Positions 1 to 64,000 of a stretch of DNA of 64,000 nt are shown in pieces. Both the position numbers and the translations under genes were made by a program. The notes under the pieces were generated by a model. That model was not told the DNA's origin. It ran no database searches and worked only from the letters and a program-made list of their open reading frames with translations. Each line of letters starts with the position of its first letter. Within the stretch, counting starts at the first letter, position 1. Origin of the DNA: Paraburkholderia megapolitana (lineage in GTDB: Bacteria; Pseudomonadota; Gammaproteobacteria; Burkholderiales; Burkholderiaceae); assembly GCF_007556815.1 (NCBI RefSeq), contig NZ_CP041743.1:1612001-1676000 (forward strand), in the 5' to 3' direction.

Positions 1-2
1 GA

Positions 3-272
3 GAAATCCTTGCGCTCGATTGGCTTGAACCCATGGGCATCTCGCAGTACGCGCTCGCAAAGGCGATCGAAGTACCTGCGCGGCGTATCAACGAAATCGT
101 GAAGGGCGAACGCTCTATCACGGCAGATACGGCCGTGCGGCTCGGCGCCTTCTTTGGCACCGATCCACAAAGCTGGATGAATCTGCAAACGCACTACGAC
201 ACCGAGATTGCGAAAGAAAAAATCGGTGCTGAGAAGCTCGAAGAGATCAAGCGACACGCTGAGCCCGCATGA
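3..272 (+). CDS. HigA-type antitoxin, 5' end outside the window
   Basis: Helix-turn-helix antitoxin of the HigA/VapI (XRE) family. Such proteins bind the promoter of a toxin-antitoxin operon and neutralise a HigB-type RNase. The reading frame is open from the first bases of the window. The residues before the internal Met at 33 (EILALDWLEP) match the usual HigA start region, so the real start lies upstream and the Met at 33 is internal. The HTH is visible in GISQYALAKAIEVPARRINE, followed by the typical RSITADTAVRL and WMNLQTHYD segments. The toxin gene normally sits just upstream and cannot be seen here. Family assignment is firm; whether a complete toxin-antitoxin pair exists cannot be told from this window. 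Confidence 0.85.
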   Translation, partial: EILALDWLEPMGISQYALAKAIEVPARRINEIVKGERSITADTAVRLGAFFGTDPQSWMNLQTHYDTEIAKEKIGAEKLEEIKRHAEPA

Positions 273-351
273 TTCAGGAAGGACGGCAGATCCGGAACGG
301 GGTTGAGAGATACAGCACACTTGAATCTGTTGATTCTTGAGGGAGCGCGAT

Positions 352-735
352 TTGAAATTCGTCTGTATCGCTGCCGCACTGTGCGTTCTGGGTGTATGGC
401 TGTATGCCTTGGCGACGCTCGTATATCTTCCGGTCAGGATCTGGATCATGAGGCATCGGTCTCGGGACATCTGGTCCATCCTGTCGCGCCGGCGACTCCT
501 GCTAACGACGATGTTGTATGTTGTTTCAGCGCCGCTCCTGATTGCAGCTGCTGGCGCCTATGCCATGCTCGACGGCGCAGCTAAAACCAGTGGTCCAGGT
601 GCTGGTGGGGGTAGCAGCGACAGTGGCGTAGATCTCCTGTTATTGCTCGGCTGGATTTTTCTGGGTGTATATCTGGCGGCCGCGGTGGCTGCGTTGATCG
701 CGCTGATCGTTCGCCGGCGGTTGGTTCGCGCATAA
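352..735 (+). CDS. small integral membrane protein of unknown function
   Basis: Predicted 127-residue membrane protein with no recognised family. Three hydrophobic segments are visible: residues about 2-24 (CIAAALCVLGVWLYALATLV), about 43-62 (the stretch after LLLTT) and a C-terminal one in LLLLLGWIFLGVYLAAAVAA. A short Gly/Ser-rich loop separates the last two, and the protein ends in a basic RRRLVRA tail. I chose the TTG at 352 because GAGGGAG lies just upstream at ribosome-binding distance. The TTG at 337 is an alternative five codons earlier. It follows the antitoxin gene in the same direction, but the 79-base gap gives no reason to link them. Confidence 0.5.
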   Translation: MKFVCIAAALCVLGVWLYALATLVYLPVRIWIMRHRSRDIWSILSRRRLLLTTMLYVVSAPLLIAAAGAYAMLDGAAKTSGPGAGGGSSDSGVDLLLLLGWIFLGVYLAAAVAALIALIVRRRLVRA

Positions 736-946
736 AGTAGACAGAGAGCAGAAGTTTCCTCAGCAGTTCAACTACGCTGCCGTGTCGCCAGCGCGATTCA
801 TAACGCCCGACTTATACTAGCCCGACGACCGAGTGCCTAATTCCCAGTAAGCAGGCAACCGCAACCCACAGTCTGACGGTTCGAATCCACTCGGTTCCCT
901 GCATTTCAACGCGACGAAAGCACACATCCAGAAACGGGACGGAGCG

Positions 947-2311
947 ATGACCGCCAAGTACGACTTCGATCTATTCACCCTGGGCGCAGGCTCCGGCGGC
1001 GTCGCCGGCTCGCGCCGCGCGGCGTCCTATGGTGCGCGAGTGGGTATCTGCGAGGACAGCCGTATCGGCGGTACTTGCGTCATCCGCGGTTGTGTGCCGA
1101 AGAAGCTGCTGGTCTATGGCTCCCATATCGCCGACGAGATCGACGATGCAAAAGGCTATGGCTGGACCATCCCTGAAGCCCACTTCGACTGGGCTCGCCT
1201 GATCGAAGCCAAGAACAAGGAAGTCGACCGGCTCAACGGCATCTACATCAAGATGCTGGAGGATGCCGGCGTCGAAATAGTCCACGGGCGCGGCAAACTG
1301 ATCGACGCTCACACCGTTCAGGTCGGCGAACGCATCGTCACTGCAGAGCGCATTCTGATTGCAACGGGTAGTCGGCCGCACCTGCCGCCGACACCTGGCA
1401 TCGAGCGCGCCATCACCTCGAACGAGGCACTCGAACTACCTGAATTGCCCAGGCGGATCGCTGTGGTGGGCAGCGGCTATATTGCCGTCGAGTTCGCGGG
1501 CATCTTCAACGCGCTGGGCGCGGAAGTAACGATGATCATCCGTGGCGATCTCCCGCTGAAGGGTTTCGACGAGGATGTTCGCACTCACGTGGTTGAAGAG
1601 ATGACACGACGCGGCATCCGTTTCGTGTCGCAGTCGCGGGTGGAGCGAATCGAGAAGACGGCACACGGTCTTGAGGCGCATCTCCATCAGAGTGACGTAG
1701 TGATTCCCTGCGATCAGATCCTCTACGCCATTGGCCGCATTCCCAACACCGGCGACCTGGGTCTGAAAGGACTCGGTATCGAAACCGGGTTACTCGGTGC
1801 CGTCATCGTGGACGAATGGTCGCGCAGCAACGTTGCGAACATCTACGCCGTGGGCGACGTCACCGATCGTATCAGCCTGACACCGGTGGCGATCGCCGAA
1901 GCGCGCGCGTTGGCCGAAACCCTGTTCAACAACAATCCGACGACGTTCGATCGGGAAGGCATACCCACGGCCGTATTTTGCCAGCCACCTGTCGCTACGG
2001 TTGGCCTGACGGAAGCAGCCGCTCGCGCGCTGGGTCGCCCCGTCGACATCTACCGAACCCGCTTCCGTCCAATGAAGCACACGCTGAGCGGGCGTCAGGA
2101 AAAGGTGCTCATGAAGCTGGTGGTCGATCGGGAGAGCGACCGGGTGCTCGGCTGTCATATGGTCGGCGCCGATTCAGCCGAGATCATGCAAGGCATCGCT
2201 ATCGCGCTGAAATGCGGCGCGACCAAGAAGCAGTTCGATCAAACCGTCGGCATTCATCCGAGCTCGGCGGAAGAATTCGTGACCATGCGGGACAAGGTGG
2301 CCGACCTGTAG
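947..2311 (+). CDS. gor: glutathione-disulfide reductase
   Basis: NADPH- and FAD-dependent reduction of oxidised glutathione in the cytoplasm; 454 residues, the usual length. The N-terminal FAD-binding glycine motif is GAGSGG (residues 13-18). The redox-active disulfide is the CVIRGC motif with Cys44 and Cys49. The NADPH-binding fold follows at GSGYIAVEFAG. The second FAD motif is YAVGDV. The C-terminal dimer-interface active-site motif HPSSAEE carries the catalytic His of the family. The CVIRGC variant and lack of an N-terminal extension suit the bacterial/plant Gor group better than lipoamide dehydrogenase, which has a different motif. The preceding intergenic region shows no strong promoter. 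The gene converges on the LysR gene downstream with only 11 bases between their stops. Confidence 0.92.
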   Translation: MTAKYDFDLFTLGAGSGGVAGSRRAASYGARVGICEDSRIGGTCVIRGCVPKKLLVYGSHIADEIDDAKGYGWTIPEAHFDWARLIEAKNKEVDRLNGIYIKMLEDAGVEIVHGRGKLIDAHTVQVGERIVTAERILIATGSRPHLPPTPGIERAITSNEALELPELPRRIAVVGSGYIAVEFAGIFNALGAEVTMIIRGDLPLKGFDEDVRTHVVEEMTRRGIRFVSQSRVERIEKTAHGLEAHLHQSDVVIPCDQILYAIGRIPNTGDLGLKGLGIETGLLGAVIVDEWSRSNVANIYAVGDVTDRISLTPVAIAEARALAETLFNNNPTTFDREGIPTAVFCQPPVATVGLTEAAARALGRPVDIYRTRFRPMKHTLSGRQEKVLMKLVVDRESDRVLGCHMVGADSAEIMQGIAIALKCGATKKQFDQTVGIHPSSAEEFVTMRDKVADL

Positions 2312-2322
2312 ACGCTCCCTGG

Positions 2323-3255
2323 CTAGTCGCCGTCGCTGCTTTCGGCAAGCTGCGGGTTGGCCGCGGCGTAGGCGGCAGCTTCGTCTAGCAGCCATTCGCG
2401 AAAGCTCTCCAGCGGCTTGCCGTGGCTCAGCTCGGTTGGATAGACGAGGTAATACGCCGCTTCGGCGATGGCCGGCGCATTGAACGCTATGACGAGCCCG
2501 AGCTGCTCGAGCTGCGTATCCACGAAGAAGCGCGGCACCAGCGCAATACCGAGGCCAGCCGCCGCCGCACTGATCAGCATCGTGTGCAATTCGTAGCGCA
2601 CGCCCTGCATGGTGCGGTTGTCTTCGATGCCGAGATTCGCGAACCACGTCGCCCAGCCATCGGGCCGCGTGGTCGAGTGCAGCAGCGGATAGGCGAGCAG
2701 ATCGGCGGGTGTTTTCACGCGACGCTTCAGCAGGCTGGCCGCGCATATCGGCACGACTTCCTCGCGAAACAGAAAGTCGGACGACGTGCCGGGCCACGTC
2801 GGTTTGCCATAGTGAATCGCAGCTTCGAAATGCGTGTCGGTGAAGGCGAACGTATCGGTGCGCACACCCATGTTCACGCGCACGTCCGGATAACGCGCAT
2901 TGAAATCGGCGAAACGCGGGATCAGCCATTGCGAGGCGAACGTAGGCAGCACTGCCAGCTCCAGATAACCGCCGCCGCTACCGTGCGCAATGATCGACAG
3001 CGTGTCGCGGTCGAGACTTTCGAGCGCGCGGCGCACCTGCACGCCATACACCTTGCCCGCCTTCGTCAGCACGACACGCTGTTTCACCCGCACGAAAAGC
3101 CGCACACCGAGATTGCTCTCCAGCGTATTGATCTGCCGCGATACGGCGCTCTCGGTCAGAAACAGCTCGCGTGCCGCCAGCGTGAAGCTCTGATGTCGCG
3201 CCGCTGCTTCGAACGCTAGCAGCGCGCCCATGTTGGGGATCTTGAATTTGCGCAT
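2323..3255 (-). CDS. LysR-family regulator, GcvA-like
   Basis: LysR-type transcription factor of 310 residues. The N-terminal winged helix-turn-helix covers about residues 5-65, with the typical FTLAARELFLTESAVSRQIN recognition segment and LESNLGVRLFVR. The effector-binding domain occupies the rest. It begins ALLAFEAAARHQSFTLAA like the GcvA subgroup. It is divergent from the 2-oxoadipate enzyme gene that starts at 3413, and the 157-base gap must hold the shared control region. LysR proteins usually control the divergent neighbour, so a role in the lysine/2-aminoadipate block is the natural inference. No clear T-N11-A operator stood out to me. Confidence 0.88.
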   Translation of the reverse strand: MRKFKIPNMGALLAFEAAARHQSFTLAARELFLTESAVSRQINTLESNLGVRLFVRVKQRVVLTKAGKVYGVQVRRALESLDRDTLSIIAHGSGGGYLELAVLPTFASQWLIPRFADFNARYPDVRVNMGVRTDTFAFTDTHFEAAIHYGKPTWPGTSSDFLFREEVVPICAASLLKRRVKTPADLLAYPLLHSTTRPDGWATWFANLGIEDNRTMQGVRYELHTMLISAAAAGLGIALVPRFFVDTQLEQLGLVIAFNAPAIAEAAYYLVYPTELSHGKPLESFREWLLDEAAAYAAANPQLAESSDGD

Positions 3256-3412
3256 GTTGATTCCAAAAACGCATCAAGTCTGGATTTTATCTCGCTTTAC
3301 GGCGTTGCCGTGGCTTTGAATAATCGAGGCCGAACGATGCCGGATGAGTTGCCCTCATCACATCCGGTCACTACCGCAAGCGTTGTCCGCTACCTGGCTA
3401 CCTGGAATATCG

Positions 3413-4450
3413 ATGCAATCCCCAAGAAACGCGAATGTCGAGCGGCTGCTACAGCCGTTGATCGGCGCGCACCGGACCGCGGCGCTCCTTGCGACGCTTA
3501 ATCATCCCGCGGTACTGAACGAATGGGAGGACGGTGTCGTCACGCGCGCGGAACTCGCGCAGGCGCTGAACATGGCGCTATTCGAAGATCTACTGGAGCG
3601 CTCGCCGAACGGCCGGGCGTATACGCAGGACGTGCTCGCCGCGGGCGGCGGCGTGTACTTCGATCACGGTGCGCTGCGCACCGTGCGCTGGCCGCATAGC
3701 GGCGCGTTGCCGCCCGGCGAGGCGGCGTTCGCGCGCATCCTGCGGCCGCTCGGTTTTCGCATCAACGGTCGTTATCCACTCGACCGGCTCGGCATGACAG
3801 GCCGCGCATGGGCTCACGACGACGCACCCGACGAGATCGCGCAGTTCTTCGTCAGTGAGTTGCATCCGGAGCGTTTCTCGGCCGACTTCCAGCAGGCGGT
3901 GACGAACGTGATCGGAACATCGCGCGATCCGTTGACGCCCACAGCGGTGACGCATCTGTGGGAACTGGAGCGCGACGGCGTGTTGCCGATCGACGCGGCG
4001 CACGGCTTGCTGCCCGTAATAGTCGGTGCATTCGCGCGCCAGCACGACGTTCCGAACGAAGCGGATTACGCGGTGCTGCTGACCGAATCCGCGGAGATGG
4101 CGTGGATCGCAACCGAGGGCAACGCGTTCAATCACGCCACCGATCGCGTCGCCGACGTGTTCGCCCTGTCCGATGAAGAGAAGGCGAAGGGCCGCCCGAT
4201 GAAGCCGGAAGTGGAGCGTTCGCGTTCAGGCCGCGTGTTCCAGACCGCGTATCGCGCCGATATCGTGCGCCGCGAGTTTCGCTTGCAGGACGGTTCGATC
4301 GTAACGCGCGACGTGCCCGGTTCGTTCTATGAATTCATCACGCGCAAGCGCACGTTCGATCAGGACACGCGACGCTGGGAAACCGATCTGCGTTTCGACG
4401 CGGGTAACGCGCAAGGGATCTTCAAGATGACTGCGAGCCAGGCGGCGTGA
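3413..4450 (+). CDS. hglS: 2-oxoadipate dioxygenase/decarboxylase family protein (DUF1338, HglS/YdcJ-like)
   Basis: Member of the DUF1338 family. The Pseudomonas putida member HglS is an Fe(II) enzyme that turns 2-oxoadipate into 2-hydroxyglutarate in D-lysine catabolism. Hallmarks are the YFDHGALRTVRW motif and the ATEGNAFNHATDRV motif. In the first, His85 and Arg89 keep the His-x3-Arg spacing of the metal- and substrate-binding pair known in HglS. A third candidate ligand is the Glu in SFYEFITRK. At 345 residues it is shorter than HglS as I recall it. The start at 3413 (MQSPRNANVE) is chosen because the upstream in-frame residues look non-coding; the ribosome site is weak. Neighbours (aldehyde dehydrogenase, FAD oxidase, aminotransferase) support a 2-aminoadipate role. 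Symbol given by family and context. Confidence 0.8.
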   Translation: MQSPRNANVERLLQPLIGAHRTAALLATLNHPAVLNEWEDGVVTRAELAQALNMALFEDLLERSPNGRAYTQDVLAAGGGVYFDHGALRTVRWPHSGALPPGEAAFARILRPLGFRINGRYPLDRLGMTGRAWAHDDAPDEIAQFFVSELHPERFSADFQQAVTNVIGTSRDPLTPTAVTHLWELERDGVLPIDAAHGLLPVIVGAFARQHDVPNEADYAVLLTESAEMAWIATEGNAFNHATDRVADVFALSDEEKAKGRPMKPEVERSRSGRVFQTAYRADIVRREFRLQDGSIVTRDVPGSFYEFITRKRTFDQDTRRWETDLRFDAGNAQGIFKMTASQAA

Positions 4451-4475
4451 GCGTAACGCTGCCGACGCTGCTGCG

Positions 4476-5114
4476 CTATTTCTTCGCGGACTCGGCGACC
4501 TGAGCAGCCGCAACCTGCGGAATATCCGCACTGGTCGCCATCCACAGCACTTCGGCATCTTCGTCACTGGTGGACACGGCCGCGTGCCCGGTGCGGCTGT
4601 CGAAATACAGGCTATCGCCGGCGTTCAGATGGGTCGGCGCGTACAGCTCCGAATACAGGCACACGCTGCCGCTGATCACGTACAGGAATTCTTCGCCTTC
4701 GTGACGGCCCCAGTCGTCGAACGCGTCGAGCGTGTGAGCCGAAATGCGGATGCGAAACGGCAGCATCGCCTTGTGCGCGAGATCGGTGGCGAGCAGTTCC
4801 ATCTGATAGCCGCGATACGCGTGGCGCTGGCCGGCGTCTTTACGGGTCAGCGCGCGGCGCCCGCCGGCGCTTGCTTTCGGCGACGAACCGAACAGCTCGC
4901 CGATTTCGATCTTCAAACCGAGGACGATTTTTTGCAGGACGTCGAAGGTCGGCGACATCAGGCCGTTTTCCACCTTCGATAGCGTCGAGCGCGACACGCC
5001 GCACAACTGGCTCGCGTTCTCGAGCGTGAGGTCGTGGGCGAGCCGCGCGGCGCGGACGCGGCGGCCCAGATCGGCGGTGGACGGCTCGTTGGGTTTGATG
5101 GTGGGGGTATTCAT
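4476..5114 (-). CDS. XRE-family regulator with C-terminal cupin sensor domain
   Basis: Transcription factor of 212 residues with two domains. The N-terminal helix-turn-helix is about residues 18-72 (LENASQLCGVSRSTLSKVEN). The C-terminal cupin barrel is about residues 110-195, with the cupin signature around HEGEEFLYVISG and HLNAGDSLYFDSRTGH. This architecture is typical of repressors of amino-acid and polyamine catabolism that sense a small molecule in the cupin. I chose the ATG at 5114 (MNTPTIKP) over the upstream Met because it gives the usual short lead into the HTH. It is divergent from the amaB-type gene; the intervening region has a promoter and an imperfect palindrome that could be its operator. 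Confidence 0.88.
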   Translation of the reverse strand: MNTPTIKPNEPSTADLGRRVRAARLAHDLTLENASQLCGVSRSTLSKVENGLMSPTFDVLQKIVLGLKIEIGELFGSSPKASAGGRRALTRKDAGQRHAYRGYQMELLATDLAHKAMLPFRIRISAHTLDAFDDWGRHEGEEFLYVISGSVCLYSELYAPTHLNAGDSLYFDSRTGHAAVSTSDEDAEVLWMATSADIPQVAAAQVAESAKK

Positions 5115-5180
5115 GGTGTGGCCCTGGGGCCGTGCCCTCCCGGCACGCAATGTGGCCGATCATAGCACTGTTGAGACCCA

Positions 5181-5199
5181 TGTTTTCCAATGAGAAACA
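5181..5199. promoter_or_regulatory. imperfect palindrome, candidate operator for the XRE-cupin regulator
   Basis: TGTTTTCCAATGAGAAACA has TGTTT and AAACA outer arms with partial inner symmetry. It lies between the divergent regulator and aldehyde dehydrogenase genes, about 70 bases from the regulator start. Its position suits auto-repression or control of the divergent promoter, but it is short and imperfect. Confidence 0.35.
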
Positions 5200-5259
5200 G
5201 GGTGACATCAGTGTGCCAAACCGCTTCATTGCAGTAAAAGCCTCATTTATAACGGCCGC

Positions 5260-5288
5260 TTGTAGCTGTCCGACGCCGCGTGTATAGT
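5260..5288 (+). promoter_or_regulatory. sigma70-type promoter for the aldehyde dehydrogenase gene
   Basis: TTGTAG at 5260-5265 and TATAGT at 5283-5288 are separated by 17 bases, and TG stands immediately before the -10 box. The -10 ends 46 bases before the ATG at 5335, which has a good AAGGAA ribosome site at 5322-5327. Confidence 0.55.
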
Positions 5289-5334
5289 CTGCGAACTGGC
5301 CTTGTTTCGTATCGGAAATTAAAGGAATACCCTC

Positions 5335-6834
5335 ATGAACGCTTCGACTATCCTTGCCGATCTCGGCATCACCCATGCGGCGGAAGCAGGCGATATCGCC
5401 GTTCATTCGCCGATCACGGGCGACCTCGTTGGCCGCGTGGCCAGCAATACAGCTGCTGACGTCGATGCAGCGCTTGCCGCCGCGAAAGAGGCGTTCAACG
5501 TCTGGCGCAACGTCCCCGCGCCGCGCCGCGGCGAACTGGTGCGACTGCTCGGCGAACGTCTGCGCGAGAAGAAGCAGGCGCTTGGCAGCATCATCACGCT
5601 CGAAACCGGCAAGATCCTTCAGGAAGGACTCGGCGAGGTGCAGGAAATGATCGATATCTGCGATTTCGCGGTCGGTCTGTCGCGCCAGCTGTACGGCCTG
5701 ACCATCGCCTCGGAACGCCCCGGCCACCGGATGGCCGAATCGTGGCATCCGCTCGGCACCTGCGTCGTCATCTCGGCATTCAATTTCCCCGCGGCCGTCT
5801 GGTCGTGGAACGCGGCGCTCGCACTGGTCTGCGGCAACGCGGTGATCTGGAAGCCGTCCGAAAAGACGCCGCTCACCGCGCTCGCGGTCAATCAGATTCT
5901 CAAGGAAGCGCTGCAAGCCTTCGGCGATGCGCCGGCCGGGCTGACTGCGTTGATTAACGGTGGTCGCGATGTGGGCGCGAAGCTGGTTGCCGATCCGCGC
6001 GCGTCGATCGTCAGCGCGACCGGTAGTACTGAAATGGGCCGCACGGTCGGTGTCGAAGTGGCGAAGCGCTTTGGCCGCTCGCTGCTCGAACTCGGCGGCA
6101 ACAATGCGGGCATCGTTGCGCCTACTGCCGATCGCGAACTCGCGCTGCGCGGCATTCTGTTCTCGGCGGTCGGCACGGCTGGCCAGCGCTGCACGACGCT
6201 GCGTCGCCTGTTCGTACACGACAGCGTGTACGACGCAACCGTCGAACGTCTGAAGCAGCTGTACAGCAAGGTGCCGATCGGCAATCCGCTGGAAAAAGGC
6301 ACGCTGATGGGACCGCTGATCGACAAGCAGTCGTTTGCGCGCATGCAGGAAGCGTTGCAGCAGGCGCAGGCCGAAGGCGGCAAAGTGACCGGCGGCGATC
6401 GCATCGAAGTGAAGGGCTACGAAGGCGGTTATTACGTGCGTCCGGCGCTCGTCGAAATGCCGTCGCAAACCGCCGTGGTCCTGAAAGAAACCTTCGCACC
6501 GATTCTCTACGTGCTGCGCTACAGCGATTTCGCCGAAGCGGTCGAAGCGAATAACGCTGCGCATCATGGGCTGTCGTCGTGCGTGTTCACAACCGACCTG
6601 CGCGAAGCCGAACGCTTCCTGTCGGCAGCGGGCAGCGATTGCGGCATCGCCAACGTCAACATCGGGCCGAGCGGCGCGGAGATCGGCGGTGCGTTCGGCG
6701 GCGAGAAGGAAACCGGCGGCGGTCGCGAATCCGGCTCCGACTCGTGGAAGGCGTATATGCGCCGGGCGACGAATACGGTCAACTATTCGTCGGCGCTGCC
6801 GCTCGCGCAGGGTATCGATTTCAATATCGGTTGA
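5335..6834 (+). CDS. amaB: aldehyde dehydrogenase, AmaB-type (L-piperidine-6-carboxylate/2-aminoadipate semialdehyde)
   Basis: NAD(P)-dependent aldehyde dehydrogenase of 499 residues, of the ALDH7/AmaB group. The general-base Glu252 lies in LLELGGNNA and the nucleophile Cys286 in GTAGQRCTTLRRLF. Both motifs are those of 2-aminoadipate-semialdehyde dehydrogenases (antiquitin-like) rather than generic ALDHs. The expected reaction oxidises piperideine-6-carboxylate (the cyclic form of 2-aminoadipate semialdehyde) to 2-aminoadipate. The gene directly downstream is an FAD oxidase like AmaA, which would supply the substrate from pipecolate. A clear promoter and ribosome site precede it. Other aldehydes remain possible substrates. 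Confidence 0.85.
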   Translation: MNASTILADLGITHAAEAGDIAVHSPITGDLVGRVASNTAADVDAALAAAKEAFNVWRNVPAPRRGELVRLLGERLREKKQALGSIITLETGKILQEGLGEVQEMIDICDFAVGLSRQLYGLTIASERPGHRMAESWHPLGTCVVISAFNFPAAVWSWNAALALVCGNAVIWKPSEKTPLTALAVNQILKEALQAFGDAPAGLTALINGGRDVGAKLVADPRASIVSATGSTEMGRTVGVEVAKRFGRSLLELGGNNAGIVAPTADRELALRGILFSAVGTAGQRCTTLRRLFVHDSVYDATVERLKQLYSKVPIGNPLEKGTLMGPLIDKQSFARMQEALQQAQAEGGKVTGGDRIEVKGYEGGYYVRPALVEMPSQTAVVLKETFAPILYVLRYSDFAEAVEANNAAHHGLSSCVFTTDLREAERFLSAAGSDCGIANVNIGPSGAEIGGAFGGEKETGGGRESGSDSWKAYMRRATNTVNYSSALPLAQGIDFNIG

Positions 6835-6966
6835 ACGTGGCGGGCCGCGTTTCTGTGTGCTGCTGTGGCGTGGAGTGGAGCGAAGCGCGGCAGTGCCGCA
6901 GCGGTGCGCAACATGCGTGCCGTGATGAGTGCGCGTGTCCAGCGTGAGTCATTCGTGGAGTGAGAC

Positions 6967-8139
6967 GTGAGTTCGAGAGTTGTCATCGTCGGCGGTGGGG
7001 TGATCGGCAGTTCGATCGCGTATTTCCTGCGCCTGTCGGACCCGACGGTCAGCGTAACCGTGATCGAACGCGATCCGACTTATGCGCGTTCGTCGTCGGC
7101 GCTGTCGGCCGCGTCGATCCGCCAGCAATTCTCGACGCCGCTGTCGGTCCAGATGTCGCTGTTCGGTATCGAGTTTCTGCGCTCGATCGGTGAGCGGCTA
7201 GCTGTAGACGGTACACAGCCGTCGATCGATCTGCACGAAGGCGGCTACCTGTTTCTTGCCACCTCCGCCGGTGCCGGTACGCTGCGCGAGAATCACGCGC
7301 TGCAACAGCGGCTTGGCGCCGACATTAGCCTGCTCGACACCGCAGCATTGCAGGCGCGCTTCCCGTGGCTCAATACCGATGATCTGGCCGCCGGCGCATT
7401 CGGTGAAAGCGGTGAGGGTTGGTTCGACGGCTATGGGCTGGTGCAGGCGCTGCGCAAGAAGGCACAGGCACTGGGCGCGCGTTATGTCGCCGACGATGTC
7501 GCCGCATTGCAGCGCGACGGCAGCCGCGTGACCGAGGTCGTCACCGCGAGCGGTGAACGCTACGTCTGCGATGTCGTCGTCAATGCAGCGGGCGCGTGGT
7601 CGCGCCGCGTGGCGCAGATGCTCGATATCGATTTGCCGGTATACGCACGTCGTCGCAGTATCTTCAACGTCAGTTCGCCGGCGCAGCTCGAACACTGTCC
7701 GTTGCTGATCGATCCGACCGGCGTGTACTTCCGTCCGGAAGGCAAGTCGTTTATCTGCGGTACGTCGCCTGCCGCGGATAACGATCCCGACGATCTGCCG
7801 CTCGACGAAGTCGATCACGCGCTGTTCGACGATGTGATCTGGCCGACGCTCGCGAACCGCGTGCCGCAGTTCGAAGCGCTGCGCGTGCAGAACTGCTGGT
7901 CCGGCTACTACGAGTACAACGTGTTCGACCAGAACGCGATCATCGGTCGGCATCCTGAGGTCGATAACTGCATTTTTGCGAATGGTTTTAGCGGCCACGG
8001 TTTGCAGCAGGGTCCGGCGACCGGACGCGGGGTGAGCGAACTGATCCTGCACGGTCGCTATACGACACTCGATCTGTCCGCGCTGAACTTTGCGCGCGTG
8101 CTGGAGAAGCGGCCGTTTGTCGAGAAGAACGTGGTGTGA
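6967..8139 (+). CDS. FAD-dependent amine oxidoreductase (DAO family), AmaA-like
   Basis: Flavoprotein of 390 residues of the D-amino-acid oxidase/sarcosine oxidase superfamily. The N-terminal dinucleotide-binding motif is IVGGGVIGSSIAYFLR, followed by RSSSALSAASIRQQFSTP, typical of this superfamily. The C-terminal FAD contact is FANGFSGHGLQQGPATGR. Start is GTG at 6967, with the glycine motif eight residues in. It follows the aldehyde dehydrogenase by 132 bases without a visible terminator, and a strong hairpin terminator follows it. By context it likely oxidises L-pipecolate to piperideine-6-carboxylate, feeding the neighbouring dehydrogenase as in the P. putida amaAB pair. A different secondary amine substrate cannot be excluded. 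Confidence 0.8.
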   Translation: MSSRVVIVGGGVIGSSIAYFLRLSDPTVSVTVIERDPTYARSSSALSAASIRQQFSTPLSVQMSLFGIEFLRSIGERLAVDGTQPSIDLHEGGYLFLATSAGAGTLRENHALQQRLGADISLLDTAALQARFPWLNTDDLAAGAFGESGEGWFDGYGLVQALRKKAQALGARYVADDVAALQRDGSRVTEVVTASGERYVCDVVVNAAGAWSRRVAQMLDIDLPVYARRRSIFNVSSPAQLEHCPLLIDPTGVYFRPEGKSFICGTSPAADNDPDDLPLDEVDHALFDDVIWPTLANRVPQFEALRVQNCWSGYYEYNVFDQNAIIGRHPEVDNCIFANGFSGHGLQQGPATGRGVSELILHGRYTTLDLSALNFARVLEKRPFVEKNVV

Positions 8140-8172
8140 GCGTCTACGCGACCGTGAAGAATGAGTTACCTG

Positions 8173-8198
8173 AAACCCGGCTGCGTGCCGGGTTTTTT
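8173..8198 (+). terminator. rho-independent terminator after the FAD oxidase gene
   Basis: A nine-base stem AAACCCGGC/GCCGGGTTT with a five-base loop (TGCGT) runs into a T-tract. It lies 34 bases after the stop of the FAD oxidase gene and separates it from the aminotransferase gene. Confidence 0.85.
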
Positions 8199-8336
8199 CA
8201 TCGACATCGGTCAGCACCGACCCGCGCACCGATGATTCCAAAAACTCAATACATAGTGAGTAGATATCGATAGCCGCGCCTCTACTCGCCACCCACAATC
8301 GACACCGCACCTCTTCATACTGGTCCAATCCACATC

Positions 8337-9542
8337 ATGTACGCCTTCACCGCTCCCTTCGAAGCGCCGACCGGCTCGCCGATCCGCGAGTTGTTCAAGT
8401 ACCTCGCGCAGCCTGGCATGATCTCGTTTGCGGGCGGTTATCCGGCAAGCGATCTGTTCGACGTGGCGGGTCTGGAAGCAGCCGCGGCGCGCGCCGCGCA
8501 GCAACCGGCGCTGTGCCTGCAATACGGCCCGACCGACGGTCTCGCGACGCTGAAAGAGGAGCTGGCCAAACTGATGGCCCGGCGCGGCACACCGTGCTCG
8601 CCGCAGGACCTGCTGGTGACGACCGGTTCGCAGCAGGGCTTCGATCTGCTGTTGCGCGTGCTGGTCGCTCCCGGAGACACGGTGCTGGTCGAACAGCCCG
8701 CGTATCCGGCGACACTGCAGGCGCTCCGCTTGCAGCAGGCGAACATCGTCACGTTGCCGGTCGATCGCGATGGCCTCGACGTCGAAGCGCTCGATGCGCT
8801 GCTGGCATCGAGTGCGTTGCCGCAGCCGCCGAAGCTGCTCTATACGGTGCCCACGTTTGCCAATCCGACCGGCGCGACGCTTACGCGCGAGCGGCGTGTC
8901 GCGTTGCTGCGGCTCGCCGTGCGCTACCGCTTCCTCGTCGTCGAGGACGATCCATATGGAGACTTGCGGTTTGCCGGAACCGCGCTGCCTTCGCTGCTCG
9001 CATTGACCAGCGAGGTGCCCGGCGCCCGCGACTGGCTCGTGCACTTTTCCAGCCTGTCGAAGATCGTCGCTCCGGGTCTGCGGGTCGGCTGGACCATTGC
9101 GCCGGCGGAGATCGTGCGTCGCTGCGTCGTCGCGAAGCAGACGGTCGATCTCTGCAGCTCGCCGTGGACACAAGCCATCGCCGCCGCTTACCTCGCCGAC
9201 GGCGCGCTCGAACGGCATCTGCCGCACATCGTCGCCGCCTACGCACGCAAATGCGCCGCGCTGTGCGATGCGCTTGCGGCGCAACTGCCCGACGACATCG
9301 CGTTTCATCGGCCCGACGGCGGCATGTTCGTCTGGGCCCGGCTCACGCGCACACAGGATGCGTCGGCGTACTTGCAGGCGTGCATCGCCGAGAACGTGAT
9401 GTTTGTCCCCGGCATCGCGTTCTATCACGATCGTCACGACGTGGCGTCGCTGCGGCTTTCGTTTGCGGCGCCTGGTGTCGCGGATATCGAAACCGGCGTG
9501 AGCCGGATTGGCCTCGCGCTGCGCACACTCGAACAGCGTTAA
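8337..9542 (+). CDS. PLP-dependent aminotransferase (LysN-like, class I/II)
   Basis: Cytoplasmic pyridoxal-phosphate aminotransferase of 401 residues. It is the stand-alone catalytic relative of MocR-type proteins, with no DNA-binding domain. The cofactor lysine is Lys242 in FSSLSKIVAPGLRVGW. Other family marks are ISFAGGYPASDLF near the N-terminus, TTGSQQGFDL, and VEDDPYGDLRF. Proteins of this group include 2-aminoadipate aminotransferases (LysN). Its place next to an AmaB-type dehydrogenase, which makes 2-aminoadipate, and an HglS-type enzyme, which uses 2-oxoadipate, makes that transamination the most economical assignment. It has its own transcription start, since a terminator lies upstream. 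Confidence 0.82.
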   Translation: MYAFTAPFEAPTGSPIRELFKYLAQPGMISFAGGYPASDLFDVAGLEAAAARAAQQPALCLQYGPTDGLATLKEELAKLMARRGTPCSPQDLLVTTGSQQGFDLLLRVLVAPGDTVLVEQPAYPATLQALRLQQANIVTLPVDRDGLDVEALDALLASSALPQPPKLLYTVPTFANPTGATLTRERRVALLRLAVRYRFLVVEDDPYGDLRFAGTALPSLLALTSEVPGARDWLVHFSSLSKIVAPGLRVGWTIAPAEIVRRCVVAKQTVDLCSSPWTQAIAAAYLADGALERHLPHIVAAYARKCAALCDALAAQLPDDIAFHRPDGGMFVWARLTRTQDASAYLQACIAENVMFVPGIAFYHDRHDVASLRLSFAAPGVADIETGVSRIGLALRTLEQR

Positions 9543-9610
9543 TCGATTTTGCCGACCGGCGGTGCGTAATCGGCACCGCTGGACACCGCGCTCCATCTCA
9601 TTGCCATTTG

Positions 9611-9673
9611 AAACCCGTATATCCGCAGCCAGGCACGGGTTTGATTCCCTGTTTCAGTCACTCCAGAAACAGG
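9611..9673 (+). terminator. two tandem hairpins after the aminotransferase gene
   Basis: The first stem is AAACCCGT (9611-9618) with ACGGGTTT (9635-9642). The second is CCTGTTTC (9648-9655) with GAAACAGG (9666-9673). Both are followed only by short, mixed T-rich sequence, so termination efficiency is uncertain, but the place is right for ending the catabolic block. Confidence 0.45.
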
Positions 9674-10004
9674 TTTGAATCGAATGCAACAATTATTCAA
9701 TTTATGTGACCGACGCTCGTTTTACGGTTGAACACCGGGGAAACGTCGTTTGCACGCTGCACACCGTTAAATACATTGTGGCGCTGGTTGACCGAAAACA
9801 ATATCGAGTATCATCGCTGCGACAGGGAGTTGCTTGCCGGGCCGATATTGACAGGTGCTACGAACGGGGGTGTCGTCGGGACGTAGCAAGGCAAGGACGC
9901 AGTAAAAAGAAGACGCAGCAAAAAACGCAGCTCACGCACTGGCCAATAAGCAGGCAATAAGTGAGCAATACGCGCAGCGCAGAAAAATCAACCGCCAAAA
10001 TCAG
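9674..10004 (+). promoter_or_regulatory. upstream region of the macroglobulin operon
   Basis: This 331-base stretch has no convincing gene. It is less GC-rich than its surroundings, with A-rich tracts at about 9903-9928. A possible promoter is TTGCAC at 9750-9755 and TACATT at 9772-9777 with a 16-base spacer. The ribosome site before the first gene at 10005 is poor. I see no terminator between here and the operon, so the operon promoter must lie in this region. Confidence 0.35.
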
Positions 10005-11804
10005 ATGAAGATGTCGCGAAAGAAAATCGCCTTTCTGGGCGTGGGTCTTCTGGGGCTTCTGATCGTCGCCGGTATCGTCATTCAGGCGGTATGGCGGCCG
10101 TTCGGCAAGCACGGCAAAGTCAATACCAGCGAGATCGTTCTCGACATTCACCATCCCGATGCGCTGATCGATAGCGAGGCATTATCCCGGCTACCCGCCG
10201 ACATGCTGCGCGTGCCATTGCTGCACGACGTGCTCACTCAGGATTTCGTCGATTATTACGAATCCACCGATACCCGTCTTTCCGCCGACGGCGCATTGCG
10301 CCGTCTCGCCTTCGAACATCAGCTCGATTTTGGCGACCAGCTGATCCGGCGTGTTTTCGACGAACCGGCGCACGTGCTGCTGTGGCGTTCGCCGGACGGC
10401 CGGCTCGGCTACTGGATCATGTCGATGCGCCGCAACGGGCTCGCGAAACTGCTGCAGGGCCTCGGCAATGTCGCGGCCAGCGATACGCAGTTGAGCCAGG
10501 TCGCCAAACTGTCTGGCGACGTGCCGGTCTACGCCTTGAAGCTCGCGGTCGGGCGCACGCTGCTGTTCGCCACGAAGGACGACCGGCTTGTCGTGCTGTC
10601 CGCCCCGGGCGTGCTGCTCGGCACCGATGGCGCGTTGTTGAGCGAACGCGCCGATGTGGTCGACGACCTGCTGTCGTCGGGGCGCGACGACGCCGCTCAC
10701 GCGTTCCGGCTCGACGCCGCATCCGATCAACCCAAGGGACACCGGATCGTCGTGTCCGCCAACTATCTGTCGTTCGGCTACCAGACGTTTTTCTCCGGCA
10801 TCGAGGCGCTGCGCTTCGATCTCGCGTCGTCGGGCGGGGCGCCGGCCAGCTGGCAGACCGCGGCGCTGATCGATCCGGACCGCTTGCCGCAACAATGGAA
10901 CGGCGCGGACCTGTGGCACGCGCTGCCCGCCGGTCCCGCAGCCTGCGCGAGCCTGCCCGCCGACTGGAAGGGCGCCTCCGATCTGCTCGGCAAGGTGGTG
11001 TCGGCCGGCGCGGACGGCGCCGCGCAGATCGGCGACGCGCTGGCCGGACCGGCTGCCGTGTGCTGGTACGCGAAGTCGACGCTCGTCGCGCCGGTATTCG
11101 TGGCTCATCTGAAGAGCACCGATGCGAACGCGAACGCCGCGCTCAAAACCGTGCTCGGCAAGTCGTTCGGCGAAGTGATTGGCGCGTACGAAGCGCATGC
11201 CGCGAAGACCGACGGCAGCGACGGCTATCGCCGGTTGCCGGTTACGACACGTAGCCAGGGCGATGCCGTGACGCTCTGGCAGCGGCCGGTCAGCGCGCGC
11301 TCGGGTACCGCGCTGGCATCGAAAGCGCCGTTCGCCGCGCAGTTGTCCGCACAACGTTATTTCCCGGTCACGCTCGCGATGGCGCACGGCTATCTGATCT
11401 TTTCGCCGGATGCGCGGCTCGTCGACGACACGCTCGCCGTGCTCGACAAGCGCTATCCGGCGCTCGCCGATACGCTCGCGCCACAGCGCGTCTCGCGTAC
11501 GGTGCTCACGCTGACGCCGGCGGCCGCCGCGTCGCTGATCGAGCGGGAAGCCGCTTCCGCGTTGCCCGCCGATCAGGAAGCGATTTTCCGTAATGCCGCA
11601 CGCACGCATCTCGTGCCGAAGCTGCAGGCGCTCGCGCACTATCCGCCCGTATCGTTGAGCTTGCCGCAGACGTTGCCGTCGTCGTCGGGGTGGGTGCCGG
11701 TCGAGTGGTGGTTCGATCGCAGCGGTGGCGCGGCTGCTGCTGCGGCAGACGGTACCGCGGCGGCACGCGCGGCATGGGATCAACCCGGCGTCGGGGGCGA
11801 CTGA
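10005..11804 (+). CDS. yfaA: DUF2138 family protein (YfaA-like), membrane-anchored
   Basis: Protein of 599 residues matching the YfaA/DUF2138 family by its place in the yfa/mag gene set and by overall pattern. A single N-terminal membrane segment (about residues 8-29, [20 protein letters not shown]) follows a basic start, so the bulk is periplasmic. Family biochemistry is unknown. In Pseudomonas aeruginosa the corresponding six-gene macroglobulin operon encodes partners that hold MagD at the inner membrane. This protein would be one of those, by inference. It is the first gene of the operon. The next gene starts at GTG 11806, one base after its stop. The C-terminal 30 residues are Ala-rich. 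ATG at 10011 is an alternative start. Confidence 0.75.
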
Positions 11805-11805
11805 C

Positions 11806-12615
11806 GTGCGCGCGCGTTGTGCTTCGCGCAGCCCCTCGCCGCATGACTGCGCGGGCGATCGCGTCGACGGTTGCCTGGCTGCTCACGGAAGCGCTCACCC
11901 AGGCGGCCAGGCAAGCAACCGCACGCATCGCCACAGCAGGCGTACGTGGCTCACCGGCACAGCTACGGCGCTACTCACCGCGTGGTTCGCGCCGCACGTC
12001 TTCGCGCTATCCGCAACGACAGTCGCACCGGAACCCGACGCACTGTCGGCGGCACAATCGAACGCATTCCGCGCGTGGTTCGCCCGCATCGTCGACCAGC
12101 AGATGCGCCGTGGCCCAACGCCGCGCTGGACCCAGCGCGACTGCGCGGGCCTCGTACGTTTCGCCGCCGGCGAGGCACTGAAGCCGCACGACACACGCTG
12201 GCTGCGTGCCAACGGCATGAGCGGTGCAACCGACGCAAGCAGCCTGCCGCCCGAACTGCAACTGACGCCCACGCAACGCTCGCTCACCAACCGCTGGACG
12301 CGTATCGACGGCAGCACCGGCGCCTACGCGTCGGCGATCGCACTGATTCAACTGAACAGCCGTTTTGTCTCGAAGGATGTGAACCAGGCGCTGCCCGGCG
12401 ACCTGCTGTTCTTCGACCAGGGCGACGACCAGCATCTGATGATCTGGCTGGACCGCTACATCGCCTATCACACAGGCACCGTCACGCCGACCGATACCGG
12501 TCTGCGCGCGGTCGCCGTTTCCGACCTGATGCAATGGAAAGACTCCCGCTGGCAGCCGCTCGACGGCAATCCGAACTTCGTGGGTGTGTTTCGTCTGGCC
12601 TTTCTGACACCATGA
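11806..12615 (+). CDS. yfaT: DUF1175 family protein (YfaT-like), NlpC/P60-like fold, possible Tat export
   Basis: Predicted 269-residue exported protein of the YfaT/DUF1175 family. The catalytic-type pattern resembles NlpC/P60 cysteine peptidases: Cys113 in RDCAGLVRF, then GDLLFFDQ, then His210 in DQHLMIWL. Peptidoglycan-peptide or amide hydrolysis is therefore plausible but unproven. A twin-arginine-like signal SRRTWLT (residues 44-50) precedes a hydrophobic stretch ending HVFALSA. The long region before it is unusual, and GTG 11806 is the only in-frame start I find after the preceding stop. Its stop overlaps the start of the macroglobulin gene (ATGA at 12612-12615), so translation is coupled. 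Confidence 0.72.
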
Positions 12616-15600
12616 CCTGCCATTACGCTCCTGTCGATTTCGCTTCCCGTCGCCCGCGTTCACGCTTGGGCGCAGCCCGTGCGCTTGCGCTTAGCCTCAC
12701 GCTCAGTCTCGTACTGGGTCTGACGCTGGCGCTAGGCAACGCCGCGCCCGCCCGCGCCGACGACACCGCCGCTTCCGCCGACGACACCAACATCGCGCAG
12801 AATCCGACGCTGCAGCCCGCGGCGCCGAGCGGCTTCGAAACGCAGAAGATCGACGGTCAGCCGTTCTTTCTGCTCTCCGATGCGAGCTTCGGCAGCGACC
12901 AGCTCGCGCAGGTCCGCCTCGAAGCACCGGGCCGCGAATTCAAGGATCAGCTGGCGGGTTATGGCGGTGCGGACATCGTGGTCTACCGCGTGCCGAAGCC
13001 GATCGAATTCCTGAAAGCGCAAAAGAACCTGCATCGTCTGAACATCGCCCCGAACTATCAGGGCGAGGGCCTCGCGAATACGCTCGCCTACCTGTGGGAC
13101 CGCTGGATTACCGAAGCGCGGCGCGCGTGGCAGCGCGTGCTGTCGTTCGCGACGCGCAGCAAGGCCACCGAGTCCGAGCCGCAGCTCAAGCTCGGCGATC
13201 AGTTGGCGCAACCGAGCCACTTCGCGCAGAACATGCAGTTCGCGCCGCTGAAGGGCTACGACCTCGTCGGGCGCTTTCGCTATCCGATCTGGGATGCGAA
13301 GACGATCCAGCCGCCCAAGGGTGTCGAACTGGCCGGTAGCAGCAGCAACTTCATCGAAGCGAGTTCGGGCAACGTGATGATTCCGGTCGGCAAGCTGCCG
13401 CCTGGCCTGTATATCGTCGAAGCGATCATCGGCAACTATCGCGCGCATACGCTGCTGTTCGTGTCCGACACGGTCGCGGTTGTCAAGGCGGCGTCGAGCG
13501 GCATGCTCGTGTGGACCGCGCGGCGCGACAACGGCAAGCCCGTGCCCAATACGGCGGTGAGCTGGACCGACGGCGTCGGCGTTCTGCAAAGCGGCAGCAC
13601 CGGCAACGACGGCGCACTCGCACTCGACCACGTGAGCCCCGAGCGCAGCTATGTGATCGGCAGCGATCCGGCGGGCGGCGTGTTCGTGTCGGAGAATTTC
13701 TACTACGACAGCGAGATCTACAACACCAAGATCTACGCGGTTACCGATCGTCCGATGTACCGCCCCGGTGACCGCGTGTACGTGAAGTTCATCGGCCGTA
13801 CGTTCCAGAACGCGACGCAGTCGTCCGCTCCCGCCGAGGCCGACATCAAGCTCGACGTGCTTGATCCGAGCGGCTCGCCGATCTCGACCTCGACCACGCA
13901 TTTCGCGTCGGATACCGGCGCGCAGGCCACGTTCACCATTCCCGCCGATGCCACCGCCGGCGGCTACACGCTGCGCTTCGATTACAACGGTGATATCTAT
14001 GGCAGCGCGTTTCGCGTGGCCGAATACGTGAAGCCGCATTTCGACGTCAACCTGTCGATGGACAAGCCCGACTACGCGACTGGCGAGGCGCTGCACGGCA
14101 AGATCCAGCTGCGTTATCCGGATGGCAAGCCGGTGAAGGACAGCAAGATTTCGGTGACGTTGCGCGCGCAACAGGTGACGATCGTCGATGGCGAGCTGCG
14201 TTATGCGGGTCTCTTTCCGGTGAAACTCGAACAGCAGGAACTGGAGACCGATAGCGACGGCAACGCGAGTCTCACGCTGCCGGCCGCAAAAGAGCCGAGC
14301 CGCTACGCGCTGACATTGTTCGCGCGTGACGGCGCTGCCTATCGAGTACGTGTCACGCGCGAAGTGCTGATTGCGCGCGGGGTGACGCCGTATCGCCTCG
14401 CCGCGGCGAAATCGTTCTCGCAGCCGAAGGAGCGCGTCGATTTCACGCTGCAGGCGCTCGGCGCAGTCGATCCGTCCGCGCACGCGCCGGCGAAATGGGA
14501 ATGGGTGCGGCTCGAATCGCAGACGCACAGCGAGGGCACGATCGGCAACGCGAAGGCCGGCGGTACGGTGACCATTCCCGTGCAGTTCGACGAGCCGGGC
14601 TCTTACATGCTGTCGGTGAAGGACGACACGGGCAACCTGCTAGGTGCAACGAGCCACTGGGTGGCCGGCGACGGCGTGAAAGCGATACCGGGCAGCGTCG
14701 AGATCGTGTTCGATCGCGATCGTTACAAGATCGGCGATACGGCTGAAGCGCTGATCACGTTCCCACAACCCGTCGACGACGCGTTGCTCACACTCGAGCG
14801 CGACAAGGTCGAACATCGCGCGCTGCTCACGTCGGGAGCGGACTGGTTGAGTCTGCAACGCGTCGCGCCGTCGCAATGGAAGGCGCGCATCAAGGTCGAT
14901 ACGAACTTCGCGCCGAACATGACGTTCTCGGTGCTGTATGTGCACGCAGGCGAGTACGTGTTCCAGAACGCCGGCATCGTCGTCGTGCAACCGACCATCG
15001 ATCTCGACGTGAAGAGCGACAAGCCGGTGTACGGCCCAGGCGACACTGTGACGCTCGACCTGACCAGCGCGATGAACGGCAAACCGCTGCCCGCCGATCT
15101 GACGGTGAGCGTCGTCGACGAAATGGTCTACGTGTTGCAGCCGGAAATCGCGCCAAGCATTGTCGATTTCTTCTATCACCCGCGGCGTAACAATGTGCGC
15201 ACGTCGTCGAGCCTGTCGTTCATCACCTACGATCTAGCGCTGTCGTCGCTGCGCGGCGCGCCAGGTGGACCGCAGCGCGAGCGCTATAACGAGCGCGGCG
15301 TGAAGGTACTCGAGCGTCCGCGCCGCGACGATCAGGACACGGCCGCGTGGGAGCCCGATCTGAAGACCGACGCAAGCGGTCACGTGAAGATGACCTTCAA
15401 GATGCCCGATGCGCTCGCGCGCTGGCGCATCACGGTGCGCGCGGCTTCGGCCGACGGTATGGTCGGCCAGCGCACGGCGTATGTGCGTTCGGACAAGGCG
15501 CTGTATCTGAAGTGGAGCGGTCCGGCGCATTTCCGCGCGAACGACAAGCCGTCCATCGACATGCTGGCTTTCAACCAGGCCAATACCGATGTTCAGGCGG

Positions 15601-17462
15601 ACTGGATCGTCGAAGGCGGCGGCTTGTCGGTGAACCAGAAGGTCACGCTGAAGCCTGGTGCGAACTATCTGAAGCTGCCGGTCGCGGCGATGAAACCCGG
15701 TGTCGTGGATGCGACCTTGCGGCAGGGTGGCAAGGATGTCGACCGTTTGCAGACATCGATTGCACTCGATGCAACCGGCTGGCTCGATCTGCATCAGACG
15801 CCGGTCGCGCTCGATGCCTCAGGCAAGCCGCTGAATCTCGCCGCCGATGCTCAGGATGTCAGCGTGCGGTTGATGTCGAGCGGCGCGAGCCAGTTTGCGC
15901 GCGTGGCCGACGACCTGATCGCATATCCGTACGGCTGCGCCGAACAAACTTCGAGCCGGCTGATTCCGCTCGCCCTCGCGCACGATGCGTTGAGTCGCGG
16001 CGGCAGTGCAAGTACGAGCGCGACGCAAGGTGTCGAAGCGCAGCTGCGCAATCAGCGCCAGCGGCTCGCGCTGCTTGCGGGCGTCGGCGGTACATTCGGC
16101 TGGTGGGGCGATACGACCGGCGGTAGCTCGCTGATCACCGCCTATGCGTACTACGCGGACTGGCTCGCCAGTCGCAGCCTCGCGATCTCGCTGCCCGCGG
16201 ACAACTGGCAGCACGCGATGGACGTCTACCGCGATGCTGGGGCGAAGGAGCCGCTGCTGCATCGCGCGCTCGCGCTGTGGTTCATGCAGCAGATGGGTCT
16301 GCCGGTTACAACTCCGCTCTCGGGTGTCGCGCAGCAGTTGATGCAGGCACAGACGTCGAAAGATACGGCGACTGCTAGCGGTCCTGGCTTCGGCCCTGAA
16401 GACAGCATCGTGTTCGCCAACCCGGACAGCGCGCGCGGCACGCAGCTCGCGCTCGTGTTGACCGCTTACATGGCGCGTAGCGCTGCCGGCGTGCAATTGC
16501 CCGATGGTTTTGACGGAGCGGTGTCGGCGGCACGCGGCGCACTTGCAACCGATTCCGCGCCGCTCGTGCAAAGCCTGCTCGTGATGACGGGCGCAACCGG
16601 TGGTTCGGGCGCCGACGGCGCGGCACCGGTCGACGCGGTCGCGCTGCTCGCAAAAAGCAGCGCCTCGTATCCGACCTTCGACCGCGCGTTGACGCTACTG
16701 TGGTTGCGCAAGGCATTGGGCGGCGACGCCGACAGCACGCCGCTACCGGAGCTGCAAGGCGCCGGATGGCAGCGCAACACGACGCCGACCGGCGCAGCGG
16801 TGTGGAAGTGGACCGGCACCGGTTTGCCGCAGTCCGTCGATATCGGCGCAGTCCGGCCCGACGTGACGGCGCTCGTGTCGTACCGCAGCCGCGCGGCCGA
16901 TACGAGCCGCCTGCCGGTGACCGTCGAGCGGCATCTATACAAGCTCGTACCGTCCACGCCGGCCGCCACCGACAAGAAGGACGCCAAGAAGAGCGACACG
17001 AGCGACGCTGACGCCGCCGCACGCTTCACCTTCACGGCCGAAGCCGTGAAGCCCGGCGACGCGCTCGACAGCAACGCGCTCTATGTCGACGAAGTGACGC
17101 TCACGCCTCCGGCGAACACGGCCTACCAGTACGGCCTGCTCGAAGTACCGCTGCCGCCGGGGGGCGAAGTCGAGGCGACGAGCTGGGGCATCAGCATCGA
17201 TGGCTTGCCGGGTCCCGCCAGCGAGGGCGGCAGCGGTCCGCAGCCGTTCCAGCGCGCGGTTACCTATGAGATGGGCGAGCTGAACTACCATCAACCGGTG
17301 CCGCTGCTCGACCGCCGCGTCGCGTTGCGTCAGCTCGTGCGCTTCGGTTTGCCGGGCACGTTCGTCGTGCCGCCCGCGCGCTACTTCCGCATGTATCAGC
17401 CGGATGCGAAGGCGTTCGAAGGCGGCAAGAGCGATCGTCTGATCACGATGAAGATCGGTTGA
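12612..17462 (+). CDS. yfaS: bacterial alpha-2-macroglobulin (YfaS/MagD-like) with thioester motif
   Basis: Large periplasmic protease trap of 1616 residues. A signal peptide covers about residues 1-49 (hydrophobic [18 protein letters not shown], then APARA). The macroglobulin (MG) domains fill the N-terminal half; the segment [14 protein letters not shown] is a typical MG2 feature. The central MG/alpha-2-M domain includes [15 protein letters not shown]. The thioester domain carries [16 protein letters not shown], with Cys1109 and Gln1112 forming the CxEQ motif. A helical toroid follows ([13 protein letters not shown]), then a C-terminal receptor-binding-like domain. Cleavage of the bait region by an invading protease would trap it covalently. 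The start at 12612 overlaps the yfaT stop by four bases. No lipobox is visible, so anchoring probably needs its operon partners. Confidence 0.9.
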
Positions 17463-17473
17463 GTGAGCCAGCG

Positions 17474-19408
17474 ATGACATCGGTCCTGCGCGACACGCGT
17501 TCCCTGCTGGCCGGCACGATGCGGCCGGTCAGGGCGTGCGCGCTGGCGTGGGTGTCGACGCTGGTGCTGGGTGCCGGGGGGCTGCATCCGGCCGATGTGT
17601 TCGCCAGTGCAGCGGCACATGCTGAGGCGAGTGGCGTCGCGCACACGCCTCGCGTTGCTGCTGTTGCTCCTGTTGATCCGGCACCGGGTTTGGCGGATGC
17701 AAGCGACACAACCATTCAGGCCAGCCTGCCCGCAACGAACCGTATGTCGCTCAGTGGTTCGAAACCATCCGCAGAACCGCTACAGTTCGCGTGGCTGCGC
17801 GACGGGCGCGCGCAGTACTGGCGCATCGACAGCCGCGGTACCGTCGGCGATCAACTCTCGACACAGGCCGCGCAACCGCTACCCGCTACCGTCGAAACAC
17901 CACTCGGCAGCGTGTGGAAACTGTTTGTCTATGGCTACCTCGTGGATCGCGGTATCGCGACGCCCGATTACAACTGCACGGGCGGCGATCCCGAAGAGGT
18001 CTATTGCTGCATGACGGGTGGTCATATCGATCGCGAGCGCGCGCTGGTGCAGTCGTGCGGACTCTTCTTCGAACCGGCGCGTCTGCATATCGACGCCGCC
18101 GACTGGCGCAAATACTGGAGCGCCGCCGGCGCGCCGGCATGGTTGCGCGATCTGCGCGCGTTGCAGCCTGCGCAGCGGGTGGCCGTTGCCGATCTGCTGG
18201 CGGCGCTGCAGGCGATGCCAGCACGGCCACGCGAGGCCGCTTCGAGCACGCTGATCTCGGTGCTCACTAGCGGACGAGGCGAGGGCACTGTTGCGCTGTA
18301 CGGCAGCCTGCTGCGCGCAAAAACCTGGACGATGCCGGACCCGGCGAGACCCGGCGCTTCGATTGGCGGCGCGGCGGGCTGGCTTGCCGATGGCAGTCCT
18401 GTCTGGCTCGGCGGTCCGGGCGGTAGTGCGCGCGTGCTGGCCGCCGCGGCGCCGCGTATTGCGCCATTGCTCGCGCAGACCATCGTGCCGGACGATGCGG
18501 CCTGCGTCGTCGTCGATTTCTTCACGCGTTACCCGGTGCGTGAAGTGCTGCCCGTGCAAGGTAGCGCTGCTGTGCCCGACGGTCCGCTGACCGGCGCCTA
18601 TCGAGTCGGTTTTGCGAACGGCAACTGGCTGCGCATCGAGAGCCGCGGCGAGCTGTTGCTGCAGAGCGATCCTGGTGTGGCGCCGCGTATCATCGGTCGC
18701 TTCGGAATGAACGATTACATCGCGCGGGTCGTCGAGCGCGAAGGCGATGCGCGCGACGAAGAGGCCGCGAAAGCACTGGCGGTTGCCGCGCGCAGCTATG
18801 TGGTCCAGCACGGCACGCGTGAGCGCGGCTGTTTCCGCATCGACGACAGCAGCAGCACGCAGCGCGTGCTGGCTCATCCGGCGAGCGCAGGCGCCCGTCG
18901 CGCCGCCGATCTCACCGATGCGCTCGTGCTGACCGGGGTCCCGGTCCAGTATCACCACGACAAGGCCGCGGCCGGCCAGATGAGCTGGCTCGACGCGAAG
19001 GCTGCCGCGCAACGCGGCCTCACGTTCGATGCGATTCTTGCGCGCACCTGGCCGCAGGCCACGCTGACGTCGTTCGAAAGTCCGCTGGCTGGCGATTGCC
19101 AGCCGGTGGCCGGCGCGCGCGAATGGCTGCAGCGCAACGCATCGCTGTGGGCGCGGCGGCTTAACGACGAACCTGGCTACGAGACGCCCGATCTGCCCGC
19201 GGTCTGCGCAGTGACCGACGGCCGGCCGTATGCCGATGCGCAGCGCAACCGCGTGTACATCCACCGTCTGCGCAGCGAGGACGATCGCATCGCGCTTGCG
19301 CACGAATATATTCACCTGGCGTTCCAGCATCATCCGCGTGGACTCGATGAAGGATTCGTCGAGCGTACGGCGCGCGCGTTGATCCGCTCGGAGGCGACGG
19401 TCCAATGA
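17474..19408 (+). CDS. yfaQ: DUF2300 protein (YfaQ-like) with SxxK-, SpoIID- and zincin-like segments
   Basis: Exported 644-residue protein of the YfaQ/DUF2300 family, with a signal-like segment at residues 20-45. Three parts can be read. (1) Residues about 100-330 resemble a penicillin-binding transpeptidase: S146-V-W-K149, S194-C-G in ALVQSCGLFFEP, and K283-T-W where KTG is usual. (2) Residues about 380-535 resemble SpoIID: RVVEREG, AKALAVAARSYV, then GQMSWLDAKAAAQRGLTFDA. (3) Near the C-terminus is a zinc-peptidase motif HEYIH (His610-His614), followed by DEGFVE. Together they suggest work on peptidoglycan next to the macroglobulin. ATG 17474 is preferred; a TTG at 17459 overlapping the yfaS stop is possible. 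Domain readings are by eye. Confidence 0.75.
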   Translation: MTSVLRDTRSLLAGTMRPVRACALAWVSTLVLGAGGLHPADVFASAAAHAEASGVAHTPRVAAVAPVDPAPGLADASDTTIQASLPATNRMSLSGSKPSAEPLQFAWLRDGRAQYWRIDSRGTVGDQLSTQAAQPLPATVETPLGSVWKLFVYGYLVDRGIATPDYNCTGGDPEEVYCCMTGGHIDRERALVQSCGLFFEPARLHIDAADWRKYWSAAGAPAWLRDLRALQPAQRVAVADLLAALQAMPARPREAASSTLISVLTSGRGEGTVALYGSLLRAKTWTMPDPARPGASIGGAAGWLADGSPVWLGGPGGSARVLAAAAPRIAPLLAQTIVPDDAACVVVDFFTRYPVREVLPVQGSAAVPDGPLTGAYRVGFANGNWLRIESRGELLLQSDPGVAPRIIGRFGMNDYIARVVEREGDARDEEAAKALAVAARSYVVQHGTRERGCFRIDDSSSTQRVLAHPASAGARRAADLTDALVLTGVPVQYHHDKAAAGQMSWLDAKAAAQRGLTFDAILARTWPQATLTSFESPLAGDCQPVAGAREWLQRNASLWARRLNDEPGYETPDLPAVCAVTDGRPYADAQRNRVYIHRLRSEDDRIALAHEYIHLAFQHHPRGLDEGFVERTARALIRSEATVQ

Positions 19409-20286
19409 AACCTGTACTCCGCTCCACGATGCGATCGTTGCGCCGCCGCACCTGGGTGGGTGCGCTGCTTGCCGCTATGTTGCTGATACCGGCGGCGTTC
19501 GCCCAGGATGCACAGAAAGCGCAAAATGCCGCGCCCGCGACGGAAGGCGGCGCGCTCGCCGATCTCACCGACGCGTTCAACGGCTGGCGACACAGCGGGT
19601 TGACCAACGAAGGAGAGCGCTTCGTCGCCGCGTATCCGCGACCACCGGTCGATCGCGGCGAGCAGCGCTTTCGCACGCTAATCGAAGGACGGCTGAAACA
19701 CTTCGACAAAAAAGCACGCAAGCCGCCGACGCTCGTCGTCAACGGTACGCCGACACCACTCTACGCCGACGACGAAGGCAATTTCGCGCGCCCGTGGGCC
19801 TTCGGCGCAGGATCGAACAGCCTCGAGATCATCTCCGCCGACGGTAAAACGCATCAGCGCATGCAGTTCTACGAAGCGGACACCAGCAAGCCGCAGGCGA
19901 AATTGCGCGCGATCGTCACGTGGGACGATCCGCATGCGCAGGTCGATCTGCACGTCATCACACCCGACGGTCTGCACGCGTTCTTTGCGAACCCGACCTT
20001 GTCCGACGGCAGCGGCTTCGATGTGGATTCGGTGGATGGCGCGGGGCCGGGCATTTTCTCGTCGGCGGCGCCCGAGCACGGTACGTGGCTCTTCTTCCTC
20101 AACTACTGGGGCAACTTCGATTCGACCGGCTATAACTTCGATGCTGCCGCGCACGACCGCGACGTCATCACCGCGCGTCTCACGCTGGTGTTCAACGAAA
20201 ATACGCCGAACGAGCGCCGTGAAACGATGGTCGTGCCGCTGCGCAAGATCGGCGACCTGCAACTCGTCAAGAGCGAGCGACTTTAA
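19405..20286 (+). CDS. yfaP: DUF2135 family periplasmic protein (YfaP-like), first copy
   Basis: Secreted protein of 293 residues, with a signal peptide at residues 1-33 (LLAAMLLIPAAFAQ). The C-terminal half is the DUF2135 domain, readable as a beta-sandwich with an Asp-rich motif: WDDPHAQVDLHVITPDG, then FDVDSVDGAGPGIFS. A repeated segment ARPWAFGAGSNSLEI sits before it and recurs in the next gene. The start ATG overlaps the stop of yfaQ (ATGA at 19405-19408), so the genes are coupled. In P. aeruginosa small partners from this operon bind the macroglobulin. This protein is a candidate partner, by inference; function is otherwise unknown. Confidence 0.75.
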   Translation: MKPVLRSTMRSLRRRTWVGALLAAMLLIPAAFAQDAQKAQNAAPATEGGALADLTDAFNGWRHSGLTNEGERFVAAYPRPPVDRGEQRFRTLIEGRLKHFDKKARKPPTLVVNGTPTPLYADDEGNFARPWAFGAGSNSLEIISADGKTHQRMQFYEADTSKPQAKLRAIVTWDDPHAQVDLHVITPDGLHAFFANPTLSDGSGFDVDSVDGAGPGIFSSAAPEHGTWLFFLNYWGNFDSTGYNFDAAAHDRDVITARLTLVFNENTPNERRETMVVPLRKIGDLQLVKSERL

Positions 20287-20304
20287 CTGCGACATGGAAC
20301 AGCA

Positions 20305-21129
20305 ATGATGGATGCCCGCGCCTCGCGATGCATAGGATGGATAGCCGCCGTGCTGCTGCTTGCCGGCGCTTGCGCCGCGCAGGCAGATGACGTGGAGTTC
20401 AGCACGCCGGTGAATGGCTGGCGCAATACCGCCGGCGATACCTCGCGCTATACGCAGGATGTGCACTATCCGGCGGTCGCCGTCACGACGCCCGAAGGTC
20501 AGTCGGCGTTTGCGATGATCGCCGGGCAGATTCGTGCGACGCCGAAAAGGACCAATGGCGGGGGGGCGGCGGCGAAGAACGGGAAGAAAACGTCGGTGGC
20601 GACGATGATCGTCAACGGCACGGTGCTGCCGCAACGCATCGAAGAAGACGGCAGCTTCTCGCGCCCGTGGGCGTTTGCGGGCGGCAGCAACAGTGTCGAG
20701 TTGCGCACCGCGGATGGCACGAGCAAACGCATCCAGTTCTACGACGCGTATTCGAACAAGACGCGGCCGCGGTTGCGTATCGTGCTCGCGTGGGACACCG
20801 ATGGCACCGATCTGGATCTGCACGTCGTATCGCCGGATGGCGTGCACACGTTCTACGGCGACCGCGTCGCGCCGAACGGCGGCGCGCTCGACGTCGACGT
20901 GACGACCGGTTACGGTCCCGAGATCTATTCCACGCCCGCGCCGCTGCACGGCGCCTATCTCGTCTATGTGAACTACTACGGGCAGGGCGAGAGCGGCGCC
21001 GACATGACGGTCGCGCAGATCACGATCATCACCGACGAAAACACCCCGAACGAAAAGAGCGAAACGGTTGTTGTACCGATGCGCAAAGCGGGCGAGCTGA
21101 CGCTCGCGAAGAAGTTCGTCATACCTTGA
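20305..21129 (+). CDS. yfaP: DUF2135 family periplasmic protein (YfaP-like), second copy
   Basis: Paralog of the preceding gene: 274 residues, signal peptide at about 1-27 (AAVLLLAGACAAQA). It shares the block SFSRPWAFAGGSNSVELRTA and the Asp-rich WDTDGTDLDLHVVSPDG, then LDVDVTTGYGPEIYSTP. Both end in a stretch of the form ENTPNE followed by a short conserved tail. The ATG at 20305 has GGAA at good distance; the ATG at 20308 is an alternative. It lies 18 bases after the first copy. Two DUF2135 genes beside one macroglobulin gene match the six-gene mag operon of P. aeruginosa as I recall it. The two copies may form a pair or bind different partners. Confidence 0.75.
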   Translation: MMDARASRCIGWIAAVLLLAGACAAQADDVEFSTPVNGWRNTAGDTSRYTQDVHYPAVAVTTPEGQSAFAMIAGQIRATPKRTNGGGAAAKNGKKTSVATMIVNGTVLPQRIEEDGSFSRPWAFAGGSNSVELRTADGTSKRIQFYDAYSNKTRPRLRIVLAWDTDGTDLDLHVVSPDGVHTFYGDRVAPNGGALDVDVTTGYGPEIYSTPAPLHGAYLVYVNYYGQGESGADMTVAQITIITDENTPNEKSETVVVPMRKAGELTLAKKFVIP

Positions 21130-21163
21130 GTGAAAAAACCAGTAATCGAACAGGGGAAACACG

Positions 21164-22261
21164 ATGGACCAGAACGCGGGGCAACGACCGTTACTCACTT
21201 ACGACGGCAATATCGGTGAGCTGTACGGCATCTTCATCAAGAACCTGCTGCTGACGATCGTCACGGTCGGCATCTATCGCTTCTGGGCGACCACGGCGCT
21301 GCGACGCTACGTGTGGTCGCGGATGCGCTTTCAGGATGAACGCTTCGAATACACCGGGACGGGCGGCGAGCTGTTCAAGGGCTTTTTGCTCGCGATGGGG
21401 ATACTGATCGGTTCGATGATCGTCGCGTTTGGGCTCTCTGCGATCCTTAGCAAGCTAACCGGGAGCGCGGCACTAGGAATGTTGCCGATAATCGTGCTGT
21501 ATGCGGCGATCGGCGTCTTCGCGGCCGGTGCGTATTTCAGCGCGCAGCGCTATCGCCTCAGCCGTACGGTGTGGTGCGGCATTCGCGGCGGCATGACCGG
21601 CTCGATGATGCGCTACGGTGTGCAGGCGCTGCTCTACGGCCTGTTGTGCATCGTGACGTTGTTTCAGGCGGTGCCGTGGGTGACCGTGCGGCTCGCGGAA
21701 CGTCGCATCAACGCGAGCAGCTTCGGCAGCGAACCGTTTCGCTTCCAGGGGCAGGCGGGTCCGCTCTACAAGGCGTTTCTGCTGAGCTTCCTCGGCATCG
21801 TCGTGTGGGGTGTCGTAGTTGGTATTCTTTTTCTCGGGCCCGCGATATCGCTCTTCTTCGCGCAACTCGGCGGGGAGCACCACGTGCCGACCAAGGTATT
21901 CGTTGCCTTTTTCTCGTTCTACGTGCTGTTTATCGTCGGCGCGCTGTTGATGCGCTGCTACTACATTGCAAAAGTGAGCCAGCACATTGTCGGCAACACG
22001 ACGCTGGGTACACAGCTGCGCTTCGGGACGAGCATCACCGGGCGGCGTTTGCTCGTCATCGTGATCAGCAACCTGGCAATCGTCGTGTTCACGCTGGGTC
22101 TTGGCTTCCCGATTGCGTTGAACCGAGTGATGCATTTCATCGCCGATACGCTGCTGGTGGAGGGCAAGGTCGATCCGCAGTCGCTTGGCCAGAGTAACGT
22201 CGCGGCGCCGCGCACCGGTGAGGGCGCGCTGAATCTTCTCGACCACGGCGGCGGCTTCTGA
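21164..22261 (+). CDS. yjgN: YjgN family (DUF898) integral membrane protein
   Basis: Polytopic inner-membrane protein of 365 residues. The N-terminus LTYDGNIGELYGIFIKNLLL and the segment VGIYRFWATTALRRYVWS are the DUF898 hallmark. A related segment, RFQGQAGPLYKAFLLSFLGI, recurs in the second half, so the protein looks internally duplicated. I count about six to eight membrane segments. Molecular function is unknown for the family. It lies 34 bases after the second DUF2135 gene, has an AGGGGAAA ribosome site, and overlaps the next gene by four bases. DUF898 genes paired with M48 peptidase genes are a recurrent arrangement in my memory of related genomes. Confidence 0.85.
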   Translation: MDQNAGQRPLLTYDGNIGELYGIFIKNLLLTIVTVGIYRFWATTALRRYVWSRMRFQDERFEYTGTGGELFKGFLLAMGILIGSMIVAFGLSAILSKLTGSAALGMLPIIVLYAAIGVFAAGAYFSAQRYRLSRTVWCGIRGGMTGSMMRYGVQALLYGLLCIVTLFQAVPWVTVRLAERRINASSFGSEPFRFQGQAGPLYKAFLLSFLGIVVWGVVVGILFLGPAISLFFAQLGGEHHVPTKVFVAFFSFYVLFIVGALLMRCYYIAKVSQHIVGNTTLGTQLRFGTSITGRRLLVIVISNLAIVVFTLGLGFPIALNRVMHFIADTLLVEGKVDPQSLGQSNVAAPRTGEGALNLLDHGGGF

Positions 22262-23280
22262 GCACCGATCGCCCGACGCGCTACTACGACGGCCGCAGCG
22301 CCGCGGCGCATGCCGCGACGCTTGCGTGGGGCGCGACGCACCTGTCGATCGTCGGCACGGACGGCGAACTCGCGCGCTGGCTGCTGACGGATGTCGTCGT
22401 CGGCGAGGTCGATCCGGACGGCGTTGTCATACTGTCGTGCAAAGGCGAAGCGGCGCGGGTGCTGGTCGATGCCGCGGCGCTGCCGGCTTCGATGGAACGT
22501 CGTCGCGCGCCCGCGTTCGGCTGGCTCGCATGGTTCGGCGTCGGACTCGCTGCGCTGGTGGTCGCGTTTCTAGTGATCGTGCGCGTACCCGCGTTCGCCG
22601 CAGCGTTGATTCCGGCGCGGTTTGAAAACCGCCTCGGCGACACGGTAGAGGCTTCGGTCGTGCGTCGACATCGGGTGTGCACGGGCGCTGCGGGGCAGCA
22701 GGCGCTCGAACAGCTCGAAGCACGTCTTGCGCATGCCGCGGGCATCGGGCAACCGGTGCGGCTCGTCGTGGTCGACGATGCGCGGGTCAATGCGCTGACG
22801 CTGCCCGGTACGCGGATGATCGTCATGCGTGGGCTGATCGAGCGAGTCGGCAGCGCAGATCAACTGGCGGGTGTGATGGCGCATGAGACTGCGCATATCG
22901 CGCATCGCGATCCGATCCGCGCGCTCGTGCGTAGCACGGGCATCCGGCTGATCAGCGTCGCGGTCGGCGTGAATATCGGTTTTATGGATATGTCGTCGTT
23001 TGCGGGGCAACTGGTACGGTTGTCGTTCAGCCGCGAGATGGAGAGCGCTGCCGATCACGATGGTGTTGCTTATCTGCAGGCGAGCGGTTTGCGCAGCGAC
23101 GGGCTCGCCGCGTTTTTTGCGATGCTCGGCAAGGGCGATCACGATGAGCGTGCGGCCACGTTCTTTTCCGATCATCCGGGTACCGCCGAGCGTGAGGCGA
23201 AGAATCACGGGTCGGCGCTGGGGGAGAGTGCGTTGACGGCGCAGCAGTGGGAGGCGGTGCGGGGGATGTGTGGGAAGTAG
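22258..23280 (+). CDS. M48 family zinc metallopeptidase, membrane-bound
   Basis: Peptidase of 340 residues. The zinc site is His209-Glu210-x2-His213 in MAHETAHIAHRDP, with Glu262 in SREMESAADHDG as the third ligand, the normal M48 layout. A membrane segment is near residues 86-110 (FGVGLAALVVAFLVIVRVPA). The start is unusual. The frame is open back to CTG at 22258, which overlaps the stop of the DUF898 gene (CTGA). The extra N-terminus (RYYDGRSAAAHAATL) looks like the conserved lead of this family. The first conventional start, GTG 22459, would remove it. It is the last gene of the operon. Likely role: membrane or periplasmic protein quality control. Confidence 0.8.
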   Translation: MSTDRPTRYYDGRSAAAHAATLAWGATHLSIVGTDGELARWLLTDVVVGEVDPDGVVILSCKGEAARVLVDAAALPASMERRRAPAFGWLAWFGVGLAALVVAFLVIVRVPAFAAALIPARFENRLGDTVEASVVRRHRVCTGAAGQQALEQLEARLAHAAGIGQPVRLVVVDDARVNALTLPGTRMIVMRGLIERVGSADQLAGVMAHETAHIAHRDPIRALVRSTGIRLISVAVGVNIGFMDMSSFAGQLVRLSFSREMESAADHDGVAYLQASGLRSDGLAAFFAMLGKGDHDERAATFFSDHPGTAEREAKNHGSALGESALTAQQWEAVRGMCGK

Positions 23281-23625
23281 TGGGCGTGACGCTCTGCCCT
23301 GATCGTTGGTAGTTCGAGCGTCGTAACTGTGCGCCGCCACGATCTTGAAGGACCTGTCGTCTGACCCGGTTGTGCCTCTGTGCTGCCGTGCGACGGGCAC
23401 TGCGACGAATCCTCGCAGGATCAGATACTTGCCGACATCGTGCGCAAGATATCCACAGCCTTGCGCACATTTTCTGTTGATAACCCTGGCGGCTGATGCC
23501 TGTCGAAAAATGCCGGCGGCCGTTATCCAGAATTGATCCAGAAAGCGTTCAGAATTCCAGGCTGAGGGATGCCCAGGCGCGGATCTGGATACAGTATTGT
23601 CGGCCGCCAGTTAGCGGTGTCTCGA
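23281..23625. other. convergent intergenic region without a gene
   Basis: These 345 bases lie between the 3' ends of the M48 and PAAR genes. I see no coding potential. The notable content is the 39-bp repeat at 23448-23486. GC content falls after it, marking entry into the accessory island. Confidence 0.6.
23448..23486 (+). repeat. 39-bp direct repeat, copy 1 (left edge of the T6SS island)
   Basis: Identical over 39 bases to 33345-33383, in the same orientation; sequence on either side differs. Within it, ATATCCACAG and CTGTTGATAA form an imperfect inverted pair, and each resembles a DnaA box (TTATCCACA type), separated by about 15 bases. It sits in a convergent intergenic region 167 bases after the M48 gene. 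Confidence 0.85.
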
Positions 23626-23889
23626 TCACGGAAGAGACAGTGTGGCTGAGCGACTCACCAAGGTGCAGCCGCAAGTTGTATGGTGCCCGTGCAATGCCAC
23701 AGGACTGCCGTTGACCATACTGTTTCCGTCGCCTTCGGAGATAGTCTGGTTGCCGTGTTCCTTGCATTCGACCGCGTCACCCTCGCGGGCGATCGGCTTG
23801 CCGTTCACGACGTCCGTGCTCGATCCCGCCGTGACGGTGCCACCGTGTGGGGCCAGCGTATCACCAACAACTATGACCTGACGAACCAT
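23626..23889 (-). CDS. PAAR-domain protein of a type VI secretion module
   Basis: Small PAAR protein of 87 residues. PAAR proteins form the sharp tip on the VgrG spike of the type VI secretion needle and help load effectors. The pattern VVGDTLAPHGGTVTAGS, then GKPIAREGDAVECKEHG, then VNGSPVALHGHHTTCGCTL is diagnostic. The conserved His and Cys near the end suit the zinc site at the tip. GGAG lies at good distance from the ATG. It is the last gene of the vgrG-effector-immunity module read on the minus strand, and no effector domain is fused to it. Confidence 0.92.
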   Translation of the reverse strand: MVRQVIVVGDTLAPHGGTVTAGSSTDVVNGKPIAREGDAVECKEHGNQTISEGDGNSMVNGSPVALHGHHTTCGCTLVSRSATLSLP

Positions 23890-23958
23890 CTGTTAACTCC
23901 AGGAAACTCAACTGAACGATGGCGTCACCGTACCTGACACACCGTGGAAACACTTTCA

Positions 23959-24147
23959 TCAACCGCATGATCCTAAACATTGGACTGAAGACAAAGCGAT
24001 TGCCATATATATCAACCACGCACAGCCTATTGCTGCGACAACCGTGACAGGTATGCTGATCACGCGCGGGATGCGATTGCGAAAGTACCAGATCGCAATG
24101 AACAGGCCAGCAAACGGGAGAACGAGAACTGCTAACTTGCCGATCAT
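23959..24147 (-). CDS. small membrane protein between PAAR and immunity genes
   Basis: Sixty-two residues with two membrane segments (LAVLVLPFAGLFIAIWYF and VISIPVTVVAAIGCAWLIYM) and a short cysteine-containing tail (VQCLGSCG). No family recognised. It lies 33 bases after the Sel1-type immunity gene in the same direction, so it is probably co-transcribed. In this setting it could be an accessory immunity protein or an unrelated passenger. The ribosome site is weak, and the call rests on the clear hydrophobic pattern and the lack of a competing frame. Confidence 0.5.
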   Translation of the reverse strand: MIGKLAVLVLPFAGLFIAIWYFRNRIPRVISIPVTVVAAIGCAWLIYMAIALSSVQCLGSCG

Positions 24148-24180
24148 GGGCGTCTCACGTGATGCGTGTTTTCATGCTGC

Positions 24181-25827
24181 CTACAATTCGATCGCGCGCA
24201 CGCCGGACATACCGGTTTCCGCATTCGGACTTCCAAGATATGTCCATTGCACATCGTTGACCGCGATGTCGACGAAACGCTCACCAGGGCGAGGGAAAGC
24301 GTGGCCCTTCTGGATAAAGGCCTGCTGGTTCCATCGGTTGTACAGCATAGCCAGCGGATGCTCGCGCACAACACGGCCCTCCCATATGCCGTCTTGCGGA
24401 CATGTTTGCTGCCCGTCGCACCGCATCGGCGTGCGCGGTTCGGGGACTTCGCGCAGCAATCGGGCAGCGATCATGTCCCTCAAAAAATCTTCCCGCTGTG
24501 GGGGCAAGACATACGCCTCGCCGAGGTAGTGCCATTGCACCTGGTCAGCGGTGAGCCATGCATGGGACGACGCTTCGAAACGCTCGCCCACCTGATAGCG
24601 CTCCGGATTGTTTCGTCGGGCAGCTATCAGTTGCGATTTCTCGGCCGTTGAAGGACCGTAAAGCGCAAGCCAGTAGCCGTCGCGAGTGGCAGTCTGATTG
24701 CCGGCAACTACCATGCTGCTCTGCTCAAGTGTTGGAACACCGTACCCGTGCGGAATGAATTCGCGCCCTTGCAGGGCGGCACCCTGTTGCCCTTTCGGTG
24801 GTGGCGTAACGGCTTTTGCGCCGTCAATCAGCGTCTGCGCGTTGCCGTCCCACTTGGGCAAAGCGGCTGGGGGGAGTGGGAGTACCTTGTCCAGGTTGGG
24901 TAGTTTGAGCCGTCCTTGATAGTGTGTCAGTGATGCACCGATTGTCCGGTACCTCTCTGCTCTCGCCTTGTCAATGCTGCCAGGGAGGTTGCGACCGTTA
25001 GTCAGGTTGAAACCATCAAACTCGATTGATAACTTGGCCGCACACTTCGCACTTCCTAACTTCACTCCTTCTTGAAGAACCTTCAGCGCGCGAAGCTTGG
25101 CATCTGCAGTTTTCGGCCCGGCATAGACGAAGCCGAGTTCTTCGGCCGCATCGCCATAACCCTGTGCCAATGCACATTCGAGCATCTGCGTTGCGACCGG
25201 GAGGTTGCCCCAGAATCCTTCAGCGGGGTCATCATATGCGGCGTCAAGTTTCTCACCGAGGAATGTCAATGCAGACGGACTTCCCATGTCCGCGGCTCGC
25301 TGAAAGAATGAGTAGGCGCTGGTTGCATCACCTCCCTTGATCATTCCTTGTAGATGGTAAGTACCCATCATGTCGAAGGCGTCCGGTACGCCCAGTCGCA
25401 TTGCCTTCTCGACCCATTGAATCGCGATCTCCGGATCGTGTTGCGGCACACCCTGATAGTCACTCAGAATCAGCGACGCGAGATTGAGCATGGCCTTCCA
25501 GCTGCCGCGCTCCGCAGCCTGAACGTATAACTGATAAATCTTCGGGTAGTCGCGCTTCTCATAGTAGATGTCCGGGTTGTCCAGTGCGAGCGCCTGCTGG
25601 AACCATAACTCTGCCTGTGGATCGACCGGCGGGACATGCTGGTCCTGATAGACGCAGGTGAACGTTTTGCGATGCGGGTCGAACAGCGGCAGTTTTTCGT
25701 AGCGCGGAAGATCAGACATGGCAGCGGTATGCTCGATAGTCGATGTTGGTAGCAGCTGCGCCGGGGTATTCGCGGCGTATAGGCTCAAGACAATAAGAAA
25801 AATTCTGCAGACGGCCGATATCGGCAT
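24181..25827 (-). CDS. Sel1-repeat exported protein, likely immunity protein to the phospholipase effector
   Basis: Secreted or periplasmic protein of 548 residues. Signal peptide MPISAVCRIFLIVLSLYAAN starts at 25827, chosen for its GGAG site; residues upstream in frame look spurious. Residues about 90-280 are Sel1-like helical repeats (for example GSWKAMLNLASLILSDYQGV and LGVPDAFDMMGTYHLQGM). The C-terminal part holds two related segments: ATRDGYW with YQVGERFE and VQWHYLGEA, then CPQDGIW with PRPGERFV and VQWTYLGSP. That points to an internal duplication. Sel1-type proteins serve as immunity to Tle5 phospholipase D effectors in Pseudomonas (Tli5b). Its position just after the broken phospholipase gene gives it the same likely role. 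Confidence 0.72.
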   Translation of the reverse strand: MPISAVCRIFLIVLSLYAANTPAQLLPTSTIEHTAAMSDLPRYEKLPLFDPHRKTFTCVYQDQHVPPVDPQAELWFQQALALDNPDIYYEKRDYPKIYQLYVQAAERGSWKAMLNLASLILSDYQGVPQHDPEIAIQWVEKAMRLGVPDAFDMMGTYHLQGMIKGGDATSAYSFFQRAADMGSPSALTFLGEKLDAAYDDPAEGFWGNLPVATQMLECALAQGYGDAAEELGFVYAGPKTADAKLRALKVLQEGVKLGSAKCAAKLSIEFDGFNLTNGRNLPGSIDKARAERYRTIGASLTHYQGRLKLPNLDKVLPLPPAALPKWDGNAQTLIDGAKAVTPPPKGQQGAALQGREFIPHGYGVPTLEQSSMVVAGNQTATRDGYWLALYGPSTAEKSQLIAARRNNPERYQVGERFEASSHAWLTADQVQWHYLGEAYVLPPQREDFLRDMIAARLLREVPEPRTPMRCDGQQTCPQDGIWEGRVVREHPLAMLYNRWNQQAFIQKGHAFPRPGERFVDIAVNDVQWTYLGSPNAETGMSGVRAIEL

Positions 25828-26282
25828 TCGAGCGACTCCGTTCAGACGGTTCTGGGTATGTCGGATGATGGCGGCAAATCGAGTTGTGCATGAAGTATGG
25901 TGTTTGCCCTGCGGTCCATAAACGGGAGAATGAAGCCCTGCATCGGATCCGTTCCAGCTTTCTGGATTGTTCGATTGTCTCTCATCCGTCCGTCCCAAAG
26001 GTTGTACACGGCTAGCGCCTCATCCCGGTTCCCGCTACCTGGGGTTGCAGATCCCGAAAGCAGCGTGAAAACCCGCTCCCGAAGTTTCGATGCCCAGTCC
26101 GAACCTGTGGCACCAAAGTTGATTTCACTGTCGACGGACATACTGCGCTGATTCATGTTTGCGCTACCGAGCGTGATGAACACATCATCTATGATCATCA
26201 GCTTCGAATGAATGTAGATTTCGCGATACGCCATCTGGTTACCGGTAGTCCCCCCGCATTTAACGGAGTTCAGAAGTAGAGG

Positions 26283-27110
26283 TCATGCCGCGATGGGCAA
26301 CTTCTGTTTCGGCGGTACGCCGCCGATAGCCGTGTTCGGCCGCTCGTGATTGTATGACCATAGCCACCTGGTCGCATACTCCTGAACATCGGCCACCGTC
26401 TCGAAGAGGTAGTGGGCGAGCCAGTCGTATCGAACCGTTTTGTTGTAACGCTCGATGTACGCGTTCTGTTGCGGCTTGCCGGGCTGGATAAACTGCAGAA
26501 CGATGCCGCGTCTCATGGCCCAGTCCCTGAGCGCATCGCTGACATATTCCGGCCCGTTGTCGCAACGGATCTTCAGCGGCTTGCCGCGCCATTCGATCAC
26601 CTGATCCAGCGACCGGATAACGCGTAGCGCAGGCAACGAGAAGTCCACCTCGATACACAGGCCTTCCCGGTTGAAGTCGTCGATCACGTTGAACAGCCGG
26701 ATGCTACGGCCATCAGCAAGCTGATCGTGCATGAAATCCATTGACCAGCACTCGTTCAGTGCTTGCGGCACGGCCAGCGGTTCCGGCTGCTCACGCACCA
26801 GCCGTTTGCGTGGCCTGATCCGCAGATTCAGCTCCAGTTCGCGATAGATGCGATAAACACGTTTGTGATTCCAGGTAAAGCCCTTGACATTGCGCAGGTA
26901 CAAGAAACACAGGCCGAAGCCCCAGTTGCGCTGGTTGTGCGTGAGTCTCACAAGCCACTCGGCGATCACGCTGTTTTCCGCGCAACGCTTTGCCCGGTAA
27001 CGGTAGCAGGTCTCGCTTACGCCGAACGCCTCACAGGCCGCCCGTACGCTCATTGCCCGTTCTCTGACTGCACGCATGGCCATCTCGCGGCGACGAGATG
27101 GCCTCACCAC
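26283..27110 (-). CDS. IS3-family transposase OrfB (DDE integrase domain)
   Basis: Catalytic part of the IS transposase, 275 residues as read from GTG 27110. The DDE residues are visible: first Asp in CWSMDFMHD, second Asp in IRCDNGPEY, Glu in [12 protein letters not shown]. The N-terminal HTH_21-like segment is [13 protein letters not shown]. It is normally made as an OrfAB fusion by -1 frameshift at the A7 run in the end of orfA, with which it overlaps by seven bases. No disabling change is seen. Confidence 0.93.
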
Positions 27111-27370
27111 TTTTTTTCAAGCGCCTCGCGCACCACCTCGGCCTTGAGTCGCTCTTCAGCGTACATCTTTTTGAGTCTCGCGTTCTCCGCCTCAAGCTCC
27201 TTCATCCGGGTCATCAGTGCCGCGTCCATGCCGCCGTACTTCGAGCGCCATTTGTAGAAGCTCGCGCTGCTCATCCCGTGCTCGCGACACAACTCCGGAA
27301 CGGGTGTTCCGGCTTCGGCCTGCTTCAAGATCCCAATGATCTGGCTTTCCGTGAATCTGGACGTCTTCAT
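27104..27370 (-). CDS. IS3-family transposase OrfA (HTH)
   Basis: DNA-binding part of the transposase, 88 residues. HTH_8 pattern [19 protein letters not shown], then [15 protein letters not shown], followed by a coiled-coil/leucine-zipper segment ([19 protein letters not shown]). It ends LEKKW beside an A7G slippery site, the usual programmed frameshift point that yields the full transposase. It starts 71 bases inside the element end. Confidence 0.93.
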
Positions 27371-29231
27371 GCAAAATTCCCTGTCAATCTGCTGCTAGAA
27401 AATTCTACCTTGAACACCCGTTAATTCGCGGGGGACTACCTACCCACCACTCCACTGGTGCGTAACCGTGCAATGCTTACTGTCAGACCGATCGCGCTTT
27501 GCAGCGTCGCCAGCTTCTCGGGATCGAAAGTATTGTTACCCTTGGCGTCTACATATTTTTGCTTCGTCTTGCCCGCCTGTGACAGTTTTGCCTGATCTTG
27601 CCAGGCGTCGCCGTGACCAAGCTCGGCCATCGTATCGTAGGTGCGAGGGACCATACCGGGGTCCTGGGGGTGTGGCGTGACGACATACAGGTACAGCATG
27701 GGCGCATCCTGCTGCGGCTTGTTTGCCAGTTGCGCCCACTTATCGTGAAAATTCTTTCGTTCCTGCTTCAGGTGCCGCGCGAACTCCGGGTAGAAGAAAT
27801 ACTGGTTCTCCATGTAGATATAGTTGCGCGCGAAACTCGCCGACTGGAAGTAGAGACTCTTGATCGTTTTCTCGTGCTCGTGTGGCTGGGTGCGCACGAT
27901 CTGCACCTGGTGCGAGGGATCATCCTCCTTACTGGGTACTCCTGGCGGCAGTTCCGGTAGTTCTGTCGTTTTCCATGCATCCGGGGCAAACAGGTTCCAG
28001 CCGCGCTCGAAATTCTGGTGCAACCGCTTCAGCGCCTTCCCGACTATCCGGCAAGCGTAGTCCTGATACGGATTGACATGTTTATACGGTGCAGTGCCTG
28101 GAGAGCCAGCCGGGTCCTGTGTTTCCTGCTCGTGCTTGTGTTCATCATCGACATACGACTGGGCCCATTCCTCTCGAAGGGGATCGTCGATATCGTGAGC
28201 GGTTCTGTCCCAATAGTCCGTGATCGAATTCAACCCCATCACGTATCCCTTTGCGTTATATCCCTTTGCCTTCTTGGCATCGCCGGAGTACGCGTAATCG
28301 ATCAGAATGGGTTTTTGATGGTGCGTTGCGTAGTCTTCGAGAAGATTTTCTTCATCCACATAACCCTTGTCGCCTTTATCGCTGTGTGTGCTTGGGGCAT
28401 CCTCTTCCTTCAGTTTGTGCGCCATCAACGACTTGACATCCTTGCTTGAGATACTCCGCAGAACAATCTGCAGCTTCTGGTTCTTCGTCAGGATGCCGCT
28501 TAGCTTGCTCTCGCCATCTGGCAAATTGCGCTTCCACCAGTCAATACACCATTGAGTGCGAGCCTCATTTGCATAGGGAGGGGCTTGAAGCAGATTATTT
28601 TGAATCCAGCTATCCCAGGAAACCGGGAGGTCAGTGAGGCCTGGCATACTGTTCTGCTTGCGCGATGCCCGCGGGTCGAACCAGATCAGCAATCGGACGG
28701 TGACAGGATTTTTCGCACGTTGGGTGATCTGCTCGAGCAGCGCGCCGTAGACGACGCCACGTGGCCACGTGACTGGCTGCTTCTGGGGTATTGGAGGAAG
28801 TTTGGGAGCTTGTACAGGCACAGGAGAGGCGAGTGACCCAAGTATTCCCTTGTCTCCGAAAATTGCTTTGTCGAGATCAATTATCGCCTGCTTCGGGTAC
28901 GGCTCTCCAACACCGGCTGGTGCTTTGGGACCGCGCCAGATCTCCATGCCGGGATCAAAGCCCCAGCAACAGATATCAACTGTCCCCTGCGCGCCCATGA
29001 GATCTTCGGCTATCTGCTGGAACCCTTCTTCGCCGCAGACGAAGAACTGGAGATCATTTCCCATGGTCGGCTTGGCGTCCTTGTCGACCTCCGTTTCCAG
29101 CAACCACTGAACGGACCCCTGTGCGTTCTGACCGGCTTCGGCAATGGCAACGTCCATCGCGTTATGACTGTCGAGCGGTAACTGTGCCACTTTGTTTGCC
29201 CCTGGTTGTTTGAGTTGCGTCGATGTCCGGA

Positions 29232-31964
29232 TCAGATCAGCCGTTCGCCGCGATTGGTTCGCTGGTCCGCATGATCGGGATCTCCCTGAAGCATGTCTTT
29301 CACCTTCAGATCGAACTTGCCACCGTTAGCAAGCTTGACCTGATAGGCGGGTGTACCGGGCTGATGATCCTTGATGACCAACCGGCCGAATTCATCGGTA
29401 ACTCCCTCACCGATTTTTGCGCCGCCCTTATACAGTTCGTACGGCTCGCTCACGTATTGATGTGCTGCGCCCCCGGGAAGAGCGCTTAACGCGAAGTGCA
29501 ACTGTTCCTTCTCGGGGGGCAACGCCGGAATGTTCGGCGTGCTTACGCTGTCAGGTCCAACGAACGTGCGACTTGCCGAGTGAACCTCGAAGCCGCCCGA
29601 TGTACCGCTCTTGATCTGGCCAGAGGTCCATCGCGTATAACTGCCGCCGCCATTGATCTCAACTTCCTGCTGGGCACTGATCGTGATCTTTGTGGCAGTG
29701 ACCGTGATGTTCAGCTTCGCGAGCAAGTTGATGTTGTCCTTCAGTGCCTTTACATCGATGTCGCCTGCCGCAGCAATGAGCCGCATTCCAGCCTCTGCGA
29801 CGAACAGGCGTAACGCGTTTCGCGCGCTGGCGAAGAACCCTCCGCCCGTGCTCACCGATACGTGCTCACCGGATGTCAGTGACGTGGTTTTGCCGCTACT
29901 GACATGAATCATCTCTGGCGTACTCGTAGCTACGCCAGCGGGGCTCGCCAGGACCACATGCGGCTGCTTGAACTGCTTAAGTGCACCGCCTCCCTGAATG
30001 TCCTTAGCCTGCGCCTTAAGGGACGTGGCGACAGTCTTCTGCTCCCCATCTTGCGCGCCCGCCGACTGTGCAGATTGCGCAAGACTCGCTGCCGTATCCT
30101 GTGCGTTCGCGAGCTGCAGGTTCACCTCATCGACGCTGAACGCGTCGCCGCTCGCGCCGGGGCGCGGATGGGTCGTCAGCAACAGCCCGCGTGCGCCGCG
30201 CACCGCAGCGTTTCCGTCCGTACGCAGTTCCACACCTTCGCCGCGCTTCTCGCCACGCCCCGTCGGTTCACTCACGCGTGTGATGTAGCCTGCATGCAAA
30301 CCCGATTCGAGGTGGTCGCTGCGGATCTGCGTCTGTACCTGACCCTGCGTGTCATCCTTTAGCCAGACGTTGTTCTGCGCACCACCAATTTCCTTGCTCA
30401 CGAATCCCGACAGCATGTGCTGATCGGGAAGATTCCACTGCGGCGTGTTCGTACCGTTGCCCACTCGCGCCGTTATCAGCGGCCTGTCCGGATCGCCGTC
30501 GAGAAACGATACGACGGCTTCATCACCGACTCTCGGCAACTGAACGCCGCCGAAGCCGCCGCTCGCCCACGGCTGCGCGACGCGCATCCAGCACGAGCTC
30601 CGCTCGTTGCGCTGGCCGATGCGGTCCCAGTGGAACTGCACCTTCACCCGACCCATCGTGTCCGTATAGACTTCCTGGCCGCCCGGCCCCACCACCGTTA
30701 CCGTCTGTAACTGCATGACCGGTTTGTGATGTTCGAAGGGGCTGCGGAACGGGACCGATTTGCGCTGCGTTTCGACGTGGACCAGGAACACACCCGTTGA
30801 TCCATCCGGATGCGCCACGCTGGCTGCGCTGCTCCCGTGAGTCTCCATTGCTTCGGCCACCTGGCCCTGCAGGCTATGTGGAAAATTCGCGTGGTGACTG
30901 GAGCCCGGAATGTTGTTCTCGATCAGCCACGTCGCTTCGATGATCGCGAACTGGCGTCTGTCTTCGGCGTCCCGATCGTGCTCTGGATGTCCGGTCAGCT
31001 CGAACCATCGACCTGCATCGGCATCACGCAGGCCGCCAGTGCCGTAGAACCGCTTGGCGCGCGATTCCCACTCTTCCATGCGAACTCTCGACAGGTGGTC
31101 GCCACGTTCACTTTTGAGGAAGGTATAGGGTCCGGTGTACTCGTAGACTTCGAGCTGCTCGGGCAGCTCCTGCGAGACCGTCGGCACGCTGGTGCCCTTC
31201 GGATTGACGAGCGACGATGGGCTCTTGTAGTCAAACGTTCTGGTCGTCAGCAACGCACTGTGCAGGTTGCGTTCGCTGGACCAGTGAACGAGTGCATTCA
31301 CCTCGCTGTTCGTGCCGTACCGGGAAAACTGCGCCGTCTGCGGCGCGAGCGGCTCGCACGTATCGAGGCGGTCCGTGATCGTCAGCGTGTGCGACTTGCC
31401 GTCTTCGCCCTGCTTCCAGATGCCGAACAGACCTTCGGCTTCCATCAACCGGTGAACGAACGTCCAGTCGTCCTCGTACTGAGTGCAATACGATCGGGGT
31501 TCGAGCGGCTTCGACAGCGCGAATTTGAACTGACCTTTCGCCTGCGTATGAGCATTGAACACATCGGTCAGGATTTCATCGGCCGGTTTGTCCTGCCAGA
31601 TGCGCTGATCGCGGCGGAATTTAAGAAAATTCATCCATGACGAAAACCGGAGCTGGTAACTCGTTAATCCGCCTTCAGATCCGAGGCGCCGGACCGAATA
31701 AACATACCCGTGATGAGGCAGATAGGATTTATCTGCCTGCTGAAACCACAGGGTTACTGGCTGGCCAGTCAGTTGTTTAAGCTTGATATTGCCGTTCGTC
31801 GACAGGGCGTCGAGCGTGAACTCAAAATGCCGCCCAATCCGGGACCAACCCACCGTCCGTTGCGGCAGCAGGACATTATCCCCTAATGGCGTATCCAGTT
31901 TGAGCAGACGATCCTGCTGTATCAGCCCCCCTTGAATGGCCCTCACAATATCCTGCGCATTCAT
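29232..31964 (-). CDS. vgrG: type VI secretion spike protein VgrG with C-terminal extension
   Basis: VgrG of 910 residues. The N-terminal gp27-like part begins LIQQDRLLKLDTPLGDN. The gp5-like OB-fold contains GRVKVQFHWDRIGQRNERSS, then WMRVAQPWASGGFGGVQLPR and VGDEAVVSFLDGDPDRP. The DUF2345 beta-helix region follows (NINLLAKLNITVTATKITIS). The last 85 residues or so (ELYKGGAKIGEGVTDEFGRL, then YQVKLANGGKFDLKV) form an extra beta domain, transthyretin-like by eye. Such a domain in other VgrGs serves as a dock for the cognate effector. The phospholipase D effector gene follows 41 bases downstream. It is the first gene of the minus-strand module. No core T6SS genes are in the window, so the secretion machine is encoded elsewhere. 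Confidence 0.95.
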   Translation of the reverse strand: MNAQDIVRAIQGGLIQQDRLLKLDTPLGDNVLLPQRTVGWSRIGRHFEFTLDALSTNGNIKLKQLTGQPVTLWFQQADKSYLPHHGYVYSVRRLGSEGGLTSYQLRFSSWMNFLKFRRDQRIWQDKPADEILTDVFNAHTQAKGQFKFALSKPLEPRSYCTQYEDDWTFVHRLMEAEGLFGIWKQGEDGKSHTLTITDRLDTCEPLAPQTAQFSRYGTNSEVNALVHWSSERNLHSALLTTRTFDYKSPSSLVNPKGTSVPTVSQELPEQLEVYEYTGPYTFLKSERGDHLSRVRMEEWESRAKRFYGTGGLRDADAGRWFELTGHPEHDRDAEDRRQFAIIEATWLIENNIPGSSHHANFPHSLQGQVAEAMETHGSSAASVAHPDGSTGVFLVHVETQRKSVPFRSPFEHHKPVMQLQTVTVVGPGGQEVYTDTMGRVKVQFHWDRIGQRNERSSCWMRVAQPWASGGFGGVQLPRVGDEAVVSFLDGDPDRPLITARVGNGTNTPQWNLPDQHMLSGFVSKEIGGAQNNVWLKDDTQGQVQTQIRSDHLESGLHAGYITRVSEPTGRGEKRGEGVELRTDGNAAVRGARGLLLTTHPRPGASGDAFSVDEVNLQLANAQDTAASLAQSAQSAGAQDGEQKTVATSLKAQAKDIQGGGALKQFKQPHVVLASPAGVATSTPEMIHVSSGKTTSLTSGEHVSVSTGGGFFASARNALRLFVAEAGMRLIAAAGDIDVKALKDNINLLAKLNITVTATKITISAQQEVEINGGGSYTRWTSGQIKSGTSGGFEVHSASRTFVGPDSVSTPNIPALPPEKEQLHFALSALPGGAAHQYVSEPYELYKGGAKIGEGVTDEFGRLVIKDHQPGTPAYQVKLANGGKFDLKVKDMLQGDPDHADQRTNRGERLI

Positions 31965-32360
31965 TTCTGCCCCATTTATTTTTTACGTGTCCATCTTCAC
32001 GAGTTAATTACAAACTGCTTGGAACGAAGCGGCGAGACGACAGGGAGACCGGAAACACGGAATGATCTGATTCTAGCAGGCTGATTATATTCAAGGCAGT
32101 TTCGCGACAGGATTTAACAAATATCATATGCGAAGGGCAGATATTCATCGGCTGTTAGATAGTGGTTTGGCGAAGTTGAAGGACGGAAAATTAGGGGCGA
32201 CCAGGTGCGCGCGGCAGGAAGCCCAACCAGAGCAACATGTTCTGTCGACAACCCGCGACGGTTCCACCCACGTTTTTGCCGTGTTCCGCGCACCTCATGC
32301 CAACCGCACTACAATGCACGCACTCCGACGTCACGCACCTGTTACCCGTTTGTCTCAATC
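31965..32360. promoter_or_regulatory. divergent intergenic region upstream of vgrG and the DUF2242 lipoprotein
   Basis: These 396 bases are AT-rich near vgrG. A perfect -10 box (TATAAT on the minus strand, 32084-32089) lies about 120 bases before vgrG, but the -35 region is poor. I find no clear sigma54 site. The plus-strand frame open from 32205 looks non-coding until the lipoprotein start at 32361. Confidence 0.4.
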
Positions 32361-33263
32361 ATGCCCGTCTCGTTCTCCCGTTTCGCCGCCACGCGCGTCC
32401 TGCCGGCGCTCACCGCACTGACCGCGCTAGCTGCCTGCAGTACGACCCCGCAACCGAAGTTCCAGCAGGAGCTGTTCGATACCGGCTCGAGCCCGTACAC
32501 GCACAATTTCAACGCGAGCACCGCGGATACCTGCGAAGGCGCGCGCCGCGCGTTGCTGAGCCAGGGCTACATGACGACGATGACGCGCACCGATACCGTC
32601 GACGGCACGAAGAATTTCCAGCCGAATGGCGATTCACACATCGTTGTGGAATTTCACGTGGTGTGTACGGCGGGCGTGGAAGCCGGTAATACGAGCGTGG
32701 TCTATGTGAACGCGGTGCAGAATGGCTACGCACTGAAGAAGAGCGATACGTCTGCAAGTGTCGGGCTGAGCATACTCGGCTCGGTGTCGCTGCCGATTCG
32801 CTCGAACAACGACGAGATGGTCAAGGTGTCGAGCGAGACGATTCCGTCCGGTCAGTTCTATGACCGCTTTTTTGCGCTGGTCGGCCACTACGTGGAGACC
32901 GTCGTGCACGCGGCGCCGGTGTCGAGCGAGCGTATCGATGCGCGTCCGCTGCCGGGCGGCGATTTGCCGGGTGTGCCGCTCGCGCCGGTGATGCCGTCTG
33001 TGCCGGCAACCTCGGGTACGCCGGGTGCGCCCGTGACTTCGCCTGCACCGCTCACGCCGCTTCCATCGCTTGCACCACTGGCACCGCCGAAGCCCGCGAT
33101 GCCGGTCGTTCCCGCAGTGCCGATCGCATCCGCGCTACCTGCGAAGCCTGCAGCAGCCACGGCGCCCGACGCGCTCAACACGCCCACCGCCCCCGACCCC
33201 ATCGAACGCGCCATACAAGCGGCCCAACCCGCGAGCGCCGCAGCAGCGAGCACCGCACCCTGA
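32361..33263 (+). CDS. DUF2242 family lipoprotein
   Basis: Lipoprotein of 300 residues. Lipobox LAAC with acylated Cys26 follows a short basic start and hydrophobic core (VLPALTALTALAAC). The DUF2242 domain spans about residues 30-195: QQELFDTGSSPYTHNF, then CEGARRALLSQGYMTT and GQFYDRFFALVGHYVE. The last 100 residues are a Pro/Ala/Val-rich low-complexity tail, of a kind that could span the periplasm or contact peptidoglycan. The start at 32361 is fixed by the signal sequence. Family function is unknown; it is common in Burkholderiales. Confidence 0.82.
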   Translation: MPVSFSRFAATRVLPALTALTALAACSTTPQPKFQQELFDTGSSPYTHNFNASTADTCEGARRALLSQGYMTTMTRTDTVDGTKNFQPNGDSHIVVEFHVVCTAGVEAGNTSVVYVNAVQNGYALKKSDTSASVGLSILGSVSLPIRSNNDEMVKVSSETIPSGQFYDRFFALVGHYVETVVHAAPVSSERIDARPLPGGDLPGVPLAPVMPSVPATSGTPGAPVTSPAPLTPLPSLAPLAPPKPAMPVVPAVPIASALPAKPAAATAPDALNTPTAPDPIERAIQAAQPASAAAASTAP

Positions 33264-33344
33264 CGCAAAACCTGCGCGCATCGCTAATTCGCAGCAACAC
33301 CACGATGCTCCATTGCATCAATGACTTGCCGCGAACCCGTAGAG

Positions 33345-33383
33345 GATATCCACAGCCTTGCGCACATTTTCTGTTGATAACCC
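33345..33383 (+). repeat. 39-bp direct repeat, copy 2 (right edge of the T6SS island)
   Basis: Exact copy, same orientation, of 23448-23486. It sits immediately beside the stop codon of the DUF457 gene, in the convergent gap after the DUF2242 gene. The two copies are 9.9 kb apart and bracket the PAAR-immunity-effector-vgrG-DUF2242 block. Confidence 0.85.
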
Positions 33384-33384
33384 G

Positions 33385-33903
33385 CTAACCCATCCGCCAG
33401 TGCGCGGGCAGCGGCAAACCATACGGCCGATGCAGCCACACATGCGCCGCGACAAACCACGCCGCACCCCACGACGCCCCGACGATCAACAGATCGCAGC
33501 GCCCGCTGTTCCACCAGTTCAACGAATGGCGTCCGGCGATCCACGGAACGCCTAGCGGGTTGGGCCAGTCCGCGAGCAGGTGCATCAGTCCGCCGCACGC
33601 AAAGCCGAATGCGGCCGCCGCGAGCGGATGATGAAAGCTGGCGAATTTCCACGAGACCACAAGCAGCGCCACCCAGCCGATGCCCCAGTGCGTGACGGTG
33701 CGATGCGTGATCCACAGTCGGCGCGAACGCGACCACCAGGCCACTTCGAGCCAGTCGGGTGCGGTGCCGCCCGCGATGGCGGCCGCGAACGCCAGCAGCG
33801 CCCACAGATGCCACGGGCCGCTTGCGCCGGCCTGCACGATGAGCGCGGAAGCGATGACACCGGCGGCCCAGCCGGTCGCGTGATGCGCGTGATTCGATGC
33901 CAC
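33385..33903 (-). CDS. DUF457 (YdjM-like) membrane protein, putative metal-dependent hydrolase
   Basis: Integral membrane protein of 172 residues with about four membrane segments. Histidine-rich motifs typical of the DUF457/YdjM group are HHATGWAAG near the start, HRTVTHWGIGW in the middle and GGLMHLLADWPNPLGVPW. The conserved HRxxTH and HxxxD patterns give the family its 'metal-dependent hydrolase' name; activity is not proven. It is followed at once by the 39-bp repeat and has its own transcription on the minus strand. Confidence 0.8.
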   Translation of the reverse strand: MASNHAHHATGWAAGVIASALIVQAGASGPWHLWALLAFAAAIAGGTAPDWLEVAWWSRSRRLWITHRTVTHWGIGWVALLVVSWKFASFHHPLAAAAFGFACGGLMHLLADWPNPLGVPWIAGRHSLNWWNSGRCDLLIVGASWGAAWFVAAHVWLHRPYGLPLPAHWRMG

Positions 33904-33954
33904 GGAGACGGATGCGGATTCAGCGCAGGTCTACTACTGCAAGCTCAAGCGCTT

Positions 33955-34308
33955 TCACGCGACGCAGCGCGCGATCGCAAAACGCACATCGGTTTCAGGC
34001 GGATCGTCCGAGTCGCCTTCCGGGTGCATGACCTTGACCGTGGTGCCCTGGGCCGACGGTGTCAGCCAGACGTAGTACGCGCTCTTCGAGTGCGAGCCGA
34101 TGGAGAGCATCGTGACGCCGCCCTCGGTCGACTTCCGCACACGCGACAGACGGCCGTCGAGACAGCTCGCGATGTCCTCGGGTGCGCGCTGCGACGACAC
34201 GTAGAGCATCGGCGGTTGCGACGCGAGTTGCGGCGGCGGGGCGATCGGAGCGGACCCGCAGGACGCGAGCAGGACAGCGGCAGGAGCAAGCAGGAGGAAT
34301 CGTTTCAT
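33955..34308 (-). CDS. small lipoprotein of unknown function
   Basis: Lipoprotein of 117 residues with signal MKRFLLLAPAAVLLASC. The lipobox is LASC and the start at 34308 is set by this signal. The mature part contains one repeated theme (SIASCLDGRLSRVRKST by eye, ending in a Cys-containing FAIARCVA), so a disulfide is possible. Homologs in Burkholderia are often mislabelled as sugar ABC transporter subunits; nothing here supports that. A 10-bp perfect inverted repeat lies 67 bases upstream of the start. Confidence 0.65.
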   Translation of the reverse strand: MKRFLLLAPAAVLLASCGSAPIAPPPQLASQPPMLYVSSQRAPEDIASCLDGRLSRVRKSTEGGVTMLSIGSHSKSAYYVWLTPSAQGTTVKVMHPEGDSDDPPETDVRFAIARCVA

Positions 34309-34374
34309 GAGCAGGGCGTCGGTGGCGATGCGATGGTCCTGGTAGACCGTCGGCATGCAGTTCGGTTCAGTTCA

Positions 34375-34408
34375 GCTAGATGCAGCATATGCGTTGCATG
34401 CATCTAGC
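34375..34408. promoter_or_regulatory. 10-bp perfect inverted repeat upstream of the lipoprotein gene
   Basis: GCTAGATGCA at 34375-34384 and TGCATCTAGC at 34399-34408, with a 14-base spacer that itself contains GCATATGC. It lies in the 338-base gap between the porin terminator and the lipoprotein gene. It could be an operator; no T-tract marks it as a terminator. Confidence 0.45.
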
Positions 34409-34543
34409 AGGCCGTCGCGTGACGAAGGACCCATAAGTAAGTGCACTCGCAATGCTTCGTCTCGCACATGCGCGGCGGCGAAAACTGTTGCGAGGCAGTA
34501 TACCCGCGCGATCTGCCACCCGCGGGCACAGAAAACTTTAGCA

Positions 34544-34587
34544 ACAAAAAAAGCGCGCGCATGACATTGAAGTCATGCGCGCGCTTT
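34544..34587 (-). terminator. strong rho-independent terminator of the porin gene
   Basis: A 16-base perfect stem (34550-34565 with 34572-34587, core GCGCGCGCATGAC) and a 6-base loop are followed on the minus strand by a T-run. It lies 60 bases after the porin stop. Confidence 0.9.
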
Positions 34588-34646
34588 GTCGACGCAACGC
34601 TACGTCGATACAACGGGCCAAGTCCAGACCCAGCCCGCAGTCTTCC

Positions 34647-35801
34647 TTAGAAGCGGTGACGCAGGCCGACAGCAACAGCCGTCTGGTTAGCAGTCGACGA
34701 CGGCGACAGCGTGTTGATCGCTGCGATGTTCGAGCCGAAGTTGCCGAGTTCACCCGAAGCGTGCTGGTACACGCCTTCGACGTACACGTCGGTCCGCTTG
34801 CTGAGCGAGTAATCGCCCGTCAGCGAAACCGTATGCCACTTCGGATCGCCCGAACCGTCGCCGGAGAACTTGCCGTTCGTGAACGTATACGCTGCCGCGA
34901 GGCTCAAGGCAGGCGTCAAAGCATACTTGCCGTTGATTTCGTAGTTGTCCATGTGCAGGTTCGCACCCGACAGGCCACCGAGGAACGTCGTGCCGCCCGA
35001 GCTGATGCCTTGCATGCCGTCCAGCTGCGTGTGCGTGTACACGAGGCCAACCGTTGCCGGGCCGTATACATAGTTGGCACCGATACCGTACGTACGTTGC
35101 AGGGTGGCCGCGATGTTCGCGCTGCCGCTACCGGTATTCACCGCACCGTTGGTGTTGGTGCTGCCCGAGTTGTTCAGCTGCAAGTAACCTGCGGCAACGC
35201 TCAACGGGCCGTTGTCGTACGACGCGCCGGCGCTCCATGCGCGGTTGTTCGAGAACTGGCCGGCATCGTTGCTGAAGCCGTACAAGCCGCCGAAACGCAG
35301 ACCCGAGTAGTTCGCGCTCGTGTACTTGACCGAGTTGCTGATCGAGAACGAGTTGTCGAGGTTATCGTTGTCGAACGGGTGGCCGGCGAGGTTGTTGCCG
35401 TAGCCCGCGCCCGCAGCCGACAGCGGCGCCAGATAGTCGACGACGGAGTCGTATTGACGGCCGAGCGTCACCGAACCGTACTGGTCGCTTTGCAGACCGA
35501 CAAACGCCTGACGGTTGAACGTCGTGCCATTCTGCGAGTAACGGCCGTTGTTCAGGTTGAAGCCGCTTTCCAACGTGAAGATCGCGTGCAGACCGCCACC
35601 GAGATCTTCGCTGCCGCGCAGCCCGAAGTACGTATCGGACAACGCGCCGCTGCCTTGTTGCCAGTTGCTATGGCCTTGCGAGTTGTTCGAGTAGACGAGG
35701 CCGGCGTCCAGCGTGCCGTACAGCGTGACGCTGCTCTGTGCATGCGCGGCGGCGGCCGTGAGTGAGCCCAGGATGCCCGCGACGATAAGGGTTTTTTTCA
35801 T
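34647..35801 (-). CDS. outer-membrane porin, Burkholderiales general porin family
   Basis: Trimeric 16-stranded outer-membrane porin of 384 residues. The signal peptide is MKKTLIVAGILGSLTAAAAHAQ with mature start QSSVTLYG. The family marks TLYGTLDAGLVY, YFGLRGSEDLGGGLHAIFTLES and the C-terminal strand AVGLRHRF are all present; the terminal Phe is the assembly signal. It allows diffusion of small hydrophilic solutes. GGAG precedes the ATG. The gene is monocistronic, with a strong terminator and a 620-base upstream region, which suggests complex regulation. Strand pattern and length are normal. Confidence 0.95.
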   Translation of the reverse strand: MKKTLIVAGILGSLTAAAAHAQSSVTLYGTLDAGLVYSNNSQGHSNWQQGSGALSDTYFGLRGSEDLGGGLHAIFTLESGFNLNNGRYSQNGTTFNRQAFVGLQSDQYGSVTLGRQYDSVVDYLAPLSAAGAGYGNNLAGHPFDNDNLDNSFSISNSVKYTSANYSGLRFGGLYGFSNDAGQFSNNRAWSAGASYDNGPLSVAAGYLQLNNSGSTNTNGAVNTGSGSANIAATLQRTYGIGANYVYGPATVGLVYTHTQLDGMQGISSGGTTFLGGLSGANLHMDNYEINGKYALTPALSLAAAYTFTNGKFSGDGSGDPKWHTVSLTGDYSLSKRTDVYVEGVYQHASGELGNFGSNIAAINTLSPSSTANQTAVAVGLRHRF

Positions 35802-36223
35802 ATTTCAACTCCGAGAACAGTGCATAGGGAATCGCACTTCAGCGCACACCGCTGATGGCGCAGGTTGCCTGACGATTCGCAGCGAAGTGTATTCTCAACA
35901 GGAGGTTCTTTAATCGCGAGTTAAGCAACAATGCATTCCAGTATCAGGAATAGCGGATTTAATCCACGTAAGTGCGTGTGAATAAAGAATTTTTCTGAAT
36001 TGCAGTGGATTGCACCACGGCATGTCAATCGATTAGTTGTTGCGCGAGTGCTACGAAAGGGTCGGAGCCCTTGTCCAGTAAGGCTGAAAACTTACATACC
36101 GTTACTGCGATTAATGTGAATTTAAGAAATGAACTGTTCCACTTTATGCGCTCGCCGATAGCGATTTAAGAGCCTAGAATTCGTCTTGCCCCTTGACCAA
36201 GGGTAGTCTTTTTCATCTTTATT
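35802..36223 (+). ncRNA. candidate small RNA locus or long porin leader region
   Basis: This stretch holds no credible protein gene but ends in a strong plus-strand terminator (36224-36249). A second small hairpin, CCCTTGACCAAGGG at about 36190-36203, lies just before it. No upstream plus-strand gene needs that terminator, since the nearest is far away and already terminated. A short untranslated transcript is the simplest explanation. The promoter and 5' end are not clear, so the interval given is an outer limit. It would be transcribed divergently from the porin gene. Confidence 0.35.
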
Positions 36224-36249
36224 GCGCGGCTTCCAGCCGCGCTTTTTTT
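36224..36249 (+). terminator. orphan rho-independent terminator
   Basis: Stem GCGCGGCT (36224-36231) with AGCCGCGC (36235-36242), loop TCC, then seven Ts. It is oriented for the plus strand; the minus strand lacks a T-tract. No plus-strand protein gene ends nearby. Confidence 0.85.
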
Positions 36250-36424
36250 CGTCTGCGATAATTAAATCACGAATAGGTTCCAGAAAAAAGTGAAATAGAT
36301 TTTTTCACAAAATGAATAGAATGCGGGGGCTTATCCAGTGGGCATAGGGGGCGGTTCGCGGCCGCGGGGCGGGTAGAATTGCGCGTTCGCGCTGAGCCCA
36401 GCCCGACGAAATGAGTGAGCCCGA

Positions 36425-36934
36425 ATGACCGACGCACCTGACACGACTGATGCACCCGACGCTCCCGACACCCCTGATACGCAGTTCGACGCCCGCCTGT
36501 GGCGCAACGGCGGCTGGACCGCCCGCGTGGTGAAGAACGAAGACGACGACGGCTGGGCTGTCGAAATGATCAAGGACGGCGAAGCGGAACCGGCACTCGT
36601 CGGACCGTGGACGATGGGCCGCGACAAGAAAAACCCGAAACCGCTCGATACCTCGGCGTTCAACACGCTCGTGAAGACCGCTTCCGAAGTCCTGCGCCGG
36701 CATGAGCAGCAACGGCACGCGCAGTTGCACAAGCGGGTCACGGTGGAATCGGCGGAGGGCGAGATCCTCGTTACGCTCGACATCGTCCCCGACGAGGACG
36801 ACCCTTACGCACTATTGACCGCGTTCGACCCGTTCGGCGAACGGCTCGCGCAGGCGCGTGTCGCGCCGGGTTTCAAGCTCGCTAAAGAGAATGCGGCCGC
36901 GTGGGTCGAAGGCGGCTTCGGGCGCCCGCGCTGA
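36425..36934 (+). CDS. conserved hypothetical cytoplasmic protein
   Basis: Protein of 169 residues without a recognised family. The first 18 residues are a low-complexity Asp/Pro/Thr/Ala run made of repeats of a TDAPD-like unit. The rest is charged and mixed alpha/beta (LWRNGGWTARVVKNEDDDGW, then VTVESAEGEILVTLDIVPDE), with no membrane segment or signal. Good codon usage for this genome supports a real gene. Its role is unknown, and its neighbours (porin, phosphatase) give no strong clue. Confidence 0.6.
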   Translation: MTDAPDTTDAPDAPDTPDTQFDARLWRNGGWTARVVKNEDDDGWAVEMIKDGEAEPALVGPWTMGRDKKNPKPLDTSAFNTLVKTASEVLRRHEQQRHAQLHKRVTVESAEGEILVTLDIVPDEDDPYALLTAFDPFGERLAQARVAPGFKLAKENAAAWVEGGFGRPR

Positions 36935-37130
36935 TTGCGTCAGCCGCGCCGGCCGTGCAGGTCATGCTGGCGGAAAGCTTCCCGAAACATTAATAAATAC
37001 TGTCAATATACTTTCATATTCATTTCGTACAGTCCTCGCACCATAGCGGCGCGAGCGACAGCCATGCTGTTCCAGGCCCGGGCCGACTATGCATCGCCCC
37101 ACGCTACCTACAATCCTGGACCAACACGCC

Positions 37131-39089
37131 ATGGCAGAGCAGCTCGACCTTTCCCGCCGCAAGGCTCTGAAACTTCTCGTCGGCGCACCGATGCTGCCGC
37201 TCGGCGGCGGCATCGCGTCGTCGGCGCTGCTGGCGGGATGCGGCGGCAACGATCTCGCCGCGACGCCTGCGCCGAAGCCGGTCGCGAACTTCACCGCGGC
37301 ATCGTTTAGCGCCATGGCTGCGCCGATGCTTGCGGACCCGGCCGCGATGGCGAAGACCTCGGTGGGCTCGACGCTGACCGCGCAGTTCAGCGACGGCAGC
37401 CGCCGCGCCTACACGCTCGCGTATCAGCCGTTCTTCACGACCGGCGATACGGTTGCCGACACGAAAGGCGGCACGATTCTCGCCGGCGGTTACTTCGATA
37501 TCGGCGGCCAGCCGATCATCGATCGTTCGGTGGCGGGCAAGGAGCGCCAGTTCTTCTCCGATTGCCCGGACGGCAGTTCGCTGATCCGTCTCGACAAGCC
37601 GGTCGCGAAGGGTGTGAAGGGCAATACGGTGTTCGCCGTCGTGCAGTTCGAGTACGCGACGCGCGATCAGAGCCTTGTGTCGATGTATGGCCAACTGCCT
37701 TCGCCGATCGCCGTGCTCACGCTCGATCAGGACCCGGCCACCGGCAAGCTGACGCTGGTCAGCTATTCGAATGTCGATACATCGGCTGCACACGGGCTGT
37801 GGATTACCTGCGGCGCGAGCCTGTCGCCGTGGAATACGCATCTGTCCAGCGAGGAATACGAGCCGGACGCAGCGACGATTTCGACCAATAGCCAGTTCAA
37901 GAGCTTCAGCCGCAACCTGTACGGCGACGAAACGAAAGCGAATCCGTACCACTACGGCCATCTGCCGGAAATAACCGTGAATCCGGACGGCACGGGCACG
38001 GCCCGCAAGCACTATTGCCTCGGGCGTATTTCGCACGAACTGGTGCAGGTCATGCCCGATCGACGCACCGTGCTCATGGGCGACGACGCGACCAATGGCG
38101 GTCTCTTCATGTTCATCGCCGACAAGGCCGCGGATCTGTCGGCGGGGACGCTGTATGTAGCGAAGTGGGCGCAGACGTCATCGGCGGGTGCGGGTTCGGC
38201 GACGCTGTCGTGGATCAACCTCGGTCACGCGACGAGCGCCGAGATCGAAGCGCTCGCGAACCAGCTCACCGCGACCGACATCATGGACGTCAAAACCAAA
38301 GACCCCGCGGATACGAGCTTCACGAAGATCAACTTCAACGGCACCTTCAACTGGATTCGCATCAAGCCGGGCATGTCGAAGGCCGCTGCGTTTCTCGAGA
38401 CGCACCGCTATGCGGCGCTCGCGGGCGCCAGCATGGGCTTCACGAAGCTCGAAGGCACGACCGTCAACGCGAAGGACAAGGTGCTGTACTCGGCGATGTC
38501 GCGCATCGAGAAATCGATGGTGCGCGGTAATGCGGCATCGACCGATGTTGCAGTCGACCGGACCATCAGCGCCGGCGCGGTGTACGCGCTGAACCTGACG
38601 GGCGGCCAGCGTGACCGGATGGGCGTGACGATCGACAGCGACTGGGTGCCGGTCGACATGAGCGCGCCGGCCGCGCTAGTCGGCGAGGACCTGGCAACCG
38701 CCGACGCGCTCGGCAATACGGCCAACGCGGACAAGATCGCGAACCCCGACAACCTGAAGTATTCGGAGAAGCTGCGTACGCTCTTTATCGGCGAAGACAG
38801 CGGCATGCACGTGAACAACTTCCTGTGGGCGTACCACGTCGATACGAAGACGCTCGCGCGTGTGCTGTCGTGTCCGGCGGGGGCGGAATCTACCGGCTTG
38901 CACGCGGTCGACGAGATCAACGGCTGGACCTACGTGATGAGCAATTTCCAGCACGTCGGCGACTGGGAAAGCCCGCTGCACGACAAGGTCAAACCGACGC
39001 TTGATCCGTTGGTGCGGGCGAACTACAAGGACCGGTTCGGTGCCTCGGTCGGTTATCTGACCGCCACGCCGGCAGCTATCAAGTTGTGA
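37131..39089 (+). CDS. PhoX-family (DUF839) phosphatase, Tat-exported lipoprotein
   Basis: Protein of 652 residues of the PhoX/DUF839 family. These are calcium-dependent alkaline phosphatases, often with an iron-calcium centre, exported folded by the Tat system. The N-terminus has the twin-arginine motif SRRKALK (residues 8-14), then a hydrophobic stretch, then a lipobox LLAGC with Cys37. It is therefore probably a Tat lipoprotein. Family features include the SRNLYGDETKANPYHYGHLP segment and the late GEDSGMHVNNFLWAY motif. The ATG at 37131 gives the usual Tat start; the ATG at 37089 is possible. A strong terminator follows. Phosphate scavenging from organic esters is the expected role. Confidence 0.8.
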   Translation: MAEQLDLSRRKALKLLVGAPMLPLGGGIASSALLAGCGGNDLAATPAPKPVANFTAASFSAMAAPMLADPAAMAKTSVGSTLTAQFSDGSRRAYTLAYQPFFTTGDTVADTKGGTILAGGYFDIGGQPIIDRSVAGKERQFFSDCPDGSSLIRLDKPVAKGVKGNTVFAVVQFEYATRDQSLVSMYGQLPSPIAVLTLDQDPATGKLTLVSYSNVDTSAAHGLWITCGASLSPWNTHLSSEEYEPDAATISTNSQFKSFSRNLYGDETKANPYHYGHLPEITVNPDGTGTARKHYCLGRISHELVQVMPDRRTVLMGDDATNGGLFMFIADKAADLSAGTLYVAKWAQTSSAGAGSATLSWINLGHATSAEIEALANQLTATDIMDVKTKDPADTSFTKINFNGTFNWIRIKPGMSKAAAFLETHRYAALAGASMGFTKLEGTTVNAKDKVLYSAMSRIEKSMVRGNAASTDVAVDRTISAGAVYALNLTGGQRDRMGVTIDSDWVPVDMSAPAALVGEDLATADALGNTANADKIANPDNLKYSEKLRTLFIGEDSGMHVNNFLWAYHVDTKTLARVLSCPAGAESTGLHAVDEINGWTYVMSNFQHVGDWESPLHDKVKPTLDPLVRANYKDRFGASVGYLTATPAAIKL

Positions 39090-39235
39090 TGCGGAGCGCG
39101 CGGCGTGTCATGCGCCGCGCATGGTTTGCGCCAACGCATCGGATTGCCTCAATCGCGTGAAGCCTTTTGACGGCACTTCGCCCCTGTTGCGCGGGCCTGC
39201 GATGCGAAGCAGGCCGGCCGTGAAGTGTGCCGTCG

Positions 39236-39262
39236 ACCCCTCCCTCGGAGGGGTATTTTTTT
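39236..39262 (+). terminator. rho-independent terminator after the PhoX-type gene
   Basis: Stem ACCCCTCC (39236-39243) with GGAGGGGT (39247-39254), loop CTC, then A and seven Ts. It lies 147 bases after the stop. Confidence 0.88.
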
Positions 39263-39295
39263 GCCCGCGCTGTTCCGCGCGGGGCTCCCTTCCGA

Positions 39296-39727
39296 TCAGC
39301 TCAGCTTGCAGAAAATCGCCGTGATGAACGGCGCGACGTGATGCACGATGGCGCTGCTGCCGGCCTGCGTGACCGCGGCCCGGACCTTGTCCGTTCCGCC
39401 GAACACCACCGCGCCATACGCCGACTTCGCAAGCGGCTCGCCGTCGCCGTTACGGAACATCGGATCGTCCTTCTCGAATCCGACAATTGCGACGACGCGA
39501 AAACCATACGCAGTCAGATCGACCCCGTGCGCGGGGCTGAATGCGTTGATCGAATTGCTTTCGACGCGGTTCGGTTTCGGGTCGATTAGCTGCTGATCGG
39601 CGAGATCCGCGATAAAGCGATGGGCGGACTCGTTGCACGCGAGCGGCGCATCGAGTGCGACGGCGTGGGCGAGTAGCGGGGCGGCGGTGAGCAGGGCCGC
39701 GAAAAGCGATAAAAAGGCGCGTTTCAT
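39296..39727 (-). CDS. small exported protein of unknown function
   Basis: Protein of 143 residues. The start at 39727 is set by the signal peptide MKRAFLSLFAALLTAAPLLA, with a cleavage region near AHAVA. The mature part begins LDAPLACNES and has two cysteines (one near each end), suiting a periplasmic disulfide. The block NSINAFSPAHGVDLTAYGFR is the most distinctive part. No family recognised. It converges on the PhoX-type gene across the terminator. Confidence 0.65.
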   Translation of the reverse strand: MKRAFLSLFAALLTAAPLLAHAVALDAPLACNESAHRFIADLADQQLIDPKPNRVESNSINAFSPAHGVDLTAYGFRVVAIVGFEKDDPMFRNGDGEPLAKSAYGAVVFGGTDKVRAAVTQAGSSAIVHHVAPFITAIFCKLS

Positions 39728-39973
39728 GACGGTAGGATGACACGTTCGCCATGCGCCGGCATGTGTCGGCGCGACGGTTGCGCCGCCCACGGACGGCATA
39801 AGGCGGCGCAACGGGCTAGGGAACGGGCCGCAGAACGGGATGCGGCACTTTAAACCAGGTTCGGTAATTTACGCTTTCTGCCGGTATTGGGCATGCTTGC
39901 GCAACGCAGTTTTCACAAAAAAAGACGCGCGTAAAAGAGCAAGTTTTTGCGATCCCGTATATATTTCCGGGTT

Positions 39974-40663
39974 ATGAAATCGCGACCACAAACTCCAAAT
40001 AACGTTCCCGCGCCCAGGACATGGGACGCGCGCCTCGCCCGCCGGCTGGTTACGCCGCTGGTCGACACCTGGATCACGCCGAACCATCTGACCACCCTGC
40101 GCCTGCTGATCGGCCTCGCAGGCGCGCTGTGCCTTGCGCGCGGCGGCTTCGCCTCGACCAATGCGGGCGCGCTGCTGATCGTTCTGTCGAATTTCGTCGA
40201 CCATACCGATGGCGAACTGGCACGGATCAGCGGCAAAACGAGCCGGATCGGTCATTTTTACGATCTCGCAGCCGACGCGTTGGTTACTGTGCTGTTGTTT
40301 CTCGGTTTCGGTTTTGCAGCTGCGGCCGCTGCGGCCCATGGCGCAACGGCGACCGCGTTCGTCGTCTCGCCGGTGCTGATGGGCGCCGTAGCGGGCATCG
40401 CCGTCGCGCTGATTTTCTTCCTGCGCATGCGTATCGAGGACAAGGAAGGCAAGGCGGGAACGAAGCAGGCGTCTATGGGCGGATTCGAGACCGAAGACGT
40501 GCTGTATCTGCTGCCGATCGTGACCGTGACCGGCTCGATTACGCCGTTCCTCGTCGCCGCCGCGATTGGCGCGCCGCTGTTCGCTGTCTGGGTCGTAATC
40601 GACTACCGCCGGGTCATGCGTCGTCCGCAAGGAGCCGCGCACACCCGTCTGAACGTGGGTTAA
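39974..40663 (+). CDS. CDP-alcohol phosphatidyltransferase family membrane protein
   Basis: Integral membrane enzyme of 229 residues. The family signature DG-x2-AR-x8-G-x3-D-x3-D is complete: DGELAR, then GHFYDLAAD. These enzymes transfer a phospho-alcohol from a CDP-linked donor to an acceptor alcohol, as in phospholipid synthesis. About five to six membrane segments are visible. The start at 39974 (MKSRPQTPNN) follows an AT-rich promoter-like region. It is the first of at least four tightly spaced genes; the next starts three bases after its stop. The nucleotidyltransferase at 42529 could make its CDP-linked substrate. Head group and acceptor are unknown. Confidence 0.88.
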   Translation: MKSRPQTPNNVPAPRTWDARLARRLVTPLVDTWITPNHLTTLRLLIGLAGALCLARGGFASTNAGALLIVLSNFVDHTDGELARISGKTSRIGHFYDLAADALVTVLLFLGFGFAAAAAAAHGATATAFVVSPVLMGAVAGIAVALIFFLRMRIEDKEGKAGTKQASMGGFETEDVLYLLPIVTVTGSITPFLVAAAIGAPLFAVWVVIDYRRVMRRPQGAAHTRLNVG

Positions 40664-40666
40664 CCG

Positions 40667-41506
40667 ATGAGCACGCCGATTCAGGACGACGTGTTCGTCG
40701 AGGCCACTTCTGCGCTGCCGGCCTCAGCCGGTACCAGCCAGCCGCCGCGCCCAGCTTCCCCCGCACCCGATCCGGACCGCGCGGTCGCCGCGCGGACGCG
40801 CCAGTTCGATAACGCCAGGCTGCGCCAGGATTTCGCCGATCAGGGCGCGTTTCTGTATCTGGACGATTTTCTCGCCCCCGAGGTCACCGCGCAGCTCGCG
40901 CAGAGCGCGCGCGATCTGCTCGTCGAGGTGAATCGCAACTACCTGCCGGGCCACAAGCAGGGCGGCAGCGTGAGCCGCCATACGATCGACCGGCTCGCGC
41001 CGTTTATCGCGCAGCTGTATCGCTCGAAGGAACTGATCGGCTGGCTCGAACAGATGAGCGGCGATCGTCTGCAGGTGTCGCCGGCCGACGACCCGCATGC
41101 CTACGCGCTGTACTACTACACGCGCCCGGGCGACCACATCGGCTGGCATTACGACACGTCGTATTACGACGGCCGTCGCTATACGGTGCTGCTCGGTGTG
41201 ATCGACGAGTCGTCGTGCCGTCTCGATTACGAGCTGCATACGCGCAACCCCGACATCGCCGATCAGCCCGGTTCGGTGCAGATTCCGCCGGGCGGTCTGG
41301 TGTTCTTCGATGGCGACAAGCTGCGCCATCGCATCTCGCCGGCCGGCGAGAACGAAATGCGCGTGTCGCTGACGTTCGAATATGTGACCAATCCGAATAT
41401 GCGTCCGTGGCGGCGTTTCATTTCGAACATGAAGGACGCGATTGCGTATTTCGGTTTCCGCCAGGTCTTCCGTCAATTGATGAAGCGCAGCGGGGACACC
41501 GCGTGA
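40667..41506 (+). CDS. 2-oxoglutarate/Fe(II)-dependent oxygenase
   Basis: Cytoplasmic oxygenase of 279 residues, prolyl-4-hydroxylase-like. The iron triad is visible: His161 and Asp163 in IGWHYDTSYYDGRR, His221 in KLRHRISPAGENE, with Arg232 placed to bind 2-oxoglutarate in MRVSLTFEY. The first 45 residues are a Pro/Ala-rich unstructured lead. Such enzymes hydroxylate or otherwise oxidise small molecules, lipids or protein side chains. Within this operon the likely substrate is the head group or lipid produced by the neighbours. It sits three bases after the CDP-alcohol transferase and overlaps the next gene by four bases (GTGA). Confidence 0.85.
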   Translation: MSTPIQDDVFVEATSALPASAGTSQPPRPASPAPDPDRAVAARTRQFDNARLRQDFADQGAFLYLDDFLAPEVTAQLAQSARDLLVEVNRNYLPGHKQGGSVSRHTIDRLAPFIAQLYRSKELIGWLEQMSGDRLQVSPADDPHAYALYYYTRPGDHIGWHYDTSYYDGRRYTVLLGVIDESSCRLDYELHTRNPDIADQPGSVQIPPGGLVFFDGDKLRHRISPAGENEMRVSLTFEYVTNPNMRPWRRFISNMKDAIAYFGFRQVFRQLMKRSGDTA

Positions 41507-42507
41507 CCCGCGCCGCCATGATCCTGCTGTCGATCGGGGCAGCGCTGTTCGTTGCGCTGCTCGCGTGGCAGGGGCTCGGCTCGGTGACGTCGACGCTGCT
41601 CGCCGCAGGTTGGGGGCTCGCGCTCGTCGCTGCGTTCCACGTCGTGCCGCTCGTACTCGACGCGGCCGCGATCTCCGTGCTGGTCGACCGGCGCCGCGAT
41701 GGTGTGACCGAACGCGACACGTTGTACGCGCGCTGGATCGGCGAGTCGGTGAACAGCTTGCTGCCCGCGGGACAGATCGGCGGTCCGGTGGTGATGGTGC
41801 GCCAGCTCGCGCAGCGCGGCATGCGCATGCGCGATGCGGCTGCGGCGATCACGGTCAGTACGACATTGCAGGCGCTCGCGCAGATCGTCTTCGCGCTGCT
41901 CGGCCTTGGCCTCTTTGGCATCTATGCCGCGCACGGTGCGCTGCAGGACCTGCGCACCGCGACGATCGTTGCGACCGGCGTACTCGGCGCGATGATCGTG
42001 ATGTTCTACATTGCGCAGCGCCGTGGTCTGTTCGGCCGCATGCTGCGCGTTGTGTCGAAGGTGTTCGGCAAGCGCGACTGGTCGTCGCTGATGACCCGCG
42101 CCGATGCCGTCGATGCCGCCGTACACGAGCTTTATCGCAACCGCAGGCGCGTTGCCGCGAGCTTCGCCTTGAGCCTGGTGGGCTGGATTGTCGGTACCGC
42201 GGAAGTGTGGCTCGCGTTGCACTTTCTCGGTCATCCGGTCGACTGGATCGATGCGTTGCTGCTCGAAAGCGTGGGGCAAGCCATCCGTGGCGCAGGTTTC
42301 GCGATTCCGGGCTCGCTCGGCGTGCAGGAGGGCGGTTATCTGCTGCTCGCACCGCTCGTCGGTTTGCCGCCCGATGCCGCGCTCGCACTGTCGCTTGCGA
42401 AGCGCGCCCGCGAATTACTGCTCGGTTTGCCGGGCCTGCTGTTTCTGCATTTCAGCGAACGAAGCTGGCAGCGGCGCCGCTCGACGAGCGTGCCGGCTGT
42501 CGACTAA
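41503..42507 (+). CDS. HpnL-like/UPF0104 integral membrane protein (lysylphosphatidylglycerol-synthase flippase fold)
   Basis: Polytopic membrane protein of 334 residues, related to the transmembrane domain of MprF and to HpnL of hopanoid clusters. Diagnostic segments are ESVNSLLPAGQIGGPVVMVR and VGQAIRGAGFAIPGSLGVQE, followed by LSLAKRARELLLGLPGLL. Members are thought to move lipids across the inner membrane. GTG at 41503 overlaps the preceding stop; ATG 41518 is an alternative. I see no hopanoid synthesis genes in the window, so the lipid may be the product of this cluster instead. Confidence 0.85.
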   Translation: MTRAAMILLSIGAALFVALLAWQGLGSVTSTLLAAGWGLALVAAFHVVPLVLDAAAISVLVDRRRDGVTERDTLYARWIGESVNSLLPAGQIGGPVVMVRQLAQRGMRMRDAAAAITVSTTLQALAQIVFALLGLGLFGIYAAHGALQDLRTATIVATGVLGAMIVMFYIAQRRGLFGRMLRVVSKVFGKRDWSSLMTRADAVDAAVHELYRNRRRVAASFALSLVGWIVGTAEVWLALHFLGHPVDWIDALLLESVGQAIRGAGFAIPGSLGVQEGGYLLLAPLVGLPPDAALALSLAKRARELLLGLPGLLFLHFSERSWQRRRSTSVPAVD

Positions 42508-42528
42508 CTCTTTTTCAAAGGACCGCCC

Positions 42529-43293
42529 ATGCGCGCCATCATTCTTGCAGCGGGTCTCGGCCTGCGTCTTCAGCAGCCGGCGGGCGAACAGTTTCCCAAG
42601 TGTCTGCTGCAGTTCGACGGCATGACGCTGCTCGAACGTCATCTACAGATGCTCGAAGCCGCTGGCGTCGAAGACGTCGTGCTCGCACTCGGCTTCCAGC
42701 CCGAAACCGTCAGAACGGAATTGAAGCGCATCGGCTGGCCGCGCGACGTCGAGATCGTGCTGAATCCGCGCTACGACCTCGGTAGCGTGCTGACCGTGCA
42801 CACCGTTGCCGATGCGCTGACGCGCGGCGGCGACGTGCTGCTGATGGACGCCGACGTGCTGTACGACGAACGCATCCTGAGCGCGCTGGTGGCGGGCGAA
42901 ACGGTCAACCGTCTGCTGATCGACCGCGATTTCGAAACCGGCGACGAACCCGTCAAGCTGTGCCTGAAAGACAGCGTGCCGGTCGAACTGCGCAAGCAAC
43001 TCGCGGTGAATCTCGAGTACGACACGATCGGTGAATCGGTGGGCTTTTTCCGCTTCCGCGAAGAAACCGCGCGCCGTTTTGCGCAGATCGTCGCGGGTTA
43101 TGTCGACAGCGGCCGTGCGAACATGCCGCACGAAGAAGCGGTGCGCGACCTGTTGCTCGAACGCAGCCAGGTGTTCGATACCGCCGATGTAACCGGCGCA
43201 CCGTGGATCGAGATCGACTTCCCGAACGACGTCGAACGCGCCACGCGCGAAATTCTTCCGCAGCTTCAACCGCTCGTCAGCGCACCGCGCTGA
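42529..43293 (+). CDS. sugar/phospho-alcohol nucleotidyltransferase (MobA/LicC-like)
   Basis: Nucleotidyltransferase of 254 residues. N-terminal signature MRAIILAAGLGLRLQ, then FPKCLLQFDGMTLLERHLQM, with the metal-binding LLMDADVLYDERIL and a late WIEIDFPNDVERA. The pattern is close to phosphocholine and aminoethylphosphonate cytidylyltransferases. It probably activates a phospho- or phosphono-alcohol as its CDP derivative, which the CDP-alcohol transferase upstream would use. AAAGGA precedes the ATG. The exact nucleotide and substrate cannot be read from sequence alone. Confidence 0.78.
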   Translation: MRAIILAAGLGLRLQQPAGEQFPKCLLQFDGMTLLERHLQMLEAAGVEDVVLALGFQPETVRTELKRIGWPRDVEIVLNPRYDLGSVLTVHTVADALTRGGDVLLMDADVLYDERILSALVAGETVNRLLIDRDFETGDEPVKLCLKDSVPVELRKQLAVNLEYDTIGESVGFFRFREETARRFAQIVAGYVDSGRANMPHEEAVRDLLLERSQVFDTADVTGAPWIEIDFPNDVERATREILPQLQPLVSAPR

Positions 43294-43393
43294 GGCGTTG
43301 TCCGTTCACACGTAACTGCTCCTTCGCGTCGCCCGGCTCGGTCCGGGTGACACCCGCGTTTCCCGTTTCGCCCGCAGCTGTTCCTCTCTTTCG

Positions 43394-44809
43394 ATGCCGC
43401 TTGCCTTAGGCGCCTTCATTGTTCCGCTGATCGTCGCGTGCGCGATGTTCATGGAGAGTGTCGACTCCACGGTGCTGGTCACGTCGCTGCCGGCGCTCGC
43501 GCGATCTCTCGGCCACGATCCGATTACGATGAAGCTCGCGATCACGGCCTACGTGATTGGACTCGGTGTGTTCATTCCGGTGTGCGGCTGGGTGGCCGAC
43601 CGTTTTGGTTCGCGTACGGTGTTTCGTACCGCGATCGGTATTTTTATCGCCGGCTCGCTGCTGTGCGCTGCGTCGACCTCGCTCGGCATGTTCATCTTTG
43701 CGCGCTTTGTGCAGGGTATCGGCGGCGCGATGATGGTGCCGGTCGGGCGCATCATCATCTTCCGCTCCGTGCCGAAGTCGGATTTCCTTCGTGCGGTCAA
43801 CTATCTGACGATACCTGCGTTGCTCGGTCCGGTGATCGGGCCGCCGCTCGGTGGTTTCATCACCACCTATCTGCACTGGCGACTGATTTTCTTCATCAAC
43901 ATTCCGATCGGCGTGCTCGGCATCTGGCTCGCGAACCGGCACATCGCGAACGTGCGCGAAGCGCATCCTGGGCGACTCGACTGGTTTGGCTTTGTGTTGT
44001 CCGCGGGGGGGGCGTCGCTGTTCATGCTGGGGTTGTCGCTGGTAGGCGGCGAACTGGTGTCGAATTCGCGTTCGATCGCGATGTGCGTGGCCGGCGGTGT
44101 GTTGCTCGTCGCGTACTGGTGGTACGCGCAGCATGCCGTGCGACCGGTGCTCGATCTGAGCCTGTTGCGCATTCCGAGTTTCAACGCGAGTGTGCTCGGC
44201 GGTTCGCTGTTTCGTATCGGCCTCGGCGCGGTGCCGTTTCTGCTGCCGCTCGCGTTGCAGGAAGGACTCGGGATGAGCGCGTTCAAGTCGGGTTCGATTA
44301 CCTGCGCGTCGGCGTTCGGTTCGATGTTCATGAAGACGGTCGCTTCGCGCGTGTTGCGCCGCTACGGCTTTCGAACAGTGCTGATGTACAACGCGGTGTT
44401 CGCAGGTGCTGCGATTGCCGTGTACGGGCTGTTCTTTCCCGGCACGCCGCACTGGGTGATCTGGATTGTGGTGCTGCTGGGCGGCTTCTTTCCGTCGCTG
44501 CAGTTCACGAGCCTTAACACGCTGGCGTATGCGGATATTCCGGGCGCCGACGTCGGACGCGCGACGAGCGTTGCAAGTGTCGTCCAGCAGATTTCGCTGG
44601 GGCTCGGCGTGACGATCGCCGGGCTCGTGCTGCAACTGTCGCGCGATCTGCAGGGGCATACGACGGTTGCATGGTCCGACTTCTGGCCGGCGTTCCTTGT
44701 GGTCAGTCTGTTCTCGCTCGCATCGATTCCAGTCACCGCGAAGCTGCCGCTCGGTGCCGGCGACGAGATCGCGCGCGGTAGCCGCGGTAGCAGCAGTACA
44801 GCGCATTAG
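43394..44809 (+). CDS. MFS transporter, DHA2-type (14-TM drug/proton antiporter group)
   Basis: Membrane transporter of 471 residues with about 14 membrane segments. The motif-C-like and D-like features MESVDSTVLVTSLPALARSL and GWVADRFGSRTVFR mark the DHA2 family, typically drug or metabolite exporters driven by protons. HWRLIFFINIPIGVLGIWLA is also diagnostic. It lies 100 bases after the nucleotidyltransferase in the same direction, without a terminator between. It may therefore be co-transcribed, but a link to the head-group pathway is only positional. It converges on the diguanylate cyclase gene. Confidence 0.88.
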   Translation: MPLALGAFIVPLIVACAMFMESVDSTVLVTSLPALARSLGHDPITMKLAITAYVIGLGVFIPVCGWVADRFGSRTVFRTAIGIFIAGSLLCAASTSLGMFIFARFVQGIGGAMMVPVGRIIIFRSVPKSDFLRAVNYLTIPALLGPVIGPPLGGFITTYLHWRLIFFINIPIGVLGIWLANRHIANVREAHPGRLDWFGFVLSAGGASLFMLGLSLVGGELVSNSRSIAMCVAGGVLLVAYWWYAQHAVRPVLDLSLLRIPSFNASVLGGSLFRIGLGAVPFLLPLALQEGLGMSAFKSGSITCASAFGSMFMKTVASRVLRRYGFRTVLMYNAVFAGAAIAVYGLFFPGTPHWVIWIVVLLGGFFPSLQFTSLNTLAYADIPGADVGRATSVASVVQQISLGLGVTIAGLVLQLSRDLQGHTTVAWSDFWPAFLVVSLFSLASIPVTAKLPLGAGDEIARGSRGSSSTAH

Positions 44810-44811
44810 TG

Positions 44812-44867
44812 GTAGCGTGTCCGCAGGACGGGGCGGCCGATCCGGACACAGCCGCAGGCGACGCTAC
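44812..44867. terminator. nested hairpin between convergent MFS and GGDEF genes
   Basis: Outer stem GTAGCGT/ACGCTAC and inner stem GTGTCCG/CGGACAC overlap the stop of the diguanylate cyclase. There is no T-tract, so it may act as a transcription barrier or mRNA-end structure rather than a classic terminator. Confidence 0.3.
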
Positions 44868-46408
44868 ACCGATCCCATCCCGAGAAAATCATCCTGCGCA
44901 ATCGATTCGATCCGGTTGCGTCCGCGTTCCTTCGCACGATAGAGCGCCTGGTCCGCTGCTTCGACGAGTTGATGCGCGGTGCCCGTGCCTGTCGAGCGAA
45001 ACACCGCGATACCGACGCTGATCGTCACGAAATCGCCAAACGACGGTTCGTTCGGAATGCGGATCGCCCTGACGTCGGCCAGCATGTGCTCGGCCACGAT
45101 GCGTGCACCGTTCTCGTCGGTGGCCGGCAGGATCGCCGCGAACTCTTCGCCGCCATAGCGCGCGAGCAGGTCGCCGCTGCGCGGCAGCGCCGCTTGCAAC
45201 GCGCTTGCCACCGCGACGAGGCAGCGGTCGCCCGCCGGATGACCGTAGCGATCGTTGAGCTTCTTGAAGTGATCGATATCGATCAGGAGCAGGCCGAGCG
45301 GCAGTTGGGTGCGCGCAGCGCGGCTCCATTCGAGCGTTAGCGTTTGATCGAAGCATCGACGGTTCGCGGTATGCGTCAACGCGTCGGTGAGCACCATCTC
45401 TTCGAGGCGGTCCGTGGCATCCCGCAACTCCTGCTGGGTCAGGATGAGCCGGCTTTGCAGGGACGTCGTTCGTATCGTGTAGACGATCAGCGCGGTGAGA
45501 ATGCCGATTGCGCCGACAAGGTAATGATCGCGTATCAGCAGGATGCTTAACGCAAGCAGCGCAAGCGTATAGAAAATCGGGCTGCCGTTTTCGATGACGA
45601 CGGCAAGCGGGCGTTTCGCCGCCGCGACGTCGGCTTCGATGCGCGGCCCAGGATCGATCACGCATGCAATACCGAGCAGAAGAAACGGCACATCGACGAT
45701 GACGTCGAGCACGACGTGGATGCTGGAAATGGCAGCCCAATAGTTGTACACGCCCGCGGTGAGCGCGTAGACCCAAAGATAGCCGCACAGGATCGCGTAG
45801 AACCTGCGGTCGTGGCCGCGCGGCTGGGCGAGAAGACGCAAGGTCGCTGCCGTGGCGAGAACGACGTTCTCGATGTTGTAGGTGAGTACGAGGGTCGGCA
45901 CCGAGATCGGGTCGAGCACATGATCCGAAAACGGTGCGACGGAAAAGATCGCGATATAGGCGAGATAACCGGTCAACACCGCCTGGATGGTGTCCATCCA
46001 CACAAGCAATGGGAGCTGCTGTTCGTTCGAAACGAATGAAATGGCGAGGAGTACGGGGACGCCATAGATGAAGAAACTGAAATCGGAGAACCACGCGACG
46101 GTCTGCGGCGTCTGCTGGACCAGATCTTCCCACGCGTTGAGTGTCACGCCGCACGTCCACAGCAACAGGCCTGCGCCAAGCAATACCCACGGTGTGCGCG
46201 ACTTGCGCGGCTCGATGCGGGCGCGCCAGCCGCAGGCGGCCAGCGCCAGCGCCGGCGCAAGAATCAGAAAAGGGTAGCTGACCTGCATCGCCGACGCTGG
46301 AAACACGACGACGCATAGCGCATGCGCGCCGAGAAACGACACAGCGAACAACGCAAGATGGAGCGGCTTTGGCGAACGACGCAAGGTTTCACCCCAGGAC
46401 TCGAGCAA
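44864..46408 (-). CDS. membrane-bound diguanylate cyclase (GGDEF)
   Basis: c-di-GMP synthase of 514 residues. The N-terminal half is about ten membrane segments, resembling a sensory module. The C-terminal GGDEF domain is complete: ANRRCFDQTL, DIDHFKKLNDRYGHPAGD, and the active-site loop RYGGEEF. The allosteric I-site RSGD lies at the usual distance before it, so product inhibition is expected. No EAL domain. The start is TTG at 46408; two ATG codons upstream are out of frame, so the start is uncertain. The membrane part suggests response to a lipid or small ligand, not identified. It is divergent from the amidase gene. Confidence 0.9.
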   Translation of the reverse strand: MLESWGETLRRSPKPLHLALFAVSFLGAHALCVVVFPASAMQVSYPFLILAPALALAACGWRARIEPRKSRTPWVLLGAGLLLWTCGVTLNAWEDLVQQTPQTVAWFSDFSFFIYGVPVLLAISFVSNEQQLPLLVWMDTIQAVLTGYLAYIAIFSVAPFSDHVLDPISVPTLVLTYNIENVVLATAATLRLLAQPRGHDRRFYAILCGYLWVYALTAGVYNYWAAISSIHVVLDVIVDVPFLLLGIACVIDPGPRIEADVAAAKRPLAVVIENGSPIFYTLALLALSILLIRDHYLVGAIGILTALIVYTIRTTSLQSRLILTQQELRDATDRLEEMVLTDALTHTANRRCFDQTLTLEWSRAARTQLPLGLLLIDIDHFKKLNDRYGHPAGDRCLVAVASALQAALPRSGDLLARYGGEEFAAILPATDENGARIVAEHMLADVRAIRIPNEPSFGDFVTISVGIAVFRSTGTGTAHQLVEAADQALYRAKERGRNRIESIAQDDFLGMGSV

Positions 46409-46612
46409 GGCAGGTGAAAGCCATCATGAAGCCGGATGGCGCTTCGGTTTCTCTGCTTCGGTTTTTCTTGTAGATGCCGGCAATCTCGACATATCTTAGC
46501 TTACGACGTACGAAGCACGGCCTGAGGGCGATCGAACGTGTCTTTGCATCCTCGATCACCGGATGGATTTTGACAGCCGATAATTGCGTCCCATCTGAAA
46601 CCAGGAGTGTTC

Positions 46613-48163
46613 ATGCAACGACGCCGTTTCTCCGCTTCGCTGGGTCTTCTCGCCGCGGCTGTATCGACAGGAAACCTGCCGGCCGGTGCTGCGCCGCGTG
46701 CGCAGGGTTCGAGCGCGACAGCGGCCGTTGCACTGCGGCATTACCTGGCGCGAATCGCCGAACTCGATCGCGGTGGCCCGCAATTGCGCAGCATCATCGA
46801 ACTCAATCCCGATGCAGCGACGATTGCCCGTACGCTCGATGCGCAACGTCGCGCGGGACACGTACGTGGGCCGCTGCACGGCAGCATCGTCGTCGTGAAG
46901 GACAACATCGCCACGGGCGATCGCATGTCGACAAGCGCCGGTTCGCTCGCGCTAGACGGCGTGCGCGCCACGCGCGACGCCTCGTTGATTGGCCGTCTGC
47001 GCGAAGCGGGCGTCGTAATTGCGGGCAAGACGAACCTGAGTGAATGGGCGAACCTGCGCTCGACGCGCTCCACAAGTGGATGGAGCGCACGCGGTGGCCT
47101 CACGCGTAACCCGTATGCGCTCGATCGCAATACGAGCGGCTCGAGTTCGGGTTCGGCGGTGGCTGTTGCCGCCGGTCTTGCCGACATGGCGGTCGGCACT
47201 GAGACCGATGGCTCGATCGTGTCGCCTTCATCGATCAATGGTGTGGTCGGGCTCAAACCGACCGTCGGCCGCGTGAGCCGCGACGGCATCATACCGATCT
47301 CGCACACACAGGACACAGCAGGGCCGATTGCGCGCACCGTCACCGATGTTGCGCGACTGCTTGCCGCGATGGCCGGTACCGATCCGCTCGATCCCGCCAC
47401 ACAGCATGCACCGGCTCCCGATAACTATCTGGCTGCACTCGATCCGCACGCACTACGCGGCGCGCGTATCGGCGTCGCCCGCAATTTCTTCACGGGCCAT
47501 GACGAAATCGACCAGCAGATCGAACGTGCGCTCGCGAAACTCGTTGCACTCGGAGCCGTTCTTGTCGATCCGGTCGATCTGCCCAAGGTGAGCTACGGCG
47601 ATGCCGAGCAGGCGGTGCTGCTGCATGAGTTCAAGCACGATCTGCCGTTATGGCTCAAGACGTTTGCGCCACATGCGCCGATACGTAACCTCGCCGACCT
47701 GATTGCATTCAACGACGCACATCGCAAGCAGGAAATGCCGTACTTCGGCCAGGAGCAGCTGACGCAGGCTCAGGCGCTCGGCGGGCTCGATAGCGATGTC
47801 TACCTGAAAGCGCTCGCCACATGCCGCAAGGCCGCGCGCGATGACGGAATGGATCGTGTGTTACGTGAACACAAGCTCGATGCGATTGTCGCGCCAACCG
47901 GTGGGACAGCGTGGCTGACCGATTTTATTAACGGCGACAGCGGCAGCGATGGATTTTCGACGCCGGCTGCCGTTGCCGGCTATCCGCATCTGACCGTACC
48001 TGCAGGTCTAGTGCGCGGTTTGCCGATTGGTCTGTCGTTTGTCGGTCCCGCGTGGAGCGAAGCACGACTGCTCGCGCTCGGCTACGCATTCGAGCAGGCG
48101 ACGCAGTGGCGTCGCGAGCCGAGCTTCCAGACGCGCACGGCGATACCGCCGTTGACGAGTTGA
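46613..48163 (+). CDS. amidase-signature family enzyme, exported
   Basis: Amidase of 516 residues. The Ser-cisSer-Lys triad region is present: Lys in VVKDNIATGD, the serines in NTSGSSSGSAVAVAAG, then VGTETDGSIVSPSS. The N-terminus MQRRRFSASLGLLAAAVSTG resembles a Tat or Sec signal (RRRF), so the enzyme is likely periplasmic. AGGAG at good distance supports the ATG at 46613. Substrate unknown; family members hydrolyse small amides or peptide amides. It is followed by the gamma-glutamyltransferase in the same direction with a 153-base gap. Confidence 0.85.
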   Translation: MQRRRFSASLGLLAAAVSTGNLPAGAAPRAQGSSATAAVALRHYLARIAELDRGGPQLRSIIELNPDAATIARTLDAQRRAGHVRGPLHGSIVVVKDNIATGDRMSTSAGSLALDGVRATRDASLIGRLREAGVVIAGKTNLSEWANLRSTRSTSGWSARGGLTRNPYALDRNTSGSSSGSAVAVAAGLADMAVGTETDGSIVSPSSINGVVGLKPTVGRVSRDGIIPISHTQDTAGPIARTVTDVARLLAAMAGTDPLDPATQHAPAPDNYLAALDPHALRGARIGVARNFFTGHDEIDQQIERALAKLVALGAVLVDPVDLPKVSYGDAEQAVLLHEFKHDLPLWLKTFAPHAPIRNLADLIAFNDAHRKQEMPYFGQEQLTQAQALGGLDSDVYLKALATCRKAARDDGMDRVLREHKLDAIVAPTGGTAWLTDFINGDSGSDGFSTPAAVAGYPHLTVPAGLVRGLPIGLSFVGPAWSEARLLALGYAFEQATQWRREPSFQTRTAIPPLTS

Positions 48164-48316
48164 TGTATCTGCGGACGGCAAGATCACGACACGCTGCGTG
48201 CGGAATTGCCGCACGCACTCAGGGCTTCCAGCGGCTTCGCAAACAGGCAATTGGCATGTTATAAGCCCAAGACAGACTTTTCATGCCAACAGAGGAACTG
48301 TCATGGGGGACACCCA

Positions 48317-50050
48317 ATGAAATTATTTGCAAGAGCCAGACTGTCTGCAGCCGCGCTCGCCACTGTCACACTCGTTACCGTTTCCGCTGGTTTCGTCGAA
48401 ACCGCGCCGGCTTATGCCAGGGCGCCTTCGAAGCCGCAACCCGCCATTCTCAATGCGTCGGCCGTCGCGGTCTCGGACAAGTACGCTGCCGATGCGGCCG
48501 AACAGATTTTCAACGAAGGCGGTAACGCCGTCGATGCCGCCGTCGCAATCGCATTCTCGCTCGCGGTGACATACCCCGAAGCGGGCAACATCGGCGGTGG
48601 CGGTTTCATGACGCTGTATGTCGACGGCAAACCGTACTTCATGGACTATCGCGAACGTGCGCCGCTCGCCGCGACGAAGAACATGTACCTCGACGATCAG
48701 GGCAACGTCATCAAGGGCAAGAGTCTGTTCGGCTATTACGCGGTCGGCGTACCGGGTACCGTGGCCGGCATGTCGGAAGTACAGCACCGCTTCGGCAAGC
48801 TGACCTGGAAGCAGGTTCTCGCGCCCGCAATCAAGTACGCGCGCGATGGCTTCGTAGTCGACGAAGCGCTGGCAAGTCGCCGCGAGGAAGCGGCGAAGGA
48901 CTTCGCAGGCAAGACGAACTTCGACACGTACTTCGGCGCGATGAAGGCGGGCACGACGTTCAAGCAGCCCGATCTCGCCGCCGTGCTGACACGTATCGCG
49001 AACCAGGGTGCGAAAGATTTCTACCAGGGCAAGACGGCTGACCTGATCGCCGCATCGATGCGCGGTCATGGCCTCATCACGAAGCAGGATTTGCAGCAGT
49101 ACAAGGCCGTGTGGCGTCAGCCGGTGCTGGGCACATGGAACGGCTATGACGTGATCACCGCGCCGCCTCCGAGCTCCGGCGGTATCGGTCTGCTGCAACT
49201 GCTGCAGATGAAGGCCGACCTCGCGCCGGACTTCAAGGACGTCGCACTGAATTCACCACAATACGTGCACCTGATCGCGGAAATCGAGAAGCGCGTGTTT
49301 GCCGATCGCGCGCAGTATCTCGGCGATCCGGACTTCTACAAGGTGCCGGTTGCGCAACTCACCGATCCTGCGTACATCGCGAAGCGTGCGGCCGAAGTGA
49401 ATCCGAATCAGCCGTCCGATACGAAGAGCGTCCAGCCTGGCCTCGGCACGTCGATGCCGGAGAAAGCGGAGACCACGCACTTCTCGGTGGTCGACAAGTG
49501 GGGCAATGCGGTGTCGAACACGTACACGCTCAACGGCTGGTTTGGTTCGGGCGTTGTCGCTGAAGGCACGGGTATCGTGCTGAACGACGAGATGGACGAC
49601 TTCTCCGCGAAGCCGGGTGTGGCGAACATGTTCGGCGTGGTGGGCAGCGATGCGAACTCGATCGAACCGAAGAAGCGTCCGCTGTCGTCGATGACACCGA
49701 CCATCATGACGAAGGACGGCAAGGTGTCGCTCGTGATCGGTACGCCGGGCGGCTCACGCATCTTCACGTCGATCTTCCAGGTGATCAACAACGTGTACGA
49801 CTTCAACATGCCGCTGAAGGAAGCCGTCGCTGCGATGCGTTTCCACCACCAGTTGTTGCCGCCGAACACGATTTTCTGGGAGCCGTACAAGCCGATCGAC
49901 GGCGAGCTCGCGCAGCAGATTGAAGCGAAGGGCTACAACCTGAAAGGCCAGGACTTCAGCGGCGATATTCAGGCGATCAAGATCAATGGCGATACGCCGG
50001 ATGCAGCGGCTGACCCGCGTGGTCGTGGCGTGACGCGGTTGATTCCGTAA
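48317..50050 (+). CDS. ggt: gamma-glutamyltransferase precursor
   Basis: Periplasmic Ntn-hydrolase of 577 residues that cleaves gamma-glutamyl bonds of glutathione and related peptides. The signal peptide covers about 1-35 (LSAAALATVTLVTVSAG). The precursor is self-cleaved before Thr386 in EKAETTHFSVVDKWGNAVS, which becomes the nucleophile of the small subunit. The substrate loop SSMTPTIMTKDG and GTPGGSRIFT are as expected. The start at 48317 has a GGGGGA site; upstream residues in frame are not part of the protein. A hairpin terminator follows. With glutathione reductase elsewhere in the window this points to glutathione turnover, but the two are not linked. Confidence 0.93.
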   Translation: MKLFARARLSAAALATVTLVTVSAGFVETAPAYARAPSKPQPAILNASAVAVSDKYAADAAEQIFNEGGNAVDAAVAIAFSLAVTYPEAGNIGGGGFMTLYVDGKPYFMDYRERAPLAATKNMYLDDQGNVIKGKSLFGYYAVGVPGTVAGMSEVQHRFGKLTWKQVLAPAIKYARDGFVVDEALASRREEAAKDFAGKTNFDTYFGAMKAGTTFKQPDLAAVLTRIANQGAKDFYQGKTADLIAASMRGHGLITKQDLQQYKAVWRQPVLGTWNGYDVITAPPPSSGGIGLLQLLQMKADLAPDFKDVALNSPQYVHLIAEIEKRVFADRAQYLGDPDFYKVPVAQLTDPAYIAKRAAEVNPNQPSDTKSVQPGLGTSMPEKAETTHFSVVDKWGNAVSNTYTLNGWFGSGVVAEGTGIVLNDEMDDFSAKPGVANMFGVVGSDANSIEPKKRPLSSMTPTIMTKDGKVSLVIGTPGGSRIFTSIFQVINNVYDFNMPLKEAVAAMRFHHQLLPPNTIFWEPYKPIDGELAQQIEAKGYNLKGQDFSGDIQAIKINGDTPDAAADPRGRGVTRLIP

Positions 50051-50086
50051 CGTCTATAACGCGCGTCTGAGCGTTCAATAGACAAC

Positions 50087-50119
50087 GGCGTTCCGCAGTG
50101 ATGCGGGACGCCGCTTTTG
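50087..50119 (+). terminator. rho-independent terminator after ggt
   Basis: An 11-base stem GGCGTTCCGCA/TGCGGGACGCC with one wobble pair and loop GTGA is followed by GCTTTTGTTT. It lies 37 bases after the ggt stop. Confidence 0.8.
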
Positions 50120-50151
50120 TTTGGTGCGCAGCTGTCGTTGTCGTCGTCGTA

Positions 50152-51189
50152 TCAGCCTGCCTGTTCGCTCGGCGTCACCGTAAGATCGAGCCGTTGCGCG
50201 CCGCGCAGGATAGTGACCTTCACCGGCCGGTCGATCCGTGATGCGTCGAGCGTGCGCTGCAGACTGTCGACGTCGCCAACCGGCTGCTCATCGATCGCCA
50301 CGATACGGTCGCCGGTATGCAATCCGCCCAGCTCAGCGGGGCTGCCTTTGACCACTTCCATCACATGCACGCCGCTCACCAATGCGAGACTGAAGTAGCG
50401 CTGCACGCGGCGCGAGATTGGTGTCGTCGTGCCGGCCACGCCGATGTACGCGCGCCGCACGCGGCCGTGCGTGAAGATCTGCATGATCACCCACTTCGCA
50501 GTGTCGATCGCGGTCGCGAAGCAGATGGCCTGCGCGCCGGGGATGATCGCCGTATTCACGCCGATCACCTGGCCCGCCGAGTTGATCAACGGGCCGCCGG
50601 AGTTGCCCGGATTTAACGCTGCGTCGGTCTGGATCACGTCGTAGATCATGCGGCCGGAATTCGAGCGCAGCGAGCGGCCGAGCGCGGAGATGACACCGGT
50701 CGTCACCGTCTGCGCGAGGCCGAGCGGATTGCCGACCGCGATCGCGATCTGGCCGACCTGCAGCTTGCTTGATTCGCCGAGATCGACGTGCGGCAATGGT
50801 TCGGCGGAACCGATGCGCAACACCGCGAGATCGCTGCTTGGGTCGTCGCCGACTAGATCCGCGTCGTAGGTGGCGCCTTCGGCGAGCGTTACGCGGATGT
50901 GCGTGGCGCCGTGCACGACATGGCTATTGGTGAGCAGATAACCGTCCGGCGTGAACAGGAAACCCGAACCGGTGCCGCCGCGCGTGCCGCGGCCGTGTGA
51001 ATCGCCGGGCGTGTGCCGCTCGACGGAGATGTAGACGACGGCCTGGCGCACGCGCTCGAGCGCGCCGATGACCGTGCGGGAATAGTGATCGAGCAGGGCG
51101 GTGTCATCGAGCAGATGCGGCGTCGCGGCATCCGGTGCGGCGCCTGCGGCACCCGACAGATCGTCGATAAAACGGGGACGGCTTCCCAT
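50152..51189 (-). CDS. HtrA/DegP-like S1C serine protease with PDZ domain, no signal peptide
   Basis: Trypsin-fold serine protease of 345 residues. Catalytic triad: His90 (LLTNSHVVHGA), Asp120 (DPSSDLAVLRIG), Ser197 (ALNPGNSGGPLI). One C-terminal PDZ domain (about 240-340), with VMEVVKGSPAELGGLHTGDR. The N-terminus (MGSRPRFIDDLSGAAGAAPD) is hydrophilic and I see neither a signal nor a membrane anchor, unlike DegP, DegQ or DegS. It may be cytoplasmic, or the real start may be misplaced, though the frame gives no better one. Activity is otherwise fully supported by motifs. Confidence 0.88.
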   Translation of the reverse strand: MGSRPRFIDDLSGAAGAAPDAATPHLLDDTALLDHYSRTVIGALERVRQAVVYISVERHTPGDSHGRGTRGGTGSGFLFTPDGYLLTNSHVVHGATHIRVTLAEGATYDADLVGDDPSSDLAVLRIGSAEPLPHVDLGESSKLQVGQIAIAVGNPLGLAQTVTTGVISALGRSLRSNSGRMIYDVIQTDAALNPGNSGGPLINSAGQVIGVNTAIIPGAQAICFATAIDTAKWVIMQIFTHGRVRRAYIGVAGTTTPISRRVQRYFSLALVSGVHVMEVVKGSPAELGGLHTGDRIVAIDEQPVGDVDSLQRTLDASRIDRPVKVTILRGAQRLDLTVTPSEQAG

Positions 51190-51262
51190 GGCGAAGCTCC
51201 GGATAAACGGGATCGCAGATGCAGGGTGGTTGGTGGGTTTTCAAGGGTGAGGCTACGGCGCC

Positions 51263-51730
51263 TCAAGCCAGATCCAGTTCCAGAAACTGCGTTCCTGCCA
51301 CGGGGTTGTATACATAGGCCGCAATAGCCTGAAATCCCAGCGATGCATACAGTTGCTGCGCCGCGGCCATGTCCGGCAGCGTATCGAGGCGGATTTTCCG
51401 GTAGCCCGTTTCTTTCGCCACCTGAACGATACGCATCGCGAGTTGCCTTCCAAGCGACTGTCCTCTGCCCGCCGGGCGCACATAGAGGCGTTTCATTTCG
51501 CAGATATCGTTTTCCAGCGGCCGCATGGCCACGCTACCCAGCACTTCACGACCGCTCCACGCAAGCAACACGCGGCCTTCAGGCTCCGCATATTTGCCCG
51601 GAAGATCGGCCAGTTCCGCGGCGAAATTCTGAAAGTCGAGATCGACGGGAAGGCTCGCCGCGTACTCGCGAAAAATCGCGCGAACGGCTTCGAGATGCTC
51701 GGGAAACCGGGCGGCACGAATCTCTGTCAT
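51263..51730 (-). CDS. GNAT family N-acetyltransferase
   Basis: Acetyltransferase of 155 residues. The acetyl-CoA binding motif A is RLYVRPAGRGQSLGRQLAMR, followed by YRKIRLDTLPDMAAAQQLYA and LGFQAIAAY. The start at 51730 (MTEIRAARFPE) overlaps the stop of the upstream small gene (ATGA), so they are coupled. Substrate unknown; the fold acetylates small molecules, peptides or proteins. It is the last of three minus-strand genes headed by the methyltransferase. Confidence 0.85.
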   Translation of the reverse strand: MTEIRAARFPEHLEAVRAIFREYAASLPVDLDFQNFAAELADLPGKYAEPEGRVLLAWSGREVLGSVAMRPLENDICEMKRLYVRPAGRGQSLGRQLAMRIVQVAKETGYRKIRLDTLPDMAAAQQLYASLGFQAIAAYVYNPVAGTQFLELDLA

Positions 51731-52008
51731 CGCCATTGATATGAAGCCGCGCGCACGAACTGCGCACGTGTCTGAGCGGGCAGCCAGGGGAATACGACAT
51801 GCAGCGCGCGCTCGACACACGCGCTGCATTCCTGCAAAGAGGCATCTTGCCAGTAACGCGAGTTGCACGCCTCCGACCAGATATCGCGGATCGTGGCGCG
51901 ATCGCTCGCGGTGAGGTCCGGCTGGGCGATCGTCGATTCGTAGAATGCCCAAGGTTGCGCCCAGTTCGTAAAGGCATCTGCTGCGGCGATCACGGTTGAT
52001 TCGCTCAT
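51727..52008 (-). CDS. small conserved hypothetical protein
   Basis: Ninety-three residues, start at 52008 (MSESTVIAAADAFTNWAQPW). Helical and rich in Trp, Ala and Arg, with three cysteines, two of them close together (LQECSACVERAL). No family recognised. It is coupled to the acetyltransferase by a 4-base overlap and lies 10 bases after the methyltransferase stop, so the three probably form an operon. It could be a partner of either enzyme. Confidence 0.6.
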   Translation of the reverse strand: MSESTVIAAADAFTNWAQPWAFYESTIAQPDLTASDRATIRDIWSEACNSRYWQDASLQECSACVERALHVVFPWLPAQTRAQFVRAASYQWR

Positions 52009-52018
52009 CGCTTGTACT

Positions 52019-52882
52019 TCAGGTCGTCGCAATCAGAAACGCTTCTCCGTTCGCAGGCGGTCTGAACCCATCGGTTCTGCCAGCGAAGTAGCGCTCGATG
52101 AGGTCGGGTGCCGATACGCAGCGTGCCTCGCGGAAACCCGCTTCGCGGGCGAGTGCCAGCATCTCGGGCGGACTGAAAAAGCTGAGAAACGGTGTGCCGG
52201 ACGCGCGTGCGGATTTCTCGACTGCTTTATACGTCGTGCGCTCATCAGGGGCGGCGAGATCGGGGGGCTGCAGGAATGTCATCGCAAGCGTGGAGCCTGG
52301 TGCGAGCATTGCGACCTGCCGCAGGGTGGCCGCGATCGCGTCCTTCGTGAGGTACATCGTGACGCCCGTCGACGCAACCAACGCAGGCCGGCTCGCATCG
52401 AAGCCTTCGGCGGCCAGCCGCTCCCACCACGATGCACCTGCTTCGAAGTCGACCGGTACGAGGTGCAGCCACTCGGGGATGCCGAAACCGAGTTCGATCA
52501 GGCGCTCACGTTTCCACGCCTCTGCGCTGGGCTTATCGACCTCGAATATCTGCAGACGCGATGCGATCTCCGGCCGGCGTTGCGCGAAGGTGTCGAGGCC
52601 GGCGCCGAGTATCACGTACTGAGGGATGCCGCGATCGACCTGTTCGGCGACCAGATCTTCGACGAAGCGTGCGCGCGCCACGATTCCCGCGCGGAAGCCA
52701 CGCGTGCCGTCCGGGTCCATGTCGGGGCGCTGACGCCAGTCATCTCCAGGGGCCGCCAGTTGCAGGCCGAGTTCGTCTTCGATCACGTGCGGCGGCGCAT
52801 CGGCCTGGACGTGCAAAGCGCGCCATAGCGCAACGCGTACCGCCGTAGTGTCGGCGGCCGTTGTCTGCTTGTCGTCTTGCAT
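52019..52882 (-). CDS. SAM-dependent methyltransferase, TIGR00027/leucine carboxyl methyltransferase-like
   Basis: Methyltransferase of 287 residues. The SAM-binding motif is QYVILGAGLDTFAQRRPE, followed by FEVDKPSAEAWKRERL and STGVTMYLTKDAI, typical of the LCM-like group. Family substrates are mostly unknown and may be carboxylates or small metabolites. It heads a three-gene minus-strand set with the small protein and the acetyltransferase. The upstream 208 bases hold AT-rich sequence, including a CTAGCTAGC run at 52978-52986, and could carry its promoter. Confidence 0.88.
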   Translation of the reverse strand: MQDDKQTTAADTTAVRVALWRALHVQADAPPHVIEDELGLQLAAPGDDWRQRPDMDPDGTRGFRAGIVARARFVEDLVAEQVDRGIPQYVILGAGLDTFAQRRPEIASRLQIFEVDKPSAEAWKRERLIELGFGIPEWLHLVPVDFEAGASWWERLAAEGFDASRPALVASTGVTMYLTKDAIAATLRQVAMLAPGSTLAMTFLQPPDLAAPDERTTYKAVEKSARASGTPFLSFFSPPEMLALAREAGFREARCVSAPDLIERYFAGRTDGFRPPANGEAFLIATT

Positions 52883-53090
52883 GATGTGCGGTTTCCTTTC
52901 GGATGGATCCGGGTTGGCTCATCTTCGCTAGAGAGACGAAGCCTTCAGTCGTCTTCATCACCCATGAAAGCTACTATGCTAGCTAGCAATCGAGTAAATT
53001 ATCAACCGGTCGTTTCGTAGGGCGCCGGGGCGTCTGAACGCGTGCCCGACGGAATTCAATATCGACTGATATTCACCACGACGGACTGCC

Positions 53091-53345
53091 ATGAAACACG
53101 CGGGTATCGATGCTTTTAACCGTCTCGAGAAGCTGCTTCGCGATCTGCGCGCGCTGCCGGATTTGCGGGAACGATCGACGGGTGTGTTCTATAGAAAATC
53201 GAAGCCGTTTCTGCATTTCCATGAAGACTCAACCGAGCTTTACGCGGATTTGCGTATCGCGGATGAGTTCAAGCGCTTTCCCGTGAATTCGGCGAAAGAG
53301 AAAGAGGTTCTGCTGAATGCGGTACGTGTCGTGTTGACCTCGTAG
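53091..53345 (+). CDS. small conserved hypothetical protein
   Basis: Eighty-four residues, cytoplasmic, charged. The core PFLHFHEDSTELYADLRIAD looks like a short beta segment with two His and acidic residues. The end (SAKEKEVLLNAVRVVL) is helical. No domain recognised and no nearby partner. Codon usage is normal for the genome, and it sits alone between the divergent methyltransferase and convergent LysR genes. Confidence 0.55.
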   Translation: MKHAGIDAFNRLEKLLRDLRALPDLRERSTGVFYRKSKPFLHFHEDSTELYADLRIADEFKRFPVNSAKEKEVLLNAVRVVLTS

Positions 53346-53357
53346 CCTCTAAACCGC

Positions 53358-54251
53358 TCACACCGAACCGGCAATATGCTCCCGCAACCATTGATGCGCC
53401 GGGTCGCGATGAGAGCGCTCGTCCCACAGCATGGTCATTTCGTAGCCAGCGACTTCAACCGGCGATTCGACAACCTGCAGCGCACGGGTATCGCGAACAA
53501 GCCGCGCGGGCACCATCGCGACCAGATCGGTGTTCGCCACCACGGACAATACGAACAGAAAATGCGGAACCGACAGCACCACCCGTCGTTTCAGACCCGA
53601 CTCCGCTAACGCTTCATCGGTGACGCCGCTAAACCCGCCTCCATCTGGCGACACGATGACGTGCTCGAGTGCGCAAAATTGCGCGCGCGTCGGTTTTCTC
53701 TTCAACCGTGGATGCCCCGCGCGACCGGCCAGCACATAGCGTTCCGCAAAGAGCACGCGCTGCCGCATACCTGGCGGCGCGTCTTCGCTGATGTGAAAAG
53801 CAAGATCGATTTCCCCCTGTTCCGCCTGCTTCGCGATGCGCGGCGGAGCCAGTTCGACAAGCGCCAGTCGGGTATGCGGCGCGGCCGAACGCAATCCGCT
53901 CAAAGCAGGCAGCACGACGGTCGACTCGCCGTAGTCGGTTGCGGCTACGCGCCATGTATGGGTGGCTTCGGCGGGATCGAAGGGGGCGGCGGGTGCCACG
54001 GTGCGCTCGAGTGCATCGAGCGCTTGTCGCAAGGGTTCGCGTAACGCCTCCGCTCGCGCGGTCGGCCGCATGCCGCGCGGTCCCGGCAGTAACAACGGGT
54101 CATCGAAAATGTCTCTGAGCTTTGCAAGATGAACGCTAACCGATGGTTGCGAGAAACTCAGACGCTCCGCTGCGCGCGTCACGTTGTGTTCTGCGAGCAG
54201 GACATCGAGCGTGACTAACAGGTTGAGGTCCAGGCGTCGGAGATTATTCAT
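53358..54251 (-). CDS. LysR-family regulator divergent from an NAD(P)H oxidoreductase
   Basis: LysR regulator of 297 residues. The winged HTH is at residues about 6-64, with NVTRAAERLSFSQPSVSVHL and LRDIFDDPLLLPGPRG. The effector domain begins near residue 95. It is divergently transcribed from the flavin oxidoreductase at 54337, and the 85-base gap holds a clear palindrome. Such pairs usually respond to quinones or electrophiles and activate the oxidoreductase. Confidence 0.9.
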   Translation of the reverse strand: MNNLRRLDLNLLVTLDVLLAEHNVTRAAERLSFSQPSVSVHLAKLRDIFDDPLLLPGPRGMRPTARAEALREPLRQALDALERTVAPAAPFDPAEATHTWRVAATDYGESTVVLPALSGLRSAAPHTRLALVELAPPRIAKQAEQGEIDLAFHISEDAPPGMRQRVLFAERYVLAGRAGHPRLKRKPTRAQFCALEHVIVSPDGGGFSGVTDEALAESGLKRRVVLSVPHFLFVLSVVANTDLVAMVPARLVRDTRALQVVESPVEVAGYEMTMLWDERSHRDPAHQWLREHIAGSV

Positions 54252-54264
54252 CGCTATACCTGCA

Positions 54265-54288
54265 ATATTGGATATTCATTTCCAATAT
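54265..54288. promoter_or_regulatory. palindromic operator between lysR and oxidoreductase genes
   Basis: ATATTGGA (54265-54272) and TCCAATAT (54281-54288) with an 8-base spacer form a perfect 8-bp inverted repeat. It lies 13 bases from the LysR start and 48 bases from the oxidoreductase start, a fitting position for LysR binding. Confidence 0.6.
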
Positions 54289-54336
54289 ACCTGACGAGAA
54301 CCTATTCTGCGTTCTTCTCGTCATGGAGGTCCAATC

Positions 54337-55113
54337 GTGAATGTTCTGCTTGTCTATGCTCACCCCGAACCGCGGTCGTTGAACGGCTCGCTCCGGCGCT
54401 TTGCAGTCAAGCGTCTTGAAGAAGCCGGGCACGTCGTTCAGGTATCGGATCTGTACGCGATGCACTGGAAGGCCTCGCTCGATGCAGATGACAGCATCGA
54501 CAGACAACCCGATGCGCGTTTCGATCCCGCGCTTGACTCGAAGCACGCGTTCGAGAATGGCCTGCAGAGCGAAGACATCGCGCTCGAACAGCAGAAGCTG
54601 AAGTGGGCGGATGCGGTCATCCTGCAGTTTCCGTTGTGGTGGTTTTCGATGCCGGCAATCCTGAAGGGTTGGGTGGAGCGTGTCTATGCGTATGGCTTTG
54701 CCTACGGTGTGGGGGAGCACTCCGATACGCACTGGGGAGATCGCTACGGGGAAGGGGCGATGGCAGGCAAGCGCGCGATGCTGATTGTCTCCACGGGCGG
54801 ATGGGAGTCACACTACAGCGCGAGAGGGATCAATGGCCCGATTGACGATGTGCTGTTTCCGATCCAGCACGGTGTGCTGTATTACCCGGGCTTCGATGTG
54901 CTGCCGCCGTTCGTGATCCATCGGACCAGCCGGATCGACGAGACGAGATTCTCGACGATCTGCGATGCGCTCGGGCAGCGACTCGATAATCTCTGGACAA
55001 CGCCACCGTTAGCATTCCGGTCGCAGAATGCCGGTGCCTACGATATTCCGCAGCTCACGCTGAAGGACGATATTGCGCCGGGGCAGGTTGGGTTTGCGGT
55101 GCATCGTGCGTAG
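54337..55113 (+). CDS. NAD(P)H-dependent flavin oxidoreductase (NQO1/MdaB-like)
   Basis: Flavodoxin-fold quinone or azo reductase of 258 residues. It starts NVLLVYAHPEPRSLNGSLRR, the flavin phosphate-binding region, and has QFPLWWFSMPAILKGWVERV, the typical flavin/dimer motif, then GEHSDTHWGDRYGEG and STGGWESHYSARGINGP. Start is GTG at 54337 with a strong GGAGGT site. It likely reduces quinones by two electrons, protecting against redox stress. Regulation by the divergent LysR protein is probable. Confidence 0.9.
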   Translation: MNVLLVYAHPEPRSLNGSLRRFAVKRLEEAGHVVQVSDLYAMHWKASLDADDSIDRQPDARFDPALDSKHAFENGLQSEDIALEQQKLKWADAVILQFPLWWFSMPAILKGWVERVYAYGFAYGVGEHSDTHWGDRYGEGAMAGKRAMLIVSTGGWESHYSARGINGPIDDVLFPIQHGVLYYPGFDVLPPFVIHRTSRIDETRFSTICDALGQRLDNLWTTPPLAFRSQNAGAYDIPQLTLKDDIAPGQVGFAVHRA

Positions 55114-55117
55114 GCGG

Positions 55118-55147
55118 CGCCCCTTCGGATATACAAGGGGCGTTTCC
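55118..55147 (+). terminator. probable terminator after the oxidoreductase gene
   Basis: Stem CGCCCCTT (55118-55125) with AAGGGGCG (55135-55142), then a short TTTCC tract. It begins five bases after the stop; the T-tract is weak. Confidence 0.55.
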
Positions 55148-55316
55148 GTTACTGAGAAATGCGCTTGAACGATTCGAGTTTGCTTTCCCATATGTAAGGT
55201 TCCTCCGCTGGCATTCCCTATACATCGCGTTCAGGATATCCTCTGCCCAATTCGTAAGAGATCCTGAAGCGAAGGTACTGCATTCGTATAGAAGAAGATC
55301 CCAGGGGATGCTTCCA

Positions 55317-56102
55317 ATGAGCTTGGAACGACAAAACTTACAACCTGCTTCACAGACTGACAGGCATTACAAAAATCTTTCTATTCTGGCAAAGACCGCG
55401 CTTGCAGCGGTGGTCGTTGCTGGCGTCATTGCGTCTGGCGTTTTCTATACATCGGGAACCTCATGGTTCGGTGGAGAATCAGGTGACGACGTTAGCGCGT
55501 CGGATCAAAAATTACGCACCGAGGCTTTTGAGGCAATTAAATATCTTCCGGTATCGAACGTTACTGCTGCGGAATTCCCGACTGCTTTCGATTCCATGCA
55601 TTTAACGTCCGACGAACAATCAAGGTTGCGTCTGCAACTTGCGCAGAGTCCGACGACTTCGTCGACACACGCGACTCCTGCTGATGTGTCGTCGACGAAG
55701 AGCTCAGGCGACAACGCAGGTACGGCCGCCGCGCATACCGATGTCGCTCCAGCGCCAGCTCCTGCTACAACTGCACCGGCGCAGGCCGCGCAGCCTCTGG
55801 CCGCTCCAGCCACTCAGGCTGCGCAACCGGTCCTCGTGTGGGTGCGCCTCTGGGATAGCGATGTCGAAGACGGCGATGTTGTTCGAATCGATAGTGCGGG
55901 CTATTCGCGAACAGTCTCGCTGACCAACCGTGGCATCACGTTCGCGGTTCCCGTGTCTGCGAGTGGGCAGATTCGTATTACCGGAATCAGAGATGGCGAT
56001 GGCGGTGGCATTACCGTCGGCCTCGGTTCTGGATCTGCACAAGCAATCCTGCCGATCATGAGCGTCGGGCAGGTACTTACCTTGAACGTCAGGACAAACT
56101 GA
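55317..56102 (+). CDS. membrane-anchored periplasmic protein of the AAA+ operon, function unknown
   Basis: Protein of 261 residues, not recognised. One membrane segment lies at about residues 26-48 (TALAAVVVAGVIASGVF) after a polar N-terminus. Then comes a linker of about 100 residues rich in Ala, Pro and Thr. The C-terminal domain of about 85 residues looks like a beta-sandwich (VLVWVRLWDSDVEDGDVVRI, then FAVPVSASGQIRITG), with acidic loops that could bind calcium. The ATG at 55317 has AGGGG at proper distance; the ATG at 55308 is too close. It overlaps the AAA+ gene by one base (TGATG), so the two are co-translated. Confidence 0.65.
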   Translation: MSLERQNLQPASQTDRHYKNLSILAKTALAAVVVAGVIASGVFYTSGTSWFGGESGDDVSASDQKLRTEAFEAIKYLPVSNVTAAEFPTAFDSMHLTSDEQSRLRLQLAQSPTTSSTHATPADVSSTKSSGDNAGTAAAHTDVAPAPAPATTAPAQAAQPLAAPATQAAQPVLVWVRLWDSDVEDGDVVRIDSAGYSRTVSLTNRGITFAVPVSASGQIRITGIRDGDGGGITVGLGSGSAQAILPIMSVGQVLTLNVRTN

Positions 56103-57349
56103 TGCGTTGGCTCAACTCCTTTGCAACGCGTTACGCGCCCCTCGCTTTTCTTGTGATGGCGTGCGTAGCGTTGGGACAGTTCCTGTCTCAACACGGGCCT
56201 GCGCGATCGGATCTCGAACAGCATGCGCATGAAACCGCGAGGTTTTTGCATGAACACGCGTGGATCGGATTTGCAGTTGCAGTAGTGTTCTGGTTAATCG
56301 TCTTTGCAGGCTATTTTCACGATCGACATCGAACTCAATACGGCGATGTCAAACAAGGCGGGTGGTTAATGGACGCACTGGACAGGCTTACGAATCGACG
56401 TGCCCTGGAGCAGAAGATTGCCCAGGAACCCGAGCCGCAGATTCTCGATGCGGAGAAACTCGCGAGCGCGCTAAAAAGCAAGGTGATCGGTCAGGACGCT
56501 GTCTGCGACGATATCGCGGCGCAAATTCGTCGCCGTCTCGCACTCCGGCAGCGCAACAAGCCGATCGGTGTATTTATGCTGGCAGGGCCGCCAGGAACCG
56601 GGAAAACCTATCTGGCGAAAAGTCTGGCGGCGGAACTCGGTCGTGCGCTGTTGCACTTCGATATGACGCAGTTCTCGAGCGGCGCACACGGTGCGACGCA
56701 ATTGTTCGGTGCATCGAAGGGATACGTTGGTTCGAATTCCTACGGCAAACTTACGGCTGCTTTGCGCGACACACCCGATGCGGTCGTATTGCTCGATGAA
56801 ATCGAAAAGGCTCACCCTGAGGTTCACAAGAATTTCCTGACGGCGTGGAACGATGGTTTCGTAACCGAGGCATCGGACGGAAAGCAGATTTCGACGACCC
56901 GCGCGATCTTCATGCTAACCACGAATGCCGCCACCGACGCGCTTCATGCGTTGAGCGAGCGATTCGCAGACGATGCGGATGAACTGAGACGCGCCTCTAC
57001 AAATGCGCTCGGTGAGGCGGGTTTTGCCCCCGAGGTGCTCAATCGCATTGATCGTATTTTCGTTTTTAAATCGCTCACTGGTCTGGATATCGCCCGCGTT
57101 GCAGCGCTTGAAATCGAAGCGATGATCAAGAGCTACGGCCTCGATGTGGCCGATGAAGGCATCGATCCGGATATTCTGATCAACATGATGCGACGTCAGA
57201 GCCGGCTAGGTACGGGTGCGTCGTCGCGCGATCTCGTCCGTGCGGTCGAAGAGTCGCTGGCGGACACACTCATCGATGCAAAAGAGCACGGCCATACCAA
57301 GGTCGCGCTCGTGTCGGTGGAGGGAGGCGTGATCGCCAAGCCGCAATGA
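56102..57349 (+). CDS. membrane-anchored AAA+ ATPase (Clp/Hsp100-like unfoldase)
   Basis: ATPase of 415 residues. Two membrane segments at the N-terminus (residues about 12-27 and 53-71, FAVAVVFWLIVFAGYF) leave a cytoplasmic AAA+ module. Walker A is GPPGTGKT (162-169), Walker B VVLLDE (228-233). The pore-loop motif GYVG is at 207-210, as in ClpA/ClpB/ClpX, which thread substrate proteins. Sensor 1 is FMLTTNAA and the arginine-finger region NRIDRIFVF. No ClpP-docking loop and no second AAA domain are seen. It probably acts as a membrane-linked protein remodeller on a substrate made by its two neighbours. Coupled to both flanking genes. Confidence 0.82.
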   Translation: MRWLNSFATRYAPLAFLVMACVALGQFLSQHGPARSDLEQHAHETARFLHEHAWIGFAVAVVFWLIVFAGYFHDRHRTQYGDVKQGGWLMDALDRLTNRRALEQKIAQEPEPQILDAEKLASALKSKVIGQDAVCDDIAAQIRRRLALRQRNKPIGVFMLAGPPGTGKTYLAKSLAAELGRALLHFDMTQFSSGAHGATQLFGASKGYVGSNSYGKLTAALRDTPDAVVLLDEIEKAHPEVHKNFLTAWNDGFVTEASDGKQISTTRAIFMLTTNAATDALHALSERFADDADELRRASTNALGEAGFAPEVLNRIDRIFVFKSLTGLDIARVAALEIEAMIKSYGLDVADEGIDPDILINMMRRQSRLGTGASSRDLVRAVEESLADTLIDAKEHGHTKVALVSVEGGVIAKPQ

Positions 57350-58479
57350 CGAGTCCAAACGTATCCAACCTGTCGGGCACTCCAGGCAAATCGTTGTGGG
57401 CACGCGCGCCCGTGTGGCGCTTATGCGTTTCGGCAGCGGCGTTGTCGACTGTGGTTGTGGTGTGCTTTCCCCCAAAATGGCGCGCACTCGATGTGATGCC
57501 CGCTCCTCCCGTGCCCGAGGCAGTGACCTACCATTCGCCGGAGCCGGCGGTGGGGGCACCCGTCTCGACGCCGACGCCGGTCGTTGCTCAGACCAGACCC
57601 GCAGTCACCACGCCAGAAGCGCTCGCAAGCGCTACTACGAGGACGAAGCCGGTAGCCCCTCAAAAAGCGGTTGCAGTAGCCGATCTCGCAACGAAATCAC
57701 CGGCAACGGCCGCGATTTCAATGGCAGTCCCGGGTGCAGCAGCCAAGCCGGATATCTCCGGTCTCGATGGTGCGCTGCTTGGCCGGACTTATCGGCAGGT
57801 GATCCCGGTCGAGGGGTTCAATGTCCCGCTACCTCCGGGACAGTGGGCCGTGCTTGCGAACAGCACGGCTCGCACACGCGGTGCATCGGGAATGGCCTAT
57901 TTTCTCGGGCGAATCGAGCACAAGCGGCTTGTCGGTGCGATCAGATTGTTTGCATTGCACAGCAACGATCAGCCAGGCGCGGGTTTTCCTGCCGCGAATG
58001 CCTGCACGACTGGCAACCCGGATTTGAATTATCTATATCTGGACTCAGTGACGGCGTTCGACCATCAGGGATGCTGGCTAATCAATCACTATTTCACCCC
58101 GCCGTTGCAGCAGTGGGCGGATCGCGCGATCAAAATCTCTTCCCTTGACCGCGCCGCAGCGGGCGATCTTGCGGCAAAGGGCGTGACCTACCCGCAAGAC
58201 ATGGTCAATGTCCGATTCACGCGCGCGGAAACCTGGGGTCTGCTCGAGGTTTCATACATGTTCGATCCCGAAGTCGAAGGGATCAGTTCCAACACGGCGC
58301 TTTCCGCCCGCGAATCGGACTGGCATGCAACGAACGCTCCTAGATTTTCTGCGAAGGTTGCTTATCTCGCGAAGCTACAAAGCTGGGGCGAGGAGTTCTG
58401 GCCGAAGTTTCAGCAGGCATTTGGATCGGGGCAACCGGTTGCTGTGATCGTCAAGCCGGATGCAGCGTCTCAACCTTGA
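57346..58479 (+). CDS. membrane-anchored periplasmic protein of the AAA+ operon, function unknown
   Basis: Protein of 377 residues, not recognised. A membrane segment (LCVSAAALSTVVVVCFPP, about 26-43) is followed by a Pro/Ala/Thr-rich linker to about residue 130. A folded C-terminal domain then contains EGFNVPLPPGQWAVLANSTA and FDHQGCWLINHYFTPPLQQW. Two cysteines in that domain could pair. The start overlaps the AAA+ stop by four bases (ATGA). It shares the single-pass plus linker layout of the first gene, so the operon presents two periplasmic domains tied to one cytoplasmic unfoldase. Confidence 0.65.
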   Translation: MTSPNVSNLSGTPGKSLWARAPVWRLCVSAAALSTVVVVCFPPKWRALDVMPAPPVPEAVTYHSPEPAVGAPVSTPTPVVAQTRPAVTTPEALASATTRTKPVAPQKAVAVADLATKSPATAAISMAVPGAAAKPDISGLDGALLGRTYRQVIPVEGFNVPLPPGQWAVLANSTARTRGASGMAYFLGRIEHKRLVGAIRLFALHSNDQPGAGFPAANACTTGNPDLNYLYLDSVTAFDHQGCWLINHYFTPPLQQWADRAIKISSLDRAAAGDLAAKGVTYPQDMVNVRFTRAETWGLLEVSYMFDPEVEGISSNTALSARESDWHATNAPRFSAKVAYLAKLQSWGEEFWPKFQQAFGSGQPVAVIVKPDAASQP

Positions 58480-58480
58480 T

Positions 58481-58510
58481 CGGCCTGGTCCACTCGGTTT
58501 GACCAGGCCG
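58481..58510. terminator. 10-bp perfect hairpin after the AAA+ operon
   Basis: CGGCCTGGTC (58481-58490) and GACCAGGCCG (58501-58510) form a perfect stem two bases after the stop. No T-tract follows. It could mark the 3' end of the operon transcript. Confidence 0.45.
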
Positions 58511-58744
58511 CGTTGACCTTGTCGTTTCGCGAAACCATTCTGGTGCGGTAGCTTTCTTTTTGCATTCACCCCCTCAAACAACGATTGCGACGGCGAAACG
58601 CCTGCGTTAGCCTTTGCGCCTACGGCGACCGCGCAGATCCTTTGCTGTGCCAACCAGGCCCGTCATGGTCGCTGCGTACGTTGCAAGTCCCCAACCAGGG
58701 TGGCGAACGACGTCACGACAAAACGAAAAACACTTGAGGACACA

Positions 58745-60934
58745 ATGCTCACAAGGAATTGGCTCGCAACAGGTGTGACGCTTATCGCATCTGCACTGGT
58801 GATTCATCACAACGCATACGCCGACGAAGGGATGTGGCAGCCGTCGCAACTTCCCGCTCTCGCAGGCCAGTTACAACAACGCGGCCTGGCGCTCGATCCT
58901 AAACAACTCTCAACTCTGACATCGTGGCCGCTAGACGCCGTCGTCAGTCTGGGTTTTTGCACTGCGTCATTCGTTTCGCCCGACGGCTTGATCGTCACCA
59001 ATCACCACTGCGGATTTGGCGCGTTGCAGGTTAACTCCACGCCGCAGAAGAACCTGATCAACGATGGTTTTCTCGCGCATACGAAGCAGGAAGAACTGCC
59101 TGCCGATCCGACCCAGCGGGTCTACGTGACCGAGCAGATCAGCGACGTCACGAGTCAGGTGAACGCCGCACTGAAGCCGGACATGGACGGCTATGCACGT
59201 TTTGTTGCCATCGACGAGGCGAAGAAACGCATCGTGGCAGGCTGCGAAACACCGGGCTATCGATGCGACGTCTACACGTTCAGCAACGGCTACGACTATC
59301 AGCTGATTCGCCAGAAAGAACTGCGCGATATCCGGCTCGTCTATGCGCCGCCGCTGTCGATCGGCAAGTTCGGTGGCGATATCGACAACTGGATGTGGCC
59401 GCGCCACACGGGCGACTTCAGCTATCTGCGCGCCTATGTCGGTAAGGACGGTAGCTCGGCATCGTATTCGAAGGACAACGTTCCCTATCGTCCCACGCAT
59501 TGGCTGACGCTCAATCCGAAGGGCGTCAAGGCCGGCGATTTCGTCATGGTGGCCGGCTATCCGTACAACACGGATCGCTATCGGCTAGCCGATGAACTGC
59601 AAAGCGCGATCGACTGGGAATATCCGACAAAAATCGGCATGTCTAGGGATATGCTTGCTCTCGTCGATGCCGCGAGCAAAAAGAACCCGGAAGTCGGCGT
59701 CAAGTACGCGACCCTCGTCGCGGAGCTCAACAACGCCATGAAGCTGTTTCAAGGCAATCTCGAGGGGCTCGCGCGTAGCAATGCGTTGGCCACCAAACGC
59801 GCGCAGGAAGCTGCGCTCGATCAATGGCTTGCCCAGCAAAAGCCTGGCGGTGCGCTTGACGGCGCCGCGCTGCAGGCCGATGTCGTCAATCTGCGCAAGC
59901 TTGTCGACGCACACCTGAAACTGCGCGAACGCAATTTCGTGCTGGCGATGATCCAGCGCGGCGGGCTGTTCGACGCGTCCTATCAGATCGTGCGCCTTGC
60001 GCAGGAAAAGCAGAAACCCGATCTCGAGCGGGAAGAGGGCTTCCAGAAGCGTGACGAAATTCGCCTGCTCGGTGCTGAGCAAGGTCTGGACCAGGAATTC
60101 GATCCGGCGATGGATCAGCAACTGCTGGCCTACCAGTTGCAGCACTACGTGAAGCTCCCGGCTGCGGAGCATCTGCCTGCGCTTGATCGGTGGCTTGGCG
60201 GTGTGACGGACGAAGCCGGCATCGCGAAGAAGGTCGCGGCGCTGTATGCCGGTACCTCGCTGACCGATACCAAAACGCGCGTCGCGCTGCTTTCCGCAAC
60301 CCCTGCGCAGATCGACGCCAGCAACGATACGTGGATCAAGCTGATGCGTGAGCTGATGCCCGACCTGCTCGCCGTGGAGCGCCAGAACAAGACGTTTGCC
60401 GGCGACGAAACGACGGTCCGTCCGGGCTATATGGCGGCGCTGATTGCCTTTAACGCGTCGCGTGGACTGCCGGTCTATCACGATGCAAACGGTTCGCTGC
60501 GCGTCACGTTCGGTACCGTCCAGGGCTACAAGCCGCGCGACGCGGTCGAATACACGCCGTTCACGACCGTCGACGGCATCGTGCAGAAAACCACCGGCGT
60601 AGAGCCGTTCAACACGCCGCCTGCGGAACTGGCAGCGATTCGCGCGAAAGCGTTCGACGGTCTTGCACCGGCGGGAAGCTCGCTGCCCGTCGCTTTTCTC
60701 GCGGACCTCGACATTACCGGCGGCAATTCCGGATCGCCGGCGATGGATCGCAACGGTCAACTGGTGGGTCTTGCGTTCGACGGTGTCTGGGAAGGCACGA
60801 GTTCGGGCTGGCTCTTCAATCCCGCGGAAACCCGCTCGATTCAAGTCGATGTGCGTTACATGCTGTGGGTGATGCACCACCTCGACCACGCGGACAATCT
60901 GCTCGACGAGATGAAGGTGAAAGTGCCGCAATAA
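58745..60934 (+). CDS. S46 family dipeptidyl-peptidase (DPP7/DPP11-like), exported
   Basis: Serine peptidase of 729 residues. A signal peptide covers about 1-26 (LATGVTLIASALVIHHNAYA). The catalytic His region is GLIVTNHHCGFGALQ (about 82-96) and the serine is in DITGGNSGSPAMDRNG. Between them lies the all-alpha insertion typical of S46 enzymes. The family releases dipeptides from peptide N-termini in the periplasm or at the cell surface. The start at 58745 has a GAGG site. Specificity (hydrophobic or acidic P1) cannot be decided by eye. It precedes a MarR-GNAT gene but probably has a separate transcript. Confidence 0.9.
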   Translation: MLTRNWLATGVTLIASALVIHHNAYADEGMWQPSQLPALAGQLQQRGLALDPKQLSTLTSWPLDAVVSLGFCTASFVSPDGLIVTNHHCGFGALQVNSTPQKNLINDGFLAHTKQEELPADPTQRVYVTEQISDVTSQVNAALKPDMDGYARFVAIDEAKKRIVAGCETPGYRCDVYTFSNGYDYQLIRQKELRDIRLVYAPPLSIGKFGGDIDNWMWPRHTGDFSYLRAYVGKDGSSASYSKDNVPYRPTHWLTLNPKGVKAGDFVMVAGYPYNTDRYRLADELQSAIDWEYPTKIGMSRDMLALVDAASKKNPEVGVKYATLVAELNNAMKLFQGNLEGLARSNALATKRAQEAALDQWLAQQKPGGALDGAALQADVVNLRKLVDAHLKLRERNFVLAMIQRGGLFDASYQIVRLAQEKQKPDLEREEGFQKRDEIRLLGAEQGLDQEFDPAMDQQLLAYQLQHYVKLPAAEHLPALDRWLGGVTDEAGIAKKVAALYAGTSLTDTKTRVALLSATPAQIDASNDTWIKLMRELMPDLLAVERQNKTFAGDETTVRPGYMAALIAFNASRGLPVYHDANGSLRVTFGTVQGYKPRDAVEYTPFTTVDGIVQKTTGVEPFNTPPAELAAIRAKAFDGLAPAGSSLPVAFLADLDITGGNSGSPAMDRNGQLVGLAFDGVWEGTSSGWLFNPAETRSIQVDVRYMLWVMHHLDHADNLLDEMKVKVPQ

Positions 60935-60955
60935 GGGGCCCGTGGTTGACGGCAT

Positions 60956-60985
60956 CATGATATCTGACTAGAGTCAGATATCATG
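60956..60985. promoter_or_regulatory. perfect 14-bp-arm palindrome over the start codon of the MarR-GNAT gene
   Basis: CATGATATCTGACT (60956-60969) and AGTCAGATATCATG (60972-60985) with a 2-base spacer are perfectly symmetrical. The right arm contains the ATG at 60983. This is a textbook-like MarR operator position for self-repression, blocking promoter clearance or translation start. Confidence 0.75.
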
Positions 60986-61867
60986 AAAACGCTCGACATC
61001 CAGCAGGTTCGCAGCTTCAACCGCATCGTGGCCGAGGGCATCGGTGCAATCGACGACAGCTTTCTCGGCCGCGGCCGCCCCATGGGCGAGTCGCGTCTGC
61101 TCTGGGAAATCGGTCCCGATGGCGCCGATCTGCGCGCACTTCGCGAACGCCTCGATCTCGACTCGGGTTATCTGAGTCGCATACTTGGTTCGCTTGAGCG
61201 GCAAGGGCTCGTTGCGATCGAGGCGCACCCCGATGATCGCCGGGTACGCCGCATTCTGCTTACCCGATCGGGGCTCAAGGAACGAGCTGAACTCGACCGG
61301 TTGTCGGACACGGTAGCAGTCCGTGTGCTCGATCCGTTGAGCGAAAGCCAGCGCGTGGCGCTGCTCACCGCGATGGCCGAAGTGGAGCGTCTGCTGCAAC
61401 CGTCGTTGATACGCTTCGAGATCGAAGATCCGGCTAGCGACGATGCGCGCTGGTGTTTCGAGCAATACTTCACCGAACTCAACGCACGCTTCGAAGCGGG
61501 ATTCGATCCGTCGTCCAGCCTGCCGGCCGACACGCATGAACTGACGGCGCCGCATGGCGTACTGATCGTCGCGCGGTTGCGCGGCAATCCGGTGGGCTGC
61601 GTCGCGCTCAAGTTTCACAAGAAATCGGCGGCCGAACTCAAGCGGATGTGGGTCAGCTCGTCGGTGCGGGCGCTCGGCGTAGGGCGGGGTTTACTCGATG
61701 AAGCCGAAAAACAGGCGCGCAAGAGCGGCGCGCGCGCGATCCGCCTGGAGACAAACCGAACCTTGTCCGAAGCGATCAATCTCTATCGGCGCTGCGGATA
61801 CGTAGAAGTCGAAGCGTTTAGCGCGGAGCCTTACGCACACCACTGGTTCGAAAAGAAATTGACCTGA
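60983..61867 (+). CDS. MarR-type regulator fused to a GNAT acetyltransferase
   Basis: Fusion of 294 residues. The N-terminal MarR winged helix is about 5-140, with LRERLDLDSGYLSRILGSLE and the wing PDDRRVRRILLTRSG. The C-terminal GNAT domain is about 145-294, with the acetyl-CoA motif MWVSSSVRALGVGRGLLDEA and the late LYRRCGYVEVEAF. Such fusions are a known family; ligand and acetyl acceptor are mostly unknown. The perfect palindrome over its own start codon indicates autoregulation. A VOC protein follows 24 bases later and could be co-transcribed, which hints at a role in handling a small toxic compound. Confidence 0.88.
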   Translation: MKTLDIQQVRSFNRIVAEGIGAIDDSFLGRGRPMGESRLLWEIGPDGADLRALRERLDLDSGYLSRILGSLERQGLVAIEAHPDDRRVRRILLTRSGLKERAELDRLSDTVAVRVLDPLSESQRVALLTAMAEVERLLQPSLIRFEIEDPASDDARWCFEQYFTELNARFEAGFDPSSSLPADTHELTAPHGVLIVARLRGNPVGCVALKFHKKSAAELKRMWVSSSVRALGVGRGLLDEAEKQARKSGARAIRLETNRTLSEAINLYRRCGYVEVEAFSAEPYAHHWFEKKLT

Positions 61868-61891
61868 ACAAGCCACTAGAGGGAGACGGGT

Positions 61892-62284
61892 ATGGTCGCT
61901 GACGGCGAGGTAATGGGCTTCATTCCAACAGTCGATTCCGCAAAAGCGCGTCGATTCTACGAAGATGTTCTGGGGCTGCGCTTTGTCAGCGACGATCCGT
62001 TTGCGCTGGTAGTGGCATCGCAGGGAACGGAGATACGGATAGCCAAGCTGCATGAATTTACGCCGGCACCGTACACGATACTTGGCTGGCGTGTGAAAGA
62101 CATCGAGCAGGAAGTGCGCACACTAAGTGCTAAAGGTGTCGTCTTCAAGCGCTATCCGCCATTGGAGCAGAGCGACGCCGGCATCTGGACTTCGCCGTCG
62201 GGAGCCCGGATTGCGTGGTTTGCCGACCCGGACGGCAACGTGCTCTCGATCTCCCAGCATGTGGATGGCGTAGCGTCGGCGTAA
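61892..62284 (+). CDS. VOC (glyoxalase/bleomycin-resistance) family protein
   Basis: Small metal-binding-fold protein of 130 residues with the beta-alpha-beta-beta-beta VOC pattern: FIPTVDSAKARRFYEDVLGL, then ILGWRVKDIEQEVRTL, then ARIAWFADPDGNVLSI. The typical His/Glu metal ligands are not all obvious; the first position is replaced (IPTV), so it may be non-enzymatic or bind another ligand. A GGGAG ribosome site is present. It lies 24 bases after the MarR-GNAT fusion and is likely in the same transcript. Confidence 0.85.
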   Translation: MVADGEVMGFIPTVDSAKARRFYEDVLGLRFVSDDPFALVVASQGTEIRIAKLHEFTPAPYTILGWRVKDIEQEVRTLSAKGVVFKRYPPLEQSDAGIWTSPSGARIAWFADPDGNVLSISQHVDGVASA

Positions 62285-62408
62285 CAACCTTCATCGCCCC
62301 CGCGCTCTACGTTTTGGCATACATCTGCGCCAGATCAGGCTGCACTCTATTGTGGCGAACACCTTAGTCGCGCTAATCTTGCGGCGCCTCGTCACTCAAA
62401 GAGTCCAC

Positions 62409-64000
62409 ATGAAGCCAACAAAAAGTCTACTCGCCGCGACGCTCGCGCTGACGTTCGTCGCCACGCCGGGCCTGTCCTGGTCGGCGGAGAGTCAACCGGT
62501 GGCGCCCGTGCGCCCGGTGACCACCACGTACTTCGGCACACCGGTCGTCGATCGCTATCGCTACATGGAGAACCTCAGCGATCCGGAGGTGCAGAGCTGG
62601 ATGAAGGCGCAGGCCGCCTATACCCGCAAGGTAATCGACAGCATTCCCGACCGCGCCTCTTTGGCGACGCACATTCAGGAGTTGATGGCCGGCGACCTGA
62701 AACGCTATGACTTCACCCGCCGCGGCGATCGGCTCTTCTACCATATGCTGGAGCCCGGTACCAATCTGCCCAAGCTCGCGTATCGCGATGGTGTGAAAGG
62801 CGAAGAACATGTGCTCGTAGACCCGGCGAAGCTCTCTACCGACAGCGCGCATCACTTCGCGCTCGACTGGTACTCGCCGTCGTGGGACGGGCGCTATGTC
62901 GCCTATGGCGTCTCCGAAGGCGGTTCGGAAAAGAGCGTGCTGCACGTCATCGACTTGCAGACCGGTAGCCAGCTCCAGGAGACCATCGACCGCACGAGCG
63001 ACTGTTTCGTTTCCTGGCGCAACGACAATAAATCGTTCTTCTACCTGCGCTACCCGAAAGCCGGACCGGATACGCCACCCTCGCTGAGCGAGTACAACGC
63101 GGTGACTTTCCTGCACGTGCTGGGTCAGCATACCGACGGCGAAGGCGACGAAGCGGTGTTCGGACGCGGCGTGTCCGCTTCGGTCGATGTGCCCGAAGGG
63201 CAGGCCACCTATGTCCTGCTGGCACCCGATTCGCCGTATGCGGTAGCCGTCGCGAATCACAACGTGGACAACAATCCGAACACCTTCTACGTTGCGCGAC
63301 TCGATCAGATTCACGGCGCACAGACGCCGTGGAAGAAAATCGCCACACCCGAGGACGGCGTAACCGACGTGCGTCTGCGCGGCGATCGTCTGTATGTCCT
63401 GTCGGACAAAGGCGCACCGCGCTTCCAGATTCTCTCGACGCCGCTGGCCCATCCCGACATCGCGCATGCGAACGTGGTCGTGCCTGAAAGCGAGAACGTG
63501 CTCGATGCCTTCGAAGTTGCCAGCGACGGGATGTATCTCGGCGAGCGCGCCGGCGCGACCTTCGAGTTGCGGCACGTGTCGTACGACGGCAAGGACAACC
63601 AGCCCATCGGCCTGCCGTTTGCCGGCACGGTGGGCGATCTCGTCAGCGATCCGCGTTCGCCCGGCCTGCTGTTCAGCCTGCAGGGCTGGGTTAAGGCTCC
63701 GCGCGAACTGAGCTATACGCCTGGTGCCAGCGCGGCAACCGATACCGGCCTGGTGCCACCCTCGAAGACCGAATCCGACGATATCGAAGCGCACGACGAG
63801 TTTGCCACCAGCTACGACGGTACCCGCATCCCCGTATCGATCATCGCGAAGAAAGGTGTGACGCGCGACGGAACGAATCCGACGATCGTCTATGGCTACG
63901 GCAGTTACGGCATATCGATGGACCCGTCGTATCGCCCGGCGTGGCAGGGCTGGATCGACCGTGGCGGCATCATCGCGGTGGCGCACATGCGCGGCGGCGG
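62409..64000 (+). CDS. prolyl oligopeptidase family (S9A) protein, exported, 3' end outside the window
   Basis: The reading frame stays open to the window end; 530 residues are visible. The signal peptide is about 1-26 (LLAATLALTFVATPGLSWSA). The seven-bladed propeller region begins VDRYRYMENLSDPEVQSWMK and includes YGVSEGGSEKSVLHVIDLQT. The catalytic hydrolase domain starts ATSYDGTRIPVSIIAKKG, then IVYGYGSYGISM and IIAVAHMRGGG. The nucleophile serine (usually GGSNGG) lies just beyond the window. It cuts short peptides after proline in the periplasm. It is the second secreted peptidase in this corner, after the S46 enzyme. Confidence 0.9.
   Translation, partial: MKPTKSLLAATLALTFVATPGLSWSAESQPVAPVRPVTTTYFGTPVVDRYRYMENLSDPEVQSWMKAQAAYTRKVIDSIPDRASLATHIQELMAGDLKRYDFTRRGDRLFYHMLEPGTNLPKLAYRDGVKGEEHVLVDPAKLSTDSAHHFALDWYSPSWDGRYVAYGVSEGGSEKSVLHVIDLQTGSQLQETIDRTSDCFVSWRNDNKSFFYLRYPKAGPDTPPSLSEYNAVTFLHVLGQHTDGEGDEAVFGRGVSASVDVPEGQATYVLLAPDSPYAVAVANHNVDNNPNTFYVARLDQIHGAQTPWKKIATPEDGVTDVRLRGDRLYVLSDKGAPRFQILSTPLAHPDIAHANVVVPESENVLDAFEVASDGMYLGERAGATFELRHVSYDGKDNQPIGLPFAGTVGDLVSDPRSPGLLFSLQGWVKAPRELSYTPGASAATDTGLVPPSKTESDDIEAHDEFATSYDGTRIPVSIIAKKGVTRDGTNPTIVYGYGSYGISMDPSYRPAWQGWIDRGGIIAVAHMRGG

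Follow-up and report, generated by a model that had tools for sequence, protein, structure and literature searches.

YfaQ (MagE), encoded beside a bacterial alpha-2-macroglobulin, combines penicillin-binding-like and SpoIID-like modules with a candidate zinc-peptidase domain

Introduction

Why should a protein that seems to carry three cell-wall or peptidase themes at once be encoded next to the gene of an alpha-2-macroglobulin, a protease trap? The question is raised by a stretch of 64,000 nucleotides (the window, in what follows) from the genome of Paraburkholderia megapolitana, which amounts to 7.6 Mb in three contigs. An original prediction, made from the letters of this DNA, had read the product of positions 17474-19408 as a composite of penicillin-binding-like, SpoIID-like and zinc-peptidase-like parts, and had supposed that its coupling to a macroglobulin formed a surveillance-and-repair module not described before. 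We have analyzed the gene, its neighbors and its homologs. The gene model was right in its coordinates, in its length (644 residues from the ATG at 17474) and in the residue numbering used below.

A type II macroglobulin operon

The genes of the operon in the window are the following:

10005-11804, + strand: yfaA/magB ortholog (DUF2138), with an N-terminal hydrophobic stretch; corresponds to PA4491
11725-12615, + strand: yfaT/magC ortholog (DUF1175), weakly NlpC/P60-like; identified as magC from its place in the gene order
12612-17462, + strand: yfaS/magD ortholog, alpha-2-macroglobulin with a CAEQ thioester motif
17474-19408, + strand: yfaQ/magE ortholog (DUF2300, PF10062; 164.5 bits for a cut-off of 25), 644 residues; corresponds to PA4488
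19405-20286, + strand: DUF2135 protein, first copy, similar to the gene that precedes yfaA (the magA position) in Pseudomonas loci
20305-21129, + strand: DUF2135 protein, second copy (yfaP/magF-like)

In the Pseudomonas mag operon, a type II alpha-2-macroglobulin operon, YfaQ is known as MagE, and hence it does not belong to an undescribed system. Zouhir et al. (2018, PMC5764988) assign magE to PA4488, magD to PA4489 and magB to PA4491. In a table of PMC10977779, PA4488, PA4489 and PA4491 bear the names YfaQ, YfaS and YfaA, respectively, from which it follows that YfaA and MagB are the same protein. The gene set of the type II operon (macroglobulin, YfaA, YfaT, YfaQ and DUF2135) is complete in the window. 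Here, as in other loci, yfaQ is placed between yfaS and a DUF2135 gene, and the predicted coupling to a macroglobulin was thus borne out. By tblastn, YfaP was located downstream of YfaQ in all 92 loci and YfaS upstream in 86, the other six being cut by contig ends. YfaT was detected in 82 of these loci and YfaA in 80, with a constant gene order, the missing ones being again cut by contig ends. Among 398 Pseudomonadota genomes, DUF2300 (above cut-off) and DUF1175 were present in the same 15, a count that omits a 16th DUF2300 genome (G009) with a match below cut-off and five stops. This co-occurrence of YfaQ and YfaT is new, as far as we have searched the open-licence literature.

The CxEQ thioester motif was found in 71 of the 83 aligned macroglobulin loci, after excluding two of 85 rows that did not cover the thioester. 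The YfaS of the window keeps it, whereas the MagD of P. aeruginosa lacks it (PMC5764988), and the description of type II as a macroglobulin without CxEQ does not apply to this YfaS. The actual start of yfaT is located downstream of the mechanical open reading frame start at 11725. In three organisms YfaT resembled NlpC/P60 weakly and below cut-off, with E values between 2.8e-4 and 2.6e-3, and Cys140 and His237 were invariant in 82 of 82 sequences. DUF1175 was classed as inactive and peptidoglycan-binding in a 2023 classification (PMC10318531).

The closest YfaQ among the named loci was that of Paraburkholderia acidicola, with 88% identity, while the identity to the E. coli YfaQ was 41% over 539 residues. 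MagE (PA4488) and E. coli YfaQ are orthologous to the window protein, sharing the gene order beside the macroglobulin and the motifs described below; the window protein differs by its longer N-terminus. An alternative ATG start of yfaQ is found at 17519. The E. coli protein has been described as bipartite, with a transpeptidase-like N-terminus and a SpoIID-like C-terminus (mSystems 2025, PMC12282094). The novelty claimed by the original prediction was therefore only partly right, the mag operon with its MagE and the transpeptidase-like plus SpoIID-like YfaQ being already published. The words zinc, metallo, macroglobulin, HEXXH, MagE and YfaS do not occur in the main text of PMC12282094. Bringing together the evidence on MagE, on YfaQ, on the zinc module and on the mini form is likewise absent from the open-licence literature that was searched.

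Three modules in one protein

The composite reading of the original prediction held in its three parts: a penicillin-binding-like region with SVWK, SCG and KTW, a shortened SpoIID-like region, and a C-terminal zinc-peptidase-like region with HEYIH, every motif being found at the residues claimed. The features along the gene are:

17519-17623, + strand: residues about 16-50, probable Sec signal peptide, judged by eye from a basic beginning, a hydrophobic segment and A-x-A
17777-18508, + strand: penicillin-binding-like (serine transpeptidase-like) domain, residues 102-345, borders approximate, from a profile-profile match
17909-17920, + strand: SVWK, SxxK-type motif, residues 146-149
18053-18061, + strand: SCG at the SxN position, residues 194-196, aligned to the SSN of penicillin-binding proteins
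18320-18328, + strand: KTW, proposed KTG equivalent, residues 283-285
18692-19057, + strand: shortened SpoIID-like domain, residues 407-528
18740-18742, + strand: Glu423, opposite Glu101, the catalytic residue of C. difficile SpoIID, in the profile alignment
19064-19393, + strand: zinc-peptidase-like (gluzincin/M78-like) domain, residues 531-640, from an M78 profile match
19301-19315, + strand: HEYIH, residues 610-614
19349-19351, + strand: Glu626, invariant like Glu630
19361-19363, + strand: Glu630 (ExxA), best candidate for a third zinc ligand according to the M78 alignment

Conservation was examined in 166 aligned and partly redundant homologs, namely 86 database proteins and 80 from the loci, the overlap between both sets being kept in (3/80 loci were left out because of a contig-end cut or a broken match). 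The residues singled out by the original prediction as a check (S146, K149, H610, E611 and H614) were each identical in 166/166. The same applied to W148, S194, C195, G196, K283, T284, E423, R440, D625, E626 and E630. W285 was the sole motif residue that varied (W in 161, Y in four and F in one). Eight cysteines were invariant among those checked.

The protein is probably exported to the periplasm. Signal-peptide-like N-terminal stretches were also apparent by eye in the homologs P0122, P0163 and P0218, the last one being the P. aeruginosa protein, and a periplasmic site fits both these N-termini and the eight invariant cysteines. A Sec signal has been predicted for E. coli YfaQ, considered periplasmic on this basis (PMC12282094). 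MagE was, however, reported as cytoplasmic by Robert-Genthon (2013, as cited in PMC5764988), which we count against our best reading.

For the first module we compared a profile of YfaQ residues 98-345 with 35 PF00905 domains drawn from the source genome and twelve related genomes. The score was 35.9 (pairwise E 2.7e-4), against 14.5 +/- 2.4 for column-shuffled controls (maximum 25.6), none of which reached the real score in 200 trials. The alignment was in register over 73 columns around both motifs, the SxxK motifs of the two profiles coinciding and SCG facing SSN. KTW fell outside it, and its role as a KTG equivalent is proposed by order and invariance of the motif. The PBP2-type set by itself gave E 0.0026, with 0/200 shuffles as good, while the FtsI-type, class A and OXA-type sets were not significant one by one (E 0.17, 0.075 and 0.29; 64/200 shuffles as good for OXA). 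The SpoIID and zinc parts of YfaQ, compared with the same PF00905 profile, gave E 0.69 and 0.3. A weak NCBIfam PBP2 match (E 0.13) covered SVWK and SCG. No curated transpeptidase model passed its cut-off for YfaQ, and PF00905 was absent from the 18 Pfam families matched by any of the 86 members of the family. These data support a penicillin-binding-like module, beyond chance similarity and below every curated cut-off, that would have the corresponding fold. The classical motifs are modified, with the Ser of SxN kept and its Asn replaced (SCG in 166/166) and the Gly of KTG replaced by W, Y or F. Since SCG and KTW deviate in this way, the site may be dead.

The SpoIID pattern of the second module was confirmed by Pfam (PF08486), that matched residues 407-486 with 33.1 bits for a cut-off of 23. 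The match was found in 86/86 members of a diverse YfaQ alignment (E <= 1), and YfaQ was the only SpoIID match in the source genome. Compared with solved structures, the whole-family profile retrieved only SpoIID chains (three sequences, E 0.0018 to 0.019, the best being 4rwr, with no other match at E values up to 10); a phmmer search with the single YfaQ sequence gave only weak PsaL matches. The GQMSWLDAKAAAQRG stretch was collinear with the C-terminal motif of the solved SpoIID chains, and was not significant alone. The spacing between the two SpoIID motifs was about 44 profile positions in YfaQ versus about 170-190 residues in SpoIID, indicating that the module is shortened. The full-length SpoIID/LytB model TIGR02669 gave 24.8 bits for a cut-off of 83.3, the middle segment being missing. 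The catalytic glutamate of B. subtilis SpoIID is E88. In C. difficile it is E101, and its mutation abolishes activity (PMC6221140).

The third module would be a gluzincin-type fold. A profile of the C-terminal part aligned with M78 (IrrE-type) peptidases with a score of 30.2, when 200 shuffles that left HExxH intact gave 15.1 +/- 2.7 (maximum 23.9) and 0/200 reached the real value; 13 of 14 loci were used in the M78 profile, the remaining one having no usable HExxH frame. The original prediction had mentioned a glutamate downstream of HEYIH, and there are in fact two, at 626 and 630. In the profile alignment E630 coincides with the glutamate of the M78 ExxA motif, and it is the likeliest third ligand of a putative zinc ion. 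With the single sequence, Pfam M78 was below cut-off (14.6 bits versus 22, E 0.029), and no curated peptidase model passed its cut-off. Against solved structures, the zinc-domain profile aligned with MJ1213 chains at HELLH without significance (E 0.23), and chance-like angiogenin matches appeared above or beside them. Peptidase_MA_2 as a reference gave no match at all, neither for YfaQ nor for the controls. The predicted zinc domain is new, as far as the open-licence literature was searched.

Pfam matches YfaQ twice, which would suggest a tandem DUF2300. Yet a profile comparison detected no relation between both stretches (score 16.1, with 12/100 shuffles as good). Judged apart from the seed alignment of Pfam, the repeat looks like an artifact of the model.

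A mini form with the zinc domain alone

Six of the 15 genomes with DUF2300 and DUF1175 belong to one other class, of which 48 genomes were included and these six matched. We take this class to be Magnetococcia; a search with one of the proteins gave a named match in a Magnetococcales bacterium. In the six genomes, the YfaQ slot is occupied by a protein of 125-158 residues made of an apparent signal peptide and the zinc domain alone. Four loci show the end of the macroglobulin gene, and there the open reading frame of this protein, counted from its earliest potential start, overlaps the stop of that gene. YfaP follows immediately. These mini-YfaQs are 31-40% identical to the zinc domain of the window protein. 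They share with the full-length proteins C542, C578, H610, E611, H614, P621, E626, E630 and R634, so that the H, E and H of HEYIH are found in 24/24 sequences of the zinc-domain alignment, the six minis included. Their YfaP carries a LprI lysozyme-inhibitor domain above cut-off in 3/6 cases, below it in two and not at all in one.

A split gene was considered and discarded, as neither the N-terminal part of YfaQ nor SpoIID (E <= 0.001) appeared elsewhere in the six genomes (78-100% complete), and the two genomes with full-length YfaQ searched alongside were matched. The zinc module is thus what the operon keeps. This pattern suggests that the putative zinc domain, rather than the wall-related parts, may be the indispensable working core of YfaQ. 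The mini-YfaQ genes are also new within the open-licence literature searched.

A possible role of YfaQ

The anatomy of YfaQ is supported by its sequence; the mechanism that follows we infer. Our best reading, with a probability of about 0.45, is that YfaQ is a periplasmic zinc peptidase of the macroglobulin complex, in which the SpoIID-like and penicillin-binding-like modules would place or gate the activity at damaged peptidoglycan. The zinc module would be the core, processing or conformationally licensing a component of the complex (MagD/YfaS or a partner). The mini form points to this, and so does the magE phenotype, since loss of magE greatly changes the amount of MagD and produces larger MagD forms, its processing being seemingly prevented according to the authors (PMC5764988). 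In the full-length family, both wall-related modules would position or gate this activity, as suggested by the domain types and by the magD phenotype. Actually, magD confers protection from VgrG3 and a limited protection from Tae1, both of them T6SS effectors that target peptidoglycan (Nature Communications 2025, PMC12663445). The SpoIID module would recognize bare glycan strands, the substrate of SpoIID enzymes (PMC6635528), and the penicillin-binding-like module the stem peptides. These peptidoglycan-sensing modules would be additions present in most of the sampled family. YfaQ may in this way have the surveillance-and-repair role that the original prediction supposed. Other published observations count against this reading. 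Zouhir et al. did not find a stable MagE-MagD complex (PMC5764988), and magD gave no protection from TseH, another effector directed at peptidoglycan, and was not required against B. thailandensis (PMC12663445). A 100-kDa MagD form is missing upon loss of magB according to the text of PMC5764988, and of magB and magC according to the legend, which thus disagree about magC; neither ties it to magE.

A much bolder version, and quite improbable in our opinion, would make YfaQ/MagE a soluble periplasmic damage-sensing protease by analogy with BlaR1. Bare glycan bound to SpoIID, together with stem peptides that lack crosslinks and acylate Ser146, would turn on the zinc peptidase. This would then cleave its macroglobulin partner and arm the trap where the wall is breached. 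Operons of the Magnetococcales type would keep the protease and swap the sensing modules, some of them for the LprI-like domain on YfaP.

It is also conceivable, if somewhat unlikely, that YfaQ is a peptidoglycan-remodeling enzyme, connected to the macroglobulin by shared regulation or shared defense. The penicillin-binding-like part would trim or transfer stem peptides, SpoIID would cleave bare glycan, and the zinc part would be a peptidoglycan endopeptidase. The invariance of the motif residues favors this possibility, as do the weak NlpC/P60 likeness of YfaT and the peptidoglycan binding attributed to DUF1175 (PMC10318531). In E. coli, deletion of yfaQ gives wider cells and profiles resembling those of peptidoglycan and membrane genes, similar to the mepS, mepK and nlpI deletions, and the authors propose a role in peptidoglycan turnover or assembly (PMC12282094). 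The wider cells and these profiles also speak for our best reading. However, the presence of the operon tracks the macroglobulin partner genes, six genomes keep it without either wall-related module, the SpoIID module is short, and loss of magE affects MagD (PMC5764988). Alternatively, all three modules could be inert and YfaQ a periplasmic scaffold or chaperone that helps the macroglobulin to fold and to reach the membrane. The changes of SxN to SCG and of KTG to KTW and the failure to pass any peptidase cut-off would agree with this, and a chaperone role for MagE has been suggested in print, along with one in signal-peptide processing (PMC5764988). We consider it unlikely, because one would expect drift in inert copies, and yet the Ser, the Lys, HExxH and both Glu are unchanged in 166/166 and the HExxH set is retained in the six minis in spite of the low identity. 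The signal-peptide suggestion would imply a cytoplasmic factor that processes the signal peptide of the macroglobulin, in agreement with the larger MagD forms of the magE mutant and with the reported cytoplasmic location (PMC5764988). The signal-peptide-like N-termini, including that of P. aeruginosa P0218, the Sec signal predicted in E. coli (PMC12282094), and the invariant cysteines and wall-type domains make this very improbable.

Similarities to known systems and implications

The individual modules have well known relatives from which they depart. The SpoIID-like one resembles the SpoIID of Bacillus and C. difficile in the Pfam match above cut-off, in the aligned catalytic Glu and in the collinearity of both motifs. 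It differs in that roughly 125-150 residues between the motifs are missing and that it is fused to two other domains. The first module resembles class B penicillin-binding proteins of the PBP2 type by a weak profile match, with SxxK and the Ser of the SxN position in register, and deviates from them in the SCG and KTW motifs and in being below all curated cut-offs. In the third, HExxH and the downstream ExxA are in register with the M78/IrrE gluzincins; unlike these and MJ1213, the domain is apparently secreted, has two invariant Cys and is below the M78 cut-off. BlaR1 and MecR1 likewise join a gluzincin to a penicillin-binding-like domain within a single chain (PMC6925264). They are membrane proteins, and BlaR1 cleaves a repressor, whereas YfaQ looks soluble and adds SpoIID, so that the comparison is by analogy only. 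Type I macroglobulins are associated with PBP1c, i.e., the macroglobulin gene is also beside one for a penicillin-binding-type protein (PMC5764988). PBP1c is a full peptidoglycan synthase, in contrast to the composite YfaQ with its matches below the cut-offs of penicillin-binding proteins. The source genome probably has such a type I macroglobulin/PBP1c pair at C1:2714088-2718118.

The function of type II bacterial macroglobulins is not settled, and the mechanism of the magD protection was left open in PMC12663445. Until now MagE has been suggested to act in the cytoplasm, as a chaperone or in signal-peptide processing. Our analysis finds in it two sequence signatures of the peptidoglycan type together with a candidate zinc peptidase site whose residues are invariant, a combination that would tie the macroglobulin to the cell wall. 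S146, E423 and H610/E611 offer single-residue handles on who processes what, and the mini-YfaQ genes point to the putative zinc module as the first one to examine.

The macroglobulin of the operon and its neighbours

The genes around yfaQ to which the comparison of loci applies are located in the window as follows.

11725-12615, YfaT, DUF1175 (MagC, assigned from gene order)
12612-17462, YfaS, macroglobulin of 1616 amino acids with CAEQ at residue 1109
19405-20286, first DUF2135 gene, 3' of yfaQ
21164-23280, DUF898 protein and M48-type peptidase, after the operon

We aligned the operon macroglobulins of 83 loci and found that the CxEQ thioester motif was kept in 71 of them (near-duplicates included), being absent from the proteins of E. 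coli, Citrobacter and several Pseudomonas loci. The expression "type II without thioester", type II being the macroglobulin of the mag operon, does not describe the majority of the sampled operons. The likeness of YfaT to NlpC/P60 proteins is weak. The DUF1175 family is termed inactive in a passage of PMC10318531; in contrast, Cys140, His237 and His249 of YfaT were invariant in all of the loci compared (82/82).

Variation in operon composition

The first DUF2135 gene showed 49-56% resemblance to the gene found upstream of yfaA in Pseudomonas loci (e.g., L135), and because of this the gene of the magA position seems to have been relocated inside the operon. The YfaP of five mini-YfaQ operons (L030-L034) carries an LprI lysozyme-inhibitor-like domain at its N-terminus, above the cut-off in three of the six operons of this class (L029-L034), as if it stood in for the peptidoglycan-type modules that mini-YfaQ does not have. 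Among the 92 loci, many of them too short to judge, the DUF898 protein was matched in 12 and the M48-type peptidase in 11, the match in L031 being distant. Elsewhere in the window, on the reverse strand (25842-29190), a gene that by eye resembles the phospholipase D type is split into two pieces, separated by a transposase-like ORF (26283-27110).

Macroglobulins outside the operon

At C1:2714088-2718118 this genome encodes another macroglobulin. A transpeptidase-domain protein is encoded ca. 3 kb from it in the same orientation, and the pair resembles the type I arrangement with PBP1c. Thermotoga maritima, a control genome in our searches for DUF2300, DUF1175 and macroglobulins, had matches to the last two but none to DUF2300. 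Therefore, a YfaT-macroglobulin pair without YfaQ may exist outside the Proteobacteria.
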